From contig JAJPHD010000026.1 of NCBI GenBank assembly GCA_021325455.1, forward strand, positions 248,001-312,000: a stretch of DNA of 64,000 nucleotides. The letters are read 5' to 3'. This DNA is from Actinomycetota bacterium. GTDB lineage: Bacteria > Actinomycetota > Acidimicrobiia > Acidimicrobiales > JAJPHD01. The notes under the pieces were generated by a model, which was given only the letters and a program-made list of their open reading frames with translations, was not told the DNA's origin and made no database searches. A program made the position numbers and the translations under genes. Shown piece after piece: positions 1 to 64,000 of this stretch (positions are counted from its first letter, which is position 1; every line of letters starts with the position of its first letter).

Positions 1-472
1 GTAGCCGGGCCAGAGGTGCTCCCAGGTGCGGAGGGCCGTCGACGAGGGCCAGGAGCCCGGCCAGCCCGACCATGACCGTGAGCGTCCCGCCCGCCACCCG
101 GCCCGGGGCAGCCCGCTCCCGCCCCGACACCAGGGCCGCCCCCACCCCCATGAGGCCGAGCGGCACCAGCAGGCGGGCCGATCCGAAGAGGTCACCTGTG
201 CCGGCATCGAACAGCCGGCCGGCGGGCCCGATGAGCGAGCCGTACACGGCCAGGGCGGCGAGTAAGCCGATCACCACGAGGATCACGCCCCAGACCTGGC
301 CGCTCAAGCGGCCCAGGGCCACCACCACCCCCCCCACGAGGCGCGCCGCCAGGTCGGGGCGGGGGGGCGGCCGGCGGTGACGGCCGCGGCGCGTCCCACC
401 CCGCGGGGCCGGCCGGCCCTTGGAGGTGGGGGCGGAGCGGGTCCGGGAAGGGCGTGATTTCGCCAGGCTCAC
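1..472 (-). CDS. ftsK: DNA translocase FtsK, N-terminal part (cut by window edge)
   Basis: Only the first 157 codons are in the window. FtsK is the membrane-anchored hexameric motor that pumps chromosomal DNA through the closing septum. The visible part has an Arg/Pro-rich cytoplasmic start (about residues 1-40) and then hydrophobic segments with cores such as VWGVILVVIGLLAALAVYG and LLVPLGLMGVGAAL, as in the FtsK four-helix membrane domain. The motor and gamma domains lie outside the window. FtsK is the usual neighbour downstream of RNase J in actinobacteria, which supports the call. I chose GTG at 472, but in-frame GTGs at 481 and 499 are possible and no clear Shine-Dalgarno decides between them. 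Confidence 0.8.
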   Translation of the reverse strand, partial: MSLAKSRPSRTRSAPTSKGRPAPRGGTRRGRHRRPPPRPDLAARLVGGVVVALGRLSGQVWGVILVVIGLLAALAVYGSLIGPAGRLFDAGTGDLFGSARLLVPLGLMGVGAALVSGRERAAPGRVAGGTLTVMVGLAGLLALVDGPPHLGAPLARL

Positions 473-589
473 AGCAGTCACAACGCTAACACCAGCCACA
501 GAGCCCCCAGTGGCTACCCCGGGGCCCGGGCCGGCTCCTGGGCCGGCGCCGTGACCGCCCGCAGGGGCTCGGGCCTCTGAGGGGAAGGC

Positions 590-2251
590 TCAGGCCTCCA
601 TGACCACCGGCACGATCATGGGCCGCCGGCGGGTCCGCTCGCTCACCAGGCGGCCCATGGCCCCTCGGATGTGACGGCGCAGGGTGTCCTGGTCGGTCGC
701 CCCCCTATCTGCCGCCTCGGCCAAGCCGGCCAGCACGGCTTGGCGCGCCTCCCCGAGGAGCGCCTCCGCCTCAGGGGCGTAGACCCAGCCCCTGGTGATG
801 ATCTCAGGCCCCGTCACCACGTCGCCGGTCTGGACGTCCACGGTGACCACCACCACGATCACCCCCTCCTCGGACAGGGCCTGGCGGTCGCGCAGGACCC
901 CGTGGCCCACGTCGCCCACCGTGCCGTCCACGTAGAGGTAGCCCGCCGGCACCTCGCCATCGAAGTCGATGCCGGAGTCCGAGAGGCGCACGACGTCGCC
1001 GTCCTCGCACAGGAGGACCTTGGACTCGGCCACCCCCATGACGGTGGCCAGCCGGGCGTGGTTGGTGAGGTGGCGGAACTCGCCGTGGACGGGGACGAAG
1101 CACTCGGGGCGGGCCACGGCCAGCAGCGTCTTCAACTCCTCCGCCTTGCCGTGGCCGCTGGCGTGGACCTCGGCGACCCCGGTGTGGACCACCTCTGCCC
1201 CCCGCCGGTACAGGCCGTCGATGACCCGGGCCACGGCGGACTCGTTCCCCGGCACGGCGTGGGACGAGAGGATCACCGTGTCCCCCGGGCCTACGTCCAG
1301 CCACTTGTTGTCGCCGGCGGCCATCAGGGACAGGGCGGACATGGGCTCGCCCTGGGACCCCGTCGAGATCACGCACACCTCCTCGGGGAGCAGGCTGCCG
1401 ATGTCCTCGATGTCCACCAGGGCCTCGTCGGGGAGGCTGAGGAGACCCAGGCTGCGGGCCAGGGCCACGTTCTTGGCCATGGACCGCCCCAAGGTGGCCA
1501 CCCGCCGGCCCGAGGCCACGGCGGCGTCGGCGATCTGCTGGATGCGGTGGATGTGGGAGGCGAAGCACGTGGCGATGATGCGCCGCCCCCGGTGGTCGGC
1601 GAACAGCCGGCGCAGGACCACGCCCACCTCGGCCTCGCTCCTGGTGGTGCCCGGTTCCTCGGCGTTGGTGGAGTCCGAGAGCAGGAGGCGGATGCCCGGG
1701 CCGGTGGCCAGGGCGCCGATGCGCCCCAGGTCGGTGAGCCGCCCGTCCACCGGGGTCAGGTCCAGCTTGAAGTCTCCCGAGTGCAGGATGACGCCCTGCT
1801 CGGTGTGGAAGGCGGTGGCAAAGCCGTTGGGGACCGAGTGGGTCACCGGTATGAACTCCACCTCTACCGGCCCGATGCGGCGGCGCTCGTTGTCCCGGAC
1901 CTCGATCAGCTCGGTCCGGCCCAGAAGGCCCGCCTCCTCGATGCGGTGGCGGGCCAGGCCCAGGGTCAGAGCGGAGCCGTACACGGGGAAGGAGAGGTCC
2001 CGCAGGGCGAAGGCCAGTCCCCCTGTGTGGTCCTCGTGCCCGTGGGTGAGGATGCAGCCCTCGATCCGGTCGGCGTTGTCCCGCAGGTAGGTGAAGTCGG
2101 GCAGCACCAGGTCGACGCCGGGCATCTCCTCGTTGGGGAACATGAGCCCGCAGTCCAGGATCAGGATGCGCCCCTGCACCTCCAGGCAGGCGCAGTTGCG
2201 CCCCACCTCCCCGAGGCCCCCCAGGAAGACGATGCGGACCGGCTCAGGCAC
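590..2251 (-). CDS. rnj: Ribonuclease J
   Basis: A 553-residue metallo-beta-lactamase/beta-CASP ribonuclease with 5'-to-3' exonuclease and endonuclease activity in rRNA maturation and mRNA decay. The metal-binding motif HGHEDH lies at residues 70-75 and a second ligand region (VTHSVPNG, then HSGDFKLD) near residues 135-165. The beta-CASP region and C-terminal domain follow, and the length is normal for the family. It starts with GTG 12 bases after dapA ends, so it is probably the distal gene of a dapB-dapA-rnj run. PNPase is encoded a few kilobases upstream, so two RNA-decay enzymes share this neighbourhood. Confidence 0.95.
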   Translation of the reverse strand: MPEPVRIVFLGGLGEVGRNCACLEVQGRILILDCGLMFPNEEMPGVDLVLPDFTYLRDNADRIEGCILTHGHEDHTGGLAFALRDLSFPVYGSALTLGLARHRIEEAGLLGRTELIEVRDNERRRIGPVEVEFIPVTHSVPNGFATAFHTEQGVILHSGDFKLDLTPVDGRLTDLGRIGALATGPGIRLLLSDSTNAEEPGTTRSEAEVGVVLRRLFADHRGRRIIATCFASHIHRIQQIADAAVASGRRVATLGRSMAKNVALARSLGLLSLPDEALVDIEDIGSLLPEEVCVISTGSQGEPMSALSLMAAGDNKWLDVGPGDTVILSSHAVPGNESAVARVIDGLYRRGAEVVHTGVAEVHASGHGKAEELKTLLAVARPECFVPVHGEFRHLTNHARLATVMGVAESKVLLCEDGDVVRLSDSGIDFDGEVPAGYLYVDGTVGDVGHGVLRDRQALSEEGVIVVVVTVDVQTGDVVTGPEIITRGWVYAPEAEALLGEARQAVLAGLAEAADRGATDQDTLRRHIRGAMGRLVSERTRRRPMIVPVVMEA

Positions 2252-2263
2252 GGTGGGCGACGA

Positions 2264-3166
2264 TCACGCCGCAGCCGGCTCCCTCAGGCCGGCCAGCACG
2301 GCCCGGGCCCGGTCCTCCAGGCCGGGGGGCTCGGGGCCCATGGGGGGCCGGCAGGCCCCACCCGGCAGGCCCAGGACTCTCAGCATGGCCTTGGTGGGCA
2401 CGGGGTTGGGAGCCTCGTCACCGGTCTCGAAGGCGTAGGAGGGGATGAGGCGGGCATTGGCCGCCCGGGCCCCTTCGATGTCGCCCTTGGCGAAGCAGGA
2501 GATCATCCCGGCCATCTCCACCCCGGCCCAGTGGGTGGCCACCCCCACCACACCGCTGGCCCCCACGGCCAGGAGCGGCAGGGTCAAGGCGTCGTCCCCG
2601 CTGTAGAGCTCGAACCCCCCGGGCGCCTCCGCCAGCAGGCGGGCTGACGCCGCCGGGCTGCCGGCGGCGTCCTTCACGGCCACGACGTTGGCCACCCCGC
2701 GAGCCAGGTCGAGGAGGGTCTCGGGGGCCACCTTGCGCCCGGTGCGCACGGGTATGTCGCAGACCATGACGGGCAGGCTGGTGGACTCCGCCACCGCCCT
2801 GAAGTGGGCGGCCAGGCCGGCCTGCGAGGGGCGGTTGTAGTAGGGGGTGACGGCCAGGATGCCGGCGGCCCCGGCCTCCTCGGCCTGGCGGGTCAGATGG
2901 AGGGAGTGGGCGGTGTCATTGGTGGTGGACCCGGCGATCACCGGGACCGTGACCGCCTCGGCCACGGCCCTCCACAGGTCCCTCTTCTCGGTGTCGGAGA
3001 GGGCCGGCGTCTCGCCGGTGGTGCCGGCCACGACCAGGCCGTCGCTGCCGTGCTCGGTCAGCCACCTGGCCAGGCGGGCCGCCCCGTCCAGGTCGAGAGA
3101 GCCATCGGGCCCGAAGGGCGTGGCCATGGCCGTGAGGACGGCACCGAACCTGCCGGGGATGGCCAT
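2264..3166 (-). CDS. dapA: 4-hydroxy-tetrahydrodipicolinate synthase
   Basis: A 300-residue class I aldolase that condenses pyruvate with aspartate semialdehyde, the first committed step of the diaminopimelate/lysine pathway. The fold's landmarks are visible: GTTGE at residues 48-52, TPYYNRP around 107-113, the Schiff-base lysine K165 in VVAVKDAAG, and RTGR around 141-144. One residue is odd. The position equivalent to the catalytic tyrosine of the family (Tyr133 in E. coli, normally Y-[DN]-[IV]-P) reads Cys here (VMVCDIPVRTG, codon TGC). The protein could be a DapA with altered activity, another member of the pyruvate-aldolase superfamily, or carry a sequence error. It lies downstream of dapB and 12 bases before rnj. 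Confidence 0.9.
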   Translation of the reverse strand: MAIPGRFGAVLTAMATPFGPDGSLDLDGAARLARWLTEHGSDGLVVAGTTGETPALSDTEKRDLWRAVAEAVTVPVIAGSTTNDTAHSLHLTRQAEEAGAAGILAVTPYYNRPSQAGLAAHFRAVAESTSLPVMVCDIPVRTGRKVAPETLLDLARGVANVVAVKDAAGSPAASARLLAEAPGGFELYSGDDALTLPLLAVGASGVVGVATHWAGVEMAGMISCFAKGDIEGARAANARLIPSYAFETGDEAPNPVPTKAMLRVLGLPGGACRPPMGPEPPGLEDRARAVLAGLREPAAA

Positions 3167-3230
3167 CAGGCATCCACCTCCATGCCCGGGATGCTACTGC
3201 GCCCCTGTGGGGGCCAGGTTGACCCCCGGG

Positions 3231-3262
3231 CCGGGAGGCTTGCCGGGCATCGGTCCTCCCGG
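3231..3262. other. Hairpin between dapB and dapA
   Basis: Inverted repeat CCGGGAGG / CCTCCCGG (3231-3238 with 3255-3262) in the 138-base gap between dapB and dapA. It could be a weak attenuator or an RNA processing hairpin. No T-run follows it, so termination is not shown. Confidence 0.3.
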
Positions 3263-3304
3263 CTGGGGGTGGCCGCCGCGTCGGGCCTCCAGGGCACCCT
3301 CCCC

Positions 3305-4120
3305 CTACAGCCCGAGCAGGGGCTCGATCCCCACCGTGAGCCCCGGCCGGCCGGCGACGGCCCGCACCGCCAGCAGCACGCCGGGCATGAACGAGGCCCG
3401 GTCATAGGAGTCGTGGCGGATGGTGAGGCTCTGGCCCGTGGCTCCGAGGAGCACCTCCTGGTGGGCCACCAGGCCGCGCAGGCGCACCGAGTGGACCCTC
3501 ACCCCCCCGGGGCCCTCCCCTCCTCGGCTGCCGGGCAGGGACTCCTCGCGTGTCGGGTCGGGCCCGAAGGCCCCCCGCCCTGCCGCCTCCCTGGCCCGGG
3601 CCATGCGCTCGGCGGTGCGCAGGGCGGTCCCCGACGGGGCGTCCACCTTGGCGTCGTGGTGGAGCTCGACCACCTCGGCCGAGTCGGCGAAGGGGGCCGC
3701 CAGCTCGGCCAGGCGCATCATGAGAACGGCCCCGACGGCGAAGTTGGGGGCCAGGATGCAGTTGGGGCCTCCCCCCTCGGGGGGGAAGAGCCGCTCCAAC
3801 TCCTCCACGGCCCGGGCCCCGAGGCCGGTGGTCCCCACAACGGCGTGGACGCCGTGCCCGGCGCACCACCTGAGGTTGGGGAGGGCCGCCCCGGGCGACG
3901 TGAAGTCCACCGCCACCTCGGCTCGGGCACCTTCCAGGGCCTCGATCCCGGGCGCCACCCGCAGGTCACCCTGGGCCGTGCCGGCCACCTCCCCGAGAGA
4001 GGCTCCCGCCCGCCGCGGGTCCACGGCGGCCACCAGCTCGAGGTCGGCCTCGGCGGCCACCGCCCGGCAGACCGTAGCTCCCATGCGTCCGCCGGCTCCG
4101 AGCACTGCCACCCGCACCAC
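3305..4120 (-). CDS. dapB: 4-hydroxy-tetrahydrodipicolinate reductase
   Basis: A 271-residue NAD(P)H-dependent reductase that follows DapA in the lysine/diaminopimelate pathway. The Rossmann motif GAGGRMG is at residues 8-14, the nucleotide-binding GTTG region is mid-protein, and the signature HHDAKVDAPSGTA carries the catalytic His pair and the substrate-binding lysine. The reading frame stays open far upstream, but homology begins at VRVAVLGAGGRMG, so I chose the GTG at 4120 (GTG at 4126 and 4117 are alternatives). The gene is separated from dapA by 138 bases containing a small hairpin. Confidence 0.93.
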   Translation of the reverse strand: MVRVAVLGAGGRMGATVCRAVAAEADLELVAAVDPRRAGASLGEVAGTAQGDLRVAPGIEALEGARAEVAVDFTSPGAALPNLRWCAGHGVHAVVGTTGLGARAVEELERLFPPEGGGPNCILAPNFAVGAVLMMRLAELAAPFADSAEVVELHHDAKVDAPSGTALRTAERMARAREAAGRGAFGPDPTREESLPGSRGGEGPGGVRVHSVRLRGLVAHQEVLLGATGQSLTIRHDSYDRASFMPGVLLAVRAVAGRPGLTVGIEPLLGL

Positions 4121-4190
4121 GCCCACGGTAGAGCCCCGGGCCCCGGGCCGCAGCCCGGGGCGCTTCTCGCTCCTGATCTCGCCCCGGCTG

Positions 4191-4487
4191 GTGTCCGCCG
4201 GGTTGGCCCTGGCCCAGGACGACAGCGAGGAACCGCTGCTGCTCGCCGCCGAAGGCGACACCGTGGGCAGCCGCACCTCGGCGTCACTGTCCACCCGGCG
4301 GGCCCGGGCCGACCTTTCCCGCCGCCCAAGGGGTGTTGCCGAGTGCCTGTTCCGCTGCGTGCGCCGCGTGGGGGAGACAGCCGTATCCCTGGGGCCCACC
4401 CTGGCCTCGGTCTTCGGTGGCCGCCATTCGCCCGGGACCCCTTCCCGGGCTTCGGGACGCCCGGCCCGGGGGGAGCGGAGCCACTGA
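4191..4487 (+). CDS. Possible small hypothetical protein
   Basis: The only gap over 300 bases in the window (4121-4506, between dapB and the M16 peptidase gene) contains a plus-strand frame from GTG 4191 to TGA 4487, 98 codons. By my hand count about 86% of third positions are G or C against about 73% and 67% at first and second positions, the gradient seen in real genes here. The protein would begin MSAGLALAQDDSEEPLLLAA and become Arg/Ser-rich; I recognise no domain. The rest of the gap holds a GC-rich inverted repeat (GCCCCGGG/CCCGGGGC, about 4132-4161). It may equally be a non-coding dapB leader read in the wrong direction. Confidence 0.35.
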   Translation: MSAGLALAQDDSEEPLLLAAEGDTVGSRTSASLSTRRARADLSRRPRGVAECLFRCVRRVGETAVSLGPTLASVFGGRHSPGTPSRASGRPARGERSH

Positions 4488-4506
4488 CCGGCCAGGGCGA
4501 CGCCCC

Positions 4507-5811
4507 CTAGCCGACCGCCCCCGGCTGGAAGTCGTCCTCGCGGAAGGGCCCCACGACGGCCAGACTGCGGGGCCCACCGAGCACCCGGCGAGCCGCCTCG
4601 TGGACCTGGTCCAAGGTGACGGCCTCGATGCGGGCCAGCAGCTCCTCCAGCTCCAGGACCTCCCCGTGGAGGAGCTGGCTCCTGCCTATCCGGCTCATCC
4701 TGGCGCCCGAGTCCTCGAGGGACAGCAGCGACTGAGCCCGCAGGTACCCCCTCGCCACCTCCAGCTCGGCCTCGGTGATGCCCTCTGCCACCAAGCGGTC
4801 CAGCTCGTCGCGGATCAGGGCCAGGACCTCGCCGGCCCGGCTGGGGGCGGTGCCGGCGTAGATGGAGAGCACCCCTGAGTCCTCGTAGGCCACCCGCTCT
4901 GAGTAGACGGCGTAGGCCAGGCCCCGCTGCTCCCGTATCTCCTGGAACAGGCGGCTGGAGAGCCCGCCCCCGAGCACGTGGTTGAGGATGTCGAGGGCCC
5001 ACCTGGACTGGTCGCGCCGGGCCGGCCCCCGCATCCCCACCACCAGATGGGCCTGCTCGGTCGGCCGGTGGATGACGCTCATGGGCACCGGCTGGGCTGG
5101 CGGCGGTTGCCGCCGGGGCCGCTCCCCGCCCGAGCGGTCGCCCAGGCGGCGCTCCAGCCCCTCCCTCGCCCTGCCGGGGTCCACGTTGCCCGCCACCGAC
5201 ACGACCATGTTCGCCGGCTGGTAGTGGCGCTCGAAGAACTGGCGGATGTCTGCCCGGCCCATGGCCCGCACGCTCTCCTCGGAGCCGAGAACGTCCCGGC
5301 CCAGGGGGTGGCCGGGGAAGATCGCCGCCGCCGAGACCTCGTGCACGAGGTCAGCCGGCTCGTCGGCATGCATGAGGATCTCCTCCAAGATGACCTGACG
5401 CTCGGCCTCGATCTCGTCCGGCCGCAGGGCCGGGGAGGTCATGATGTCGCACAGGATGTCCAGGCCGAGGTCGAGGTCAGAGGACAGCAGCCTCACGTAG
5501 AAGGCCGTGAACTCCCTGGCCGTGAAGGCGTTCATCTCTCCCCCCACGGCGTCCACGGCCTGGGCGATGGCCCGAGCGCTGCGCTCGGGCGTCCCCTTGA
5601 AGAGCAGGTGCTCGAGGAAGTGGGAAGCCCCCGAGAGCCGGCTGTCCTCGTCCCGCCCCCCGGTGCCGACCCAGAAGCCCAGGCTCACCGAGGCCACGTT
5701 GTCCATGGCCTCGGTGACGAGCGTCAGCCCACCGTCGAGGCTGACGGCCCTGATGCCGGAGCCGTCCACCCCCGGGCCCGACCCGGCTGCGCCCGGCTCG
5801 TCCGGCACCAC
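4507..5811 (-). CDS. M16-family zinc metallopeptidase (processing-peptidase-like)
   Basis: A 434-residue pitrilysin-type peptidase related to mitochondrial processing peptidase beta subunit and to PqqF-like bacterial enzymes. The inverted zinc motif HFLEH (HxxEH) is at residues 64-68, and the distal glutamate ligand region (ERQVILEEI) follows about 75 residues later, so both metal-binding elements are intact. The second M16 domain occupies the C-terminal half. The frame extends upstream inside pnp, but homology starts just after the pnp stop, so I chose GTG 5811 (GTG 5808 also possible), four bases past the pnp stop codon. The pnp-M16-dapB order is widespread in Gram-positive bacteria; the substrate is unknown. 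Confidence 0.9.
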   Translation of the reverse strand: MVPDEPGAAGSGPGVDGSGIRAVSLDGGLTLVTEAMDNVASVSLGFWVGTGGRDEDSRLSGASHFLEHLLFKGTPERSARAIAQAVDAVGGEMNAFTAREFTAFYVRLLSSDLDLGLDILCDIMTSPALRPDEIEAERQVILEEILMHADEPADLVHEVSAAAIFPGHPLGRDVLGSEESVRAMGRADIRQFFERHYQPANMVVSVAGNVDPGRAREGLERRLGDRSGGERPRRQPPPAQPVPMSVIHRPTEQAHLVVGMRGPARRDQSRWALDILNHVLGGGLSSRLFQEIREQRGLAYAVYSERVAYEDSGVLSIYAGTAPSRAGEVLALIRDELDRLVAEGITEAELEVARGYLRAQSLLSLEDSGARMSRIGRSQLLHGEVLELEELLARIEAVTLDQVHEAARRVLGGPRSLAVVGPFREDDFQPGAVG

Positions 5812-5815
5812 CCCC

Positions 5816-8308
5816 CTAGCGGCGGCCCGAGCGGCGTGGGTTGCGCCGGGGCCCGTGGCCTTCGGAGCGGTGGCCGCGGCCCGGCGAGGCGTTGGGATCA
5901 GGGCCCAGGTCCCCGTACTCGCTCTCCAGCTCGGCGGCGAAGACCTCCTCGAACGACGGAGCCTGGTTCTCCTGGCCGCCGCCGGCTGAGCGCGCCTGGC
6001 GGCCACCGCCGTCGTGGCGACCGCCACCGCCTTCCCGGCCCCGGCCTGCGCCGCCCTCGCCCGAGCGACCATCCGGGCGGCCACCCTCGCCCTGGCTACC
6101 ACTGTCGGCCCCCGAGCCGGGCTCGGCCACGGCGGCCCCGCCCGCCTCGGCTAGGGACAGGGACACCTTGCCCTGGGGGTCTATGTCATCCACCTTGACC
6201 TCGACCTCCTGGCCCAGGTCGAGCACGTCCTCCACCCGCTCTACCCTCCGGCCCCGGCCCAGCTTGGAGATGTGGACCAGGCCGTCCCTGCCGGGCAGGA
6301 TGTTCACGAAGGCACCGAACTTGGTGAGGTTCACCACCCGGCCCGTGTAGGTCCCACCGATCTCGGCCTTGGGGGGGTCCAGGATCATCTCGATGCGGCG
6401 GCGGGCCTCCTTCACCGCCCCGCCGTCCTTGGCGCCTATGGTGACGAGGCCCACCAGGTCCTCGTCCTCGACGTTGATGTCCGCCCCGGTCTCCTGCTGC
6501 AGGGTGTTGATGATCTTGCCCTTGGGGCCGATGATCTCCCCGATCTTGTCCAGGGGGATCTCGAAGCTCACGATCTTGGGCGCGCTGTCCTTCACCTCCG
6601 GCCGGGGCTCGGCGATGGCGGCCCGCATCACCTCCAGGATCTGCAGGCGCGCTTCCCGGGCCTGGGTCAGCGCCCGGGCCAGCACCTCGGCCGGCAGGCC
6701 GTCGATCTTGGTGTCCAGCTGGAGGGCGGTGACGAAGTCCGCCGTCCCGGCCACCTTGAAGTCCATGTCCCCGAAGGCGTCCTCGGCCCCGAGGATGTCG
6801 GTGAGGGTCACGTACTGCCCCTCGGCGTGGACCAGCCCCATGGCGATGCCTGCCACCGGGGCCTTGATGGGCACCCCGGCATCCATGAGCGAGAGCGTGG
6901 AGCCGCACACCGAGGCCATGGAGGTGGAGCCGTTGGAGGAAAGGACGTCGGACACCACGCGCAGCGTGTAGGGGAACTCCTCGGCCGTCGGGACCACCGG
7001 CACGAGCGCCCGCTCCGCCAGGAGCCCGTGGCCTATCTCCCGGCGCTTGGGGCCCCGCATGAAGCCGGTCTCCCCGGTGGAGTAGGGCGGGAAGTTGTAA
7101 TGGTGCATGTAGCGCTTGGAGTCATCGACCCCGATGGTGTCGAGCTGCTGGCTCATGCGGGGCATGCCCAGGGTGCAGACGCTCAGGACCTGGGTCTCGC
7201 CCCTCTGGAAGAGGGCCGAGCCGTGGGCGGTGGGCAGCACGTCCACCTCTGCCGACAGCGGCCGGATGTCCCTCGGGCCCCGGCCGTCGATGCGCACCCC
7301 CTGCTCCACGATCCGCCGCCGTACCAGCTGCTTGGTGAGCGAGCGGATGGCCGCCCGCACCTCCTTGTCCCTCCCCTCGAGCTCCGGCCGCTCGGCGGCC
7401 GCGGCCAGGATTTGCGAGCCGGCCTCGTCGAGGGCCGCCGCCCGCTCGGCCTTGCCCGCCACCGCGTTGGCCCGGGAGAGCAGGTCCGTGCCGACGGAGG
7501 TGACGAACTCCCATACGTCGCTGCCGTAATCCACCTGGAGCTCGTAGGGGATGGGCGGGCGCTTCCCGCCCGCCGCCTCCACGAGGCGGCGCTGGAGGTC
7601 GATGGACTCGGCGATCCAGCGCTTGGCCGCCTCCAGGCCCTCGGCGATGACCTCCTCGGTCACCTTGGGGGCCCCCTCCTGGTAGCGCTCCCAGCTGCCC
7701 TCGGTGCCGCCGGCCTCCACCATCATGATGGCCACGTCGCCGTCGACGGCCCGCCCCGCCACCACCAGCTCGAAGCTGGACTCGTCACCCTCCTGCCAGC
7801 TGGGGTGCGGGATCCATTCCCCGGAGGTGGAGTAGGCGATCCGCACCGCCCCGATGGGGCCGTCGAAGGGGATGCCCGAGACCATGAGGGCAGCCGAGGC
7901 GGCGTTGATGGCCAGCACGTCGTGCGGGTTGACCTGGTCGGCCCCGAGGACGGTGGCCACCACATGGACCTCGTTGCGGAACCCGTTAGGGAACGAGGGC
8001 CGCAGGGGGCGGTCGATCAGGCGGGCGTTGAGGATGGCCTGGTCCGTGGCCCGGCCCTCCCGGCGGAAGAACGACCCCGGGATCTTCCCGGCCGCGTACA
8101 TCCGCTCCTCGACGTCCACCGTGAGGGGGAAGAAGTCGATCCCCTCCCGGACGGTCTTGGCGGCCGTGGCCGCCACCAGGACCACCGTGTCCCCGAGCCG
8201 GCCCAGGACCGCTCCATCGGCCTGGCCGGCCAGCTTGCCGGTCTCGAAGGACAGCGTCTTGCCGGTCGTCCCGCTCACCGGGGCCGACACGGAGATGGCA
8301 CCCGCCAT
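5816..8308 (-). CDS. pnp: Polyribonucleotide nucleotidyltransferase (PNPase)
   Basis: An 830-residue phosphorolytic 3'-to-5' exoribonuclease. Two RNase PH-like domains with an intervening helical domain fill roughly residues 1-590, followed by a KH domain (IIGPKGKIINTLQQ) and an S1 domain (GRVVNLTKFGAFVNILPG). After about residue 735 comes a long low-complexity Gly/Arg/Asp tail ending RRNPRRSGRR, extra to the core enzyme and probably RNA- or protein-interacting. I chose ATG 8308 because AGGAG sits five bases upstream; the in-frame GTG at 8314 is too close to that site. It lies downstream of rpsO, across a 183-base gap with two strong hairpins, the classic rpsO-pnp arrangement. Confidence 0.96.
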   Translation of the reverse strand: MAGAISVSAPVSGTTGKTLSFETGKLAGQADGAVLGRLGDTVVLVAATAAKTVREGIDFFPLTVDVEERMYAAGKIPGSFFRREGRATDQAILNARLIDRPLRPSFPNGFRNEVHVVATVLGADQVNPHDVLAINAASAALMVSGIPFDGPIGAVRIAYSTSGEWIPHPSWQEGDESSFELVVAGRAVDGDVAIMMVEAGGTEGSWERYQEGAPKVTEEVIAEGLEAAKRWIAESIDLQRRLVEAAGGKRPPIPYELQVDYGSDVWEFVTSVGTDLLSRANAVAGKAERAAALDEAGSQILAAAAERPELEGRDKEVRAAIRSLTKQLVRRRIVEQGVRIDGRGPRDIRPLSAEVDVLPTAHGSALFQRGETQVLSVCTLGMPRMSQQLDTIGVDDSKRYMHHYNFPPYSTGETGFMRGPKRREIGHGLLAERALVPVVPTAEEFPYTLRVVSDVLSSNGSTSMASVCGSTLSLMDAGVPIKAPVAGIAMGLVHAEGQYVTLTDILGAEDAFGDMDFKVAGTADFVTALQLDTKIDGLPAEVLARALTQAREARLQILEVMRAAIAEPRPEVKDSAPKIVSFEIPLDKIGEIIGPKGKIINTLQQETGADINVEDEDLVGLVTIGAKDGGAVKEARRRIEMILDPPKAEIGGTYTGRVVNLTKFGAFVNILPGRDGLVHISKLGRGRRVERVEDVLDLGQEVEVKVDDIDPQGKVSLSLAEAGGAAVAEPGSGADSGSQGEGGRPDGRSGEGGAGRGREGGGGRHDGGGRQARSAGGGQENQAPSFEEVFAAELESEYGDLGPDPNASPGRGHRSEGHGPRRNPRRSGRR

Positions 8309-8348
8309 ACTCACTCCTGACGATCAGGGCGGTGGCGTGGCCAGTTCC

Positions 8349-8391
8349 CAGTCGTCGCCCACCCGGTTAGAAGCCGGGTGGCCGGCGACTG
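8349..8391 (-). promoter_or_regulatory. Long stem-loop in the pnp leader
   Basis: In the rpsO-pnp gap, CAGTCG pairs with CGACTG (8349-8354/8386-8391) and CCACCCGG with CCGGGTGG (8359-8366/8374-8381) around a seven-base loop. The result is an almost continuous stem. In E. coli an RNase III-cleaved hairpin at the same place mediates pnp autoregulation; a similar role here is inference from position and shape. Confidence 0.6.
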
Positions 8392-8422
8392 GCAGCTGGA
8401 CCCAGGCACCGCCGGTTCCAAC

Positions 8423-8445
8423 ACGGGGGAGCCAGGCTCCCCCGT
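8423..8445 (-). terminator. Terminator-like hairpin downstream of rpsO
   Basis: Perfect 10-bp stem (ACGGGGGAGC with GCTCCCCCGT) and a three-base loop, 46 bases past the rpsO stop. No strong U-tract follows, as is common for actinobacterial hairpin terminators. It may terminate some rpsO transcripts and let others read into pnp. Confidence 0.55.
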
Positions 8446-8491
8446 CATTCCGAAGGGACGGCCGGCGAGCCGCCCCGGAGCCTCGGTGGGA

Positions 8492-8752
8492 TCAGCGCCG
8501 GATGCCGAGCCGGGCGATGATGTCCCGGTAGCGCTCAACATCGTTGGCCTTCACGTAGTCCAAGAGGCGCCGCCGCCGGCCGATGAGCTGCATCAGCCCC
8601 CGGCGGGTGTGGTGGTCGCCCTTGTGGACCTTGAGGTGCTCGGTCAGGTGGTTGATCCGCCCGCTCAGCAAGGCAATCTGGACCTCGGGAGAGCCGGTAT
8701 CGGTCTCATGGGTTCGGTACTCGGCGATCGTGGCCGTCTTGTCTGCTGGCAT
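8492..8752 (-). CDS. rpsO: Ribosomal protein S15
   Basis: An 86-residue primary 16S rRNA-binding protein of the small-subunit platform. The sequence shows the family signature [20 protein letters not shown] and ends at [10 protein letters not shown], normal length and composition. The frame is open upstream, but ATG 8752 ([13 protein letters not shown]) matches the usual N-terminus; its Shine-Dalgarno (GAGGAG) is about 12 bases away, longer than usual. It is followed by pnp, and hairpins lie on both sides of the gene, suggesting post-transcriptional control. Confidence 0.96.
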
Positions 8753-8782
8753 GCGGGGCTCGGGCTCCTCATCTGGATCCGA

Positions 8783-8799
8783 GAGGCCCTCAGGGCCTC
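8783..8799 (-). promoter_or_regulatory. Hairpin in the rpsO leader
   Basis: GAGGCC-CTCAG-GGCCTC, a perfect 6-bp stem about 30 bases upstream of the rpsO start. S15 controls its own mRNA through structured leaders in several bacteria, using different structures in each. That this one binds S15 is only a suggestion. Confidence 0.4.
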
Positions 8800-8855
8800 G
8801 TCGGGCAACGAACCACAGGTCGGGCTGCGCGCCCACCGTGCTCCAGGGCCACTCT

Positions 8856-8874
8856 AGCAGGCCCCTAGCCTGCT
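8856..8874. promoter_or_regulatory. Inverted repeat before arfB / in rpsO upstream region
   Basis: AGCAGGC-CCCTA-GCCTGCT, 7-bp arms, ending three bases before the arfB GTG start and inside the divergent arfB/rpsO intergenic region. It could be an operator or part of a promoter (a TAGAGT hexamer lies next to it on the minus strand). Confidence 0.35.
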
Positions 8875-8877
8875 TCC

Positions 8878-9291
8878 GTGCCCGCCTTGCTCCAGGTGAC
8901 CAGGACCTGCGCCATACCCCTGGACGAGCTGAGCTGGCGGGCCAGCCCCCCCGGCGGGCCTGGGGGCCAGCACGCCAACCGCTCCCACACCCGCGTGGTG
9001 GTCAGCTTCGACGTCGCCGCCTCCCCCTCGCTCGGCCCCCGGCAGAGGGCCCGCCTGCTCGACCGCCTGGGCCCCACCGTCCGGGCCAGCGCGTCCGAGA
9101 GCCGCTCCCAGGCTGCCAACCGCGACCTGGCCCTGGAGCGCCTCAAGGGAAAGCTGGGGGCCGCCCTCCGGCAGCCTCCCGCCCGCCAGCCGACGGCACC
9201 GTCACCGGCGGCCAGGGAGCGCCGCCTGGAGGACAAGCGCCGGCGCTCCCGGCGCAAGTCCGAGCGGCGCCTCCCACCGGAGCCGGACTAG
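8878..9291 (+). CDS. arfB: ArfB/YaeJ-type peptidyl-tRNA hydrolase (ribosome rescue)
   Basis: A 137-residue member of the release-factor-like ArfB family, which enters the empty mRNA channel of stalled ribosomes and hydrolyses peptidyl-tRNA. The catalytic GGQ is at residues 29-31 within GGPGGQHAN, followed by the single catalytic domain and a highly basic tail ([17 protein letters not shown]) of the kind that inserts into the mRNA channel. There is no codon-recognition domain, which separates it from RF1/RF2. It is on the plus strand, divergent from rpsO and convergent with ribF. The GTG start follows an inverted repeat with no obvious Shine-Dalgarno, so translation may be leaderless. Confidence 0.88.
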
Positions 9292-9329
9292 CCCCCGCCG
9301 GCCCGGGCAGAGGACCCCGCCGGGTCGGC

Positions 9330-10277
9330 TCAGGCCGGGTCCGCCAGGGCGGCGCGGGCCGCGTCGACGTCCCGGCCCATCTGCGCCACCAGCTCCTCCA
9401 CGGAGGAGAACCGCTGCTCGTCACGCAGCCTGGCCACGAACCGCACTCGGGCCTCCTCCCCGTAGAGATCGCCCTGGAACCCGAGAAGGTAGGTCTCGAG
9501 CAGGCGGGCCCCGGCCGCGTAGAAGGTGGGCCGGCGCCCCACCGAGATCGCCGCCGGGTGTGACGTACCGTCGGGCCGGACGTGCCAGCCGGCATAGATC
9601 CCGTCGCCCGGGACGAGGATCTCGCCCGGGACGCCCACGTTGGCCGTGGGGAAGCCCAGCACGGCACCCCCCCTGCCGTCGCCCCGCTCCACCCTGCCCC
9701 GGACCTCGTGAGGCCGGCCCAGGAGCGCCGCGGCCTCCTCCACATGGCCCCCCGAGAGGAGCTGGCGGATACGGGTCGACGAGACGGGCTCCGTGCCGCC
9801 CTCCTCGGCCACCAGGTCCAGGCCCATGACCTCGAACCCGAGGGCCCGGCCCATGGACTCGAGGAGGGCCACATTGCCCCGGCGGCCGTGGCCGAAGTGG
9901 AAGTCCCTGCCCACCACCACGCACCGGGCCTTCAGCCGGTGGACCAGGACCTCGGTCACGAAGTCCTCGGCCGACTCCTGGGAGCGCTCCCGGTCGAAGG
10001 TGACGACGAGGGTGCAGTCCACACCGGTCCCGGCCAGCAGCTCGAGGCGCTGCTCGAGGTCGGTGAGCAGGAGGGGCGCCGACTCGGGCCGGACCACCGT
10101 GGCGGGGTGGCGGTCGAAGGTGACCACGGCGCTGGCGGCTCCCAGCTGCCTGGCACGCTCCTGCACCCGGGCTATCAGGCGGCGGTGGCCCAGGTGGACG
10201 CCGTCGTAGGCACCGATGGTGACAACGGTCCCGCCCTCCGGAGGGCTCCAGGGCCCCTCGTCGGTCAGCACGTCCAT
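9330..10277 (-). CDS. ribF: Bifunctional riboflavin kinase / FAD synthetase
   Basis: A 315-residue enzyme that phosphorylates riboflavin to FMN and adenylates it to FAD. The N-terminal nucleotidyltransferase domain carries the HxGH-type motif GVHLGH (H28, H31) and a SSTRIR segment near residue 175. The C-terminal flavokinase domain carries GFPTANV. Both domains are complete. It lies in the truB-ribF-rpsO stretch typical of bacteria, 68 bases downstream of truB and ending convergently with arfB. Confidence 0.95.
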   Translation of the reverse strand: MDVLTDEGPWSPPEGGTVVTIGAYDGVHLGHRRLIARVQERARQLGAASAVVTFDRHPATVVRPESAPLLLTDLEQRLELLAGTGVDCTLVVTFDRERSQESAEDFVTEVLVHRLKARCVVVGRDFHFGHGRRGNVALLESMGRALGFEVMGLDLVAEEGGTEPVSSTRIRQLLSGGHVEEAAALLGRPHEVRGRVERGDGRGGAVLGFPTANVGVPGEILVPGDGIYAGWHVRPDGTSHPAAISVGRRPTFYAAGARLLETYLLGFQGDLYGEEARVRFVARLRDEQRFSSVEELVAQMGRDVDAARAALADPA

Positions 10278-10345
10278 TGCCCGCCGAGGCTAGCGGTGGC
10301 CCCGGCGGCGCCACCGGGCCCCAAGGCCTCAGGGGGCCGGCGCCC

Positions 10346-11227
10346 CTAGCCGGCCAGGACCACCGCAGGCTTCGCCCGCCCCTCGCAGGGCTCGTAGACG
10401 GCCAGGAGGGACCCCTGGCGGTCGAGGACCGCCCAGGGGCCGTCTCCCCCCACCCCGAGCACCGCTGGCTCGAGGACGGCCCCGTGGGCCACGGCGGCTG
10501 CCACCTCAGCACCCACCGACACCCCCGCCAGGTCCCGCACGGCCGCCCCCAGGGGCATCAGCCGTGACGGGCCCACCTCGTCCACCCTGATCGCCTCGGC
10601 CTCCCCGAACGACCCCACGGCCACCCGGCGCAAGCTGCGCAGGTGGGCCCCGCCGCCCAGGGCAGTCCCCAGGTCGGCAGCGAGGGACCGGACGTAGGTC
10701 CCCGAGGAGCACACCACCTCGATGGCGTATACCCCGTCCTCGTCCGTGACCGCCACGTCGAAGCGGTGGACCGTCACCGGCCGGGGCCGGCGCTCCACCT
10801 CCACGCCGGCCCGGGCCAGCTCGTGCAGCCGCCGGCCACCGACCTTGAGGGCCGAAACCATGGGGGGGACCTGCTCCGTCTCCCCCCTGAGCCGGGCCGC
10901 GGCCTCCCGCACCTGGGACAGGGTCGTTCCGGCCATGTCCCAGCGCCCGGTCACCTCCCCCTCGGCGTCCAGGGTGGACGTGGCCACTCCGAGGACGACC
11001 TCCCCCCGGTAGCGCTTGGGGCCGCGGGCGGCGAAGCGCAGCAGCCGGGTGCCCCTCCCCACCCCCACCAACAGGACCCCGGTGGCGGCGGGGTCGAGGG
11101 TGCCCCCGTGGCCCACCCGGCGGGTCCCCAGCAGCCTCCGGCACCGCGCCACCACATCGTGGGAGGTCCACCCCTGCTCCTTGTCCACCACCACCAGCCC
11201 CTCCAGGGGGCCGGCGGAGGGGTTCAC
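10346..11227 (-). CDS. truB: tRNA pseudouridine-55 synthase
   Basis: A 293-residue enzyme that makes pseudouridine 55 in the T-loop of tRNAs. The catalytic aspartate is D45 in GHGGTLDPAATGVL; the N-terminus GLVVVDKEQGWTSHDVV and the downstream GSGTYVRS-like motif (CSSGTYVRSLAADLG) are typical. I chose GTG 11227, whose GTGA overlaps the rbfA stop codon and so suggests translational coupling. The upstream open frame inside rbfA carries no truB homology. Confidence 0.95.
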   Translation of the reverse strand: MNPSAGPLEGLVVVDKEQGWTSHDVVARCRRLLGTRRVGHGGTLDPAATGVLLVGVGRGTRLLRFAARGPKRYRGEVVLGVATSTLDAEGEVTGRWDMAGTTLSQVREAAARLRGETEQVPPMVSALKVGGRRLHELARAGVEVERRPRPVTVHRFDVAVTDEDGVYAIEVVCSSGTYVRSLAADLGTALGGGAHLRSLRRVAVGSFGEAEAIRVDEVGPSRLMPLGAAVRDLAGVSVGAEVAAAVAHGAVLEPAVLGVGGDGPWAVLDRQGSLLAVYEPCEGRAKPAVVLAG

Positions 11228-11634
11228 CCTCCCCCCGGCCACCCGTCCCCGGGGGCCCGCCGCTCGGCCAGGACCCGGAGGACCTCCTCCACCCGGCGCC
11301 CACTGGCCACAGCGGGATCGGCGCCGAAGGAGAGCTGGGGGGTGTGCTTGAGGCGCACCTGGCGACCGATGGCAGCCTGGATCTTGACCCTCACCCGGGC
11401 CAGGGCCTCCTCGGCCGGCTCGTCCATGGTGTCCAGCCATACGGTGGCATGGCGCAGGTCGGGCTGGCTCTCCACGGCCGTGACCGTGAGCAGCCGCAGC
11501 CGCTCGTCCTGATCACCCAGGCGCTCCAGCTCCTCGGCCACCACCTGGCGCAGGACCTCGTTGACCCGTGCCGAGCGGGGGTAGCGGGAGGCCGCCCCCG
11601 GACGGGCCCTCTCCTTGCGGTGCTTGGCAGTCAT
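11224..11634 (-). CDS. rbfA: 30S ribosome-binding factor A
   Basis: A 136-residue KH-fold protein that binds immature 30S subunits and helps 16S rRNA 5'-end maturation and cold adaptation. Family features are the N-terminal SARVNEVLRQVVAEELERL helix and the middle motif DLRHATVWLDTM. ATG 11634 has GGGAGG a few bases upstream. The frame is open further upstream without homology. The stop codon overlaps the truB start; a 50-base gap separates it from the DUF503 gene. Confidence 0.93.
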   Translation of the reverse strand: MTAKHRKERARPGAASRYPRSARVNEVLRQVVAEELERLGDQDERLRLLTVTAVESQPDLRHATVWLDTMDEPAEEALARVRVKIQAAIGRQVRLKHTPQLSFGADPAVASGRRVEEVLRVLAERRAPGDGWPGGG

Positions 11635-11684
11635 CGGCCCTCCCCGCTCGCCATGGACAAGAGGGTAACGACACCGGGGAGCGC

Positions 11685-11960
11685 TCAGGTCTCCACCCAG
11701 GTCCGCTCGGCAGTGAGGACCTCCACCTCGGGCCGGCTCCACACGAAGCGCTCCACCTCGTCCAGCACCTGCTCCACGTGACTGGCGCTCGAGGCCACCA
11801 CCGCCATGCCGAGCAGCGCCCGTTGCTGGCGGTCCTGGTGGTCGACCTCGGCGGCAGCTACGGCATAGCGCTGGCGGGCGCCGGCCAGGATGGGCTTGAT
11901 GGCCGCCCGCTTGTCCTTGAGGGAGCGGCACTGGGGCAGGTGCAGGTCGATGCACAGCAC
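11685..11960 (-). CDS. DUF503 (YlxP-like) family protein
   Basis: A 91-residue protein of the YlxP/DUF503 family, found next to infB and rbfA in many Gram-positive bacteria and probably linked to ribosome biogenesis; its biochemical function is not established. The signature LHLPQCRSLKDKR lies at the N-terminus. Relatives usually begin M-H-V-G-x-L; here the equivalent residues read T-H-V-G-V-L, so an ACG codon stands where the start would be and the first usable start is GTG 11960, two bases after the infB stop. Confidence 0.85.
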   Translation of the reverse strand: MLCIDLHLPQCRSLKDKRAAIKPILAGARQRYAVAAAEVDHQDRQQRALLGMAVVASSASHVEQVLDEVERFVWSRPEVEVLTAERTWVET

Positions 11961-11962
11961 GC

Positions 11963-14900
11963 CTACGTGCGTTGGATCTCCCGCTCCTCGAAGGTCTCGA
12001 TGACGTCACCCTGGTGGAGGTCCTGGAAGTCGGAGAGGCCCACGCCGCACTCGAAGCCGGCCTGGACCTCCCGCACGTCGTCCTTGAACCGCCGCAGGGA
12101 GCTGATGGTCCCCTTCCAGATGATGACCCCGTCGCGGAGGAAGCGGACCTTGGAGCCGCGGGTGATGACGCCGCTGCGGACGTAGCAGCCTGCCACTGCC
12201 CCCACCCGGGGAACCCGGAAGACCTCGCGCACCTCGGCCTCCCCCGTGACCACCTCCTCGAACTCGGGGGCCAGCATGCCCACCATGGCAGCCTCTATGT
12301 CCTCGAGGACCTTGTAGATGATCTCGTAGGTCCGTATCTCCACGCCCTGAGCGGCGGCCAGCTCCCTCGCCCTGCGGTCGGGGCGGACGTTGAAGCCGAT
12401 GATGGTGGCGTTGGAGGCCGCCGCCAGCTGCACGTCGTTCTCGGTGATCCCTCCCACCGCCCGGTGCACGAAGCTCAGCTTCACCTCGTCGCGCTCCAGC
12501 TTGCGCAGGGCCTCGGTGAGCGCCTCCAGCGACCCCTGGACGTCGGCCCGGACCACGAGGTTGAGCGTGGCGGTCTCGCCCCGCTGGATCTGCTCGAAGA
12601 TGTCCTCCAGCTTGGCTCCCGGCGTGGCCGAGGCCGCGGCGCTGGAGGTGAACCCGGCCACCCTGGCCCAATGGCTGCGCTGCTCTCCGATGGTCCGGGC
12701 CGTCTGGAGGTCGGGGGTCACCCTCAGCTCGTCCCCGGCGCTGGGCACGTCGGAGAACCCGAGGACCTCGACCGGCATGGACGGCCCCGCCCTCTTGATG
12801 TTCTCCCCCCGGTCGTCGATCAGGGCCTTCACCCGGCCCCAGGCCGGGCCGGCCACCACCGAGTCCCCCACGTCCAGGTGGCCCCGCTGCACGATGACGG
12901 TGGCCACGGGACCGCGCCCCACGTCCAGGTTGCCCTCCAGGACCACCCCCCGACCAGGGCCCTCCGGGTTGGCCTTCAGCTCCAGGACCTCGGCCAGGAC
13001 CAGGAGCTGCTCCAGGAGGTCGTCCACTCCCAGGCCCTGGAGCGCAGACAACTCCACCGTGATGGTGTCGCCGCCCCACGCCTCAGGCACCAGCCCTTGC
13101 TCGGAGAGCTGCTGCATGACCCGGTTGGGGTCGGCATCCTCCCGGTCGATCTTGTTGATGGCCACCACGATCGGCACGCCGGCGGCCCGGGCGTGGTTGA
13201 TGGCCTCGACGGTCTGGGGCATCACCCCATCGTCGGCGGCCACCACCAGCACGACTATGTCGGTGACCTCGGCCCCCCGGGCGCGCATGGCCGTGAAGGC
13301 CTCGTGGCCCGGGGTGTCTATGAAGGTCATCCAGCGGTCCCCGACCTCGACCCGGTAGGCGCCGATGTGCTGGGTTATGCCCCCCGCCTCGCCGGCCACG
13401 ACGTTGGTCTCCCGGATGCGGTCCAGCAGCTTGGTCTTGCCGTGGTCGACATGCCCCATGACCGTTATGACCGGCGGCCTGGGCACGAGCAGGCTCTCGT
13501 CCTCCTCGCCGTCCTCGTCGCCGAAGTACCGGGCCTGCAGGGCCGCCTCCTGCTCCTCACCCGGGTCCACCAGGCGCACGTCAGCCCCCAGCTCGGCGGC
13601 GAACAGCTCGATCATCTCGTCGGAGAGAGCCTGGGTGGCGGTGACCATCTCCCCCTGGAGGAGCAGGTAGCGCACCACGTCCCCGGCCGACCGGTTGAGC
13701 TTGGGCCCGAGGTCCTGGGCGGTGGAGCCGCGCTCCACGATGATCTCTCCCTGGGGGACCGGGGCATTGGACGGGGTGTAGCTGGTCGGCTGGGTGGGCT
13801 CCAGCTCCTCCAGCGACCGCCGCCGCCGGCGCCCGCTGCGGCGGGTGGTCGTGCGCCGCCCGGGCGGGGGCCCGCCCCGCCCTGCACCGGGCCCGCGGCC
13901 AGGGCCGCCCCCGGGGGCGCTCCGTCCGCCCAGCCCGGTCCTGGTCCCGTAGCCGGGACGGCTGCCGAAGCCGGAACGCCCCCCCGGCCCGCCGGGGGCA
14001 CTCGGGCGGCTGGGCCCGCTGGGACGGCCGGGACCGACGGGGCTCGCACCCCGGCCGGCTCCGGGGCCCCGCCCCCCCATCCCGGGCGGCGGCGGTATGG
14101 GCCGCCCGGACGGAGAGCGCGGTGGTCCCCCCGGAGGGGGCGGGATGGGACGCCCCGAGGGAGACCGGGGGGGTCCGCTCGGGGGCATGGGTATACGCGG
14201 GGCGCCTTCCTGGCCCGGCCGGGCCGGCGCCGGCCTGGGGGGAGCGCCGGCCTCGCCGGCAGCTGCCGCCGCCGGGCGGGAGCGGGTCCCCGGCTCAGGG
14301 CGAGGGCGGGCCTCGGGCCGCTGGGTGGAGGGCGGCGCCCCCGGCGCACCGGCGGTGGGGCGGCTCGGAGCCCCCGGGCCGGGCGGCACCCGACGCTCCC
14401 CGGCGGGGGCGGGCCGGGGTGGAGGGGGCGGGGAGGGCCTGGGGGGCGCCCCTGCCGGCCGGGGCGGGGCGGCCCGGGGACCGCTCACCCCGGGGGGCGG
14501 TGGCACCGGTCGAGGGCTGCCCGGCCCCGCCGCCGGGCGGTCGGGGGTGGCCCGGGCCGGCCCTTCGGCGGGCCCGGTTGCCGGCGAGGGAGAGGGAGGG
14601 GGTGCCACCGGAGAGGCTGGGGGCTCCGCCGCTGCCGCCGGTGGGTGGACCTCGGCCGCCGGAGGGGCAGCCGGAGGGGCGGCCGGGGCGCCAGCCGCGG
14701 GGGGCTCCTCCCGGCGCCGGGCGCCCACCCGGGCCCCCCCGCTGGTCACCTTGTCCCGGCCGCCGGCCGCCCCGGCGGCCTGCTCCTCGCTCGCAGGAGC
14801 AGGGGAAGCCCCCGGCTGGGCCTGGGCAGCAGCGGCTTCCTGCCTGGAGCGTCTCAGCCCCAGGCTGTCAGCCTTCCGGCGGACCCGGTCGGCCTGGGCG

Positions 14901-15022
14901 TCCTCGATGCTCGAGGAGTGGCTACGGACACCTATGCCCAGGGCCTCGCAGAGGTCCAGCGCCTCTTTGTTCGTGATCCCGAGCTCCCGTGCGAGCTCGT
15001 ACACACGGATCTTCTTCGCCAA
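11963..15022 (-). CDS. infB: Translation initiation factor IF-2
   Basis: A 1019-residue GTPase that delivers initiator tRNA to the 30S subunit. An N-terminal IF2N helix ([20 protein letters not shown]) is followed by an exceptionally long Pro/Gly/Arg/Ala-rich region (about residues 60-400). It includes two exact 16-residue units [16 protein letters not shown] encoded at about 14081-14176. The second IF2N domain comes next, then the GTPase domain with GHVDHGKT near residue 520, DTPGHEAF and NKID, then domains II-IV. Long disordered linkers are common in actinobacterial IF-2. It lies downstream of ylxR in the nusA operon and almost touches DUF503. Confidence 0.97.
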
Positions 15023-15067
15023 CTGCTGCTTCAGTCCTCTCGGCTATCCCTTGGTGCTCTCAACCTC

Positions 15068-15337
15068 TTATGCATCATCCCATAGCGGGCTACAGGCCAG
15101 CTCGGCCCGCAGGCGGGCGATGGCCCCGGGCTCCACCGGAGCCCGGAAGGCCCGGGCGAACGCCCGGCGCCGCTCCGCCCTCTCCAAGCAGGCTACCGAG
15201 CCACGGCACAACCAGGCGCCGCGTCCGGGAAGGTGCCGGCCCACCACCACCCGGTCAGGCCCCAGCCGGACCAGCCGGACCAGCTCGTCGACCGGCGCCA
15301 CTCGCCGGCACCCGACGCAGGTCCGCTGCGGGCCTAT
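15068..15337 (-). CDS. ylxR: YlxR family RNA-binding protein, probable AUA start
   Basis: An 89-residue protein of the YlxR (DUF448) family, encoded between nusA and infB in most bacteria and proposed to bind RNA or the RNase P RNA. The family motif RTCVGCR is encoded at about 15302-15325. No ATG, GTG, TTG or CTG exists in frame between the motif and a point deep inside nusA; the first GTG (15301) lies after the motif and would delete it. An ATA at 15337-15335 is preceded by AGGAGAGGAG with a five-base spacer, and ATAG overlaps the nusA stop. I therefore place the start at ATA. Truncation or a sequence error are alternatives. Confidence 0.85.
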   Translation of the reverse strand: MGPQRTCVGCRRVAPVDELVRLVRLGPDRVVVGRHLPGRGAWLCRGSVACLERAERRRAFARAFRAPVEPGAIARLRAELACSPLWDDA

Positions 15338-16794
15338 CCCGGCTCCTCTCCTCTCGGGGGTGGGGTCCCCTCGGTGTCGTTGACGGCCGCCACCTCCCCG
15401 GCCGGCTCCCCGGCGGGGGACACGCCGGCCTCCTCATCCTGGGGGATGAGGGCGATGTCCTCGGAGGAGGTGGGCAGGGCTCCCTCGGCCAGGGCCTCCG
15501 GGCCCAGCACGTCCTCGCCCAACTCCTGGCCGGGGGGCTGTTCGCCCCCAGCCGTGGCACCTCCGGCGACAAGCTCCTCGTCCTCGAGGGCCTCCCCTTC
15601 CCCCGGGGTCCCCTCGCCTCCGGGCACGGTGGCGGCACCGCTGGCCGCCTCTGCTCCCTCGATGGCCTCGCGGGCCCCCGGCTCGGCCCCCCCGCCCATT
15701 GACCACTCCTCGGCCGACACGGCCGCTCCTCCCTCGGCTGGCTGCCACACCATCTCCCCGGCCTCGTTCTCGACCCATTCGCCCTCGGCCCACTCCTGGC
15801 TGGCGTAGGCCTCCTCCTCGGCCAGCTGGCTCTCGCTCTTGATGTCGATCCGCCAGCCCGTGAGCCTGGCCGCCAGGCGGGCGTTCTGGCCCTCCTTGCC
15901 GATGGCCAGGGACAGCTGGAAGTCGTGCACGATGACGGTGGCCGTGCCGGTCTCCTCGTCCAGGCGGACCTCCTTCACCTTGGCCGGCTGCAAGGCCCGC
16001 TGCACGAACTCGGCAGGGTCGTCCGAGTAGGGGACTATGTCCACCTTCTCACCCCGCAGCTCGTTGGTCACCATGCGCACCCGGGCCCCCCGGGCCCCGA
16101 CGCAGGCGCCCACGGGGTCCACGTTGGGGTCGTTGGACCACACGGCGATCTTGGTGCGGTGCCCGGGCTCCCGGGCGGCAGCCTTGATCTCGACCACCCC
16201 GCTGCTGATCTCGGGCACCTCCAGCTCGAACAGCCGCTTGATGAGGCCGGGGTGGGTCCGGCTCACCACGATCTGGGGGCCCTTGGAGGTACGGCGCACC
16301 TCGACGATGTAGGCCTTGAGGCGGGCGTTGTGCTCGTAGCGCTCGTAGGGGACCTGCTCGGCCTGGGGCATGAGGGCCTCCACCTTGCCTAGGTCGAGGA
16401 GCGTGTAGCGGTTGTCGCTCTGCTGGATGATCCCTGTGACTATGTCACCCTCCCGGCCGGCGTACTCCTCGTACTTGAGGTCCCGCTCCGCCTCCCGGAT
16501 GCGCTGCAGGATGACCTGCTTGGCCGTCTGGGCGGCGATACGGCCGAAGTCCTCGGGGGTGTCGTCCCACTCCCTTACGACGTTGCCGTCCTCGTCCAGC
16601 TCCTGGCCGTAGACCCGGATCTCCCCCGAGTCGGGGTCGATGGTGACCACGGCCTCCTCGGCCGCGTTGGGCAGGCGCTTGTAGGCCGCCACCAAGGCAT
16701 TGGCCAGCGCCTCCAGCAGGGTGTCAACCGATATGCCCTTGTCCCGTGCGATCTGCTGCAGCGCGTCCAGGAACTCGAAGTTGGTCTTGCTCAT
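15334..16794 (-). CDS. nusA: Transcription termination/antitermination factor NusA
   Basis: A 486-residue RNA polymerase-associated factor controlling pausing, termination and antitermination. It has the N-terminal polymerase-binding domain ([18 protein letters not shown]), an S1 domain ([21 protein letters not shown]), and tandem KH domains ([17 protein letters not shown] and [19 protein letters not shown]). An acidic Glu/Ala/Gly-rich tail of about 130 residues is longer than in compact NusA proteins. ATG 16794 overlaps the rimP stop (ATGA), and its own TAG overlaps the proposed AUA start of ylxR, so rimP-nusA-ylxR look translationally coupled. Confidence 0.96.
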
Positions 16795-17357
16795 AGCCGC
16801 GCCGCCTTGTCCTTGGCGAAATGGCCCTCGGTGCCTCTCGCCTCGCCTGTCCTCTCACCCCGGTTCCTGCCGCCCTTCCCCGGCCGGGGCGCCGGGCCCC
16901 ACTCGAAGACGGTCCGGGCTGCCTCGATGTCCCCGTAGGGGATGAAGCGCTCCTCGCCCTCGCCCGCCACGGTGATCCCGGCCTCGCCGGCAGCAACCAG
17001 GCATCCCCGGACCCGTCGCTCACCGGCCACGCCGGGTCGGGTCTTCACCTTGACCTCCTGGCCCACATAGCGGCCAAACTGCTCGGGCGTCCGCAGACGC
17101 CTCTCCAGGCCGGGGCTCGACACCTCGAGCATGTAGCGGCCCGGGAGAGGGTCGGCAGCATCGAGAGCAGCCGAGATGGCCCGGTTGGCCACGGTCAGCG
17201 TGTCGAGGTCCACCCCCCCGGGGCGGTCAAGGAGGACCCGGACCAGGCCCCTGCCCACCTCGAGGTCGAACAGCTCCACGTCCGCCAGCCCCGGCCCGGC
17301 GCCGGCCAGGGCGGAGCGGACCACCTCCGCCACCCCTGCCTTCGTGGTCACCGGCAC
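16791..17357 (-). CDS. rimP: Ribosome maturation factor RimP
   Basis: A 188-residue protein needed for assembly of the 30S subunit and always encoded upstream of nusA. The motif GRYMLEVSSPGLERRLRTPEQF is diagnostic of the N-terminal domain; the second domain follows (VKVKTRPG...). I chose GTG 17357 because GGGAGG is four bases upstream; the frame is open further but runs into a 12-bp hairpin and has no homology. A basic tail (GKGGRNRGERTG) precedes the stop. It is the first gene of the rimP-nusA-ylxR-infB run. Confidence 0.94.
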   Translation of the reverse strand: MPVTTKAGVAEVVRSALAGAGPGLADVELFDLEVGRGLVRVLLDRPGGVDLDTLTVANRAISAALDAADPLPGRYMLEVSSPGLERRLRTPEQFGRYVGQEVKVKTRPGVAGERRVRGCLVAAGEAGITVAGEGEERFIPYGDIEAARTVFEWGPAPRPGKGGRNRGERTGEARGTEGHFAKDKAARL

Positions 17358-17378
17358 CGAACCTCCCTTCGCGACACA

Positions 17379-17405
17379 AAGCGTGGGCGGCAACCGCCCA
17401 CGCTT
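17379..17405 (-). promoter_or_regulatory. Perfect 12-bp hairpin in the rimP-nusA leader
   Basis: AAGCGTGGGCGG pairs perfectly with CCGCCCACGCTT around a three-base loop. On the minus strand it is followed by TTTGTGT and then by the rimP Shine-Dalgarno. It can be read as a terminator for the upstream acetyltransferase gene or as an attenuator within the leader of the nusA operon. Confidence 0.65.
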
Positions 17406-17439
17406 CTACCAAACCTCACCTACTGAACGGCGACAGGCC

Positions 17440-17445
17440 AGTATA
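17440..17445 (-). promoter_or_regulatory. Candidate -10 element upstream of rimP
   Basis: The minus strand reads TATACT here, close to the bacterial -10 consensus and rare in DNA this GC-rich. Transcription from it would start near 17433 and include the 12-bp hairpin before rimP. No convincing -35 element lies at the normal distance. Confidence 0.35.
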
Positions 17446-17458
17446 GCGCCAAGGGGGC

Positions 17459-18694
17459 TCAGAACCCCGTGGAGCACCACGGGGGTGGGTCCACCGCCAG
17501 CATGGCCGCCAGCCTGGCCACGGCCCCCGGGACCGCCTCCCCCACCCGGCCGGCGGCCGCCAGGGAGGCGGCCGAGACGCCACCGAGGTAGAGGGAGCCC
17601 AGCGTGGAGGCATCAAGGGCCAGCTCGGTCTCCTGGCCGGGCGCGGCCCTCCGGCAGGAGGCGCCCGAGCGGCCGGCCTCGAGGAGCCAGCGCCCTTCGT
17701 TCCATGGGCAGGCAGGGTCGGACACGTCCAGGACCACCGACCCCTCCGCGGCGTAGCCCCGAGCGGCCAGGGCGGCAGGCAGGTCCACCAGGCGGACCCA
17801 CAGGTGGTCGCCGACCCCCGTCACCTGCAGCTGGCGGGGGTCGGTGAGCATCCAGCGCAGCGGCTCCCCGAGCGGCCGGTGCCTGGCCACCACCTTGCCG
17901 GTCAGGTCCAGGTCGGCAAGGAAGCCCCACAGGGAGTGGTATGCACCCCGGCTGACGGCCACCAGGTGGTCCACGTGGACCGCGTAGCGTCCGAAGGTGC
18001 CCTCGGGGGGCACGTGGTAGACGGCCCCGCCCTCCACCTGGCCCTGCCTCCCGGTGCAGACGGCGAAGAGCTTGCCCCCCCAGCCGTCGTGGCCGCGATC
18101 GGAGCTGCGCAGGGTGCTGACCCAGTAACCGGGGCCGGCGCTCACGTCCCCCACCTGCTGCCGGCGGGCCCGGTCGTGGACCTCGGGCAGGACCTTGCCC
18201 GCCTCGTCCTCGCCCACCAGCTCGATGGACCCCTCGTCCCCCAGGACGCCCGGAGGCAGCCTCCCCCTGTCCCGGTCCAGCTCCACCGTAGCCTCGAAGG
18301 TGGCCCAGCCGTAGCCGAACCGCCCGTAGATGCCCCCCTCGCTGGCCTCCAGGCCCGCCAGGGGCTCGCCCCGCTCCCGGGCGCCGTCCAGGTGGCGCCG
18401 CACCAGGGCGGTGAGTATCCCCCTGCGGCGGTGGGTGGGCAGCACCCCCACCCAGCTGAGGCCGGCCATCGGCACCAGGGCTCCCCCCGGCACGGTCAGC
18501 TCGAGGCCGAAGTCCCCGGCCGTCCCCACCAGCCGGCCGCCGGCGAAGGCGCCCAGGGTCCGACTCAGCTCGGGCAGCTGCGGGCGCTGCTCCTCCACCT
18601 GCTCCTCGGTGGGGCAGCCGAGGAAGGCGGCGTTCCCCACCCGGATGAAGCTTTCGACCTCGTCGGGCCCGACAGGGCGGATCTCCACTTCCAC
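17459..18694 (-). CDS. Eis-like GNAT N-acetyltransferase
   Basis: A 411-residue protein with the three-part build of the Eis family: an N-terminal GNAT domain (acetyl-CoA loop in THRRRGILTALVRRHLDGAR, residues about 90-108), a second GNAT-like domain, and a C-terminal SCP2-like region. As in mycobacterial Eis it has a tyrosine in GIYGRFGYG and ends with a terminal phenylalanine (PWCSTGF), whose carboxylate is the general base in Eis. Eis enzymes acetylate aminoglycosides or protein amines; the natural substrate here is unknown. It sits between ispG and the rimP operon, with a hairpin separating it from rimP. Confidence 0.87.
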   Translation of the reverse strand: MEVEIRPVGPDEVESFIRVGNAAFLGCPTEEQVEEQRPQLPELSRTLGAFAGGRLVGTAGDFGLELTVPGGALVPMAGLSWVGVLPTHRRRGILTALVRRHLDGARERGEPLAGLEASEGGIYGRFGYGWATFEATVELDRDRGRLPPGVLGDEGSIELVGEDEAGKVLPEVHDRARRQQVGDVSAGPGYWVSTLRSSDRGHDGWGGKLFAVCTGRQGQVEGGAVYHVPPEGTFGRYAVHVDHLVAVSRGAYHSLWGFLADLDLTGKVVARHRPLGEPLRWMLTDPRQLQVTGVGDHLWVRLVDLPAALAARGYAAEGSVVLDVSDPACPWNEGRWLLEAGRSGASCRRAAPGQETELALDASTLGSLYLGGVSAASLAAAGRVGEAVPGAVARLAAMLAVDPPPWCSTGF

Positions 18695-18777
18695 GCCGGC
18701 CGGTCTAGCCCGAGCAGGGGCGGCCTGTCGCTCGGATTTCGCGCCTCCGGGAGGAGAAGGTGACGGGGCGGCCGCCC

Positions 18778-20007
18778 CTAGGAGCCCAGCTTCTTGCGGA
18801 TCAGCTCCACCCGCTGCTCGCTCATGTTGGCGTCGCCCCCCTTGGCCTCGAGCAGGGCACGGCGGTCCGCCTCGGCCTCGGCCTCGGCGTGCCTGTCGGC
18901 GGCGGCCAGCCGGGCCTCGATGCCCTCGGCCACGATCTTCTCGGCCTCGGCCACCAGGGCTTCCACCATCTCGTCCTCGGGCACCACCCGCACGATCTGC
19001 CCCTTTATGAAGAGGTGCCCCCGCTGCTTGCCGGCGGCGATACCGAGGTCGGCCTCCTTGGCCTCGCCGGGGCCGTTCACCACGCAGCCCATCACCGCCA
19101 CCTGGATGGGCAGGTTGCGGCTCTCCAGGGCCCGCTGGGCCTCCCTGGCCACCCCGATGACGTCGATCTCGGCCCGCCCGCAGGAGGGGCAGGCGATGAG
19201 GTCCAGGCCCTTGCGCTCCCGGAGGTTCATGGCCTCGAGCAGCTGCCGGCCGGCCCGGGCCTCCTCCACCGGGTCGGCCGTGAGGGAGTAGCGGATGGTG
19301 TCTCCTATCCCCTCGGCGAGCAGGGTGGCGATGCCCGCCGTCCCCTTGATGAGGCCGGCAGGGGGAGGGCCGGCCTCCGTCAGCCCCAGGTGCAGGGGGT
19401 GGTCGACGGTGTCGGCCAGCTGGCGGTAGGCCTCGATCATGAGGGGGACGCTCGAGGCCTTGACCGAGATCTTCACGTAGTCGAAGCCGACCTCCTGGAA
19501 GTAGCCCAGCTCCATGAGGGCCGACTCGACCAGGGCCTCGGGGGTGGCGCCTCCGTACTTCTTGTACAGGTCCTTGTGCAGGGACCCGGCGTTGACCCCG
19601 ATCCGGATGGGGATGCCACGGTCACGGGCCTCGGAGGCCACCAGCTTTATCTCCTCGGGCTTGCGCAGGTTGCCGGGGTTCAGGCGGATGCAGGCCACGC
19701 CGGCCTCCATGGCAGCCAGGGCCATCTCCACGTGGAAGTGGATGTCGGCCACCAGGGGCACGGGGGAGCGGGGGACGATGCGGGCCAGGCCCTCGGCCGC
19801 CTCGGGCTCGTTGCAGGTGCAGCGCACGATGTCGGCTCCGGCCGCGGCCAGGGCATAGATCTGGGACAGGGTGCCCTCCACGTCGGCCGTCTTGGTGGTG
19901 GTCATGGACTGGACGCTGATTGGCGCTCCCCCGCCCACCGGCACGTTCCCCACCATTATCTGGCGGGTGGGGCGGCGGGGGGCGGCGACTATGGCAGCGC
20001 GGGTCAT
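18778..20007 (-). CDS. ispG: (E)-4-hydroxy-3-methylbut-2-enyl-diphosphate synthase
   Basis: A 409-residue iron-sulfur enzyme of the MEP isoprenoid pathway that reduces methylerythritol cyclodiphosphate to HMBPP. The N-terminal TIM barrel contains VGGGAPISVQSMTTT and KISVKAS. The 4Fe-4S ligands are C273 and C276 (CPSCGR) and C308 (GCVVNGPGE). The C-terminus carries a charged Ala/Glu helix ending MSEQRVELIRKKLGS, longer than in E. coli. It follows rseP and dxr, giving the common dxr-rseP-ispG cluster; dxr and ispG act in the same pathway. Confidence 0.96.
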   Translation of the reverse strand: MTRAAIVAAPRRPTRQIMVGNVPVGGGAPISVQSMTTTKTADVEGTLSQIYALAAAGADIVRCTCNEPEAAEGLARIVPRSPVPLVADIHFHVEMALAAMEAGVACIRLNPGNLRKPEEIKLVASEARDRGIPIRIGVNAGSLHKDLYKKYGGATPEALVESALMELGYFQEVGFDYVKISVKASSVPLMIEAYRQLADTVDHPLHLGLTEAGPPPAGLIKGTAGIATLLAEGIGDTIRYSLTADPVEEARAGRQLLEAMNLRERKGLDLIACPSCGRAEIDVIGVAREAQRALESRNLPIQVAVMGCVVNGPGEAKEADLGIAAGKQRGHLFIKGQIVRVVPEDEMVEALVAEAEKIVAEGIEARLAAADRHAEAEAEADRRALLEAKGGDANMSEQRVELIRKKLGS

Positions 20008-20019
20008 GGGTGCATCACC

Positions 20020-21357
20020 TCAATGGAACGGGTTGGGGGCGGGGTGGACGATGTCGAAGTAGAGCGTCCCCGCCCCGATGACGACGAGGATCAGGAACAC
20101 GGCGTAGGTGACCGGCAGCATCTTGGCCAGGTCGGCCACGTAGCGCCGGTCCTTGCGGGAGCGCAGGCGCTCGTAGACGGCAACGGCGACGTGCCCACCA
20201 TCCAGGGGCAACAACGGGATCAGGTTGAAGATGCCCACGAACACGTTTATGTCGGCCAGGATGACGAGGAGCACGTTGAAGAGGCCGGCGTTGGCAGCCT
20301 GGGTGGCCAGCCGGGCCGCCCCCAGGATGGACATGAGCCGCCCTCCCCCCCCACCGCCGCCGCTCTGAGCCGGGGCGGGGCCCGGTGAGGCGCCCTGGGG
20401 GGAAGGCTGGGCACCGCTCACCTGGGTCACGTAATGGCTGATGCCGTGGGGCGAGAAGAAGTGCACCAGCCCCATCACGCTGGTGGTGGCCAGCTGCCAT
20501 GTCTGGCGGGCGCCCTGGGCCACGGCCACGGCGGGGTTGGACCTCACCCTGGGGGCGGTGAGCGTCACCCCTATCACCCCCTCGGAGCCGGTGGGGACGG
20601 CGGTCTTCGGCGAGCCGGTCGACGCGTACCGGATGCTGTCGGCCGGGACGGGCGTCACGTGCAGGGTGCGCCTCTGGCCGTGGCGGCGCACGACCATGGT
20701 GAGCCGGTCGCCGGCATGGTGCTGGATGAACGAGGCCAGGGAGTCCCCGACGTAGTGGTGGCCATCGACCGAGACGATGATGTCGCCCGGCCGCAGTCCC
20801 GCCCGCTGGGCCGGGCTGGCGGTCCCCCTGAAGCGGCTCAAGGCCGCCACCGCCACCTGGCTGGTGCTCGGCACCCCGACCAGGGCGAAGACCGCCCACA
20901 TGAGCACGAGGGCGATGAGGAAGTGCACCACGGAACCGGCCACGGCCACCGATATGCGCCTCCAGAACGGAGCCTGGCGGTACGTGCGCGGCTCGTCGGC
21001 GGCAGGCACCTCCTCCAGGTTGGTCATCCCGGCGATCTTCACGTAGCCGCCGGCGGGGATGGCCTTCACCCCGTACTCGGTCTCCCCGAAGCGGACCGAC
21101 CACACCCTCGGGCCGAACCCGAGGAAGTACTCGGTCACCTTCATGCCTCCCCACTTGGCCATGGCGAAGTGGCCCGCCTCGTGCAGCATGACCATGGCCA
21201 CCAGGGCCACCACCACGACGAGGAGGTCGGTAGCGTGCAGGACCACGGCGGCCACGACCCCGGCCACCACCACCAGGCCCATGCGGGCCAGGGCCGGCCA
21301 CTGGCTCCTGCCACCCCTCCGGGGGGTCGCTTCCCTGCCGGGGGCAGGTTCCCTCAC
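20020..21357 (-). CDS. rseP: Site-2 protease, RseP/Rip1-type M50 metalloprotease
   Basis: A 445-residue intramembrane zinc protease that cleaves membrane substrates such as anti-sigma factors. The zinc motif HEAGH lies at residues 59-63 in the first core membrane helix and the LDGGH ligand motif in the C-terminal core helix (NLIPLLPLDGGH). One PDZ domain (residues about 185-255, PAQRAGLRPGDIIVSVDG) lies between them. A Gly/Ser/Pro-rich insert precedes the third core helix. It sits between dxr (overlapping by four bases) and ispG (12-base gap), as in most actinobacteria. The substrate cannot be read from the sequence. Confidence 0.94.
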   Translation of the reverse strand: MREPAPGREATPRRGGRSQWPALARMGLVVVAGVVAAVVLHATDLLVVVVALVAMVMLHEAGHFAMAKWGGMKVTEYFLGFGPRVWSVRFGETEYGVKAIPAGGYVKIAGMTNLEEVPAADEPRTYRQAPFWRRISVAVAGSVVHFLIALVLMWAVFALVGVPSTSQVAVAALSRFRGTASPAQRAGLRPGDIIVSVDGHHYVGDSLASFIQHHAGDRLTMVVRRHGQRRTLHVTPVPADSIRYASTGSPKTAVPTGSEGVIGVTLTAPRVRSNPAVAVAQGARQTWQLATTSVMGLVHFFSPHGISHYVTQVSGAQPSPQGASPGPAPAQSGGGGGGGRLMSILGAARLATQAANAGLFNVLLVILADINVFVGIFNLIPLLPLDGGHVAVAVYERLRSRKDRRYVADLAKMLPVTYAVFLILVVIGAGTLYFDIVHPAPNPFH

Positions 21358-22514
21358 GCCGCCCTGCTCCGGCGGTCCACGGCCACCCCCGCCCTCCTGC
21401 GGGCGGCAGCATCCACCGCCAGCACGTCCTCCACGCTGGTGAGGCGAGCCGGCTCGTGGCCCTCGAGGACCTCGGCGGCCACCTCTGCTATCGACAGCCA
21501 GGGGATACGCCCGTCGAGGAAGGCGGCCACGGCCACCTCGTTGGCAGCGTTCAGGCAGGCCGGCGCCCCCTCCCCGGCCAGCCCGGCCTGGTAGGCGAGG
21601 TCGAGGCAGGCGAAGCAGGCCCGGTCCGGGAGCTCGAAGTCCAGCTGGGGGAGGCGGGTCCAGTCGATGGTCCCGAAGGGCCGCTCGAGGCGCTCGGGCC
21701 AGGCCAGGGCGTAGCCGATGGGGAGCCGCATGTCGGGGCGGGAGAGCTGGGCCACGGTGGAACCGTCCACGAACTCCACCATGGAGTGGACCACCGACTG
21801 GGGCTGGATCACCACGTCGATCCGTTCGTAGGGGATCCCGAACAGCTCATGGGCCTCGATCACCTCGAGACCCTTGTTCATGAGGGTCGAGGAGTCGATG
21901 GTGATCTTGGGCCCCATGCTCCAGGTCGGGTGGGCCAGGGCCTCCTCCACCGCCACCCCGGCCAGCTCCCCCCGGGACCGCCCCCGGAAGGGCCCCCCGC
22001 TCCCGGTGAGGATCAGCCTGGCCACCTCGGCGGCGCGCCCCGAGCGAAGGCACTGGTGGAGGGCGGAGTGCTCCGAGTCCACCGGGAGGATCTCGGCGCC
22101 GGGGGTGGAGCGGACCGCCTGCACGACAGGGCCGGCGGCGATCAGGGACTCCTTGTTGGCCAGGGCCAGGCGCCGCCCGGCCCGCAGGGCGGCCAGGGTG
22201 ACGGGCAGCCCGGCGAAGCCCACCACCCCATTGACCACCACGTCGGCCTCGCCGGCGATGGCCTCGAGGGCCTGCGGTCCCGCCAGGACCTCGGTCCCGG
22301 GAGGGACCCTCTCGGCCAGGCAGCCGGCCAGGCTGGCCTCGCCCAGGGCCACATAGGCGGGGCGCAGCTCCTGGGCCTGGGCAGCCAGCGCGTCCACCGA
22401 ACGGTGAGCCCCGATGGCCACCACCTGGTAGCGACCCTCCGGGCTGGAGCGGATCACGTCGATGGCTTGACGCCCGATCGACCCCGTCGAGCCGACCAGG
22501 CTGACCGACTTCAC
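21354..22514 (-). CDS. dxr: 1-deoxy-D-xylulose-5-phosphate reductoisomerase
   Basis: A 386-residue NADPH-dependent enzyme that converts DXP to MEP, the first committed step of the non-mevalonate isoprenoid pathway. The NADPH motif GSTGSIGRQ is at the N-terminus. The metal and substrate region shows PVDSEHSAL, and the catalytic loop HPTWSMGPKITIDSSTLMNK is complete. I chose GTG 22514, where homology begins, with GGAGGGAAGGA upstream; the frame is open further. Its stop overlaps the rseP start. Confidence 0.95.
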   Translation of the reverse strand: MKSVSLVGSTGSIGRQAIDVIRSSPEGRYQVVAIGAHRSVDALAAQAQELRPAYVALGEASLAGCLAERVPPGTEVLAGPQALEAIAGEADVVVNGVVGFAGLPVTLAALRAGRRLALANKESLIAAGPVVQAVRSTPGAEILPVDSEHSALHQCLRSGRAAEVARLILTGSGGPFRGRSRGELAGVAVEEALAHPTWSMGPKITIDSSTLMNKGLEVIEAHELFGIPYERIDVVIQPQSVVHSMVEFVDGSTVAQLSRPDMRLPIGYALAWPERLERPFGTIDWTRLPQLDFELPDRACFACLDLAYQAGLAGEGAPACLNAANEVAVAAFLDGRIPWLSIAEVAAEVLEGHEPARLTSVEDVLAVDAAARRRAGVAVDRRSRAA

Positions 22515-22551
22515 CAGCAGGTCCTTCCCTCCAGCGGTACCCCCCAACCGG

Positions 22552-23739
22552 TCATCCGAGGTTGAGGACACGTACCAGGTAGAAGGTAGCGGGCAGGACG
22601 AACAACAGGGCATCCACCCGGTCGAGCACCCCCCCGTGACCGGGCAGGAGGAAACCCATGTCCTTGATGCCGAGGTCCCTCTTGATCATGGACTCACACA
22701 GGTCTCCAAGAGGTGCCACCACCGAGACCACCAGGCCGAGGGCGAGCCCGCTCAGGCTGCCCCACGGGTGGATGCGCCCCACGACCAGGACCGAGAAGAC
22801 CAGGCAGGCCAGGGTCCCCCCCGCCAGGCCCTCCCAGGTCTTGTGGGGGCTGATGGAACGGGCCAGCTGGTGGCGCCCCCAGCGGGAGCCAACGAGCAGG
22901 GCCCCCACGTCGTAGGCCACCGCCGCTATGACCGCCCCCAGGAGGAAGGCGATCCCGTGGCGGTGGGGGAAGAGGCGGGGGCTCAGCAGGAGCCCCGCAT
23001 AGGACCCGAGGAACCCCACCCACAGGAAGCCGAACAGGGTGGCGCCCAGGTTCACGGTGGGCCGGGACCGCTCCACCCCGAGCAGGTACCAGAGGAGCGC
23101 CACCACCACGGTGAGGACCACCACCACTCCCAGGGCGGCCTGCCCCTTCTCGAACCCCGCCACCATGATGCACACGGTGGCCACCAGGCCCACCAGGGTG
23201 GCGGGCCGGTAGCCGGCCCGGCGCAGGACCCCGAACAGCTCGGCGGCGGCCAGGGTCACCAGGACCACGTCCAGGGCCAGCGAGGCCACCGGGCCCACGG
23301 CGAAGAGGATCAGGGCCAGGATGCCCACGGCCACGCCCGTAGCCACCCGCACCGGCCCCTGGGACCAGCGCCCGGGCCGGGGAGGGGCAGGCACGGCGGC
23401 CAGGCTGGGCTCGCTGTCCTCAGCCGGCTCCGGCTCCAGTTGGGGTGCCAGCGCATGCGGGCCCCTCTCCCTGGGGCGGCGGGAGGCCCAGAACCTCATC
23501 CTGGCGGCGGGGCGGCCCGCCCCGTCACCTTTCCCGTCCTCCTCCTGCGGCCGGGAGGTGACCAGCCGGGGCTCAGCGGTGAGGACCGATCCCTCCCCCT
23601 CGTGGCCGAGGCCGCTCCAGACCGAGAGGTCCTCCTCGAACTCGCTCATCCGGACCCTACGCCTCCTGCCAGCAGGCGCCACCCCGGCCTGGCCGGGAGG
23701 GAACCGGCCCTCCTCCGTCCTGCCGCTGGGCCCGTCCAT
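22552..23739 (-). CDS. cdsA: Phosphatidate cytidylyltransferase (CDP-DAG synthase)
   Basis: A 395-residue membrane enzyme that makes CDP-diacylglycerol for phospholipid synthesis. The first ~130 residues are a charged, Pro/Arg-rich cytoplasmic extension; then come about eight hydrophobic segments. The family signature (SMIKRDLGIKDMGFLLPGHG followed by GVLDRVDAL) is close to the C-terminus and complete. ATG 23739 has GGAGGAGG just upstream, so the long N-terminal extension is probably real, although MSEFEEDLSVWSG is an alternative start. It lies between frr and dxr. rlmN, often found between cdsA and dxr in actinobacteria, is absent here. Confidence 0.95.
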   Translation of the reverse strand: MDGPSGRTEEGRFPPGQAGVAPAGRRRRVRMSEFEEDLSVWSGLGHEGEGSVLTAEPRLVTSRPQEEDGKGDGAGRPAARMRFWASRRPRERGPHALAPQLEPEPAEDSEPSLAAVPAPPRPGRWSQGPVRVATGVAVGILALILFAVGPVASLALDVVLVTLAAAELFGVLRRAGYRPATLVGLVATVCIMVAGFEKGQAALGVVVVLTVVVALLWYLLGVERSRPTVNLGATLFGFLWVGFLGSYAGLLLSPRLFPHRHGIAFLLGAVIAAVAYDVGALLVGSRWGRHQLARSISPHKTWEGLAGGTLACLVFSVLVVGRIHPWGSLSGLALGLVVSVVAPLGDLCESMIKRDLGIKDMGFLLPGHGGVLDRVDALLFVLPATFYLVRVLNLG

Positions 23740-23784
23740 GGCGCCTCCTCCTCCGGGCGGCCCTGCGGCCGCCGTCCCGTCCCA

Positions 23785-24354
23785 TCAGATGTCGAGGAGC
23801 TCCTGCTCCTTGTGCTGCAGAGCCCGGTCGATCTCCCCGACGTGCTCCTGGGTGAGCTTCTCCAGCTCCTTCTCGGCCCGGTCCAGCTCGTCGGAGGTGA
23901 TCTCCCCGTCGCGCTCCAGCGCCTCCAGGTCGTGGCGGGCGGAGCGGCGCAGGTTGCGCACCGCCACCCGTCCCTCCTCGGCCTTGTGCCTGGCCATCTT
24001 CACCATGTCCCGCCGGCGCTCGGCGGTGAGGGGGGGGAACACCAGGCGTATCACCTGGCCGTCGTTGGAGGGGGTGATCCCTATGTCCGAGAGCTGTATG
24101 GCCCGCTCTATGGCCTTGAGGGATCCCTTGTCATAGGGGCTGATCACGAGCAGCCGGGCCTCGGGTACCGTGAACCCGGCCAGCTGCTGCAGAGGGACCT
24201 CGGTGCCGTAGTAGTCCACCTTGAGCTTCTCCACCAGCGCCGGAGCGGCCCGGCCGGTCCGGATCGTGGCCAGCTCGCTGTGCGTGTGGTCGACCGCCTT
24301 GTCCATCCGTTCCCTGGTCTCGGTCAGGGCAACGGCTGTGAGCGAATCGTCCAT
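23785..24354 (-). CDS. frr: Ribosome recycling factor
   Basis: A 189-residue protein that, with EF-G, splits the post-termination ribosome. The sequence shows IRTGRAAPALVEKLKVDYYG, the beta domain (LLVISPYDKGSLKAIERAI) and the C-terminal helices (VRNLRRSARHDLEALE), normal length. The ATG at 24354 overlaps the pyrH TGA (TGATG), with an in-frame GTG three bases earlier, so pyrH and frr are translationally coupled. Confidence 0.96.
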   Translation of the reverse strand: MDDSLTAVALTETRERMDKAVDHTHSELATIRTGRAAPALVEKLKVDYYGTEVPLQQLAGFTVPEARLLVISPYDKGSLKAIERAIQLSDIGITPSNDGQVIRLVFPPLTAERRRDMVKMARHKAEEGRVAVRNLRRSARHDLEALERDGEITSDELDRAEKELEKLTQEHVGEIDRALQHKEQELLDI

Positions 24355-25115
24355 CACCTGACCAGCGTACCGATCGGATCCCCCCTGAGGGCGCGATAGA
24401 TGTTCCCGGGACGCATGAGGTCGAAGACCAGCATGGACAGCCCGTTGTCCTTGCAGAACGTGATGGCCGTGAGGTCCATGACCCGCAGGTCCTGGGTGAC
24501 GACGTCCATGAAGCTGATCTCGTCGAAGCGGGTGGCGCTGGGGTCGATCAGGGGATCAGCCGAATAGACCCCGTCCACACCGGAGTGGGTCCCCTTGAGC
24601 ACGGCCTGGGCCCCGATCTCCGCCGCCCTCAAGGCGGCGGGGGTGTCGGTGGTGAAGTACGGGTTGCCCATGCCGGCGGCGAAGATCACGACGCGGCCCT
24701 TCTCCAGGTGGCGGATGGCCCGGCGCCGGATGTAGGGCTCTGCCACCTCGGCCATGTGGATGGCCGACAGGACCCGGGTGGGCTGCCCCTGGCGCTCGAG
24801 GGCGTCCTGCAGGGCCAGGGCGTTTATGACCGTGGCCAGCATCCCCATGTGGTCCGAGGTGGCCCTGTCCAGGCCGGCATGGGCCCCGGTCGTCCCTCTC
24901 CAGATGTTGCCTCCGCCGACGACTATGGCGATCTCGTTGCCCAGCTCGGCCCGGGACCGGGCGATCTCCTCGGCGATGCGCTCCACCACGCCGGCGTCGA
25001 TGGTCTCGTCGGAGGCCGAGCTGGCCAGGGCCTCCCCCGACATCTTCAGCACCACGCGCCGCCAGCGTGAGGGCGGTCGCGTGCCGAGCTCCCCCGTGGT
25101 CGCTGCCTCAGTCAT
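24354..25115 (-). CDS. pyrH: UMP kinase
   Basis: A 253-residue amino-acid-kinase-fold enzyme that phosphorylates UMP to UDP. Motifs are VLKMSGEAL (phosphate loop), [11 protein letters not shown], the [17 protein letters not shown] nucleotide region and [19 protein letters not shown]. The real start is ATG 25115 (MTEAATTG...); the frame continues upstream without homology. It lies between tsf (59-base gap) and frr (overlapping). Confidence 0.95.
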
Positions 25116-25174
25116 CTCCCCGGTCCTCCGCCCGACCTCTCCGGCCTTCTTCGCGTCTCCCCCGCCCGGCCCCG

Positions 25175-25963
25175 TCAGTCCCCGACGACGACCTGGGCGA
25201 AGCGCAGGACCCTGGCCTGCCCCAGCAGGTCCTTGATGGTCCTCTTCTCGTCCCTCACGTAGGGCTGCTCGAGGAGGCACCGCTCCTTGAACCAGCCCGT
25301 GAGCCGACCCTCGACGATCTTGGGGAGAGCCGCCTCCGGCTTGCCCTCGTTGCGGGAGATCGTCTCCAGCAGGGCCCGCTCGGCAGCCACCTCGTCGGGC
25401 GGGACGTCTTCCCGGGAGAGGTACTGGGGGCGGGCGAAGGCGATGTGCACGGCCACGTCATGGGCCAGGGCCCGCTCACCACCGGCCAGCTCGACCAGCA
25501 CGCCGTTGACGCCCCGGTCGTTCTGCACATGGAGGTAGCCGTCCACCACCGCCCCGTCCGAGGGGACGAAGCGCACGACCCGGCCCAGGCTGATGTTCTC
25601 CTCCAGGGTGGCCGTAAGGGCCTGGATGTCCTCCTGGCGCTCGGAGACCGCCTCCTCACCCTTGGCCACCACCACGCTGGCCAGGTCCTGGACCAGGTTC
25701 ACGAAGTCCTCGGACTTGGCCACGAAGTCGGTCTCGCAGCGCAGCTCGACCAGGGCCCCGACGTTGTCGATGACCAGAGCCACGGCCCCCTGGGCGCTCT
25801 CCCTGCCGGCGCGCTTGGCCGCCTCGACCTGGCCCCTCTCCCTGAGGAGCTGCACGGCCGCCTGGAGGTCGCCGTCGGCGTCCTCCAGGGCCCTCTTGCA
25901 GTCGAGGACCCCCGCGCCGGTCTGCCGGCGCAGGCTCTGCACGTCTTGGATGCTGTAGCTCAT
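25175..25963 (-). CDS. tsf: Elongation factor Ts
   Basis: A 262-residue nucleotide-exchange factor for EF-Tu. It has the N-terminal UBA-like domain ([22 protein letters not shown]) and the exchange signature ([16 protein letters not shown]), with a single core domain plus C-terminal helices. ATG 25963 overlaps the rpsB stop (ATGA), so it is coupled to rpsB, the universal arrangement. Confidence 0.96.
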
Positions 25964-26982
25964 TGGTCGTGGGACTCCGGTGTCTCGGGTGCCTGCGATA
26001 TCTCTTGGCCGGTGGCGCCGGCCGGGACGGTGGCGGCATTGCGGGCCGGGGCCTCCCCATCACCTGAGGGGGCTCCCTCCCCCGCTCCGGCGGAGGCGGT
26101 CGGCCCGGCAGGGGCCGGGGCCGCAGCCGGGGCGGGGGCCTGGGCACCAGCCCGGGAGCGGGCCAGGCGGGCCTCACGTTCCTGGGCCTGGATGGCGGCC
26201 TGCCGGCGGGCCTCGGCCTGCTGGGCGGCCCGGCGCGCCTCCTCCGCCGGGTCCGGCGCCGGCCCCGCCCCGCCGGCGCCGTCGGCCGAGCGCCTGGAGG
26301 CTATGAACTGGCCCTCCTGGACGGCGTCGGCCATGATCCGGCACATCAGCGTCCCCGCCCGGATGGCATCGTCATTCCCGGGGATCACGTACTGGATGAG
26401 GTCGGGGTCGCAGTTGGTGTCCACCACGGCCACGATGGGCAGCTTGAGCTTGTTGGCCTCGGTGACCGCGATGTGCTCCTTCTTGGTGTCGATCACGAAG
26501 ATGGCGTCGGGCAACCGGGTCATGTGGCGGATGCCCCCCAGGTTGCGCTCCAGCTTCTCCAGCTCCCGGCTCAGGATCAGGGCCTCCTTCTTGGGCATGG
26601 CCTCGAAGTCACCGGCGGCGCGCATCCGCTCGTACTCCTGCATCTTCTTCACCCGGCTCCCGATGGTGGCGAAGTTCGTGAGCATTCCGCCGAGCCAGCG
26701 CTCGTTCACATAGGGCATGCCGCACTGCCGGGCGTAGCGGGCCACGGGATCCTGGGTCTGCTTCTTGGTCCCGACGAACAGCAGGATCCCGCCCCCGGCC
26801 ACCAGGTCCCTCACGTAGGAGTAGGCCACCTCGATGTGGGCGAGGGTCTGGTTGAGGTCGATGATGTAGATGCCGTTGCGCTCGCCGAAGAGGAACCGCC
26901 GCATCTTGGGGTTCCAGCGCCGGGTCTGGTGGCCGAAGTGCACCCCGGCCTCCAGCAGCTGCTTCATCGTGACTACGGCCAT
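25960..26982 (-). CDS. rpsB: Ribosomal protein S2 with long C-terminal tail
   Basis: A 340-residue S2. The core is normal ([22 protein letters not shown] at the start, [14 protein letters not shown], and the [20 protein letters not shown] region). After about residue 235 there is an extra Ala/Pro/Glu-rich tail of roughly 100 residues with an Arg-rich helix ([20 protein letters not shown]). Such tails occur in actinobacterial S2 proteins. GGGAGGAG stands two bases before the ATG. It starts the rpsB-tsf-pyrH-frr run and has a structured leader and its own candidate promoter. Confidence 0.96.
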
Positions 26983-27009
26983 CCGGCTCCTCCCATCGGT
27001 TGGTCCTTG

Positions 27010-27054
27010 CTGCTGCGCAACGCCTACTGGGAGGCGACCGTGGGGACGCAGCAG
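27010..27054 (-). promoter_or_regulatory. Two-tier stem structure in the rpsB leader
   Basis: CTGCTGCG (27010-27017) pairs with CGCAGCAG (27047-27054), enclosing an inner hairpin CGCCT/AGGCG (27021-27025 with 27032-27036). It lies about 30 bases upstream of the rpsB start, downstream of the candidate -10. S2 autoregulates through its leader in other bacteria, so a binding role is plausible but not shown. Confidence 0.5.
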
Positions 27055-27101
27055 GTGGAAATCTGTGCTGATACGGGCCGGCGGAGCGCGGCCGCCCGAT
27101 C

Positions 27102-27107
27102 AGTGTA
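27102..27107 (-). promoter_or_regulatory. Candidate -10 element of the rpsB promoter
   Basis: The minus strand reads TACACT, matching the -10 consensus at four of six bases. The transcript would carry a leader of roughly 110 bases including the two-tier stem. I see no good -35. Confidence 0.35.
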
Positions 27108-27179
27108 GCCTCCCCGGGGGTCGGGCCCCTCGGGCCGGCCGGGGGTAACGGCCGGGCCCCGCCGTCGGTCCAAGACCCC

Positions 27180-28109
27180 GTGGCCGGCCCTTCCCTCCCC
27201 CGACTCGGCGTCCTGTTCGCCCCCGACCCCGTTTCCGGGTTCGACCTGCCCGGGCTGGCCGCACGGGCCGCCCGGGCCGAGGCCCTCGGGCTGCACCGGG
27301 TGGCAGTGAGCGACCACCTCGTCTACCACGTCCCCACCTTCGACCCCATCGTGTGCCTCTCGGTGATGGCCGCCGCCACCACCACCGTGCGCCTGGCCAG
27401 CCAGGTGCTGGTGCTCCCCCTCCGCCATCCGGTCCAGGTGGCCCAGTCCTTCGCCTCCCTGGACGTCCTCTCCGCGGGCCGTATCGAGCTGGGGGTGGGG
27501 GTGGGAGGGGAGTGGCCCCACGAGTACGCCGCCGTCGGCATAGACCCTCACACCAGGGGCCAGCGGGCCGACGAGGGCCTCTCGGTCATCAAGGCCCTCT
27601 GGGACGGCGAGCCCGTGAGCTTCTCGGGACGCCACTTCCACCTGGACGGCGTCCGCCTGGGACTGCGACCGGTCCAGCCCGGCCATCCCCCGATCGTGGT
27701 CGGGGGCCGGTCGGAGGCGGCCCTGGCCCGGGCGGCACGGTGTGGGGACAGGTGGGACGGCATCTTCTTCGACCCCGTCACCTACCGACGCCGCGCCGCC
27801 CGCCTGCGCCAGCTCGCCGACGAGGCGGGGCGGCCCGTGGGAACGGGCCTGGTGGTGTGGGGCTGCATCGGGTCCTCGCGCCCGGAGGCCCGCAACCGCA
27901 TAGCCAGCACCCTGGAACGCTTCTACCACCTTCCCTTCGAGCGCTTCGCCAGGTCGGCGCTCTGGGGCACGCTGGAGGACTGCCGGGCCAGGCTGGAGGA
28001 GCTGGCCGAGGCAGGCGCCTCGGACGTCTCGGTGATCCCGGTCGGGGACCTCGACGAAGAGCTGGAGGCCCTGGGCTCCTTGTGCGCCACCGGGGCCCTC
28101 ACCTCCTAG
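27180..28109 (+). CDS. LLM-class F420-dependent oxidoreductase
   Basis: A 309-residue TIM-barrel protein of the luciferase-like monooxygenase family, of the type that uses coenzyme F420 in actinobacteria. Landmarks are VAVSDHLVY (residues about 42-50), LASQVLVLPLRHPVQVAQSFASLDVLSAGRIELGVGVG in two adjoining pieces, RGQRADEGLSVIKALW, and PIVVGGRSEAALARAARCGDRWDG. The substrate cannot be predicted. It is divergent from rpsB with a GTG start at 27180 and ends convergently with xerC. It opens the larger accessory stretch. Confidence 0.88.
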   Translation: MAGPSLPRLGVLFAPDPVSGFDLPGLAARAARAEALGLHRVAVSDHLVYHVPTFDPIVCLSVMAAATTTVRLASQVLVLPLRHPVQVAQSFASLDVLSAGRIELGVGVGGEWPHEYAAVGIDPHTRGQRADEGLSVIKALWDGEPVSFSGRHFHLDGVRLGLRPVQPGHPPIVVGGRSEAALARAARCGDRWDGIFFDPVTYRRRAARLRQLADEAGRPVGTGLVVWGCIGSSRPEARNRIASTLERFYHLPFERFARSALWGTLEDCRARLEELAEAGASDVSVIPVGDLDEELEALGSLCATGALTS

Positions 28110-28125
28110 CCCGCCCGCCTGGGCC

Positions 28126-29019
28126 TCAGGCCCGGGGGTGGGTGCGGCCGTGCTCCCTCACCAGGCGGTCCTTGCTCACGTGGGTGTAGACCTGGGTGGT
28201 CCCGAGGCTGGCATGGCCCAGCAGCTCCTGCACCACCCGCAGGTCAGCCCCTCCGTCCAGGAGGTGGGTGGCGAAGGTGTGCCGCAGGGCATGGGGGTGG
28301 GTGGGAGACTGGGCCCTGCGGTCCAGGATGCGGCGCACGTCCCTCGGGCCCAGGCGCCGGCCCCGAAGGTTGTAGAAGAGGGCCTCGGCGGCCTCGGGGT
28401 CGCGGGCCAAGAGGTGGCGCTCCTCCCTCACCCACAGCTCCAGGGCCCTGACGCAGCCCTCGTGCATGGGGACCTGGCGCTGCTTGGACCCCTTGCCCCA
28501 CACCGTCACGGTGCCGCCCCGCAGGTCCAGGTCGCCCAGGTCCAGCCCGCACAGCTCGGCCACCCGCAGCCCGCTCCCGTAGAGCAGCTCCACCACGGCC
28601 TGGTCCCGCCAGCGGGTGGCGGGCCGGCGCCCCTCCCCGGCGTCCGGAGGAGGCTGATCGAGGAGGTGGGAGAGCTCGGCCGGGGTGAGCACTCTGGGTA
28701 GCCGACCCCCGCCGGATGGCGACGACAGGCCGGCCGAGGGGTCGGTGCCGACCCGGGCGGTCCGCCGCGCCCAGGCGAAGTAGGCGCGCAGGGCCGCCGC
28801 CCGCCGAGCCATGGTCCGCCGTGCGTACCCCCTGGTCCCGAGATAGGCGAGGTAGCGCCGGAGGGTGAGGCGGCCCACCTGCTCGGGTCCGTCCAGGCCC
28901 CCCCGCTCGGCCCAGACGATGAAGGCCTCCAGGTCCCGGCGGTAGGCGGACACGGTGGCGGGCGCCGCCGCCGTCAGCGAGGCGGTGAACTCGTCCAGGC
29001 ACCAGGCCACACGGGCCAC
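28126..29019 (-). CDS. xerC: Tyrosine recombinase XerC
   Basis: A 297-residue site-specific recombinase, probably the one that resolves chromosome dimers at dif. The N-terminal core-binding domain (residues 1-90) precedes the catalytic domain. All catalytic residues are present: R152 (GSGLR), K176, H243-x-x-R246 (HALRHTF), H269 (LLGHAS) and nucleophile Y278 (TQVYTHVS). Location near dprA and rpsB is the usual chromosomal site of xerC, and no phage genes are nearby, which argues against a phage integrase. Confidence 0.9.
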   Translation of the reverse strand: MARVAWCLDEFTASLTAAAPATVSAYRRDLEAFIVWAERGGLDGPEQVGRLTLRRYLAYLGTRGYARRTMARRAAALRAYFAWARRTARVGTDPSAGLSSPSGGGRLPRVLTPAELSHLLDQPPPDAGEGRRPATRWRDQAVVELLYGSGLRVAELCGLDLGDLDLRGGTVTVWGKGSKQRQVPMHEGCVRALELWVREERHLLARDPEAAEALFYNLRGRRLGPRDVRRILDRRAQSPTHPHALRHTFATHLLDGGADLRVVQELLGHASLGTTQVYTHVSKDRLVREHGRTHPRA

Positions 29020-29063
29020 CGTACCGGGGCCGCCGGGCTGAGGTGGGTTCCTATGCTGGGCCC

Positions 29064-29855
29064 GTGGCCGGACCGGCGAGCCCCGACCCTGAGCTGATGG
29101 TCGAGCTGGCCCGGCGCCTCGAGCACTCCGAGGACGTCGTGGTGGCCACCGCCGTCCGCACCCAGGGCGAGCCCCCCTGCCGCCCGGGGTACAAGCTGCT
29201 CGTCGGGCCGAGCGGCCCGCTGGCCGGGACCCTCGGTTGCGCCGAGCTGGACTCCCAGGCCCTGGCCGACGTGCCCACCGTCCTCGAGGCCGGGGTGGCC
29301 TCCCTGCGCACGTACCGCCACGACCTGGGAGCGGTAGAGGCCTGGCTGGAACCCTATCTGGGACGGCCCCTCCTGGTGGTCCTCGGAGCCACCCCGGTGG
29401 CGGGGTGGCTCCTCCGCTGGGCTCCGGACCTCGGATGGGACACGTCCCTGGTCGAAAGCCGCCCGGAACGTATCAACGGCGAGCTGCGGTCCGCCGCCGG
29501 GCGGGTGGTGACCTCACCCGCCGCCCTGGACCTCTCCCACCGCCGCCGCCCCCTGGATGCCGTCCACACCGACCATGACGCTCCCGACGTGGCCGACCAC
29601 CTCGCCATCCTCCTGCGGGCCGGGGCTCGCTTCGTCGGCGTCATGGGCAGCCGCCGCCATGTGGGCCACCACCTGGAGGCCCTGGCCCGGGCCGGCCTCG
29701 GACCGAGCGACGTGGCCCGGGTCCAGTCCCCGGTCGGCCTGGACCTCGGAGGTGCCTCGCCGGCCGAGATAGCCCTTTCCATACTGTCGGGCCTGGTGGC
29801 CTCCCGGTCCGGCCGGGAGGGAGGCTTCCTGGACAGCTCCCGGGACGGGGCCTAG
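29064..29855 (+). CDS. XdhC/CoxI family protein
   Basis: A 263-residue protein with the XdhC_CoxI N-terminal domain (EDVVVATAVRTQGEPPCRPG) and the XdhC Rossmann C-terminal domain (LLVVLGATPVAGWLLRWAP, then GARFVGVMGSRRHVGHHLEAL and PVGLDLGGASPAEIALSI). Family members deliver or sulfurate the molybdenum cofactor of xanthine/CO dehydrogenase-type enzymes. No such enzyme is encoded here, so its client must be elsewhere or its role differs. GTG 29064 is my choice; an in-frame GTG at 29043 and ATG at 29097 are alternatives. It is divergent from xerC. Confidence 0.85.
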   Translation: MAGPASPDPELMVELARRLEHSEDVVVATAVRTQGEPPCRPGYKLLVGPSGPLAGTLGCAELDSQALADVPTVLEAGVASLRTYRHDLGAVEAWLEPYLGRPLLVVLGATPVAGWLLRWAPDLGWDTSLVESRPERINGELRSAAGRVVTSPAALDLSHRRRPLDAVHTDHDAPDVADHLAILLRAGARFVGVMGSRRHVGHHLEALARAGLGPSDVARVQSPVGLDLGGASPAEIALSILSGLVASRSGREGGFLDSSRDGA

Positions 29856-30147
29856 CCGCACCAGCGGCCCCCTGCGGGCCTTTACGTCCGGGCGGCTCCA
29901 GCAGGGCGGGACCAGATGGCCCGAGAGACCCTTGGCGGGGGACGCCGGAGGAGGCCAGGGAGCACAACGTGTCCTCCACCGCCGGGCGGGGAAGGCCGAT
30001 AACTTGACCGATGGAGAAGCGCACCGCCTCGTGCCCGCCAGGACCCTCCGAGCCGCTACCCCCGGGCTCTTGGCGTTGGGCTACCCTGGGCCTGCGGGGC
30101 CCGGGGCTTCGGCTGGCCGGGCAGGCTGCACCCGAAGAAGCGAGCAC

Positions 30148-30798
30148 ATGTCCCTGACCACCGTCCACCTGCCGTCCCCACGTGCTCTGTTCCGCCACGC
30201 CCTGCCCCACCTGATCGAGAGCGCCTTCGTCCCGGCGGCCCTCTTCTACGCCATGCTGTGGGCCCTGGGGCTGTGGGGAGCGCTGTTCGGCGCCCTGGGA
30301 TGGGCGTACCTGGCCCTGGTCCGCCGGGTGGTGAAGAGGGAGCGGATCCCGGCCATGCTCTGGATGGCCACGGTCATACTCACCGCCCGCACGGCTGTCT
30401 CCCTGGTCACGGGCAGTGCCGTCATCTACTTCCTCCAGCCCACGGCCACCACCTTCCTGGTGGCGTTCGCCTTCCTGGTGTCGGTTCCCCTCGGCAAGCC
30501 GCTCTGCCTGCGCCTGGCACGCGACCTGTGCCCCTTGGACCCCGACCTGCTCGCCCGGGCCTGCGTCAGGCGGTTCTTCCTCTCGGTCACCCTGCTGTGG
30601 TCGTTCGTGTTCCTGTCCAATGCCTCCGTCACCCTGTGGCTGCTGTTCGAGGAGTCGCTCAAGTCCTTCGTGGTCGAAAGGACCCTCTTCTCCTGGGGGA
30701 TCACGGTGGCCGCCATCGCTGTGTCGGTGGTCATGTTCCGCCGCACCATGCGCGGCAACGGGATCGCCCTGGCCTGGACTAGGCCCACCCGGGGCTGA
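30148..30798 (+). CDS. VC0807-like multi-pass membrane protein
   Basis: A 216-residue membrane protein with about six hydrophobic segments. The layout (AFVPAALFYAMLWALGL, then TARTAVSLVTGSAVIYFLQP, then TFLVAFAFLVSVPLGKPL) resembles the VC0807/septation-protein-A-like family, whose function is unknown. Homology starts at MSLTTVHL (ATG 30148); upstream the same frame is open but looks non-coding. The 292-base gap before it (29856-30147) contains no gene I can support. It is the first of five plus-strand genes with a lipid theme. Confidence 0.6.
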   Translation: MSLTTVHLPSPRALFRHALPHLIESAFVPAALFYAMLWALGLWGALFGALGWAYLALVRRVVKRERIPAMLWMATVILTARTAVSLVTGSAVIYFLQPTATTFLVAFAFLVSVPLGKPLCLRLARDLCPLDPDLLARACVRRFFLSVTLLWSFVFLSNASVTLWLLFEESLKSFVVERTLFSWGITVAAIAVSVVMFRRTMRGNGIALAWTRPTRG

Positions 30799-30867
30799 GA
30801 TCCGCCATGGCCCCCTGCCCGCCCGGTGGGGCAGGGGCGAGGCCCGGGTCAGGTAGAACCGTGGGCC

Positions 30868-31581
30868 ATGGACGGGGAACGGGAGCAAGGGGGCTCGGCC
30901 AAGTCCGGCGCCCCCGCTGGGCGGAGGCGCCTGCTCCCTCCCCTCGCCAGGCTGGCCCTGGCCTACGCCGCGGGCAGCCTTCCCTTCTCCAACCTGGCTG
31001 CCACCGCCCTTCAGGGAGTGGACCTGCGCTCGGTCGGCACGGGCACCGTGTCGGGAACCGGCCTGTACCGAGTGGCCGGGTTCTGCCCCTTGGCCGTGGC
31101 GGGTGGCCTGGACGTGGCCAAGGGGGCCCTGGGGGCAGCGGCCGGCACCGGGAAGGCCCCGCTCCTGCGGGCGGCCTGTGCCAGCCTGGCCATAGCCGGC
31201 CACAACTGGTCCCCGTGGCTGCGGGGAGCGGGGGGGAGGGGCCTGGCGCCCGCCCTGGGAGCCAGCCTGGTGCTGGCGCCCGAAGCCACCGCCGTGTTGG
31301 CCCTCGGCCTGGGCGGAGGGCGCCTGGTCGGCCAGACCGGGGCGGGGTGCTTCCTCGCCTACCTGGGGCTGGGCCCCCTGCTCCTTTCGACGAGAGGGCG
31401 CACCGGGCTGGTGGATGCCGCTGCCATCTCGCTCCCCCTCCTCGTCAAGCGGGCCCTGGGCAACTCCTGGCCCCCCCGGCTGGAGGGGGAGAAGCTGGTC
31501 AGCCGGGTCCTGTTCGACCGGGACAGCCCCCCGCCCCGACCCCGGCTCCAACCCGGGAAGACCGCCAGGCCATGCCCGTAG
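30868..31581 (+). CDS. PlsY-like glycerol-3-phosphate acyltransferase (divergent)
   Basis: A 237-residue membrane protein of the PlsY family, which transfers acyl groups from acyl-phosphate to glycerol-3-phosphate. Recognisable motifs are GSLPFSN (36-42), DLR (52-54), LDVAKG (81-86) and GH...GGRG (111-125). The usual GSGN-x-GATN loop is replaced by GTGTVSGTG, so key residues differ and this may be a paralogue with another acceptor, or inactive. ATG 30868 follows a loose purine-rich stretch. The gene overlaps the DegV gene by ten bases. Confidence 0.75.
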   Translation: MDGEREQGGSAKSGAPAGRRRLLPPLARLALAYAAGSLPFSNLAATALQGVDLRSVGTGTVSGTGLYRVAGFCPLAVAGGLDVAKGALGAAAGTGKAPLLRAACASLAIAGHNWSPWLRGAGGRGLAPALGASLVLAPEATAVLALGLGGGRLVGQTGAGCFLAYLGLGPLLLSTRGRTGLVDAAAISLPLLVKRALGNSWPPRLEGEKLVSRVLFDRDSPPPRPRLQPGKTARPCP

Positions 31582-32405
31582 GGATAGTCACCGACAGCGC
31601 CGCTGCCCTGCCCTCCCACCTCAGCGCCAGCCTGGGGGTGACGGTGGTCCCCATGCGCATCACCATCGGGCAGCAGAGCTACGAGGGAGATGGCGTCCCC
31701 CTGGAGGAGGTGGTGGCGCGCTTCGACGAGGGGGTGCACACCGCGGGGCCGGCCCCCGCCTCCTTCCGCCGGGCCTTCATGGCCGCCGACCAGGGCGAGG
31801 GGGTGGTGGCGGTCACGGTATCGGAGCGGATGAGCAGCACCTACAAGTCGGCCCTGCTGGGCGCCGACATGCACTCGGGGCGAGTGCAGGTGGTGGACTC
31901 CCGCACGGCAGCGGGGGGCCAAGCGCTGGTGGTGCTGGCTGCGGCCGAGGCGGCCAGGCAGGGCAGGGGCCTGGAGGAGGTGGTGGCCCGGGTCGAAGCG
32001 GTGAGGGAAGGCGTCCGCCTGGTGGCGGCGGTGGGGTCACTCGAGTACCTGGCCCGAGGGGGCCGCATCCCTGAGCTGGCCGGTCGGGCCGGCCGTTACC
32101 TGGGCGTGAGGCCCCTCTTCGAGTTCCGGGCGGGCCGCATCAGGCCCTTGCGACCCTCCCTGAGCCGGGACGGGGCCCTGGAGGCCCTGCTGGGTCACTG
32201 GCGCCGCAGCCGGGCTGGGCTCTCCGGCTCCGCGGCGCTGCACGTGGTGGTGTCCCATGCCCTCGACACCGCCATGGCCGACGCCCTGGTCTCCGCCATC
32301 CGGGCCGAGGTGGAGCCAGCCACCTGCCTGGTGGAGTCGTTCAGCCCGGTCATGGTGGCCCACACCGGCCCTGGCGTCACCGGCCTGGCCTGGCGCTGGG
32401 AGTAG
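31572..32405 (+). CDS. DegV/FakB-like fatty-acid-binding protein
   Basis: A 277-residue DegV-family protein. The family binds a fatty acid between two domains, and FakB members present it to the kinase FakA, giving acyl-phosphate, the substrate of PlsY. Family features are GIVTDSAAALP at the N-terminus, VTVSERMSSTYKSA around residues 85-98, and SLEYLARGGRIP around 157-168. It overlaps the end of the PlsY-like gene, so the two are probably co-translated. FakA itself is not in the window. Confidence 0.88.
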   Translation: MPVGIVTDSAAALPSHLSASLGVTVVPMRITIGQQSYEGDGVPLEEVVARFDEGVHTAGPAPASFRRAFMAADQGEGVVAVTVSERMSSTYKSALLGADMHSGRVQVVDSRTAAGGQALVVLAAAEAARQGRGLEEVVARVEAVREGVRLVAAVGSLEYLARGGRIPELAGRAGRYLGVRPLFEFRAGRIRPLRPSLSRDGALEALLGHWRRSRAGLSGSAALHVVVSHALDTAMADALVSAIRAEVEPATCLVESFSPVMVAHTGPGVTGLAWRWE

Positions 32406-32481
32406 GGAGGGGCGGAGGCACGGGACTCCCCCGTCCGGTGCCGCTACCGTCGTCTCGGTCCAGGGAACCCCAGGAGGCAAG

Positions 32482-34218
32482 GTGCCAGGCTCCCGGCTAC
32501 GAGCCGTGCACAACCGGTTGCACCTCCCTGGCCCCCTGCTGGCCCTGTGCGTGGGGCCCAGCCTGGTGGAGGCGGTCCTGGTGACCGCCCTGGGGGCCGG
32601 TAGCGGTCTGAGCCTCGCCCCCCAGGCCAATGCCCCCGTGCCCTTCGGTGTCTTCCACGACCTGCGCTGGCTGATCGTCTACTCCCGTTCCTGGGAGGGG
32701 CTGGTGGCCGAGGGGATGGCCCTCCTGGTCGCCCGCAGCCTCCTCACCGCCCTCACCGTGCGGGCCGCCTGGCCCCCGGGCCTCGACCGGCCCTCCCTGG
32801 CCTCGCTGCTCCTGCGGGCGGCCGCCTTCACCCTCGGAGCGACGGCCCTCCTGTCTCCCTGGACCATCCTGCTGTTCGGCCTGGCCGTGGCCCCGGTGTC
32901 ATGGTTCTTCCTGGCCTCGGTCCCGGCGGCGCTGATCATCGCTCTCCTGGTCCACCAGGGAGCCATCGCCCCGGGCTGGTGGCGCCAGAGCCTCGCTCCC
33001 AAGGCCCTGGCCTGGATAGTCCTCACCTTCCTGGCCTTGTCGGCCAGCGCCGAGGTCACCGGCTCCCTGCCCCCGGTGGCCGGGGTGGCCGTGGCCGGAG
33101 TGGCGGGGGTCTTCGACGCCTGGGCCTGGCGGGGGCTGGTCTCCGCCGTCGCCAACAGGCCCACGGCAGCGCGCTTCCGGCCCGTGGCCCCGGCGGGGCT
33201 GGTGAGCCTGGCCGTCGTGGTGATGGCGGGCACGGTGGCGGGCTTCAGCGTGGCGGCCCGGGTCCCCCGCTCCCCGGGGCCCAGCACCCTCCACCGGGGG
33301 ACGGCGGGCGGGCCCGGGGGCGATCCCGCCCCAGGGGACCGGCCCCGCCAGCCGCTGCTCATCGCCAGCGGCTACGGGACGCACTGGGACGGTGCCAGGT
33401 CCCCGGCCCCCCTGCCCGGACCCTACATAGAGCGTCGCTTCTCCTACCGGGGGCTGGGCCCCCACGGTCCCCTCCCCTATACCAGCGCCGACACCACCCA
33501 GCCACTGGCGAAGCTGGAGAGGCTGATGGCTGTGCAGGTCCAGGCCCTCCACCGCCTCACCGGCGAGCCGGTGAGCATCGTGGCCGACAGCGAGGGCGCC
33601 CTCGTGGCCAAGGCCTACCTGGCGGCAACCCCGGGGGCGCCCGTGAGCACCCTGGTCATGGTGAGCCCCCTCGTGAGGCCGGCCCGCGTCTACTACCCCC
33701 CCGCCGGCTCCCAGGGCTGGGGGCTGGCCGGGGGGGCCGGCCTGCTCACCCTGAGCCGGACCATCCGCTCGGTGGCCCCCATTCCCCTCTCGCCCTCCAC
33801 GCCGTTCCTGCGCTCGGTCGTCCGAGAGGCCTCCGACCTGCGCCCCCTGCTCTCCTGTCCCCTGCCCGGGGTCCGCCAGGTCGCCTTCCTGCCGCTGGCT
33901 GACGCCGTGGCCTCGCCCGACCCCTCCCCCCTTGGCATACCGTCGGTGGTCTTTCCCGCCTTCCACGGCACCATGCTGGCCAACCCGGCCGCCGACCGGG
34001 CCCTGCGGGCCGTGCTCAGCGGGAAGAGGCCTCCCCCCACCCCGGGGTGGTCCCTGGCAGACAGCCTCATACGCTCCGCCGCTGCCGCCTGGCAGGTCCC
34101 GGGCCTGGCCTCGGGCCTCAACCCGGTGTGGGACCAAGGCCCCGTGGACGGGAGCTCCCCGAGCCTCTCCCGGTGCCAGAGCATCCGGGCCCACCTCCGG
34201 GCCCAGCTGGCTCGCTGA
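32482..34218 (+). CDS. Membrane-anchored alpha/beta-hydrolase-like protein
   Basis: A 578-residue protein. Residues about 15-285 hold several membrane segments (for example LLFGLAVAPVSWFFLASVPA). From about residue 305 there is a soluble alpha/beta-hydrolase-like domain: LLIASGYGTHWDG, then a nucleophile-elbow-like SIVADSEGALVAKAYLA with S370, then LVMVSPLVRPARVYYP and a late FHGTMLANP that may hold the catalytic histidine. The elbow reads D-S-E-G instead of the usual G-x-S-x-G. GTG 32482 follows AGGAGG by five bases. I do not recognise a named family. Between a FakB-like and a glycosyltransferase gene, it may act on lipids. Confidence 0.6.
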   Translation: MPGSRLRAVHNRLHLPGPLLALCVGPSLVEAVLVTALGAGSGLSLAPQANAPVPFGVFHDLRWLIVYSRSWEGLVAEGMALLVARSLLTALTVRAAWPPGLDRPSLASLLLRAAAFTLGATALLSPWTILLFGLAVAPVSWFFLASVPAALIIALLVHQGAIAPGWWRQSLAPKALAWIVLTFLALSASAEVTGSLPPVAGVAVAGVAGVFDAWAWRGLVSAVANRPTAARFRPVAPAGLVSLAVVVMAGTVAGFSVAARVPRSPGPSTLHRGTAGGPGGDPAPGDRPRQPLLIASGYGTHWDGARSPAPLPGPYIERRFSYRGLGPHGPLPYTSADTTQPLAKLERLMAVQVQALHRLTGEPVSIVADSEGALVAKAYLAATPGAPVSTLVMVSPLVRPARVYYPPAGSQGWGLAGGAGLLTLSRTIRSVAPIPLSPSTPFLRSVVREASDLRPLLSCPLPGVRQVAFLPLADAVASPDPSPLGIPSVVFPAFHGTMLANPAADRALRAVLSGKRPPPTPGWSLADSLIRSAAAAWQVPGLASGLNPVWDQGPVDGSSPSLSRCQSIRAHLRAQLAR

Positions 34219-34277
34219 TCGGGGTTCAACATAACAGGCGGGCCCAGGCCAGAGCATCCGGGCCCACCTCCGGGCCC
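34175..34277. repeat. 30-bp perfect direct repeat, two copies
   Basis: The 30 bases at 34175-34204 recur exactly at 34248-34277, 73 bases apart. The first copy encodes part of the last residues of the hydrolase (CQSIRAHLR); the second is in the non-coding gap before the glycosyltransferase gene. It looks like a local tandem duplication of the gene end. Confidence 0.9.
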
Positions 34278-34376
34278 TGCTGGGGGCCCGGCCCCAGGTG
34301 AGGGGGGCCGATGGCGGTAGAGCCCGGGCCTTTTGGGGCAAGATGGAAGGGGACCCGAGGAGCGGGCCTGCCTTCC

Positions 34377-35915
34377 ATGACCCTGAGAGAGCCAACGCCG
34401 ACGGCCGACGCCACCCGATCCCTTCTCCCGACATGGACGGGGAGGGCTCCGCGCCCTGGGGAGGATGGGCGGCCCCTGGTGCTCATCCTCTCCGCCAGCA
34501 TGGGTGCCGGGCACGACGGCGTGGCCCAGGAGCTGGCCCGGCGCCTGAGGTCCAGAGGGCTGGCGGTCGAGGTCCTGGACATCCTGAGCCTGCTTCCGGG
34601 GGTCGTGGGCCGGGGCCTGCGCGGCGGCTACGCCCTCATGCTCAGGTGGGCCCCCTGGCTCTACGACCTGATCTTCCGGGTGTGGTTCGAGCCCCGGGGC
34701 GGAGGGGGCCCTGTCTCACCCATCACCGTGCTCGCCGAGCGCAAGGTCCGGCGCTGGGTCGCCGACCACCAGCCCGCCCTGGCCGTTTCCACCTTCCACC
34801 TCTGCTCCGCCGTGCTGGCCGGCCTCCGCCGGCGGGGCGAGCTCCCTGTCCCGTCGGCCAGCGTGGTGGTGGACCCGGCCGTCCACCGGCTCTGGGTGGA
34901 CCCTGACGTCGACCTCCATGTCTGCCTCCACCGGCTGTCCGCTGCCGAGGCCCGCCGGAGGGGTGCTCCCCGGGCCACCGCCCCCGGCCCCTTCGTCAGG
35001 CCCGACTTCACGGACCCCTCCTGGGACCGCCACGGGGCCCGGACCAGCCTCGGCCTGGGCCCGGACGACAGGGTCGTGCTGCTGGTGGCAGGGTCATGGG
35101 GCTCGGGGGACATCGCCAACACCCTGTCCCTCGTCCAGCAGTCACCCCATCTGACCCCGGTCGTGGTGTGCGGGGCCGACGAGCGGCTCCGGCGGCGGCT
35201 GGCTCGCCAGGTGGCCCGGTCCGGCCGCCGCTGCCTGGTCATGGGCTGGGTCGACGACATGGCCCGCCTCATGGTGGCGGCCGACGTGGTGGTGGAGAAC
35301 GCCGGAGGGCTCACGGCCATGGAGGCCCTGGCCCTCGGCCGGCCGGTGGTGAGCTTCCACCCCATACCGGGCCACGGGCGCGCCAACGTCGCCGCCATGG
35401 CGAGGGCCGGCGTGGCGGCCTGGGTGACCGAGGACGACCAGCTCGTTCCCACCCTGGAGCGGGTCAGCGCCCCCGGACCGCTCCGGCACAGCCTGGTCTC
35501 GGCCGGCAGCCAGCTCCTCGCCTCGGATCCCACCGACGACCTCCTGGGCCTGCTCGCCCCCACCGCCGGGGACGGGGGCGAGGCCGCCCTTGAACGGCAC
35601 CGGTCCCCCCGGGCCGCCACCTCCTCGGGAGGAAACTCCGGACCGCCGGGCCCCTCGGAAGCCCGCAACCGGCGCCTCACCCGGGTGCGCAACCGCCGTC
35701 AGTCCCGCGAGCGCCGCCGGCGGCGGCTCCTGGGGGGCGTCCCCCTGTGGTCCCGGCACCGGCGCCAGGGCCGGGTCAGGCGCCCGGAGCCCCTTCTTTC
35801 CCGGGTTTCGCTGCGCAACGTGCCCTCCTGGCGGCGCTCAGGGCCGCCCCGACCGCGGCATCGGGCCCATCGGCCCGCAGGACGGCGTCGTCTGGCTGAC
35901 CTCCGCCCCGGGTGA
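34377..35915 (+). CDS. MGDG-synthase/MurG-like glycosyltransferase
   Basis: A GT-B glycosyltransferase of the GT28 type related to monogalactosyldiacylglycerol synthases. The N-terminal domain has the acceptor motif LSASMGAGHDGVAQELARRL; the C-terminal domain has the nucleotide-sugar motif NAGGLTAMEALALGRPVVSFHPIPGHG. After the enzyme core (about residue 400) runs a 110-residue Arg-rich tail; its last part overlaps the convergent gene by 140 bases. ATG 34311 lies in frame, but the extra 22 codons look non-coding by third-position GC, so I chose ATG 34377. It probably glycosylates a diacylglycerol-like lipid. Confidence 0.82.
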   Translation: MTLREPTPTADATRSLLPTWTGRAPRPGEDGRPLVLILSASMGAGHDGVAQELARRLRSRGLAVEVLDILSLLPGVVGRGLRGGYALMLRWAPWLYDLIFRVWFEPRGGGGPVSPITVLAERKVRRWVADHQPALAVSTFHLCSAVLAGLRRRGELPVPSASVVVDPAVHRLWVDPDVDLHVCLHRLSAAEARRRGAPRATAPGPFVRPDFTDPSWDRHGARTSLGLGPDDRVVLLVAGSWGSGDIANTLSLVQQSPHLTPVVVCGADERLRRRLARQVARSGRRCLVMGWVDDMARLMVAADVVVENAGGLTAMEALALGRPVVSFHPIPGHGRANVAAMARAGVAAWVTEDDQLVPTLERVSAPGPLRHSLVSAGSQLLASDPTDDLLGLLAPTAGDGGEAALERHRSPRAATSSGGNSGPPGPSEARNRRLTRVRNRRQSRERRRRRLLGGVPLWSRHRRQGRVRRPEPLLSRVSLRNVPSWRRSGPPRPRHRAHRPAGRRRLADLRPG

Positions 35916-37599
35916 GCTCCCACGTGCCCAGCCCCACCACCGGCCGCCCTGTCCGAAGGGCGAGGGCGATCTCCGACAGGGTGCCGTAGCCGCCGCCCAC
36001 GGCTACTACGGCGTCGGCGGCCCGGACCACCAGCCCGTTGCGGAGCTCTCCCATCCCCGTGGGCAAGGCCACGCTCAGGTACGGGTTGGCGTCCCCTCGG
36101 TCGGTCCCCGGCAGGAGGCCCACCGTCAGCCCCCCCTCCAGCCTGGCTCCCCGGCAGGCCGCCTCCATGACGCCGCCCAGCCCCCCACAAACCAGGACAG
36201 CCCCCGCTTGGGCCACGGCCCGGCCCACGGCCTCCGCCACCTGCTCCTCGTCGGCATCCGCGCTCCCCCCACCCACCACGGCGACATAGGGGCCACCCCC
36301 GGGGGCCGACGGGCCGGGCTGAGGAGCGTCCCGGCCCTCTGCCTCATGGAGAACCCCCTCCTCCCGCTGGCCCCAGGAGCCCCTCGAGCCGGAGGCCCCA
36401 CCCGGCCCGGGCCGGGCGGCCCGGCGGGGCGGGCGCCCCTCCGGGACAGCCCGGAGGACGCCGGAGCGCTCCAGCTCGGCCACCTCGGCGGGACTGCTGC
36501 CAAGCCAGTCGGCCAGCACCTGCTCGTTGTGCTCCCCCCGGTGGGCGGCCCCTCCCCGCACTCCGCTGAGGGCCTCGGAGAACCGGTAGGGGGACTGGAC
36601 CACCCGGCGGCTGCCGCCCCCGCGGTCGTCCACCTCCGCCGCCACGGCCCGGGACAGTGCGGGTGGGGAGGCAAAGGCCTCCTCGGGGGCCCGGATGTCG
36701 GCCCAGGCCAGGTCGGCCCCCTCCAGGGCCGCCACCAGCTCCTCCTTCGAGGAGAACGACCTCATCCACTCACCGAATGCCCGCCGGCGATGCTCGACCT
36801 TGTCCTCCAGCGACGCACCCGGGGGGGTGGGATCGGCCAGACCGTGCACGGTGGAGACCTGCCTCCACAGGTAGCGGAAGCTGCCCGCCAGGAGGACCGG
36901 CTGCCCGGCTCCCTCCCAGACCTGGCCACCCAGGCGCTCCACGGCCGACCCGTCCAGGGCGTGGTGGGCATAGTCGTCGGTGGCGAGCATGGCGTCCAGC
37001 ATGGCCAGGTCGATGCGCTGGCCCCGGCCCGTGCGCTGGCGCAGCCACAGGGCGGCCTGCACCGCCACCAGGCCGTGCAGGCCGGCATAGGTGTCGGCCA
37101 CCGAGAGCATGGGATCGCTGGGGGGGGTGCCGTCGAAGCGGGCCTGGCGCCACAGGAGCCCCGACTCGGCGTGGACTATGGGCGCGTACGCCCGCCTGTC
37201 CCGCCAGGGCCCGTCCTGGCCGAACCCCGTGATCGAGAGCATGACCAGGCCGGGGTTGGCGGCGCTGAGAGCCTCCCACCCCAGGCCCCACCGCCCCAGA
37301 ACGCCGGGACGGAAGTTCTCGATCAGCACGTCGGCCCGGGCGGCCAGGCGGCCCACCAGACCCGGTCCGCCCGGGGCGGCCAGGTCGATGCACACGTTCC
37401 TCTTGCCGGCGTTCTGCTGGGTGAAGAAGCCGGAGAGCCCGTGGCGGACCTCGCCCCATACCCGGCTCACATCCCCCTCCGGGGGCTCCACCTTCACCAC
37501 GTCCGCCCCGAGGTCCGAGAGCATGCGGCCGGCAAAGGGGCCGGCGAGGACCCGGGAGAGGTCCAGGACCCGGATGCCGGCGAGCGGGTAGTCGGTCAG
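35776..37599 (-). CDS. CaiB/BaiF CoA-transferase fused to a TIGR00725/LOG-like domain
   Basis: One uninterrupted frame encodes two domains. Residues about 5-395 are a family III CoA-transferase (PLAGIRVLDLSRVLAGP, VLIENFRPGVLGRWGLGW, and the catalytic aspartate in SVADTYAGLHG). After a ~60-residue Pro/Gly/Arg linker, residues about 450-607 form a Rossmann domain of the TIGR00725 type (YVAVVGGGSADADEEQVAEA, GGLGGVMEAACRGA, VGGGYGTLSEIALALRTGRP). No start codon lies in the linker in this frame. ATG 37524 would remove the first strand; the only sensible upstream start is CTG 37599, which numbers the catalytic aspartate 169, as in characterised family III enzymes. Substrate unknown. Confidence 0.8.
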   Translation of the reverse strand: MTDYPLAGIRVLDLSRVLAGPFAGRMLSDLGADVVKVEPPEGDVSRVWGEVRHGLSGFFTQQNAGKRNVCIDLAAPGGPGLVGRLAARADVLIENFRPGVLGRWGLGWEALSAANPGLVMLSITGFGQDGPWRDRRAYAPIVHAESGLLWRQARFDGTPPSDPMLSVADTYAGLHGLVAVQAALWLRQRTGRGQRIDLAMLDAMLATDDYAHHALDGSAVERLGGQVWEGAGQPVLLAGSFRYLWRQVSTVHGLADPTPPGASLEDKVEHRRRAFGEWMRSFSSKEELVAALEGADLAWADIRAPEEAFASPPALSRAVAAEVDDRGGGSRRVVQSPYRFSEALSGVRGGAAHRGEHNEQVLADWLGSSPAEVAELERSGVLRAVPEGRPPRRAARPGPGGASGSRGSWGQREEGVLHEAEGRDAPQPGPSAPGGGPYVAVVGGGSADADEEQVAEAVGRAVAQAGAVLVCGGLGGVMEAACRGARLEGGLTVGLLPGTDRGDANPYLSVALPTGMGELRNGLVVRAADAVVAVGGGYGTLSEIALALRTGRPVVGLGTWELTRGGGQPDDAVLRADGPDAAVGAALSAARRARCAAKPGKEGAPGA

Positions 37600-37713
37600 G
37601 CGACCGAACGTAGCGCCGCCCGGACGTGGCGGCGACCGCCGGGCGAGGGCCGCCTCCAGGCAGCCACCAAGCCGCGGCGTTTTTGTGAGGATCCCCGGGG
37701 GCGCCGCCCAAGT

Positions 37714-37730
37714 GTCATAGAATCGTCATA
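37714..37730. promoter_or_regulatory. GTCATA direct repeat in divergent promoter region
   Basis: GTCATA at 37714-37719 recurs at 37725-37730, exactly 11 bases apart, one helical turn. This is in the only AT-rich patch of the divergent gap between the CoA-transferase fusion and the RsbW-like gene. The spacing is typical of direct-repeat regulator sites; -10-like hexamers (TAGAAT on plus) overlap it. Confidence 0.4.
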
Positions 37731-37782
37731 AACTGGGCATAGCGAGGTGGACCGGGTTTCGGCAAGGAGGATGTCATCAGCC

Positions 37783-38256
37783 ATGGCTTACCAGGCGGCA
37801 TGGGTCGGGCAAGGCCCCGGCGGCGCGCTGGCCACCATGCCGGCCCGTCCGCCCGCCGAACGCCATGCCGTACGCCACCTGGCCGCCGAGTATGCCAGCG
37901 GGAGGCAGGCCCGGGACTTCGTCCAAGAGAGCCTCAACCGGTGGGGCTGGCCCGCCTCGAGCGACCTGCACGAGATGCAGGAGCTGCAGGATGTCCTGCT
38001 CCTCACCAGCGAGCTGGCCATCAACGCCGCCCGGCATGCCCACAGCCCCATGGACGTCACCCTCCACTACTGGCCCGGCGACCGGATCAGGGTCGAGGTG
38101 CATGACAACGCCGACGGCCTGCCCCAGGCCCGGTGGCCGGCCACGTTCGAGGAGTCGGGCCGGGGCTTGGCCCTGGTCGAGCTGCTCTCCTGTGCCTGGG
38201 GCGTGACGGCCTGCCCCCCGGGCAAGACGGTCTGGTTCGAGGTGCGCCTGTCCTGA
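37783..38256 (+). CDS. RsbW-like anti-sigma factor/ATP-binding protein
   Basis: A 157-residue single-domain GHKL ATPase of the HATPase_c_2 type, similar to the RsbW/SpoIIAB kinases that hold sigma factors or phosphorylate anti-anti-sigma factors. The N-box is LLTSELAINAARHA, the G1-box VHDNADGLP and the G2 region ESGRGLALVELLS. AGGAGG at 37765-37770 is 12 bases before ATG 37783; the ATG at 37771 is too close and GTG 37747 has no Shine-Dalgarno. No partner sigma or STAS gene is adjacent, so it is an orphan of the kind common in actinobacteria. Confidence 0.85.
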   Translation: MAYQAAWVGQGPGGALATMPARPPAERHAVRHLAAEYASGRQARDFVQESLNRWGWPASSDLHEMQELQDVLLLTSELAINAARHAHSPMDVTLHYWPGDRIRVEVHDNADGLPQARWPATFEESGRGLALVELLSCAWGVTACPPGKTVWFEVRLS

Positions 38257-38359
38257 AGCCTGGCCCTAGGGGCCGACCCTCCATCGGGCCCCAGCAATGG
38301 CCCGAGGGCCTCGTGGGTAGGACCAGGCAGTTGCCCAGAACCCCTGTGAGAGGAGGCAG

Positions 38360-39223
38360 ATGACGACGCGCAGCCAAGCCAAGCCCGTGGCAGCGAGTGG
38401 CACCTTCGCCATCGGAGGTGACCTGGAGGTGAACCGGCTGGGCTTCGGTGCCATGCAGCTACCCGGGGAGGGAGTGTGGGGGGAGCCCGATGACCGTGAG
38501 CAAGCTCTGAGCGTGCTCCGGCGTGCCGTCGAGCTCGGGGTCAACCTGATCGACACCGCCGACTCCTACGGACCCGAGGTGAGCGAGAACCTCATCCGCG
38601 AGGCCCTCCACCCCTACCCGGCTGACCTGGTCATCGGCACCAAGGGCGGGCTCACCCGCTCGGGGCCGGGCCAGTGGGCCCCCGTGGGGAGGCCCGAGTA
38701 CCTGCGCCAGTGCGTGGAGATGTCCCTGCGCCGGCTCAAGCTGGACTGCATCGACCTCTACCAGCTGCACCGGATCGACCCCCAGGTACCGGCCGAGGAC
38801 TCCCTGGGTGAGCTGGCCAAGCTCCAGGCCGAGGGCAAGATCCGCCACATCGGGCTGTCCGAGGTGAGCGTGGAGGAGCTCCGCCAGGCCCAGCAGGTGG
38901 TTGCGGTGGCGACCGTTCAGAACCGCTACAACCTGATCGACCGGGGCAGCGAGGCCGTCCTGGACGCCTGCGCCGAGGAGGGCATCGGCTTCATCCCCTG
39001 GTTCCCGTTGGCCACGGGCGAGCTGGCCGGCCCGGGCAGCCCCCTGGCCCAGGTGGCTGAGCGGGCGGGTGCCACCCCCTCCCAGATCGCCCTGGCCTGG
39101 CTGCTGCACCGCTCGCCGGTGATGCTGCCCATCCCGGGCACCTCGTCGATCACCCACCTCGAGGAGAACTGCGCCGCCGCCGCCATCGAGCTGCCCGAGG
39201 AGGACTGGGACCGGCTGTCCTGA
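38360..39223 (+). CDS. Aldo/keto reductase
   Basis: A 287-residue NAD(P)H-dependent oxidoreductase with an AKR TIM barrel. The catalytic tetrad is visible: Asp and Tyr in [15 protein letters not shown], Lys in LVIGTKGG, His in DLYQLHRID. The C-terminal cofactor loop is [19 protein letters not shown] strong Shine-Dalgarno (GAGAGGAGG) is three bases before ATG 38360. It is downstream of the RsbW-like gene and ends at a perfect palindromic hairpin. Physiological substrate unknown. Confidence 0.92.
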
Positions 39224-39230
39224 GGCCCGG

Positions 39231-39259
39231 GCCGGCGCCGGCCCTCAGCCGGCGCCGGC
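39231..39259. terminator. Bidirectional terminator-like palindrome
   Basis: GCCGGCGCCGGC occurs twice (39231-39242 and 39248-39259) as a perfect 12-bp inverted repeat with a CCTCA loop, between two convergent genes. It overlaps the last codons of the minus-strand gene. No T-run is present. Confidence 0.55.
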
Positions 39260-39670
39260 GCCCCCCGGGGCCCATCCCCGCCAGCCGGTGATGTCGAGGG
39301 CGATGGCGGGACCGGGAGGAGGGGCCCGGCGGTACTGCTCGTACTTGCGGGCCAGGGCGGCCAGAGCCCGGTCCCGCTCCGGTCCGCGCTCCACCACCCG
39401 GCCCCGGCCGTCCACCCGTACCCACCACAGCTCCGCCCAGTCCTCGGCGTAATGGTCGACGAGCAGGCAGGCCCTGGCCGTGGCCCGGAGGTTCTCCAGC
39501 CGCCGAAGCGACTGTGTCCTCTTGGGCTTGGCGTCCACGGCCGAGTAGATGGTCTCCCCTTCCAGCGCAAAGCAGCAGGGCACCAGGTGAGGAACCCCTT
39601 GGGCGCTCACGGTGGCCAGGCGCCCCACCCGGGCCAGGGCCAGCCGCCGGTGCATCTCGGCATCGTCCAT
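39245..39670 (-). CDS. PPOX-class F420-dependent enzyme (TIGR03668-like)
   Basis: A 141-residue split-barrel flavin/deazaflavin-binding protein. The N-terminus RRLALARVGRLATVSAQGVPHLVPCCFALEG (in two adjoining pieces) and the segments YSAVDAKPKRTQSLRRLENL and CLLVDHYAEDWAELWWVRVDG match the actinobacterial PPOX-class F420 group. Members often reduce small substrates or bind F420 or heme; the substrate is unknown. It is downstream of dprA on the minus strand, with a 78-base gap. Confidence 0.85.
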   Translation of the reverse strand: MDDAEMHRRLALARVGRLATVSAQGVPHLVPCCFALEGETIYSAVDAKPKRTQSLRRLENLRATARACLLVDHYAEDWAELWWVRVDGRGRVVERGPERDRALAALARKYEQYRRAPPPGPAIALDITGWRGWAPGGAGAG

Positions 39671-39748
39671 GGAACCCCTCCCTACCAGCCTGCTCGCCGC
39701 CCTGCTTCAGCTCCCCCCGGCCTGGCTCCCGCTCAGCTCGCCGGAGCC

Positions 39749-40990
39749 TCAGCCGTGGACCCCCGGCTGGCACCGCGCCCACCACCCTTCGCCTGGCCGG
39801 GCCCACCCCCACCCCTCCAGGCGGCCCAGGACGGCGGCCACCTGGGCGGGACCCAGGCCGGTGCGCCTCACCACCACATCGATGGTGGTGGGCTCGGTGC
39901 CCAGGGCGGCCCAGACGGAACGCTCGTCACGGCCCCGCGGGCCCCGCTCCTTCCCCCCGGGGCCGGGGGGCCGGGCCCCGGGGCGGGAGGGGGATCCCGA
40001 CGGTGGCCACCCGGCCTGCGGAGGCCGGAGGCCGGGGAGGCTCGCAGCGGGCCGAAGCCCGGCGCCGGGTTGCTCGAGGCTCAGGGCCACCAGGACGTCG
40101 TCCACGTCCCGGGCCGGGGGGCAGCCATCGGCCAGCAGGGAGTTGGCCCCGGCCGAGGCGGGGCTCCGGACCGATCCGGGCACGGCCAGGACAGGCCTCC
40201 CGCACCGGGCGGCCGCCTCCACCGTCAGGAGCGAACCCCCCCTTACATGCGACTCCACCACCACCACCACGTCCCCCAGAGCAGCCAGGAGCCGGTTGCG
40301 CCAGGGGAAGCGCCAGCGCTGGGCCACCGCTCCGAGGGGGGACTCCGAAAGCAGGCTCCCCTCCGAGGCGACGCGGGCCCACAGCCGTGCATGGGAAGCG
40401 GGGTAGACGACGTCCAGGCCGGTGGCCACCACGGCGAGGGGGGGAGCGTTCCCGCCCACCAGGGCGCCCTGGTGGGCGGCACCGTCTATGCCTGCCGCCA
40501 GCCCCGATACGACGCTCACCCCGGCCCGGGCCAGGCCCGCACCCAGCTCGGCCGCCACCTCCAGGCCGTAGTGGGTGGCCGAGCGCGTGCCCACGAGGGT
40601 CACCCGCGGCCGATCCAGGGCCCCGAGGGACCCCATCGAGAACAGGATGGCGGGGGGACTGGGTGCCAAGGCGGCGGGCTCGGGGAACCCGGGGCGGCCG
40701 GCCAGGTGGACCCGGACCCCGGCCTCGGTGTACGAGCGCATCACCCGTGCCGGGTCCACCCTGCGGGCGCAGCGGGCCCAGAGCTCGTACAGGGCGGCCT
40801 CCTCCCCGCCAGCGGGGAAGAGGGGTCCCTGGCCTCGGGATGGCCCGGAGGGCCCGGGAGAGAGCCCACCGTCGCGCAACGCAGACCAGGCCTCCAGGGT
40901 CGACCTGCCCGTCAGCAGGCGCCGCAGCCGGCCGGGGGTCATCTGGGGCAGAGCGGCCAGGGCCGCCCCGTGGGCCTCTTCGGCGTCCAT
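39749..40990 (-). CDS. dprA: DNA-processing protein DprA
   Basis: A 413-residue protein that loads RecA onto incoming single-stranded DNA during transformation. The Rossmann core shows VTLVGTRSATHYGLEVAAEL, VVSGLAAGIDGAAHQGAL and ESPLGAVAQRWRFPWRNRLL. A SAM-like N-terminus and a C-terminal winged-helix (TTIDVVVRRTGLGPAQVAAVLGRLE) flank it. ATG 40990 has GAGGAGG at ideal spacing; the open frame upstream is not homologous. It follows comM by 26 bases. With comM it suggests at least remnants of natural competence. Confidence 0.94.
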   Translation of the reverse strand: MDAEEAHGAALAALPQMTPGRLRRLLTGRSTLEAWSALRDGGLSPGPSGPSRGQGPLFPAGGEEAALYELWARCARRVDPARVMRSYTEAGVRVHLAGRPGFPEPAALAPSPPAILFSMGSLGALDRPRVTLVGTRSATHYGLEVAAELGAGLARAGVSVVSGLAAGIDGAAHQGALVGGNAPPLAVVATGLDVVYPASHARLWARVASEGSLLSESPLGAVAQRWRFPWRNRLLAALGDVVVVVESHVRGGSLLTVEAAARCGRPVLAVPGSVRSPASAGANSLLADGCPPARDVDDVLVALSLEQPGAGLRPAASLPGLRPPQAGWPPSGSPSRPGARPPGPGGKERGPRGRDERSVWAALGTEPTTIDVVVRRTGLGPAQVAAVLGRLEGWGWARPGEGWWARCQPGVHG

Positions 40991-41016
40991 CGTGAACCTC
41001 CTCTCGTGAGCCCGGC

Positions 41017-42531
41017 TCAGGCCACGGCCGGCAGGATCGAGGACACCCCGACCCTCAGCTCCAGCGCCGCAGCCACGTGCTCGACCTCCACCACCTCCCC
41101 GGCCCCGGCCAGGTCGGCAACTGTCCGGGCCACCCGGCGCACCCGGTGCAGGCCCCGGGCCGAGAGCAGGCCGGCCCGTAGCCGGCGTTCGAGAAGGCTC
41201 TCCGCCCCGGTCGACAAGGGCGCCCATCGGTCGAGCTCCCCGGCGCTCAGGCTGGAGTTAACCTTGACCCCCCGTGCCGCCGCCCGCTCCCGGGCCTGCA
41301 GGACCCGGGCGGCCACCACGCTGGTGGGCTCCCCGGGGCTGCCCCGGAGCAGGTCCTCCACGGCGGGCCGGCCGAGGGGCACCCGCAGGTCGAACCGGTC
41401 CAGCAGGGGCCCCGAGAGCCGACGGGCGTAGCGGGCCCGGGCGGCGGGGCTGCACCGGCAGGACCCGGGCAGGTAACCCTCCCCGCAGGGACAGGGGTTC
41501 ATGGCGCCGACCAGGAGGAAGCGGGCCGGGAAGGCAATGGTGGCCCGGGCCCGGCACACCCGCACGATGCCTTCCTCCAGGGGCTGGCGCAGGGCGTCCA
41601 GGACCGACGCCGGGAACTCCCCCATCTCGTCCAGGAACAGGACGCCGCCGCTCGCCAGGCTGACCTCGCCCGGGCGCATGGCCGCCGTGCCCCCGCCCAC
41701 CAGTGAGGTCACCGAGGCCCCGTGGTGGGGAGCCCGGAACGGCGGGCGGGTCATGAGGCCCCCTCCCGGCCACCCCAGTCCGGCCGCGGAGTGGATCCTG
41801 CTGGCCTCCAGCGCCTCTGCGGGCGACAAGGCCGGCAGCAGGCCCGGGAGCCGGCGAGCCAGCATGGTCTTGCCCGCGCCGGGGGGGCCGATGAGGAGCA
41901 GGTGGTGGGCTCCGGCGGCAGCCACCTCGAGAGCCCACCGGCCGATCCTTTGCCCCTTTACCTCGGCCAGGTCGGGCTCAGGCCGAGCCGGTCCAGGCGG
42001 TCGGGCCCTGGCGGGTGCCGCCCAGCGCCCCCGACCGCTCAGGGCGGCGACCAGGCCGGCCAGGTCGTCGACGGCGCGAACAGCCGGGCCTCCCACCAGC
42101 CCCGCCTGGCCAGCGGCCGCCGAGGGCACGACCAGTGCCGCCGCCTGGACGGCGGCGGCCATGGGCACCATCCCCGGCACGGGCCGGACCGAGCCATCGA
42201 GGCCCAGCTCCCCGATGAAGCCGCAGCCGGCCACGGCGGCAGGTGGCAGCTGGCCGTCAGCGACGAGGAGGCCGACGGCGATGGGCAGGTCCAGGCCGGG
42301 TCCCCCTTTGCGCTCTCCTGAGGGGGCCAGGTTGACGGTCACCCGCCGGGACGGGAACCGCAGCCCGCTCGAGAGGAACGCCGCTCTCACCCTGTCCCGG
42401 GACTCTCGGCAGGCAGCATCGGGCAGCCCCACAACGGTGAAGGAAGGCAGCCCGTTGCCGACGTGGACCTCCACGCAGACCGGCCTGCCCTCCACGCCGA
42501 GCAGGCTGGCCGAGGCGATGGTGGCGATCAC
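41017..42531 (-). CDS. comM: ComM / YifB family AAA+ ATPase
   Basis: A 504-residue Mg-chelatase-like AAA+ protein; ComM is a helicase that drives branch migration during transformation. The N-terminal Lon-like domain (PSFTVVGLPDAACRESRDRVRAA) precedes the AAA+ core with Walker A GPPGAGKT, Walker B VLFLDEMGEF and the cysteine-rich segment NPCPCGEGYLPGSCRC. GTG 42531 has GGGGAGG four bases upstream and starts the usual MIATIASASLLG sequence. It is upstream of dprA in the yraN-comM-dprA cluster, interrupted by two small plus-strand genes. Confidence 0.93.
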   Translation of the reverse strand: MIATIASASLLGVEGRPVCVEVHVGNGLPSFTVVGLPDAACRESRDRVRAAFLSSGLRFPSRRVTVNLAPSGERKGGPGLDLPIAVGLLVADGQLPPAAVAGCGFIGELGLDGSVRPVPGMVPMAAAVQAAALVVPSAAAGQAGLVGGPAVRAVDDLAGLVAALSGRGRWAAPARARPPGPARPEPDLAEVKGQRIGRWALEVAAAGAHHLLLIGPPGAGKTMLARRLPGLLPALSPAEALEASRIHSAAGLGWPGGGLMTRPPFRAPHHGASVTSLVGGGTAAMRPGEVSLASGGVLFLDEMGEFPASVLDALRQPLEEGIVRVCRARATIAFPARFLLVGAMNPCPCGEGYLPGSCRCSPAARARYARRLSGPLLDRFDLRVPLGRPAVEDLLRGSPGEPTSVVAARVLQARERAAARGVKVNSSLSAGELDRWAPLSTGAESLLERRLRAGLLSARGLHRVRRVARTVADLAGAGEVVEVEHVAAALELRVGVSSILPAVA

Positions 42532-42649
42532 GGCACCTCCCCTTGGAACGGTTCCTCGAAGAGGTCCGGCGCCATGGGCGCCGGACCCGGGGGGCGATGG
42601 GTGGTGCCAGCCGGCCCGACGACGGCTGCTCCCAGGATAGGCCCCGCCT

Positions 42650-43474
42650 GTGACGGCCACCCCTAACCTCCCCTTTGTGATCAGGAGGTGGCCCCGTCGC
42701 TCCCGCCCGCAGGGCCGGAGCGGGGACGCCGCCCCCGAGCGGGTGCGGGGAAGGCCGCCCTCCGCCAACGGGGCTTCCTCCTTCCACCTGTGGTGGGACC
42801 TGCCCCCGGGGCGCTGGAGGCGATTCGAGGTGTCCCTGGAGGTGCTCCGTCCACCCACGGTGGACCGGCTCTACTTCTGGGCCCTCCAGGCCAGCTTCCA
42901 TGACGGGCAGCGGCCCCGCGGTGCCGGCCACACCGGGCTCCAGTGGTGCCCAGGGCCCGGGGGGGCCCGCCGGGCCGTGAACTGGGGTGGCTACCAGGAC
43001 CCCGCCGACGGCGGTGGCGAGCTGGACGGGACCGAGCCCCTGCTCCCCTCCCTCGACGGGAACCCCAACACCTGCCGGTACGACTGGCAGCCCGGACGCC
43101 CCTACCGCTTGGCCATCAGCCCGTCCCCCGGCGCCGGGTGGAGGGCCACGATCACCGACGAGGTGACGGGCGCCCTCACACCGGTGAGGGACCTGCAGGC
43201 TCCGGGCCCCTGGCTGGCCAGCCCGGTCGTGTGGTCCGAGGTCTTCGCCGATTGCGACCATCCCAGCGTGGCGGTGCGCTGGTCCCGGCCCCTGGCCGGG
43301 GGGGAGGGCGGAGAGGAGGTGGCGCCGGCGGCCATGACCGTCACCTACCAGGAGCACGCCCAGGGGGGATGCACGAACACCTCCGTTGCCGTCGACCAGG
43401 TGGGGGTGGTGCAGGCCACGGCCGTCCCCCGGTCCGTGCCTCACGGAGCGGTCCTCACCCTGCCTGCCCCGTGA
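42650..43474 (+). CDS. Conserved hypothetical protein, probable beta-sandwich
   Basis: A 274-residue protein I cannot assign. It has no signal peptide or membrane segment. The body alternates short polar and hydrophobic strands with many Trp/Tyr residues (FHLWWDLPPGRW, YFWALQASF, NWGGYQDPADGGGELDGTEP, YDWQPGRPYRLAIS, WRATITDEVTG), giving the look of a beta-sandwich or lectin-like fold. Similar sequences occur as actinobacterial hypothetical proteins as far as I recall. GTG 42650 is the only sensible start. It is divergent from comM and upstream of a small zinc-binding protein. Confidence 0.7.
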   Translation: MTATPNLPFVIRRWPRRSRPQGRSGDAAPERVRGRPPSANGASSFHLWWDLPPGRWRRFEVSLEVLRPPTVDRLYFWALQASFHDGQRPRGAGHTGLQWCPGPGGARRAVNWGGYQDPADGGGELDGTEPLLPSLDGNPNTCRYDWQPGRPYRLAISPSPGAGWRATITDEVTGALTPVRDLQAPGPWLASPVVWSEVFADCDHPSVAVRWSRPLAGGEGGEEVAPAAMTVTYQEHAQGGCTNTSVAVDQVGVVQATAVPRSVPHGAVLTLPAP

Positions 43475-43503
43475 CGGCACGGGCACGGGCCGGATCGAGG
43501 AGG

Positions 43504-43788
43504 ATGGTCGGCGTGGACGGCAGCCTTCCCGTGGACCCCCTCACCGGCTCACCGGCCGAGGTGAGGACTGTCCAGCCCTACCAGGCCACCAAGCGTTACC
43601 TCTGCCCGGGCTGCAACCAGGACCTCGAGCCGGGCACGGGCCACGTCGTGGTGGTCCCCCGGGGGGCTCCCGATCTCCGCCGCCACTGGCACCGGCCCTG
43701 CTGGGAGCACAGGCAGCGGCGCCGGCCCGGGCGGGCCCGGGCCCAGCCCGTGAACCGCCGCCGAGGCCAGCCGCCCGGCCCTCGGTGA
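43504..43788 (+). CDS. Small zinc-ribbon-like protein
   Basis: A 94-residue protein with a short disordered start, then VRTVQPYQATKRYLCPGC containing a CxxC pair, followed by GTGHVVVVPRGAPDLRRHWH and RPCW, which supply His and Cys residues for a probable zinc site. The tail is Arg/Pro-rich. This pattern is conserved among actinobacterial proteins of unknown function sometimes labelled ATP/GTP-binding. ATG 43504 is used; GTG 43513 is possible. It ends 30 bases before the convergent yraN gene. Confidence 0.75.
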   Translation: MVGVDGSLPVDPLTGSPAEVRTVQPYQATKRYLCPGCNQDLEPGTGHVVVVPRGAPDLRRHWHRPCWEHRQRRRPGRARAQPVNRRRGQPPGPR

Positions 43789-43818
43789 GGCAGGGCCCCC
43801 CGATCCGCCAAGCCCTCT

Positions 43819-44169
43819 CTAGAAGGCCTCCTCCACCACCTCCAAGCGGCCATCCAGCACGCCGGCCACATCGAAGCGCACGTCACCGCCGGGCAGCGCC
43901 GTCTCCGCCAGCCAGCGGGCCGCCAACCGCCGCAAGCGGGCCCGCTTGCGTGCCGTCACCGCCTCGGCGGGCAGGCCGAAGGCCTCGGTGGCCCGGGTCT
44001 TCACCTCGCAGAACACATAGGTCCGGCCCCGGGCCAGGACGAGGTCGATCTCACCCTCCCGGCAGCGCCAGTTCCGGGCCAGCACCCGGTACCCCCGGGC
44101 CTCGTACCACTCCGCCGCCATGGCCTCGCCCCGGGACCCCAGGGCCCGGCGGGGATCGGGAGCCCCCAC
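43819..44169 (-). CDS. yraN: YraN / UPF0102 family protein
   Basis: A 116-residue nuclease-fold protein of unknown biological role. The restriction-endonuclease-like core is visible: GEAMAAEWYEARGYRVLARNWRCREGEIDLVLARG, in two adjoining pieces, then FCEVKTRATEAFG with the E-x-K pair. It is encoded immediately downstream of DUF2469 (one base between stop and start), the normal actinobacterial order before comM and dprA. Confidence 0.9.
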   Translation of the reverse strand: MGAPDPRRALGSRGEAMAAEWYEARGYRVLARNWRCREGEIDLVLARGRTYVFCEVKTRATEAFGLPAEAVTARKRARLRRLAARWLAETALPGGDVRFDVAGVLDGRLEVVEEAF

Positions 44170-44170
44170 C

Positions 44171-44464
44171 TCACAGCTCCTTCTCGGGCAGCTCCTCGAT
44201 GTTCACATCTCGGCAGGTCACCACCTTCACCGAGGTGACGAACCGGGCCGGGCGGTACATGTCCCAAACCCAGGCATCCTCCAACTTGACCTCGTACCAC
44301 GCCCCCGTGCCCTCTCCCCGGCGGTCCAGCTGGACCCGGTTGGCGAGGTAGAAGCGCCGCTCGGTCTCCACGACGTAGCGGAACATGGGCAGGACGGCCC
44401 GGTACTCCTGGAACAGCGCCAGCTCGATCTCGGTCTCGTAGCGCTCGAGATCCTCGGCGCTCAT
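44171..44464 (-). CDS. DUF2469 family protein
   Basis: A 97-residue protein of the actinobacteria-specific DUF2469 family, function unknown, beginning MSAEDLERYETEIELALFQE and containing YRAVLPMFRYVVETERRFYL and WYEVKLEDAWVWDMYRP. This family is normally encoded between rnhB and yraN in actinobacteria. Its presence supports assignment to that phylum. rnhB and lepB, expected just upstream, are absent here. ATG 44464 is used; the frame continues upstream without homology. Confidence 0.9.
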   Translation of the reverse strand: MSAEDLERYETEIELALFQEYRAVLPMFRYVVETERRFYLANRVQLDRRGEGTGAWYEVKLEDAWVWDMYRPARFVTSVKVVTCRDVNIEELPEKEL

Positions 44465-44628
44465 GGCCTCGTGCTCATCGCGGCACGGCTCGTTCGCCTC
44501 CTCCTGACCGCCCTGGGTCCGGCCCCTGCCAGCTGGGCTGCCCACAACTGTAGGCGCAGCTCGCCGCCGGCACCGCCCCGCCCACCCGGCCGGTGGAGGA
44601 GGCGTCCGACAGGACGGCCTGCGGCGGG

Positions 44629-46758
44629 TCAGGCCAGCGGCCAGGCTCCGCCCCGCCCCCGGGCGGGACCAGGCCGCCCGGGCCACCACAGCCGGTCCCC
44701 CAGGTCGATGGCCAGGGCGGGGACGAGGGCCGAGCGCACGAGAAGGGTGTCCACGAGGACCCCGAAGGCCACCAGGAAGCCGACCTCGGCCAGGGCGACC
44801 AGGGGGAGGATGCCCAGCACGGCGAAGGTGGCGGCCAGGACCACCCCGGCCGAGGTGATCACTCCCCCGGTGACGGCCAGCCCCCGGACCACCCCCACCT
44901 GGGCCCCCCGGCGAGCTTCTTCCCTGACCCGGGTCATGAGGAAGACGTTGTAGTCCACCCCCAGGGCGACGAGGAACACGAAGCCGAAGATGGGTACCGA
45001 CGGGTCGAAGCCCGCCACCGAGAGGATGAGGCGGAACACCACCGAGGTGATGCCAAGGGCGGCCACGTAGGAGAGCAGCACGCTGGCCACCAGGACCACG
45101 GGGGCCATGAGGGACCGGAGGAGCAGGCCCAGCATCAGGAGCACGACGGCGCACACGACCGGGATTATCACCAGGCGGTCGCGGCCGGCGGCCCTGCTCA
45201 GGTCGACATTGGTGGCCGTCTCCCCCCCCACGAGCACCCGGTCTCCGGCCCGGGCGTGCAGCCGTTGGCGCAGCACGCCCAGGGTGTGCTCGGCCGCCGG
45301 GCTGACCGGATCGGCCGACAGCACGGCGTCGAAGAGCCGGGCTCGGCCCAGCTTCTCCGGGGGGGTGACGCCCGCCACCCCCGGCGTGGCACGGGCCGCG
45401 GCCAGGGCGGCCTCGAGACGGCCACCGGGGAGGACCAGGACCACGGCGGGAGCCGACGACCCGGCCGGGAAGTTCGCGTCCAGGATCCGCTGGGCGGCCA
45501 CCGACCCCACGGGCCTGGTGAACCCGTCCTGCTGGCTGAGCCCGCCGCGGTAGGACACGAGCCCTATGGAGCACAAGGCCAGGAGCACGACCAGTCCCCC
45601 CCAAACCGCCCGGGGCCGGCGCAGGAGCGACCGGCCCAGGCGACCGAACACGCCGGGCTCCTCGGGCAGACCGTCGCCCGGTCGGGGCACGAAGGGCCAG
45701 AAGGCCCGCCGTCCCGTGGCGAGCAGCAATGCGGGCAGGAAGACCAGCTGAGCGGCCAGGGCGCACAGGATGCCGCCGGCACAAGCGGGGCCGAGGGCGG
45801 CCACGTCGTTGAGACGGGCCAGCGTGAGGCACACCAGGGCGAGGATGACGGTGAGGCCGGAGACGGCGATGGCCGGCCCCGCCCGCCGCAGGGCGACGGC
45901 CATGGCCTCATGGGGGTCCTGATGGCGGCGCAGCTCCTCCCGGTACCGGGCGACAAGCAGAAGGCCGTAGTCGGTCCCGGCCCCGAACACCAACACGGTG
46001 AGGATGCCGACCGTCATGCCATTGACGACGAAGCCGGAGCTCGCCAGGCCGTAGGCCACCCCCTCCGACCAGCCTGCCGCCAGGCCGACGGAGACCAGAG
46101 GGAGAAGCCACAGGAAGGGGCTGCGGTAGGTGAGGAGGAGCAGGACCGCCACGACCACCACCGTCACGACCAGCAGCCTGCCGTTGATGCCGGCGAAGGC
46201 CCCCACGGCGTCGGTGGCCGAGCCCGCCGGCCCCCCGACGGCCACCTCCAGGCGGGCGGAAGGGGAGGAGGTGGCTGGGACGGCGGTCCCCCTCACCAGG
46301 AGACGGATGGTCTTGACGTCTCTCACCAGCACCTTCTGGGGGGTCGATGCCGCTATGGGCACCGTGAACAGGGCGGCCTCGCCCGAGGTCGAAACCCTGA
46401 GGGGGGTGGGCCGGCCCGTTCCGGCCAACCGGTGGCGGGCGATGACGGCCCGGGCGGTCTGGATGGCACGCCGGTCGGAGGGGCGCAGCCCTCCGCGGCG
46501 CTCGTACACCACCACCGCCGGGCTGCTGGCCCGGCCGTGGGCCTCCTCGTAGCGCAGCACCCTCGTCGAGGCGACCCCGGAGGGCAGGAAGCTCTGGGGG
46601 GAGTTGGACTCGAGGGACCCGAGTTGGCCGGCCAGGGGGGAGACGGCAACGAGGACGAGCATCCCGAGAGCGAGCACGGCCCACTTGGAGCGCCTGCCCG
46701 TCACCAGGCGGAGGTAGGCTCGGGCGGGACGGCGGTACAGTTCCTGCAGTATGGTCAC
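44629..46758 (-). CDS. MMPL/RND family transporter
   Basis: A 709-residue inner-membrane transporter of the RND superfamily MMPL branch. It has two repeats, each with one membrane helix, an extracytoplasmic loop, then a bundle of five helices; GAGTDYGLLLVARYREELRR and ALGVDYNVFLMTRVREEARR are the proton-relay regions of the two halves. MMPL proteins export lipids, siderophores or toxic compounds. It is divergent from a TetR regulator across a 45-base gap containing an inverted repeat, so it is likely repressed by that regulator and induced by its ligand. The start is GTG 46758. Confidence 0.93.
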   Translation of the reverse strand: MTILQELYRRPARAYLRLVTGRRSKWAVLALGMLVLVAVSPLAGQLGSLESNSPQSFLPSGVASTRVLRYEEAHGRASSPAVVVYERRGGLRPSDRRAIQTARAVIARHRLAGTGRPTPLRVSTSGEAALFTVPIAASTPQKVLVRDVKTIRLLVRGTAVPATSSPSARLEVAVGGPAGSATDAVGAFAGINGRLLVVTVVVVAVLLLLTYRSPFLWLLPLVSVGLAAGWSEGVAYGLASSGFVVNGMTVGILTVLVFGAGTDYGLLLVARYREELRRHQDPHEAMAVALRRAGPAIAVSGLTVILALVCLTLARLNDVAALGPACAGGILCALAAQLVFLPALLLATGRRAFWPFVPRPGDGLPEEPGVFGRLGRSLLRRPRAVWGGLVVLLALCSIGLVSYRGGLSQQDGFTRPVGSVAAQRILDANFPAGSSAPAVVLVLPGGRLEAALAAARATPGVAGVTPPEKLGRARLFDAVLSADPVSPAAEHTLGVLRQRLHARAGDRVLVGGETATNVDLSRAAGRDRLVIIPVVCAVVLLMLGLLLRSLMAPVVLVASVLLSYVAALGITSVVFRLILSVAGFDPSVPIFGFVFLVALGVDYNVFLMTRVREEARRGAQVGVVRGLAVTGGVITSAGVVLAATFAVLGILPLVALAEVGFLVAFGVLVDTLLVRSALVPALAIDLGDRLWWPGRPGPARGRGGAWPLA

Positions 46759-46770
46759 GGTCCTTACAGT

Positions 46771-46788
46771 GTGTCAAGCCATTGACAC
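46771..46788. promoter_or_regulatory. Probable TetR operator
   Basis: GTGTCAA-GCCA-TTGACAC, a perfect 7-bp inverted repeat centred in the divergent gap between the MMPL and TetR genes. It contains TTGACA on both strands, so a bound repressor could block both -35 regions. Confidence 0.75.
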
Positions 46789-46803
46789 TCTGTCCAGCAC
46801 CAG

Positions 46804-47412
46804 GTGAGCGGAAGCCGGTGGGAGGAGGTGGTCTCGGCTCACCGGGCCGACCAGCGCGACCACATACTGGACGCCGCCCTCCGCCTGCTCTCGGAGCGGG
46901 GCATGGCCGGGCTCTCCATGTCGTCCCTGGCCCAGGAGGCAGGGACGTCCAGGGCTACCCTCTACCACTACTTCCCCGACATCGAGTCCGTACTGGTGGC
47001 CTGGGTCGGGCGGGAGGTGGAGCGCTCGGTACGCCAGCTCCTGGCCGAGGCGGGCGGCATCACCGACCCCTGGAACCGTCTCGCCCACCTGGTACGGGCC
47101 CAGTGTGGCCTGTTCGCCAGCCAGGAGCACCGCCTCGGAGCCGAGCACCTCGAGTCGGAGGCCGTCTCCCCGGCGGTGCGCGCCGAGGTGAGCGCCCGGA
47201 TGGCCCCCTTGCGGGACCTGCTGGCCCGGACCCTGGCCGAGGCAGCCGCCCGCGGCTCGGCCCGCCCCGGGATCTCTCCCGAGCTGGCCGCCGACCTGGT
47301 TCTCGGCATGCTGGGGGCCTTGCGCCGCCATCTCGTGGCCGGCCACCTGGGCACCGAGGAGGCGGCGGCAGCAGCGCTGGGCCTCCTGCGCCAAGGGTGG
47401 TTCCCGCCGTGA
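46804..47412 (+). CDS. TetR family transcriptional regulator
   Basis: A 202-residue repressor. The N-terminal helix-turn-helix (ILDAALRLLSERGMAGLSMS then SLAQEAGTSRATLYHYFPD) is typical; the C-terminal ligand domain is Ala/Leu-rich. GTG 46804 lies only 15 bases after the inverted repeat, suggesting a very short or absent leader. It probably controls itself and the divergent MMPL transporter. Confidence 0.92.
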   Translation: MSGSRWEEVVSAHRADQRDHILDAALRLLSERGMAGLSMSSLAQEAGTSRATLYHYFPDIESVLVAWVGREVERSVRQLLAEAGGITDPWNRLAHLVRAQCGLFASQEHRLGAEHLESEAVSPAVRAEVSARMAPLRDLLARTLAEAAARGSARPGISPELAADLVLGMLGALRRHLVAGHLGTEEAAAAALGLLRQGWFPP

Positions 47413-47491
47413 CCGCCGGCATTTCCCGGGGGCCCATCCCGGGCCCTGGACGGGCCCGCGCCGGGCAGGGGCGCCAGGAGGAGGAGCAAGG

Positions 47492-47983
47492 GTGAGACCA
47501 GCACCGTCGGCCGTCCTGGGGGCAGGTGGGTCGTTGGCGGCGGCGGCCGTCGGGGGCCTGGGTGCCCGCCGGGCCGGGCCGGTCTATGCCGCCTTGGCCA
47601 AGCCGGCCTGGGCCCCCCCGGCGGAAGCCTTCGGGCCGGTGTGGACGGCACTGTACGGGGCCATGGCGGTGGCTGCCTACCGCCTCGCCCGGCGCTCGGC
47701 GCGGGTAGCTCTCGGCCTCCACGCCGCCCAGCTGGCCCTCAACGCCGCCTGGCCCCTGGCCTTCTTCTCCGCCCGCGACAAGCGCCTGTCCCTCTCGGTG
47801 ATCGTGGCCTTGGACCTGCTGGTCGGCGCCGAGGTGGTGGCCGCCGCCCGGGAGGACGCCGTGGCCGGGTCGCTGCTGGTCCCCTACCTGGCCTGGTGCC
47901 TGTTCGCCACCGCCCTGAACGCTGCCGTCGGCCGTCCCCCGGGGCCCCCTTCTCGCCCCCGGGCCCGGCTCCCTCGGGGCTGA
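47492..47983 (+). CDS. tspO: TspO/MBR family membrane protein
   Basis: A 163-residue five-helix protein of the tryptophan-rich sensory protein family, which binds porphyrins and sterol-like ligands. KPAWAPPAEAFGPVWTALYG and LNAAWPLAFFSARDK are the conserved loops. The last ~20 residues are Pro/Arg-rich. GTG 47492 is preceded by GGAGGAGGAG. It is 79 bases downstream of the TetR gene and may share its transcript; it ends convergently with the permease gene. Confidence 0.9.
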   Translation: MRPAPSAVLGAGGSLAAAAVGGLGARRAGPVYAALAKPAWAPPAEAFGPVWTALYGAMAVAAYRLARRSARVALGLHAAQLALNAAWPLAFFSARDKRLSLSVIVALDLLVGAEVVAAAREDAVAGSLLVPYLAWCLFATALNAAVGRPPGPPSRPRARLPRG

Positions 47984-48005
47984 GGCTGGAGGTCGTTCGG
48001 GGCCG

Positions 48006-49121
48006 CTACAACCCGAGCGCCATGGCCAGGCCGGCCGTAGCCAGGCCCACCAGGACCACCATCCCGGCGACGAAGGCCAGCACCCGCGCCGGGACGGCCC
48101 GGCCCACCATGACCAAGGAGGGCAGGCTCACGGCCGGCAGGGTGATCATCAAGGCCCCGGCGCCCGCCGCCCCCAGCCCGAAGCCCATGAAGGTCTGGAC
48201 GATGGGGACCTCCCCTGCCGTCGGTATGACGAACAGAGTCCCGGTGACGGCCAGGACCAGTACCAGCCAGGCCGTGTGCCCGACGACCGGGTTGACCGCC
48301 GGGAAGAGCCAGGCGCGCACCGCTCCGAGGCCGAGCACGATGACGCCGTACTCGGGGACCAGCCCCAGGCACAGGCGGGCGAGGGTCCGAAGGTAGCGGA
48401 GGGGCAACGACCGGAGGTCCTCCCGCGGGGCGGGCACGGCCGCCTGCTGCACGGCCTCGGGCAGGTCGGCCCCGGCGAAGAGCCGCTGGGCCAGGTGGGC
48501 CCCCCCGAAGACGAGCACGGCGCCCACCACCACGCGCAGCAGGGCCCAGCGCCAGCCCAGCACGAAGGCCATGAACACGATCGTGGCCGGGTTCAGCACC
48601 GGGTTCCCCAACCAGTAGGCAAGGGTGGCACCCACGGGCGCCTGGCTGCGGGCGAGGGACACGGTGGGCGGGGCCGAGCAGCACGTGCACATCATCGAGG
48701 GCACGGCCACGAGCCCTCCCGTGGCCGTGGACCTGAGGCGCCCCCGGCCGAGGAAGCGGAGCAGCCAGTCCCGCGGCACCACCTCCTGCACGCCGGCCGC
48801 TATGACCAGGCCCACGACCAGCGCCGGCCAGATGGCAAGCCCATACCGCCGGGCATAGTCGAGCGCCGCCCGCCATCCCCCCGGGGACCGGGCCGAGTGC
48901 CCGGAGAGGTAGGAGGAGCCGAGGCCATGGCCGGCAGCGACCTGAAAGCCCTTCAGGAAGTAGGGGTGCCACTTGACCAGGTAGGTGCCGACGGCGGCCA
49001 TGGCCAGGAAGAGCACCAGCATCCCCACCCGGACGGGGGTGGGGGCCACGCCGGCCGGACGCGGCTCGGCAGGGAAGGGCAGCGAGGGACCGGGGTGGGG
49101 CCGGGGTGCGATCGGTTCCAA
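48006..49121 (-). CDS. YraQ/ArsP-like permease (PF03773 type)
   Basis: A 371-residue membrane protein with about eight helices. The characteristic MCTCCSAPPTVSLARSQAPV around residues 140-160 and the later FVIPTAGEVPIVQTFMGFGL match the DUF318/ArsP permease family, members of which export organoarsenicals or other substrates. TTG 49121 is chosen since AGGAGG stands seven bases upstream; another TTG (49151) is in frame. The 252 bases between it and rplS carry hairpins but no gene. Confidence 0.88.
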   Translation of the reverse strand: MEPIAPRPHPGPSLPFPAEPRPAGVAPTPVRVGMLVLFLAMAAVGTYLVKWHPYFLKGFQVAAGHGLGSSYLSGHSARSPGGWRAALDYARRYGLAIWPALVVGLVIAAGVQEVVPRDWLLRFLGRGRLRSTATGGLVAVPSMMCTCCSAPPTVSLARSQAPVGATLAYWLGNPVLNPATIVFMAFVLGWRWALLRVVVGAVLVFGGAHLAQRLFAGADLPEAVQQAAVPAPREDLRSLPLRYLRTLARLCLGLVPEYGVIVLGLGAVRAWLFPAVNPVVGHTAWLVLVLAVTGTLFVIPTAGEVPIVQTFMGFGLGAAGAGALMITLPAVSLPSLVMVGRAVPARVLAFVAGMVVLVGLATAGLAMALGL

Positions 49122-49336
49122 GGGTCGTCCTCCTGTCGTAATCGGGGCCAAGGCCCGGGCTCACGGCCAGGCGGCGGTGGGCGCAGCCAGCGCCTTCAGG
49201 CGCGGCAGGTGGCGACCGTCAGCACCACAGGAGGGAGCAGGAGCCGCCACGGCTTCTCTCGCCCGACCGGGCGAGGCCCTCGCCGGCTCACTGGCGGTGC
49301 ATGCCCGCTCCTCTCATCGGGGGGCGACGATAGCCC

Positions 49337-49357
49337 GGCGGGCCCAGGCGGCCCGCC
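49337..49357 (-). terminator. Terminator-like hairpin downstream of rplS
   Basis: GGCGGGCC pairs with GGCCCGCC (8 bp, five-base loop) 16 bases past the rplS stop. No T-run follows. It probably closes the rpsP-to-rplS transcript. Confidence 0.5.
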
Positions 49358-49373
49358 CCCGGCGCACCCCGGC

Positions 49374-49730
49374 TCAGCGGGTGGAGGGCTGCCTCTTCTC
49401 CTTGATCTTGGCCGCCTTCCCGGTCCTGCCCCGCAGGTAGTACAGCTTGGCCCGGCGGACATCGCCCCTGGTGACGGGCTCGATGCGGGCAATGATCGGC
49501 GAGTGGACCGGGAAGGTCCTCTCCACCCCCACGCCGAAGCTCACCTTGCGGACCGTGAAGGTCTCCCTCACCCCCGACCCCTGCCGGCGTATGACGGCCC
49601 CCTGGAAGACCTGGACCCTCTCCCGGTTGCCCTCCACCACCCTCACGTGCACCCGCAGAGTGTCCCCGGGGGCGAACGCCGGCACGTCCTCCCGCAAGCT
49701 GTCGCGGTCGATCATGTCGGTGGGGTTCAT
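49374..49730 (-). CDS. rplS: Ribosomal protein L19
   Basis: A 118-residue large-subunit protein at the 30S/50S interface. The sequence shows [20 protein letters not shown], the F-Q-G-x-V-I motif ([20 protein letters not shown]), the [18 protein letters not shown] stretch and the C-terminal [16 protein letters not shown]. It lies eight bases after trmD, the usual rpsP-rimM-trmD-rplS order, and is followed by a terminator-like hairpin. Confidence 0.97.
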
Positions 49731-49738
49731 GGCGCGCG

Positions 49739-50491
49739 CTACTCCTGAAGGGGGCTGTGGGCCTCCCCAGAATACCCGTGCTCCTCCAGGATCTGCACCT
49801 CGTCGGGGCTCAGGCCGCCCCGGGCCCTCATCAGGTCGGGCCGCCGCTCCAGGGTGCGGATGAGGGCCTGGGCGCGCCGCCAGCGCCGGATCCGCCCGTG
49901 GTCCCCGCTGCGCAGGACCTCGGGCACGGCCCAGCCCCGGAAGTCACCCGGCCTCGTGTACTGCGGGTACTCGAGGAGGCCGTCGGCGAAGCTCTCGTCC
50001 CACGCCGATGCCTCGTTCCCCATGACGCCGGGCTCGAGGCGGGCCACCGCTTCCACCACCACCAGGGCGGCGAGCTCGCCCCCGGCCAGGACGTAGTCCC
50101 CTATGGACAGCTCCCCGTCCACCAGGTGGTCCGCCACCCTCTGGTCCACTCCCTCGTAGCGGCCGCACAGCAGGGAGAAGCCGGGGCGCAGGCCGGCCAG
50201 CTCGCGCACCAGGGCCTGGTCCAGGCGGCGCCCGCCGGGGCCCAGCAGGTAGAGCGGCCGGGGCGGGTCGGCCGCCTCGACGGCCCCGAAGACCGGCCCC
50301 GGGGCGAGCACCATCCCGGGTCCACCACCGAAGGGGGCGTCGTCCACCGAGCGACGGGGGTCGGTGGCGGCGGAGCGCAGGTCGTGGACCCGGATGTCCA
50401 GCCGCCCCGAGGCCGAGGCCCGGCCGATGAGGCTGCCCGAGAGGTAGCCCCTCACCAGGTCCGGGAAGAGGGTGAAGATGTCGACGCGCAT
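49739..50491 (-). CDS. trmD: tRNA (guanine-N1)-methyltransferase TrmD
   Basis: A 250-residue SPOUT methyltransferase that makes m1G37 and so prevents frameshifting. The start [17 protein letters not shown], the [18 protein letters not shown] loop and the knot region [20 protein letters not shown] then [15 protein letters not shown] are complete. ATG 50491 is the natural start; the frame is open upstream within rimM without homology. It lies between rimM and rplS. Confidence 0.96.
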
Positions 50492-50499
50492 GCCGGGCC

Positions 50500-51096
50500 T
50501 CAGCTGAGGAGCCCGGGCGGAGCATCCACCTCCACCAGGCCCGGGGCCGTGCTCACCACGAAGCGCAGCGGCACCAGGCCCCCGTCCTCCAGCACCAGGA
50601 GGTCGCTGGCGGGATTGGCCTCCAGGGCGCCGACCCGTCCCAGGCGGCGGCCCTCCCGGTCCCTCACTTCGGCCCCCACCAGCTCGTGGGCCCACAGGGT
50701 CCCCGGTTCCCCCATGGGGGGCGCCAGCAGGACCAGGCCCCGCAGCGCCTCGGCCTGCTCTCGGCTGTGGAAGCCCTCAAAGGCGACCCTCCAGCGCCGC
50801 GGCCCCCCACTCAGGACGGACCTCCTGGCCGGGGGCAGAGGGGCGGCACGCACCACCTGCAACCAGCGCTGCTCGAGCCCGCCAGCGGCCAAGCGGGAGC
50901 CCGGGGCCAGGCGCTCCTCCCGGTTGGTGCCCAGCTCCACCACCACCTCTCCCCGAAGGCCCTGGGGGCGGACCACCCGCCCCACCTCCAGGAGATCAGG
51001 CCCGAGGGGGCTCCGGGGTTCCCGGCCTGGGCCGCCGGCCCCGCCCGGGCCTTCAGTCCAGGATCTCGACGGTGGCCTCAACGCCTTCCCTGGCAC
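50500..51096 (-). CDS. rimM: 16S rRNA processing protein RimM
   Basis: A ribosome-assembly factor that binds S19. The RimM barrel is VGRVVRPQGLRGEVVVELGT and the PRC-like C-terminal domain (LVGAEVRDREGRRLGRVGAL) follows. The start is unclear. The first in-frame ATG/GTG/TTG, GTG 51096, lies inside khpA and adds ~30 non-homologous residues. Homology begins around LLEVGRVV, where the candidates are CTG 50991 or GTG 50985. GTG 50976, with GGAGG eight bases upstream, would clip the first strand. I give the longest form. Confidence 0.85.
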   Translation of the reverse strand: MPGKALRPPSRSWTEGPGGAGGPGREPRSPLGPDLLEVGRVVRPQGLRGEVVVELGTNREERLAPGSRLAAGGLEQRWLQVVRAAPLPPARRSVLSGGPRRWRVAFEGFHSREQAEALRGLVLLAPPMGEPGTLWAHELVGAEVRDREGRRLGRVGALEANPASDLLVLEDGGLVPLRFVVSTAPGLVEVDAPPGLLS

Positions 51097-51397
51097 CGGC
51101 GGCCCGTACCAGGGTCCGGATGGCCTGGGCCACCCGCCCCCGGCGGCCGATGATCTTGCCCATGTCGGCGGGCGCCACGCTGAGGCGCAGGTCGACCCTC
51201 CCCTCGCCCTCCTCGGCCTCCACGACCACGGCGTCGGGCTCGTCCACTATGGACCGGGCCACGAAGCCGAGCACGTCCCTCGGGATGGCCCCCACCACGC
51301 GGTTGCCGGCGTCGTCGGCCACCACGCCGGCCGCCTCCGGTTCCAGGGCGTTGCCGGGGCCGGGGCCCGCCACCGCCGCCTCGTCCGCTCCGCTCAC
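51053..51397 (-). CDS. khpA: KhpA-like KH-domain RNA-binding protein
   Basis: A 114-residue single-KH protein encoded between rpsP and rimM in most Gram-positive bacteria; KhpA works with KhpB in small-RNA and cell-division-related mRNA control in some firmicutes. The GxxG loop is in DMGKIIGRRGRVAQAIRTL. The first ~35 residues are an extra low-complexity Ala/Gly/Glu extension. It ends in ATVEILD. The longest rimM form overlaps its end. Confidence 0.88.
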   Translation of the reverse strand: MSGADEAAVAGPGPGNALEPEAAGVVADDAGNRVVGAIPRDVLGFVARSIVDEPDAVVVEAEEGEGRVDLRLSVAPADMGKIIGRRGRVAQAIRTLVRAAGAREGVEATVEILD

Positions 51398-51404
51398 CTG
51401 GTCC

Positions 51405-51677
51405 TCACCGGCGGCCCTTGGAGGCCTGGAACTCGTCCCAGGCCCCCGAGATCCTGAGCAGCTTGGCCACCGTCTCCGTGGGCTGAGCCCCCTGGGAGAG
51501 CCATTGGATGGCCCGGGCGTTGTCGATCACCACTCCGGAGGGCTCCGAGCGGGGCGTGTAGGTGCCCAGTATCTCGATGAAGCGCCCATTGCGGGGTGAC
51601 CGGCTGTCGGCGGCCACCACCCGGTAGGTGGGTTGCTTCTTCTTGCCCATCCGGGTGAGACGGAGCTTCACAGCCAC
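51405..51677 (-). CDS. rpsP: Ribosomal protein S16
   Basis: A 90-residue small-subunit assembly protein. The start MAVKLRLTRMGKKKQPTYRV and the segments RSPRNGRFIEILGTYTP and RAIQWLSQGAQPTETVAKLL are typical. It is followed closely by khpA (7-base gap) and preceded by ffh (20 bases), the standard ffh-rpsP-khpA-rimM-trmD-rplS run. Confidence 0.96.
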   Translation of the reverse strand: MAVKLRLTRMGKKKQPTYRVVAADSRSPRNGRFIEILGTYTPRSEPSGVVIDNARAIQWLSQGAQPTETVAKLLRISGAWDEFQASKGRR

Positions 51678-51697
51678 TTGCTTGTCCTCTCCTTCTT

Positions 51698-53098
51698 CTA
51701 CCTGGGGCGCAGCGGGCTGAGGTCCCGCGGCGCGTTGCGAAGCGGCGGAGTGACCCGACCGGCTCCCCGCTTGCCCTTCTTCTTCTTGTTGCCCCCGGAC
51801 CGCTTGGTGGCCTTGGGCATCAACCCCAGGCTCCGCATGGCCGCCTGAGCCTCGCCGAAGCGCTTGAGCAGCTGGTTGACGTCGGCCACCGACCGCCCGC
51901 TGCCGTTGGCTATCCGGGACCGGCGGGACCCGTTGATTATCGAGGGATCGTGGCGCTCCTCGGGGGTCATGGAGTGGATGATGGCCTCCACCCAGTCCAT
52001 CTCCCTCTCGTCGAAGTCCGCTTGGCGGAGCTCCTTTGGAACTCCGGGCATCATGCCCAAGAGCCCCTTCAGCGGGCCCATGCGGCGCACCTGCTGCAGC
52101 TGCTCCAGGAAGTCCTCCAGCGTGAACCGGCCCTCCTGCAACCGGGTGGCCCCCCGGGCCGCCACCTCCTGGTCGTAGGTGCGCTCCGCCTGCTCTATGA
52201 GGGAGAGCACGTCACCCATCCCGAGGATGCGGCTGGCCATGCGGTCGGGATAGAAGGCGTCGAAGTCGGCCAGCTTCTCGCCGGTGGAGGCGAAGGCGAT
52301 GGGCTTCCCCACCACCTCCTTGACCGATAGGGCCGCTCCGCCGCGGGCGTCCCCGTCCAGCTTGGTGAGGATGACGCCGTCCAGGGCCAGGGTGGAATGG
52401 AAGGCCTGGGCCGTGTTGACCGCATCCTGGCCGGTCATGGCGTCTATGACGAGGAAGGTGTAGCCCGGCTCCACCGCCTCGGAGATGCGGCGGACCTCGT
52501 CCATGAGCTCGGCGTCGATGGTGAGCCGCCCGGCGGTGTCAACCACCACCACATCGCGTCCCCGCCGGCGGGCCTCCTCCACCCCTCCCCTGGCCACCGC
52601 CACAGGGTCGCTGGCCTCGCTCCAGAACTGCACCCCGGCCTGGTTGGCCAGGACCCTCAGCTGTTCCACGGCCGCCGGCCGCTGCAGGTCGGCCCCCACG
52701 AGCAGGGGCTGGCGGCCCTGCTGCTTGAACCACCGGCCGAGCTTGGCGGCGGCGGTGGTCTTGCCCGAGCCCTGCAGCCCCGCCAGCAGCACCACCGTGG
52801 GGGGCCGCGAGGCATAGGAGATGCGCAGCGGCTCCCCGCCCAGGACGTTGGTCAGCTCCTCGTTGACGATCTTTATGACCTGCTGGGCAGGCGTGAGGCT
52901 CTTGGACAGCTCGGCCCCGACGCAACGCTCCCGGATGCGGGCCACCATGGCCTTGACCACGTTGAAGTTGACGTCGGCCTCGAGGAGGGCGAGGCGTATC
53001 TCCCTCAGGGCCTGGTCCACCTCGGCCTCGCCCAGGCGGCCACGGCCCCGGAGGCGGGTGAAGATGGCGTCGAAGCGGTCGGACAGGGACTCGAACAT
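51698..53098 (-). CDS. ffh: Signal recognition particle protein Ffh (SRP54)
   Basis: A 466-residue GTPase that binds 4.5S RNA and signal sequences. The N domain is followed by the G domain with GLQGSGKTTAAAK, DTAGRL and TKLDGDARGG, then the Met-rich M domain (LKGLLGMMPGVPKELRQ, RRSRIANGSGRSVADVNQLL). The tail is Lys/Arg-rich. ATG 53098 (MFESLSDRFD) is the natural start. No SRP RNA gene is visible near it. It sits downstream of ftsY, its receptor. Confidence 0.96.
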   Translation of the reverse strand: MFESLSDRFDAIFTRLRGRGRLGEAEVDQALREIRLALLEADVNFNVVKAMVARIRERCVGAELSKSLTPAQQVIKIVNEELTNVLGGEPLRISYASRPPTVVLLAGLQGSGKTTAAAKLGRWFKQQGRQPLLVGADLQRPAAVEQLRVLANQAGVQFWSEASDPVAVARGGVEEARRRGRDVVVVDTAGRLTIDAELMDEVRRISEAVEPGYTFLVIDAMTGQDAVNTAQAFHSTLALDGVILTKLDGDARGGAALSVKEVVGKPIAFASTGEKLADFDAFYPDRMASRILGMGDVLSLIEQAERTYDQEVAARGATRLQEGRFTLEDFLEQLQQVRRMGPLKGLLGMMPGVPKELRQADFDEREMDWVEAIIHSMTPEERHDPSIINGSRRSRIANGSGRSVADVNQLLKRFGEAQAAMRSLGLMPKATKRSGGNKKKKGKRGAGRVTPPLRNAPRDLSPLRPR

Positions 53099-53148
53099 GC
53101 AGCCCCCCAGGCTACCCGTGCTCGCTGATGGCGCCTTCCCCCGGGTCC

Positions 53149-53164
53149 GGGGCCAAATGGCCCC
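53149..53164 (-). terminator. Small palindrome between ftsY and ffh
   Basis: GGGGCCA-AA-TGGCCCC, 7-bp arms, in the 125-base ftsY-ffh gap. It may attenuate or separate transcripts. The loop is short, so only about five base pairs would form. Confidence 0.3.
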
Positions 53165-53223
53165 GTGGTCACCCAGCCGTCCCCCGGCCACTCACGCCGG
53201 TGCCCGACCCGAGGGGCCCGGCC

Positions 53224-54465
53224 CTACTCGAAGAGGGCCTCGACGAACTCCTCAGGGTCGAAGTCCACCAGGTCGGAGGGTGCCTCGCCCAGCCCCACCA
53301 GCTTGATGGGGAGGCCCAGCTCTGCCTGGATGGCCAGGACGATGCCTCCCTTGGCCGTCCCGTCGAGCTTGGTGAGGACGACCCCGGTCACCCCGACCGC
53401 CTCGGCGAACTGGCGGGCCTGCACCAAGCCGTTCTGGCCCGTGGTGGCGTCGATCACGAGCAGGACCTCGTTGAGCTGGGCCGGGGGGCGCTCCGCCACC
53501 CGCTTCACCTTCTTCAGCTCCTCCATGAGGTTGACCTTGGTGTGCAGGCGCCCGGCGGTGTCGGCCAGCACCAGGTCGGCCTGGCGGGCGGCAGCCCTCT
53601 GGACGGCGTCGAAGACCACCGAGCCGGGGTCACCGCCCTCTGCCCCCCGCACCAGGTCGGCCCCCACCCGCTTGGCCCACAGCTCCAACTGCTCGGCGGC
53701 GGCCGCCCGGAACGTGTCCCCGGCGGCCATCACCACGCTGCGCCCGGCCTCGGCCTCCCGCATGCCCACCTTGCCGATGGTCGTGGTCTTGCCCACGCCG
53801 TTCACGCCCACGAAGAGCCAGACATTGGCGGGCCCGGGAGCCAGGTGCATCGTGCGGTCCCCCGCCGAGAGGGCGGCCTTGAGATCCTCCTTGAGGGAGG
53901 CCAGCAGCTCGGGCGGGGTGCGGACCTCACCCGCCTTCACTTTGGCCCGGAGCTGGTCCAGGAGAGCCGTCGTCCTGGCGATGCCGACGTCAGCCAGGAC
54001 CAGGGCCTCCTCCAGCTCCTCCCAGGTCTGGTCGTCGATCCGCTCGCGGCCGGCCACCCCGCCCAGGTGCCCGGAGAGGAGGGCCCTGGCCTTGACCAGC
54101 CTGTCGCGGAAGCGGGGCCGCGGCGGCGCCGCGGGCGGGGCCGGGGCCTCCTCGGGGGCCGGGGCCGGGGGGGCGGGGGCCTCTCCGGGAGGGGCCTGCG
54201 GCGCGGGAGCGAAGGCCTCCTCCACTCTGGCCGCCAGGTCCGGGTCCACCTCGGTGAGAGGCGGAGGGGCGGCCCCGGAGACGGCGGGCGGTGACTCAGC
54301 CGGTGCGCCCGCTGCCCGCTCAGGCGTGGCCGGCGGGGGGGGCGGCGGCTCCAGCTCCACCCTGCGGCTCCGCCGGCGGCCAAGGGCCACCGTGCTCACG
54401 CTCACCAGGGCGACCAGCAGCACGAAGGCCAGCACGGCCAAGGCCAGGACAAGGTCGGAGGGCAT
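53224..54465 (-). CDS. ftsY: Signal recognition particle receptor FtsY
   Basis: A 413-residue SRP receptor. An N-terminal membrane anchor (LVLALAVLAFVLLVALVSVS, residues 5-24) is followed by a Pro/Ala-rich acidic linker to about residue 105 and then the NG domain: GVNGVGKTTTIGK, DTAGRLHTKVNLMEEL, TKLDGTAKGG, LVGLGEAPSDLVDFDPEEFV. An anchored FtsY is common in actinobacteria. It is between smc and ffh, the usual order. Confidence 0.96.
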   Translation of the reverse strand: MPSDLVLALAVLAFVLLVALVSVSTVALGRRRSRRVELEPPPPPPATPERAAGAPAESPPAVSGAAPPPLTEVDPDLAARVEEAFAPAPQAPPGEAPAPPAPAPEEAPAPPAAPPRPRFRDRLVKARALLSGHLGGVAGRERIDDQTWEELEEALVLADVGIARTTALLDQLRAKVKAGEVRTPPELLASLKEDLKAALSAGDRTMHLAPGPANVWLFVGVNGVGKTTTIGKVGMREAEAGRSVVMAAGDTFRAAAAEQLELWAKRVGADLVRGAEGGDPGSVVFDAVQRAAARQADLVLADTAGRLHTKVNLMEELKKVKRVAERPPAQLNEVLLVIDATTGQNGLVQARQFAEAVGVTGVVLTKLDGTAKGGIVLAIQAELGLPIKLVGLGEAPSDLVDFDPEEFVEALFE

Positions 54466-54521
54466 CGACCAGGAAGCCTAGAGACCGGTCGGCGCCCCTT
54501 GGTGCCCGTCCGGACGGGTCC

Positions 54522-57500
54522 TCAGCTGCGGGCCGCCACCCGCTCGCAGACCACCCGTGAGGACCCTCCCGGCTGCATTGTCACCCCGTAGAGGCAGTCC
54601 GCCATCTCCATGGTCCTGCGCTGGTGGCTGACGATCAGCAGCTGGGCATCGGTCCTGAACTCTCTTACCAGGTTGAGGAAGCGGTGGAGGTTCACGTCGT
54701 CCAGGGCCGCCTCCACCTCGTCCATGATGTAGAAGGGTGAGGGCCGGCTCCGGTAGACGGCGCACAGGAAGGCCAGTGCCACCAGCGAGCGCTCACCTCC
54801 CGACAGCAGCGAGAGCTTGCGGACCTGCTTGCCCGCCGGCCGGGCCGAGATCTCCACGCCCGTCTCCAGGAGGTTGGTGGGGTCGGTGAGGCTGAGTGAG
54901 CCCGAGCCTCCCGGGAACAGGGTGGCCACCAGGTCGGAGAAGTGACGGGCCACGTCGTCGTAGGCGGCGGAGAACACCGCCACGATCTCGGCGTCGATGG
55001 CCCGGATGACCTTGGCCAGCTCCCGCCGGGCCGCCTTCACGTCCTCCAGCTGCCCATCGAGGAAGCGGGACCGCTCCTCCAGGGACTCCAGCTCGGCCAC
55101 GGCCAGGGGGTTCACCGGCCCCAGCAGGCGGAGCTCGCGCTCGAGGTCGCGGGCCCGCTGCCCGGGGGTGGTCCCCGGGGGCAGCTCGGGACAGGGCGCC
55201 CCCAGGGCGGACTCCGGCTCCACATCGAGGTCCCGCCGCAACCCCTCCACAGCCGCCTCCCGCCTGAGGCGCAGCTCGGTCAGCTGGATCTCGTTCCGCT
55301 GGATCCTCTCCTGAACCTCGGCCAAGGTCCTCTCCAGGGCCACCCGCTCCTGCCGCAGCCGGGACAGGGCCGCCCCCTGCTCGCCCACCAGCGAGAGCCG
55401 CTGGCGCCGCTGGGCCTGCAAGGCCTCGAGCTCCGAGTCCAGGCGCCGCTCGCAGCTGGTGGCCACCTGGCCCAGGCGGGTGATGGCCACCAGGGCCGCC
55501 TCCAGCCCCTCCCGGCGTGCCTCCGCCTCCTGGCGAGCCTTCACGCTGGCGGCCAGCCGCTCCTCGATCTCCTCCAGCCTGCGTCCCAGCAGGGCCCGGC
55601 GCTCCTCTATCCCGGCCCAGCGGACCTCGAAGTCGTGGCGGCGCCCACCCACCTCGGCCTGGCGCCTCTCCAGGTCCCCCAGCACCTCCTCGAGCCGGTG
55701 CCACCGGGCCTCCTCCTCGGCCTCAGCCAGCTCGGCCGCCCCCAACTGAGACTCCAGCTCGGCCACCTCCCGGGCCGTCTCCTCGGCTCGCCGGCGCAGC
55801 TCGTCCCTCCGCTGCTCCAGCCCCCGGGCCTCAACCCTGACCCGGGAAAGCTCGGCCTCCGCCCTCTGCAGGTCGTCGGCGGCCCGGCCCATGCGCTCGT
55901 CGTTGGCATCCAGGCTGGCCTGGAGGCGACCCTCTTCGGCCCTGACCCGCTCCCGCTCCTCGAGCCTTTTCCGGTGGCGGTCCCGGGCCCTGTCCAGGGC
56001 CTGCTCGGCCCCCTCGGTGCGGGACCGGGCCTCGGCCAGCGCCGAGCCCGTCGCCCCGGACCCGGGGTCACCCACGCGCCACCCGTCGGGCCCGAAGCGG
56101 TCCCCGCCCCGGCTCACGACCACCTGGGCCGGGCTGGCCAGGTGGGCATCGAGCGCCGACCTCCAGTCGCCCTCGACCACTACCACGGGGGCCAGGAGAT
56201 GGCGAAGGGCCCGGCCCACGGCAGGGTCGGGCGACCTCACGTGAGCCAGGAGGGAACCCTGGCCCTCTGGCTCCCCGGTCGCCGGGGGGGACCCTTCCCC
56301 TTCGCCGGCGGCTATGACGGTCCCGCTCGCACCCTCGGCCGCCAGCCTCTCCAGGGCGCCGACCGCCTCGGCCAGGCCCCGCACCACGACCGAGGCCACG
56401 GCCTCACCCGCCCCGGCCCTGAAGGCCAGCTCCCATCCAGGGTCCACCTCCACCAGCTCGGCCAGGGTGCCGAGCAGCCCCGGGGCGCCCTGCAGATGGC
56501 GCAGGCCCCCACGCGCTCGCACGTCCTCGAGGGCCAGGGCCAGGGCCTCTGCCCGAGCCGCCCAGGCCCGGACCTCCTCCTCGAGGGCCGCCACCTCGGC
56601 CTGGGCCGCCCCCACCTCGGCCTCCGCCTCACGGCGGCGGCGCTCGGCCTGCTCCAGGTCCGCCACGATGGGGCTCTCGGCCTGGTCGGCGGCAGCCAGC
56701 TCGGCCCGGTGGGCCCCCGCCTCTGCCACCAGGTCGGAGATTCTGGCCTGCAGACCGGCAAGGGCCTGCCCCAGGTGCTCCTGCTGGGACCGGTCCCTCT
56801 CCAGGGCCTGGCGGAGCACGCCCAGCCGGCCCCGCAGCTCGCCCAGGGAGGGCCCCTGGCGGCGCCTCTCCGGGAAGAGGGCGCCCTGGCGGCCGGGAGC
56901 GGCAACCAGCCCCTCAGCTCGCAGGGTCGCCTCGGCTGCCTCCCTCTCCCGGGCCAGGCCGGCTTCGGCCTCCTCCAGGTCGGCCCGCTGGGGACCGAGG
57001 GCCTCAGCCTCCCGGTCAGCGGCAGCCAGGGCGGCCCTGACGCTGGCACCCTCCGCCTCGAGGGCCGCCACCACCCCGGCGTCCACGGTGGTGGAGAGAG
57101 AGCGCTCCAGGGAGCGGAGCCTCTCGGCTATCACCCCCCGCAGGCCCCGAGCTCGCTCCCGCAGCCGCTCCAACCTCCCGATGGCGAGGTTGAGGTCCTC
57201 CACGCCGTTGGTGGAGACCACCCGCTCCGCCTCGGCCACCTGCTCGTCCAGGAGGCGCAGCCGGTCCCTCAGCTCCCGGCCCTTGGACTCCAGCTCCGTG
57301 CCCGCCGCCACCGCCGCCTCGACCCGGGCCCCCGCCTCCGACAGCTCCTTCCCCGCCAGGTGGAGACGCAGGGACCGGTGCTCGGCGACCATGGAGTCAT
57401 AGCGACGGGAGGCCTCGGCCTGGCGCTCGAGAGGACGCATCTGCCTGCGGACCTCCCTCAGCAGGTCCTGCAGCCGTGCCAGGTCGCCCTCCGTCGCCGC

Positions 57501-58043
57501 CAGCCGGCGCTCGGTCCGCTCCCGCCGGCGCCGGTACTTGAGGACGCCGGCAGCCTCCTCGATGATCGAGCGGCGGTCCTCGGGGCGCGCCCCCAGCACG
57601 GAGTCCAGCTGCCCCTGCCCCAGGATCACGTGCTGCTGGCGGCCCACGCCGGTGTCCGAGAGCAGCTCCTGGACGTCCAGCAGCCGGCACGGGGCGCCGT
57701 TCATGGCGTACTCGCTCTCACCCGACCGCCACAACGTGCGGGTGATGGTCACCTCGCTCAGCCCTATGGGAAGCAGGCCCGAGGAGTTGTCGATGGTGAG
57801 GCTCACCTCGGCCCGGCCCAGGGCCGGCCGGCGCTCGGAGCCGGCGAAGATGACGTCCTCCATCTTGGAGGACCGGACGGTGCGGGGCCCCTGGGCCCCG
57901 AGCACCCAGGCCACGGCGTCGACGACGTTGGACTTGCCGCTGCCGTTGGGCCCGACCACCACCGTGATCCCCGGCTCGAGCTCCAGGGTCGTCGGGTCGG
58001 CGAAGGACTTGAAGCCCTTGAGGGTGAGGGTCCTTAGGAACAC
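54522..58043 (-). CDS. smc: Chromosome segregation protein SMC
   Basis: A 1173-residue condensin ATPase. The N-terminal Walker A is GPNGSGKSNVVDAVAWVLG (about residues 32-50). Two long Arg/Glu/Ala-rich coiled coils flank a hinge around residues 500-660 (LRHLQGAPGLLGTLAELVEV marks its start). The C-terminus has the ABC signature KLSLLSGGERSLVALAFLCA and Walker B PFYIMDEVEAALDDVN. It lies between mutM and ftsY, as in many actinobacteria. ScpA/ScpB are not in the window. Confidence 0.97.
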   Translation of the reverse strand: MFLRTLTLKGFKSFADPTTLELEPGITVVVGPNGSGKSNVVDAVAWVLGAQGPRTVRSSKMEDVIFAGSERRPALGRAEVSLTIDNSSGLLPIGLSEVTITRTLWRSGESEYAMNGAPCRLLDVQELLSDTGVGRQQHVILGQGQLDSVLGARPEDRRSIIEEAAGVLKYRRRRERTERRLAATEGDLARLQDLLREVRRQMRPLERQAEASRRYDSMVAEHRSLRLHLAGKELSEAGARVEAAVAAGTELESKGRELRDRLRLLDEQVAEAERVVSTNGVEDLNLAIGRLERLRERARGLRGVIAERLRSLERSLSTTVDAGVVAALEAEGASVRAALAAADREAEALGPQRADLEEAEAGLAREREAAEATLRAEGLVAAPGRQGALFPERRRQGPSLGELRGRLGVLRQALERDRSQQEHLGQALAGLQARISDLVAEAGAHRAELAAADQAESPIVADLEQAERRRREAEAEVGAAQAEVAALEEEVRAWAARAEALALALEDVRARGGLRHLQGAPGLLGTLAELVEVDPGWELAFRAGAGEAVASVVVRGLAEAVGALERLAAEGASGTVIAAGEGEGSPPATGEPEGQGSLLAHVRSPDPAVGRALRHLLAPVVVVEGDWRSALDAHLASPAQVVVSRGGDRFGPDGWRVGDPGSGATGSALAEARSRTEGAEQALDRARDRHRKRLEERERVRAEEGRLQASLDANDERMGRAADDLQRAEAELSRVRVEARGLEQRRDELRRRAEETAREVAELESQLGAAELAEAEEEARWHRLEEVLGDLERRQAEVGGRRHDFEVRWAGIEERRALLGRRLEEIEERLAASVKARQEAEARREGLEAALVAITRLGQVATSCERRLDSELEALQAQRRQRLSLVGEQGAALSRLRQERVALERTLAEVQERIQRNEIQLTELRLRREAAVEGLRRDLDVEPESALGAPCPELPPGTTPGQRARDLERELRLLGPVNPLAVAELESLEERSRFLDGQLEDVKAARRELAKVIRAIDAEIVAVFSAAYDDVARHFSDLVATLFPGGSGSLSLTDPTNLLETGVEISARPAGKQVRKLSLLSGGERSLVALAFLCAVYRSRPSPFYIMDEVEAALDDVNLHRFLNLVREFRTDAQLLIVSHQRRTMEMADCLYGVTMQPGGSSRVVCERVAARS

Positions 58044-58109
58044 GCTGGGCCCGAGGCTACTAAGGGCACGGCCCCGGGCCGGGGATCCACCCCCACCCGC
58101 CGGCGAGCC

Positions 58110-58943
58110 TCAGGACTGGCAGACCCGGCACCAGAAGGAGCTTCGCCCCCCCCATCTCTGCCTCACCACAGGGGCTTGGCAGCGGGGGCAGGGAAGACCC
58201 TCCCGGCCGTAGACCCGGTGCTGGAGCTGATAGCGGCCCGGGGCCCCGAACAAGTCCCGGTACTGGGCGTCAGCCAGCGAGGAGCCTCGGGCCCGGATGG
58301 CGGCTGCCAGGGTTCGCCCCATCGCCCGGTAGAGGGTCCCGGCCTCTTCCCGGCTCAGGCTGGCCGCCCGCCGGTCCCAGCGCAATCCCGCCGCGAAGAG
58401 GATCTCGTCGGAGTAGATGTTGCCGATGCCGGCCAGGAAGCGCTGGTCCACCAGGAGAGGCTTGAGCATGGTCCGGCGGCGGGAGAGGGCCGAGGCGAAG
58501 CGGTCCTCCTCCAGCCTGTCCTCCATGGGGTCCGGCCCCAGATGGGCAAGCTCGGGCACCGTCCCTGAGGACCGGGGACGGGACAGGAAGAGCTGGCCGA
58601 AGGTCCGTGGGTCGACGAAGCGAAGCTCCCCTCCCCCGCTCAACCCGAGCCTCACATGGGCGTGAGGGGGCGGGGGGGTGGCCTCCTCCGCCAGCAGCAG
58701 CTGGCCGCTCATCCCCAGGTGGATCACCAGGGCCTGCCCGCCGTCCAGGCGCCACAGGAGGTACTTCCCCTTCCTGCCCACCTCGAGCAGGGTCCTGCCC
58801 TCCAGGCCCGAGGCGAAGACCCGGTGGTCCGGGTGCCTCCGGACCGAGCGGAGCCCGCTCACCGCCACCGCGGTGATGCGCTGCCCGACCACGGCCTCCC
58901 TGAGGTCCCGCCGGATCGTCTCCACCTCCGGGAGCTCAGGCAC
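58110..58943 (-). CDS. mutM: Formamidopyrimidine-DNA glycosylase
   Basis: A 277-residue base-excision repair glycosylase/AP-lyase for oxidised purines. The start MPELPEVETIRRDL provides the catalytic Pro2 and Glu3; the lysine in LEVGRKGKYLL and the helix-two-turn-helix region LAGIGNIYSDEILFAAGL are present. The C-terminal zinc finger has CPRC and CRVC pairs. It lies between rnc and smc (36 and 66 bases), a typical cluster. Confidence 0.95.
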   Translation of the reverse strand: MPELPEVETIRRDLREAVVGQRITAVAVSGLRSVRRHPDHRVFASGLEGRTLLEVGRKGKYLLWRLDGGQALVIHLGMSGQLLLAEEATPPPPHAHVRLGLSGGGELRFVDPRTFGQLFLSRPRSSGTVPELAHLGPDPMEDRLEEDRFASALSRRRTMLKPLLVDQRFLAGIGNIYSDEILFAAGLRWDRRAASLSREEAGTLYRAMGRTLAAAIRARGSSLADAQYRDLFGAPGRYQLQHRVYGREGLPCPRCQAPVVRQRWGGRSSFWCRVCQS

Positions 58944-58979
58944 CGGCCATGGACCCGGACTGGGACGGCTCTGCCTGGC

Positions 58980-59765
58980 TCAGGCCTCGGACGGCTGGCC
59001 GGCGGTGGCCGCCCCCGCCTCCAGGACCCCCTTGGCCACGGGCCCGTCAAGGGCCGTGAGCCTCGTCCAGGCCTCCCGGGCCGCCGCCTGCTCCGCCTGC
59101 TTCTTGGACCTCCCCTGGCCCTGGCCGACCAGCTCCCCCTCGACCAGGACCCTGGCATAGAAGCGCTTGGCGTGGTCCGGGCCCTCGTCCCGAACCTCGT
59201 AGCGAGGCAGCTGGTCCCGCTGGCGGGCCACCAGCTCCTGCAGGCGGGTCTTGTAGTCCTGGCCGCCGGGGCCGACCGAGGCCTCCTTGATCCGGTCGCC
59301 GAGCAGCGACATCACCAGACGGGCGGCCGGCACCCATCCCCCGTCGAGGTACACGGCTCCGATCACCGCCTCGGTGGCGTCGGCCAGGATCGACGACTTC
59401 TCCCTGCCGCCGGACGCGTCCTCACCCTTGCCGAGGAGAAGGGCCGAGCCCACGTCGAGGGAGTTGGCCACCTCGGCCAGGGTCTCGGAGTTGACCACGG
59501 CCGCCCTGACCTTGGCCAGCTCGCCCTCGGGGAGGTCCGGGTACGAGCGGAAGATGTGGTCGGTGACGACCAGGCCCAGCACGGCGTCGCCCAGGAACTC
59601 GAGCCGCTCGTTGGACTCCTGGCCCGGTGTCTCGGCGCACCAGGACCGGTGGGCCATGGCCAGCGCCAGCAGCTCCGGGCGCTGGAACTCCCATTCCAGC
59701 CGATCAGCCAGGGCCGCGAGCTGCTCGCGGTTGCCGTCCGGGCCCAGGCTTCGCCCCTGGCTCAG
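58980..59765 (-). CDS. rnc: Ribonuclease III, probable CUG start
   Basis: A 261-residue double-strand-specific RNase. The catalytic signature NERLEFLGDAVLGLVVTD and the second acidic region (ADATEAVIGAVYLDGG) are complete; the double-stranded RNA-binding domain ends with GRSKKQAEQAAAREAW. The N-terminal helix (LADRLEWEFQRPELLALAMAH) clearly belongs to the protein, but no ATG, GTG or TTG precedes it in frame; the first ATG (59657) is inside it. CTG 59765 overlaps the acpP stop (CTGA) and has GGAGG four bases upstream. I use it as the start. Confidence 0.9.
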   Translation of the reverse strand: MSQGRSLGPDGNREQLAALADRLEWEFQRPELLALAMAHRSWCAETPGQESNERLEFLGDAVLGLVVTDHIFRSYPDLPEGELAKVRAAVVNSETLAEVANSLDVGSALLLGKGEDASGGREKSSILADATEAVIGAVYLDGGWVPAARLVMSLLGDRIKEASVGPGGQDYKTRLQELVARQRDQLPRYEVRDEGPDHAKRFYARVLVEGELVGQGQGRSKKQAEQAAAREAWTRLTALDGPVAKGVLEAGAATAGQPSEA

Positions 59766-60061
59766 GGCTCCTCCAAGCGGGCCATCACGTAGTCCACGGC
59801 ATCCCGGACCGTCTTCAGGTCCTCCAGGTCCTCGTCATCGATGCGGAAGTCCTCCACCTGGTCCCCGAGCGCCTCCTCCAGCGCCTCCACCAGCTCGATG
59901 AGGGCCAGGGAGTCGGCGTTCAGGTCCTCCGAGAACGACGAGCCCTCCGAGATGCGGCTGGGGTCGATCTCGAGGATGTCCGCCAGCTGCACGCGGATCA
60001 GGTCCAGCACCTGGTGGCGGTCCATCGACACATGGTTGGCGGCCGGGCTGTCGGGGGGCAA
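59762..60061 (-). CDS. acpP: Acyl carrier protein
   Basis: An acyl carrier for fatty-acid synthesis. The phosphopantetheine attachment serine is in DLNADSLALIELVEAL; acidic helices and length are normal. TTG 60061 has GGAG seven bases upstream and gives 99 residues; ATG 60025 (MDRHQVLDLIRVQL) gives a more typical 87-residue protein but lacks a Shine-Dalgarno. It is between plsX and rnc, the common plsX-acpP-rnc order, and its stop overlaps the proposed rnc start. Confidence 0.93.
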   Translation of the reverse strand: MPPDSPAANHVSMDRHQVLDLIRVQLADILEIDPSRISEGSSFSEDLNADSLALIELVEALEEALGDQVEDFRIDDEDLEDLKTVRDAVDYVMARLEEP

Positions 60062-60105
60062 GGCTGCGCTCCGGTGATCGTGGCTATGGGACGACAGGAT
60101 GATAG

Positions 60106-61188
60106 TCAGGTGGCCGCTGGCTGGCTGGCCTGGGGCACCGGCCGGGGCGCCACGGCCCGGCGCAGCTCGCCTACCACCCCGCCCGAGGCGAGGTCGTGGG
60201 CCACCCGGATGGCATTGGCGACCGCTGCCGCCGAGGAGGACCCGTGGCTGATGATGCAGACCCCGTCCACCCCCACGAGCATGGCCCCCCCTTGAGAATC
60301 GGGGTCCAGCTCGGCCACCAGCGGTGCCACCAAGGGCAGCAGGACCTTGGCCGCCTCCCGACCCGCCTCGGTGGACTGCATGGCCCGCAGCAGGGTCTCG
60401 GAGAAGAAGCGCAGGCCGCCCTCCAGGGTCTTGAGGGCCACATTGCCGGTGAAGCCGTCGGTGACCACCACGTCGGCCAGGCCGGACATGAGGTCCCGGC
60501 CCTCCAGGTTGCCCACGAAGCGCACCTCTTCCTGGGCCGCCAGGAGGCTGTGGGCCTCCTTGACGACAGAGGTCCCCTTGGTCGGCTCCTCACCTATGGA
60601 CAACAGGGCCACCCGCGGGTCGGCGATCCCGTAGCGGCACCGGGCGAAGACCGCTCCCATCTGGGCGAACTGCACCAGCCAGGGGGCGGAGCACTCGGCA
60701 TTGGCCCCTGCGTCCAACAGCACCAAGGGGGTGGACCCCGGTATGGGCAAGGGGGTGGCGATCGCCGGGCGGGCCACCCCACGCAGCCTCCCCATGCGCA
60801 GCATGGCGCTGGCCATGGCCGCCCCCGTGTTGCCCGCGCTCACCATGGCCAGGGCCCGACCGTCGCGCACCTCCTCGGCCGCTCTCACCAGGGACGAGTC
60901 CTTCTTGCGCCTTACGGCCTGGCCGGGCTCCTCGTCCATGCCGATGACCTCCCGGGCCGGGACCACCCTCAGGCCCCCGGTGTCGCCGAGCAGCTCGGGG
61001 CACCCCACCAGGCTCACGGGCAACCCGAACTGGCTGGCAGCCAGGCGGGCCCCGGCCACCACCTCCTCGGGGGCCTTGTCCCCCCCCATGGCGTCGACGG
61101 CGACCGGGAGCTCGTTCCCGGTCTCAGCGCCTCCGCCGGCAGCCTCTGGGGCCAGCGGCCTGCCACCCTCGGGCCCCGGTCCTGTCAC
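60106..61188 (-). CDS. plsX: Phosphate acyltransferase PlsX
   Basis: A 360-residue soluble enzyme that makes acyl-phosphate from acyl-ACP for phospholipid synthesis. The family start LPVAVDAMGGDKAPEEVVAG lies about 36 residues in; upstream there is Pro/Gly-rich sequence. GTG 61188 is the first start after the rpmF stop. Other motifs are SAGNTGAAMASAMLRMGRL and VTDGFTGNVALKTLEGG. It lies between rpmF and acpP. The product feeds PlsY-type enzymes such as the one at about 31 kb. Confidence 0.95.
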   Translation of the reverse strand: MTGPGPEGGRPLAPEAAGGGAETGNELPVAVDAMGGDKAPEEVVAGARLAASQFGLPVSLVGCPELLGDTGGLRVVPAREVIGMDEEPGQAVRRKKDSSLVRAAEEVRDGRALAMVSAGNTGAAMASAMLRMGRLRGVARPAIATPLPIPGSTPLVLLDAGANAECSAPWLVQFAQMGAVFARCRYGIADPRVALLSIGEEPTKGTSVVKEAHSLLAAQEEVRFVGNLEGRDLMSGLADVVVTDGFTGNVALKTLEGGLRFFSETLLRAMQSTEAGREAAKVLLPLVAPLVAELDPDSQGGAMLVGVDGVCIISHGSSSAAAVANAIRVAHDLASGGVVGELRRAVAPRPVPQASQPAAT

Positions 61189-61193
61189 CGGTG

Positions 61194-61373
61194 TCAGCCC
61201 ACCTCTATCGCCTGGCGGCCGTGGTACCAGCCGCAGGTGGGGCAGACCACATGGGGCAGCTTCACCTGGTGGCACTGGGGGCAGACGCTCCTCGGCGGGG
61301 CGGAGAGGGTCCAGTTCGACGCCCGCCGGCTGCGGGTCTTGGCCTTGGACGTCTTCTTCTTCGGTACAGCCAT
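61194..61373 (-). CDS. rpmF: Ribosomal protein L32 (zinc-binding form)
   Basis: A 59-residue large-subunit protein beginning MAVPKKKTSKAKTRSRRA. Two Cys pairs (CPQC and CPTC) show it is the zinc-binding paralogue form. The C-terminus is GWYHGRQAIEVG. It lies between DUF177 and plsX, an order found across bacteria. Confidence 0.95.
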   Translation of the reverse strand: MAVPKKKTSKAKTRSRRASNWTLSAPPRSVCPQCHQVKLPHVVCPTCGWYHGRQAIEVG

Positions 61374-61485
61374 GGTCAGTCTCGCTCCTGCTCGCGTGGC
61401 ACCGGCCCCGCCCCGGGGGTTACCGGCTCAGACTACCTGGAGACCCGCCTGCCGGCCCCGTCCGGGGCGGCCTGGCGGAACCTGG

Positions 61486-62010
61486 CTAGAGGCCGGGGCC
61501 CGGCTCTCCCCCCCGCAACGCATCCAGGGCGCTCCAGCGGGGGTCCGGGGAGAAGGAGGGGCAGGAGCACGGTCTCTCGTTGAGGTCAGCGCCGCAGGAG
61601 GAGCACAGCCCCCGGCAGTCCGGGCGGCACAGGGGAGCCAGGGGCAGCTCCAGGATCACGGCATCTCTGGCCATCGGCTCCAGGTCCATGTGCTCGCCCG
61701 CCAGGGGGTAGGTGACCTCCGGGTCACCGCCGTCCAGGAACAGCTCCCTCACCGGGGCGGACAACCTGCCTCCGGCCGGGCTCAGGCACCTCCGGCACTC
61801 CCCTGACCAGGAGGTCGTGACCTGGCCGGTAGCCAGGATGCCCTCCTCCACGGCCTCCAGGACCACATCCACATGGACGGACTCCCCGGCGGGGACGCCG
61901 CTGCCGGTGACGGCCAGGTCCGGGATGACGCCCGAACGGTGCTCACGGCGGCGGGCGCCGGGCTGGTGGAGGACCGCGGCCACGCTTACAACGAACGAGC
62001 TGTGCACCAT
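61486..62010 (-). CDS. DUF177 (YceD-like) family protein
   Basis: A 174-residue protein of the YceD/DUF177 family, encoded upstream of rpmF in most bacteria and connected to 23S rRNA metabolism or ribosome assembly. GECRRCLSPAGG and the cysteine-rich PLCRPDCRGLCSSCGADLNE segment suggest a metal site. The 112-base gap to rpmF holds nothing I recognise. Confidence 0.88.
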   Translation of the reverse strand: MVHSSFVVSVAAVLHQPGARRREHRSGVIPDLAVTGSGVPAGESVHVDVVLEAVEEGILATGQVTTSWSGECRRCLSPAGGRLSAPVRELFLDGGDPEVTYPLAGEHMDLEPMARDAVILELPLAPLCRPDCRGLCSSCGADLNERPCSCPSFSPDPRWSALDALRGGEPGPGL

Positions 62011-62056
62011 GGGGACAGATCGCCTCCTCGGCTCCCAGGCTACCGGTGCCGCTCCG

Positions 62057-62614
62057 CTAGCGGTCCTGGTCGAAGAAGGCCTCCTCGGGGGCCTCCCCGG
62101 TCTCCGGGGCCCCGGCCGGGGACGCCGGGCCCGGTTCCAGGGACGCGAACCCGCGCAGCTTCTCCCGACCGGCCCGGACGGTGCGGCTGAGCCTCTCCAG
62201 CACCACCTCGAAGTTGGCCAGACGCGTGTCGCAATAGTCCTCGGCCTCGTGGCGCATCCGGCGGGCCTCGTCCCTCGCCTCCTCGATGAGGCGCTCCGCC
62301 CCCCTCCTCGCCTCCCTCACTATCTCCGTGCGCTGCACCATCCGCTCCGCCCTGGCCCGGGCGGACTCCACGATCTCCTCCGCCTCCCGCCGGGCCTTGG
62401 CCAGGTACTCCTCCCTCTCACGCAGCATCCAGCGGGCCCGGCGGAGGTCCTCGGGCAGGCGCTCCAGCGCCTCCTCCAGCAGCTCGGCCACCTCCTCGCG
62501 GCTGATCAGGGCCGAGGCGGACAGAGGCATGGACTTGGCGTTCATGACCAGGTCCAGGACCCGGCGCATCAGGACCTCGGCGTCGAGGCCGTCCCCCTCG
62601 TCCCACGGGCTCAT
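62057..62614 (-). CDS. DivIVA-like coiled-coil protein
   Basis: A 185-residue, highly charged protein. After a short start it is predicted almost wholly coiled coil from about residues 35-160 (EVAELLEEALERLPEDLRRA, AKARREAEEIVESARARAER), then a Pro/Gly-rich tail. It resembles the short DivIVA/ATP-synthase-subunit-b-like proteins encoded next to coaD in actinobacteria. GGGAGAAGGA stands six bases before ATG 62614. The role is not established; a cell-pole or cytoskeletal scaffold is an inference. Confidence 0.7.
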   Translation of the reverse strand: MSPWDEGDGLDAEVLMRRVLDLVMNAKSMPLSASALISREEVAELLEEALERLPEDLRRARWMLREREEYLAKARREAEEIVESARARAERMVQRTEIVREARRGAERLIEEARDEARRMRHEAEDYCDTRLANFEVVLERLSRTVRAGREKLRGFASLEPGPASPAGAPETGEAPEEAFFDQDR

Positions 62615-62650
62615 GGCCGGTCCTTCTCCCTCATCGCCCTCGCCTCCCAC

Positions 62651-63133
62651 TCACTGGTGGGGGAACCGCTCCTTCAGCCGGATGGCCACCGGTGGCGGCA
62701 CCAGGGCCGTCACGTCCCCGCCGAACCGGGCCACCTCGCGCAGCAGCCTGGAGGCCAGGAACGAGTGGGTCGAGCTGGTGAACATGAACAGGGTGTCGAT
62801 CCCCGACAGGTGCTGGTTCATCTGGGCCATCTGCATCTCGTTCTCGAAGTCCGAAACGGCCCTCAGCCCCTTCACCAGGACGGTGGCGCCCACCTCCCTC
62901 GCCAGCTCGACCACCAGGCCGGTCATGGCCACGATCCTCACCCCGGGGAGGTCGCCGAGCGACTCTTCCAGCATCTGCTTGCGCTCCGACAGGGGGAAGA
63001 GCGGCTCCCCCTTCTGGGGGTTGCGCACCGCCGCCACCACCAGCTCGTCGAACAGGCGTGAGGCCCGCTCCACTATCTCCAGGTGCCCGTTGTGCAGGGG
63101 ATCGAAGGAGCCGGGGAACAAGGCGGTGGTCAC
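62651..63133 (-). CDS. coaD: Phosphopantetheine adenylyltransferase
   Basis: A 160-residue enzyme of coenzyme A biosynthesis. The nucleotidyltransferase motif ALFPGSFDPLHNGHLEIVER, LVKGLRAVSDFENEMQMAQM and FTSSTHSFLASRLLREVA are complete. GTG 63133 has GAGAGG six bases upstream; the open frame above it is not homologous. It lies downstream of rsmD (118-base gap), a very common pair. Confidence 0.95.
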   Translation of the reverse strand: MTTALFPGSFDPLHNGHLEIVERASRLFDELVVAAVRNPQKGEPLFPLSERKQMLEESLGDLPGVRIVAMTGLVVELAREVGATVLVKGLRAVSDFENEMQMAQMNQHLSGIDTLFMFTSSTHSFLASRLLREVARFGGDVTALVPPPVAIRLKERFPHQ

Positions 63134-63251
63134 TCGTGGCCTCTCGGGGGGATGCGTCGACCTGTCCATATGGCGGAGCCACCACCGTACTGCCACGAGG
63201 CGCCGGGGACCGATCCCGGGGGTCGGGGGCTCCGGGAGCGGCCGGCCGCCT

Positions 63252-63860
63252 TCATGGGCCAGGAGTGGCCCCGAGCAGCGTGATGGCGGTGGACCCGTAG
63301 GTCCGCGACCGGAGGACCCCCCAGCCGGCGGACCCCGGGATGGGGCCGCCCGACTCGGCGACCACCAGGCCCACCCCTGCTCCTGCGAGCAGGTCCAGGA
63401 GCCGGCCCCATTGCCCGAACCCATAGGGAGGGTCGCAGATGGCCAGATCGAAGCGAGCCGCCCCGGCCAGGCCCTCCCCGCCCTTGTCGCGCTCCTTCCC
63501 GGACCAGGGAGCGGAGGCCGGCCGCCCTGCCAGCGCCCCCAGCCAGGTCATGACATCGGCCTGCACGACCCTGGCTCTGCCCGGGGCGCGATCGAGGACC
63601 GCCAGGTTGGAGCGGATGACCTCCACGGCCCGCCGGTCCCGGTCCACGAAGGTCGCCGAAGCCGCCCCCCTCGACAGGGCCTCCACCCCCATGGCCCCGC
63701 TCCCGGCGAACAGGTCGGCCACCACGGCGCCCTCAACGGCATCCCGGCTGGCCAGCATGTCGAAGACCGCCTCCCGGACCCGTTCCCCGGTCGGCCTGGT
63801 CAGGGAGCCCGCCGGCGCCCGGAGCCGCCGGCCCCGGGCCGTGCCAGCGACCACCCTCAC
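63252..63860 (-). CDS. rsmD: 16S rRNA (guanine-966-N2)-methyltransferase RsmD
   Basis: A 202-residue methyltransferase with the SAM motif VVADLFAGSGAMGVEALSRG and the catalytic DPPYGFG near residue 145. The start MRVVAGTARGRRLRAPAG is typical; GTG 63860 is used. It is upstream of coaD. recG or fakA, often neighbours, would lie outside the window. Confidence 0.93.
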   Translation of the reverse strand: MRVVAGTARGRRLRAPAGSLTRPTGERVREAVFDMLASRDAVEGAVVADLFAGSGAMGVEALSRGAASATFVDRDRRAVEVIRSNLAVLDRAPGRARVVQADVMTWLGALAGRPASAPWSGKERDKGGEGLAGAARFDLAICDPPYGFGQWGRLLDLLAGAGVGLVVAESGGPIPGSAGWGVLRSRTYGSTAITLLGATPGP

Positions 63861-63866
63861 GGCGAG

Positions 63867-64000
63867 CTACCCCTCTTGGTCCCCTGGGTCCCGGCGGGCC
63901 AGGTAGTGGTACTCGTCGTTGGGCAGCTGGCCGGTGGCCATGGCCAAGCGGTTGGTGAAGTTGTACATGGCCGCCAGCTCGGCCACGTCCCACACCTCCT
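63867..64000 (-). CDS. AhpD/CMD-family protein, C-terminal end only
   Basis: The last 43 or so residues of a protein cut by the window edge. They read [20 protein letters not shown] then [17 protein letters not shown], a pattern found at the end of peroxidase-related carboxymuconolactone decarboxylase-like (AhpD fold) proteins. The CxxC active site, if present, is outside the window. Six bases separate its stop from the rsmD start. Confidence 0.6.

Follow-up and report, generated by a model that had tools for sequence, protein, structure and literature searches.

A CoA-transferase and a TIGR00725 domain in a single reading frame: a probable recent gene fusion in an actinomycetotal genome

Does one gene in this Actinomycetota genome encode two proteins that other genomes keep apart, or have two coupled genes been run together by errors in the sequence? 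The question is raised by a minus-strand frame in the window, by which we mean the whole 64,000-nucleotide stretch of contig JAJPHD010000026.1 analyzed here. In translation, this frame (37722-35776) is free of stops for 649 codons, until a TGA at 35776-35778, and the fused open reading frame within it (35776-37599, minus strand) comprises 607 codons plus the TGA. Two complete domains in one frame are more than chance would produce. The stop-free linker taken alone, without the domains, is not; between 54 and 88% of dinucleotide-matched random stretches of its length are also free of stops.

No ATG, GTG, or TTG occurs in frame upstream of the conserved CoA-transferase N terminus, as far back as 37722. 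The left end of the fused frame is a CTG codon (37599-37597), noncanonical as a start, at an aligned position where CoA-transferase orthologs begin with GTG or ATG (GTG in L006, L008, and L119), and in ortholog L007 CTG is likewise the sole start candidate at the aligned position. Initiation at the first in-frame ATG of the gene, at 37524, would lose about 25 conserved residues. Judged from these alignments, the CTG at 37599 is probably the start of the fused gene. The 3' end of the gene is overlapped by about 140 bases on the opposite strand by a frame for an MGDG-synthase-like glycosyltransferase (34311-35915, plus strand), whose tail is arginine rich and of low coding character.

The first part of the protein is a family III CoA-transferase domain (residues 6 to 358; 36526-37584, minus strand). 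It matches PF02515 (CoA_transf_3) over the entire profile (positions 1 to 366 of 366; 1.5e-79; 268.2 bits, compared to a gathering score of 23.3) and shares with the family (CaiB/BaiF; e.g., formyl-CoA transferase Frc, 4ed9, and 10uh) the full domain, the catalytic aspartate, and the family-invariant positions. The catalytic residue, D169 (SVADTYAG), the counterpart of Asp169 of formyl-CoA transferase, is invariant across 15 aligned orthologs and aligns with an aspartate of 10uh. Private changes affect 4 of 76 otherwise invariant positions, where the relatives range from 0 to 6, and structure prediction for the full-length protein returns a confident model of this half. Orthologs that are 50 to 70% identical terminate at or close to the beginning of the linker (within about 0 to 30 residues). 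Unlike all the orthologs found, the window protein continues into an extra C-terminal domain. Gene neighbors were considered and rejected as a guide to the CoA-transferase substrate, as the genes around the orthologs are mixed and unrelated (some belong to acyl-CoA metabolism). The domain scores below every curated equivalog cutoff in NCBIfam.

The second part is a TIGR00725/SLOG cluster 4 (LDcluster4) domain (residues 438 to 577; 35869-36288, minus strand) with a predicted Rossmann fold like that of molybdenum cofactor (Moco) carriers. It matches PF18306 (LDcluster4; 2.1e-41) with 141.5 bits, compared to 26.3, over positions 3 to 145 of the 151 in the profile, and exceeds the NCBIfam cutoff for TIGR00725 (123.5 versus 106.9 bits). 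The motif GGGYGTLSE is present (within VGGGYGTLSE), identity to stand-alone TIGR00725 members is 51 to 67%, and none of 25 otherwise invariant positions carries a private change. With codon log-odds of about +0.4 per codon, the CoA-transferase and the second domain alike have a strong codon bias, and neither of them shows decay. Elsewhere, TIGR00725/LDcluster4 proteins stand alone, whereas the window version is a C-terminal domain without a start of its own. The invariant positions are so well kept that the second domain must be translated, for which the given sequence offers no route other than the fused frame. The description in an earlier note on this DNA, of one uninterrupted frame holding a complete family III CoA-transferase with its catalytic Asp and a complete TIGR00725-type Rossmann domain with GGGYGT, is thus borne out by the translation, the profile matches, the invariant D169, and the motif.

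The same note suggested that the LOG/TIGR00725-like second domain may process or sense a CoA-derived nucleotide, or that the fusion couples acyl-CoA transfer with nucleotide hydrolysis, and this reading is not supported. Because the second domain was misaligned when both were aligned jointly, each domain was aligned and modeled separately. The AlphaFold model of the second domain alone has a pLDDT of 91.7, with the first strand at residues 438 to 443. In a fold search with this model, 6y01 and 2iz5/2iz6/2iz7 occupied the top eleven places (30 to 33% identity), with a query-normalized TM of 0.69 to 0.76 to 6y01/2iz5. Among solved structures searched by sequence, the Moco carriers 2iz5 (8e-22) and 6y01 (5e-21) ranked first, and a profile search gave 3e-32 and 2e-35 for them, respectively; LOG enzymes came much lower (best, 1.7e-9; profile, 6e-14). 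Against the LOG equivalog NF058542 of NCBIfam, the domain scores 25.7 bits, compared to a cutoff of 300. By sequence and by predicted fold, the second domain is therefore nearest to the Moco carrier proteins (Chlamydomonas reinhardtii MCP1, 2iz5; Rippkaea orientalis, 6y01) and not to LOG. With the LOG cytokinin riboside 5'-monophosphate phosphoribohydrolases, it shares the superfamily, a conserved arginine, and a GGxGTxxE-like motif; the proline of the LOG motif PGGxGTxxE is a glycine in the second domain, whereas the rest is kept. We see nothing that ties the domain to CoA-derived nucleotides. As the nearest solved relatives are Moco carrier proteins, reading TIGR00725 proteins as LOG by default is unwarranted.

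Moco binding has been shown for the Chlamydomonas MCP1 and the Rippkaea protein (PMC10385300, PMC7470044). The closest homologs of the Rippkaea carrier are 50 to 60% identical, and homologs at 20 to 25% are regarded as probably not carriers (PMC7470044); the second domain, at about 30 to 33% identity to the characterized carriers, falls between these ranges. Given an identity of about 31%, Moco is left as a candidate ligand. Genes for MoaA and several molybdenum hydroxylases are present in the genome, but they do not cluster with TIGR00725 genes, and the second domain is not near Moco genes. Guilt by association with molybdenum genes was rejected, as MoaA and one molybdenum-hydroxylase query had no homologs near the second gene in 92 loci. 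Among the papers searched, none names TIGR00725 or LDcluster4 and none has both SLOG and CoA-transferase. The PDB title of the Rippkaea carrier 6y01 is "p450 cytochrome, putative," which is probably a misannotation.

The linker between the domains (residues 385 to 437, about 53 residues; 36289-36447, minus strand) is 84% G+C, is predicted to be disordered, and lacks codon bias, with log-odds of about zero in the fused frame. In the full-length model, pLDDT is below 50 from residue 386 onward and about 25 to 30 in the linker, and the second domain is poorly predicted and uninformative because no aligned sequences cover that part. A codon scan found no in-frame ATG, GTG, TTG, or CTG within linker residues 385 to 437. 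The first in-frame GTG of the second half is at about codon 441 (441/442) and falls within the domain's first beta strand; it is the sole option for an internal start, and we rejected it, as it would remove half of that strand.

The two frames that the fusion leaves unused hold a strong Shine-Dalgarno sequence with a stop/start overlap (36344-36362, minus strand). It consists of AGGAGG (36362-36357), a 9-nucleotide spacer, and ATGA (36347-36344), with the ATG in one of these frames and the TGA in the other. Translationally coupled gene pairs usually take this form. The chance that AGGAGG-N(4-11)-ATGA arises in such a linker is about 0.0004 to 0.0008 in dinucleotide shuffles, for a pattern that was picked post hoc. 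On sequence grounds, the element is probably a remnant of two genes that were once coupled. A two-gene reading calls for a one-base shift before the TGA of the CoA-transferase and another after the ATG of the second gene. A model with one indel was rejected: if only the second of these shifts is made, the CoA-transferase frame stays open through all of the second gene. Two indels are therefore needed, either in evolution (a fusion) or in assembly (an error).

Searches with the 607-residue query found no fused homolog among 59 relatives and 198 order, 296 class, and 396 phylum genomes. These sets overlap and include no other species of the window genome's family, and the wider ones were searched with strict cutoffs and few candidates scored per genome. 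Only the window matched over both domains in the relatives, order, class, and phylum searches, and no plasmid record gave a match covering 80% of the query. None of the sets searched thus contained a second species with this architecture, as a conserved fusion family would show. Nor was a CoA-transferase detected at E 1e-3 in the 92 second-domain loci (864 kb). An explanation from adjacent genes was also rejected, as the CoA-transferase orthologs and the second gene are not neighbors in relatives. The earlier note's statements that the linker has no in-frame start and that the two families are not normally joined agree with these results. It had named separate genes meeting at a stop and start in relatives, together with reads that show an indel, as the case against a fusion; this case is borne out only in part, as the genes are indeed separate in relatives but are unlinked rather than neighbors.

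We conclude that the gene is probably a recent, lineage-specific fusion of two independently working domains. Since every relative found keeps the two genes apart, a recent fusion in a single lineage fits better than a new kind of enzyme. In L140 and L144, which belong to another family of the order, a stand-alone second gene lies at the syntenic place, convergent to the same hydrolase as in the window (53 to 54% identical to the window hydrolase at 32380-34215), and in L144 DegV is retained too, before the hydrolase. Upstream of the second gene, both loci have a P450 gene and not a CoA-transferase. As the stand-alone copies keep the hydrolase as a neighbor and have the P450 upstream, the second gene has probably kept its original position, and the CoA-transferase probably arrived later. 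In both loci, the P450 gene is the immediate upstream neighbor of the stand-alone TIGR00725 gene (L140:2523-4337, L144:9358-11197).

We infer the following order of events. A stand-alone CoA-transferase gene would have come to sit immediately in front of a TIGR00725 gene that also stood alone, the two probably forming one operon in which the stop of the first overlapped the start of the second in ATGA. Small indels on each side of the junction would then have created a single frame, with loss of the second gene's own start. The product would be two intact, independent domains joined by a flexible linker rich in arginine, proline, and glycine. To judge from its family, the N-terminal domain would exchange CoA between an acyl-CoA and a free acid via an acyl anhydride of Asp169. 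The C-terminal domain, from its fold and nearest relatives, may bind a phosphorylated pterin or nucleotide, most likely Moco or a related compound. If the fusion is real, it is a clear example of one observed soon after it arose: relatives still carry the two donor genes separately, and the former ribosome-binding site and stop/start overlap remain legible in the linker. It reveals no new enzyme mechanism.

Several observations speak against a fusion. It is seen in a single genome, with no other species of the family in the sets searched, which leaves room for an assembly error; the linker ATGA and its good Shine-Dalgarno sequence would suit two functioning genes in an error-free sequence; the fused frame likewise has no canonical start codon; and the second domain is poorly predicted in the full-length model. 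The best-surviving alternative, which we consider rather unlikely, is that two translationally coupled genes overlap at the ATGA (36347-36344) and that the fused frame is an artifact of two one-base omissions in assembly. The AGGAGG-N9-ATGA element occupies exactly the alternative linker frames that this requires, and the omissions could fall within stretches of G or C in the linker, which is very rich in G+C and has several homopolymer runs (e.g., CCCCCGGGGG at 36305-36296 and GGGG runs upstream). Separate genes in all relatives also speak for such an artifact. However, two independent indels would be needed within about 150 bases. No breaks occur over the 5,576 codons (16.7 kb) of ten long, conserved genes in the window (RNase J, PNPase, SMC, NusA, IspG, CdsA, Ffh, FtsY, RibF, and PlsX), which makes two assembly errors so close together unlikely despite the G+C-rich linker, in a check that is biased toward intact genes because they were picked as long open frames. 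In addition, the tail of the CoA-transferase would still be long and without a match, and a 20-residue extension that is mostly absent in relatives would be left on the second gene.

A functional fusion, in which CoA transfer is coupled to the sensing or hydrolysis of a CoA-derived nucleotide, or to cofactor delivery, by the second domain, is very unlikely. Both domains are within one intact polypeptide, SLOG-superfamily proteins bind nucleotides, and the molybdenum genes noted above are encoded in the genome. However, there is no second fusion, the two genes are not colocalized in the 92 loci or at the CoA-transferase orthologs, the molybdenum queries had no match near the second gene, and the linker is predicted to be unstructured. 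Because the genes are neither fused nor adjacent in relatives, no functional coupling is implied. A slightly more remote version is a bifunctional protein whose CoA-transferase is linked to a Moco-carrier-like domain, for instance to serve a molybdenum hydroxylase that acts on a CoA thioester. Equally improbable is a decaying locus that has lost its starts and stop and whose product is by now unimportant: neither half has an ATG, GTG, or TTG start, but 607 codons are open with strong codon bias in both domains, and the catalytic residues and family-invariant positions are kept.

Two further features lie near the fused gene. About 2 kb upstream is dprA (39752-41227, minus strand), which also belongs to the SLOG superfamily, probably by coincidence. 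The hydrolase gene has a short direct repeat at its 3' end, where the 17-base sequence GGAGGTGGGCCCGGATG occurs in two copies 73 bases apart (34182-34271, minus strand).
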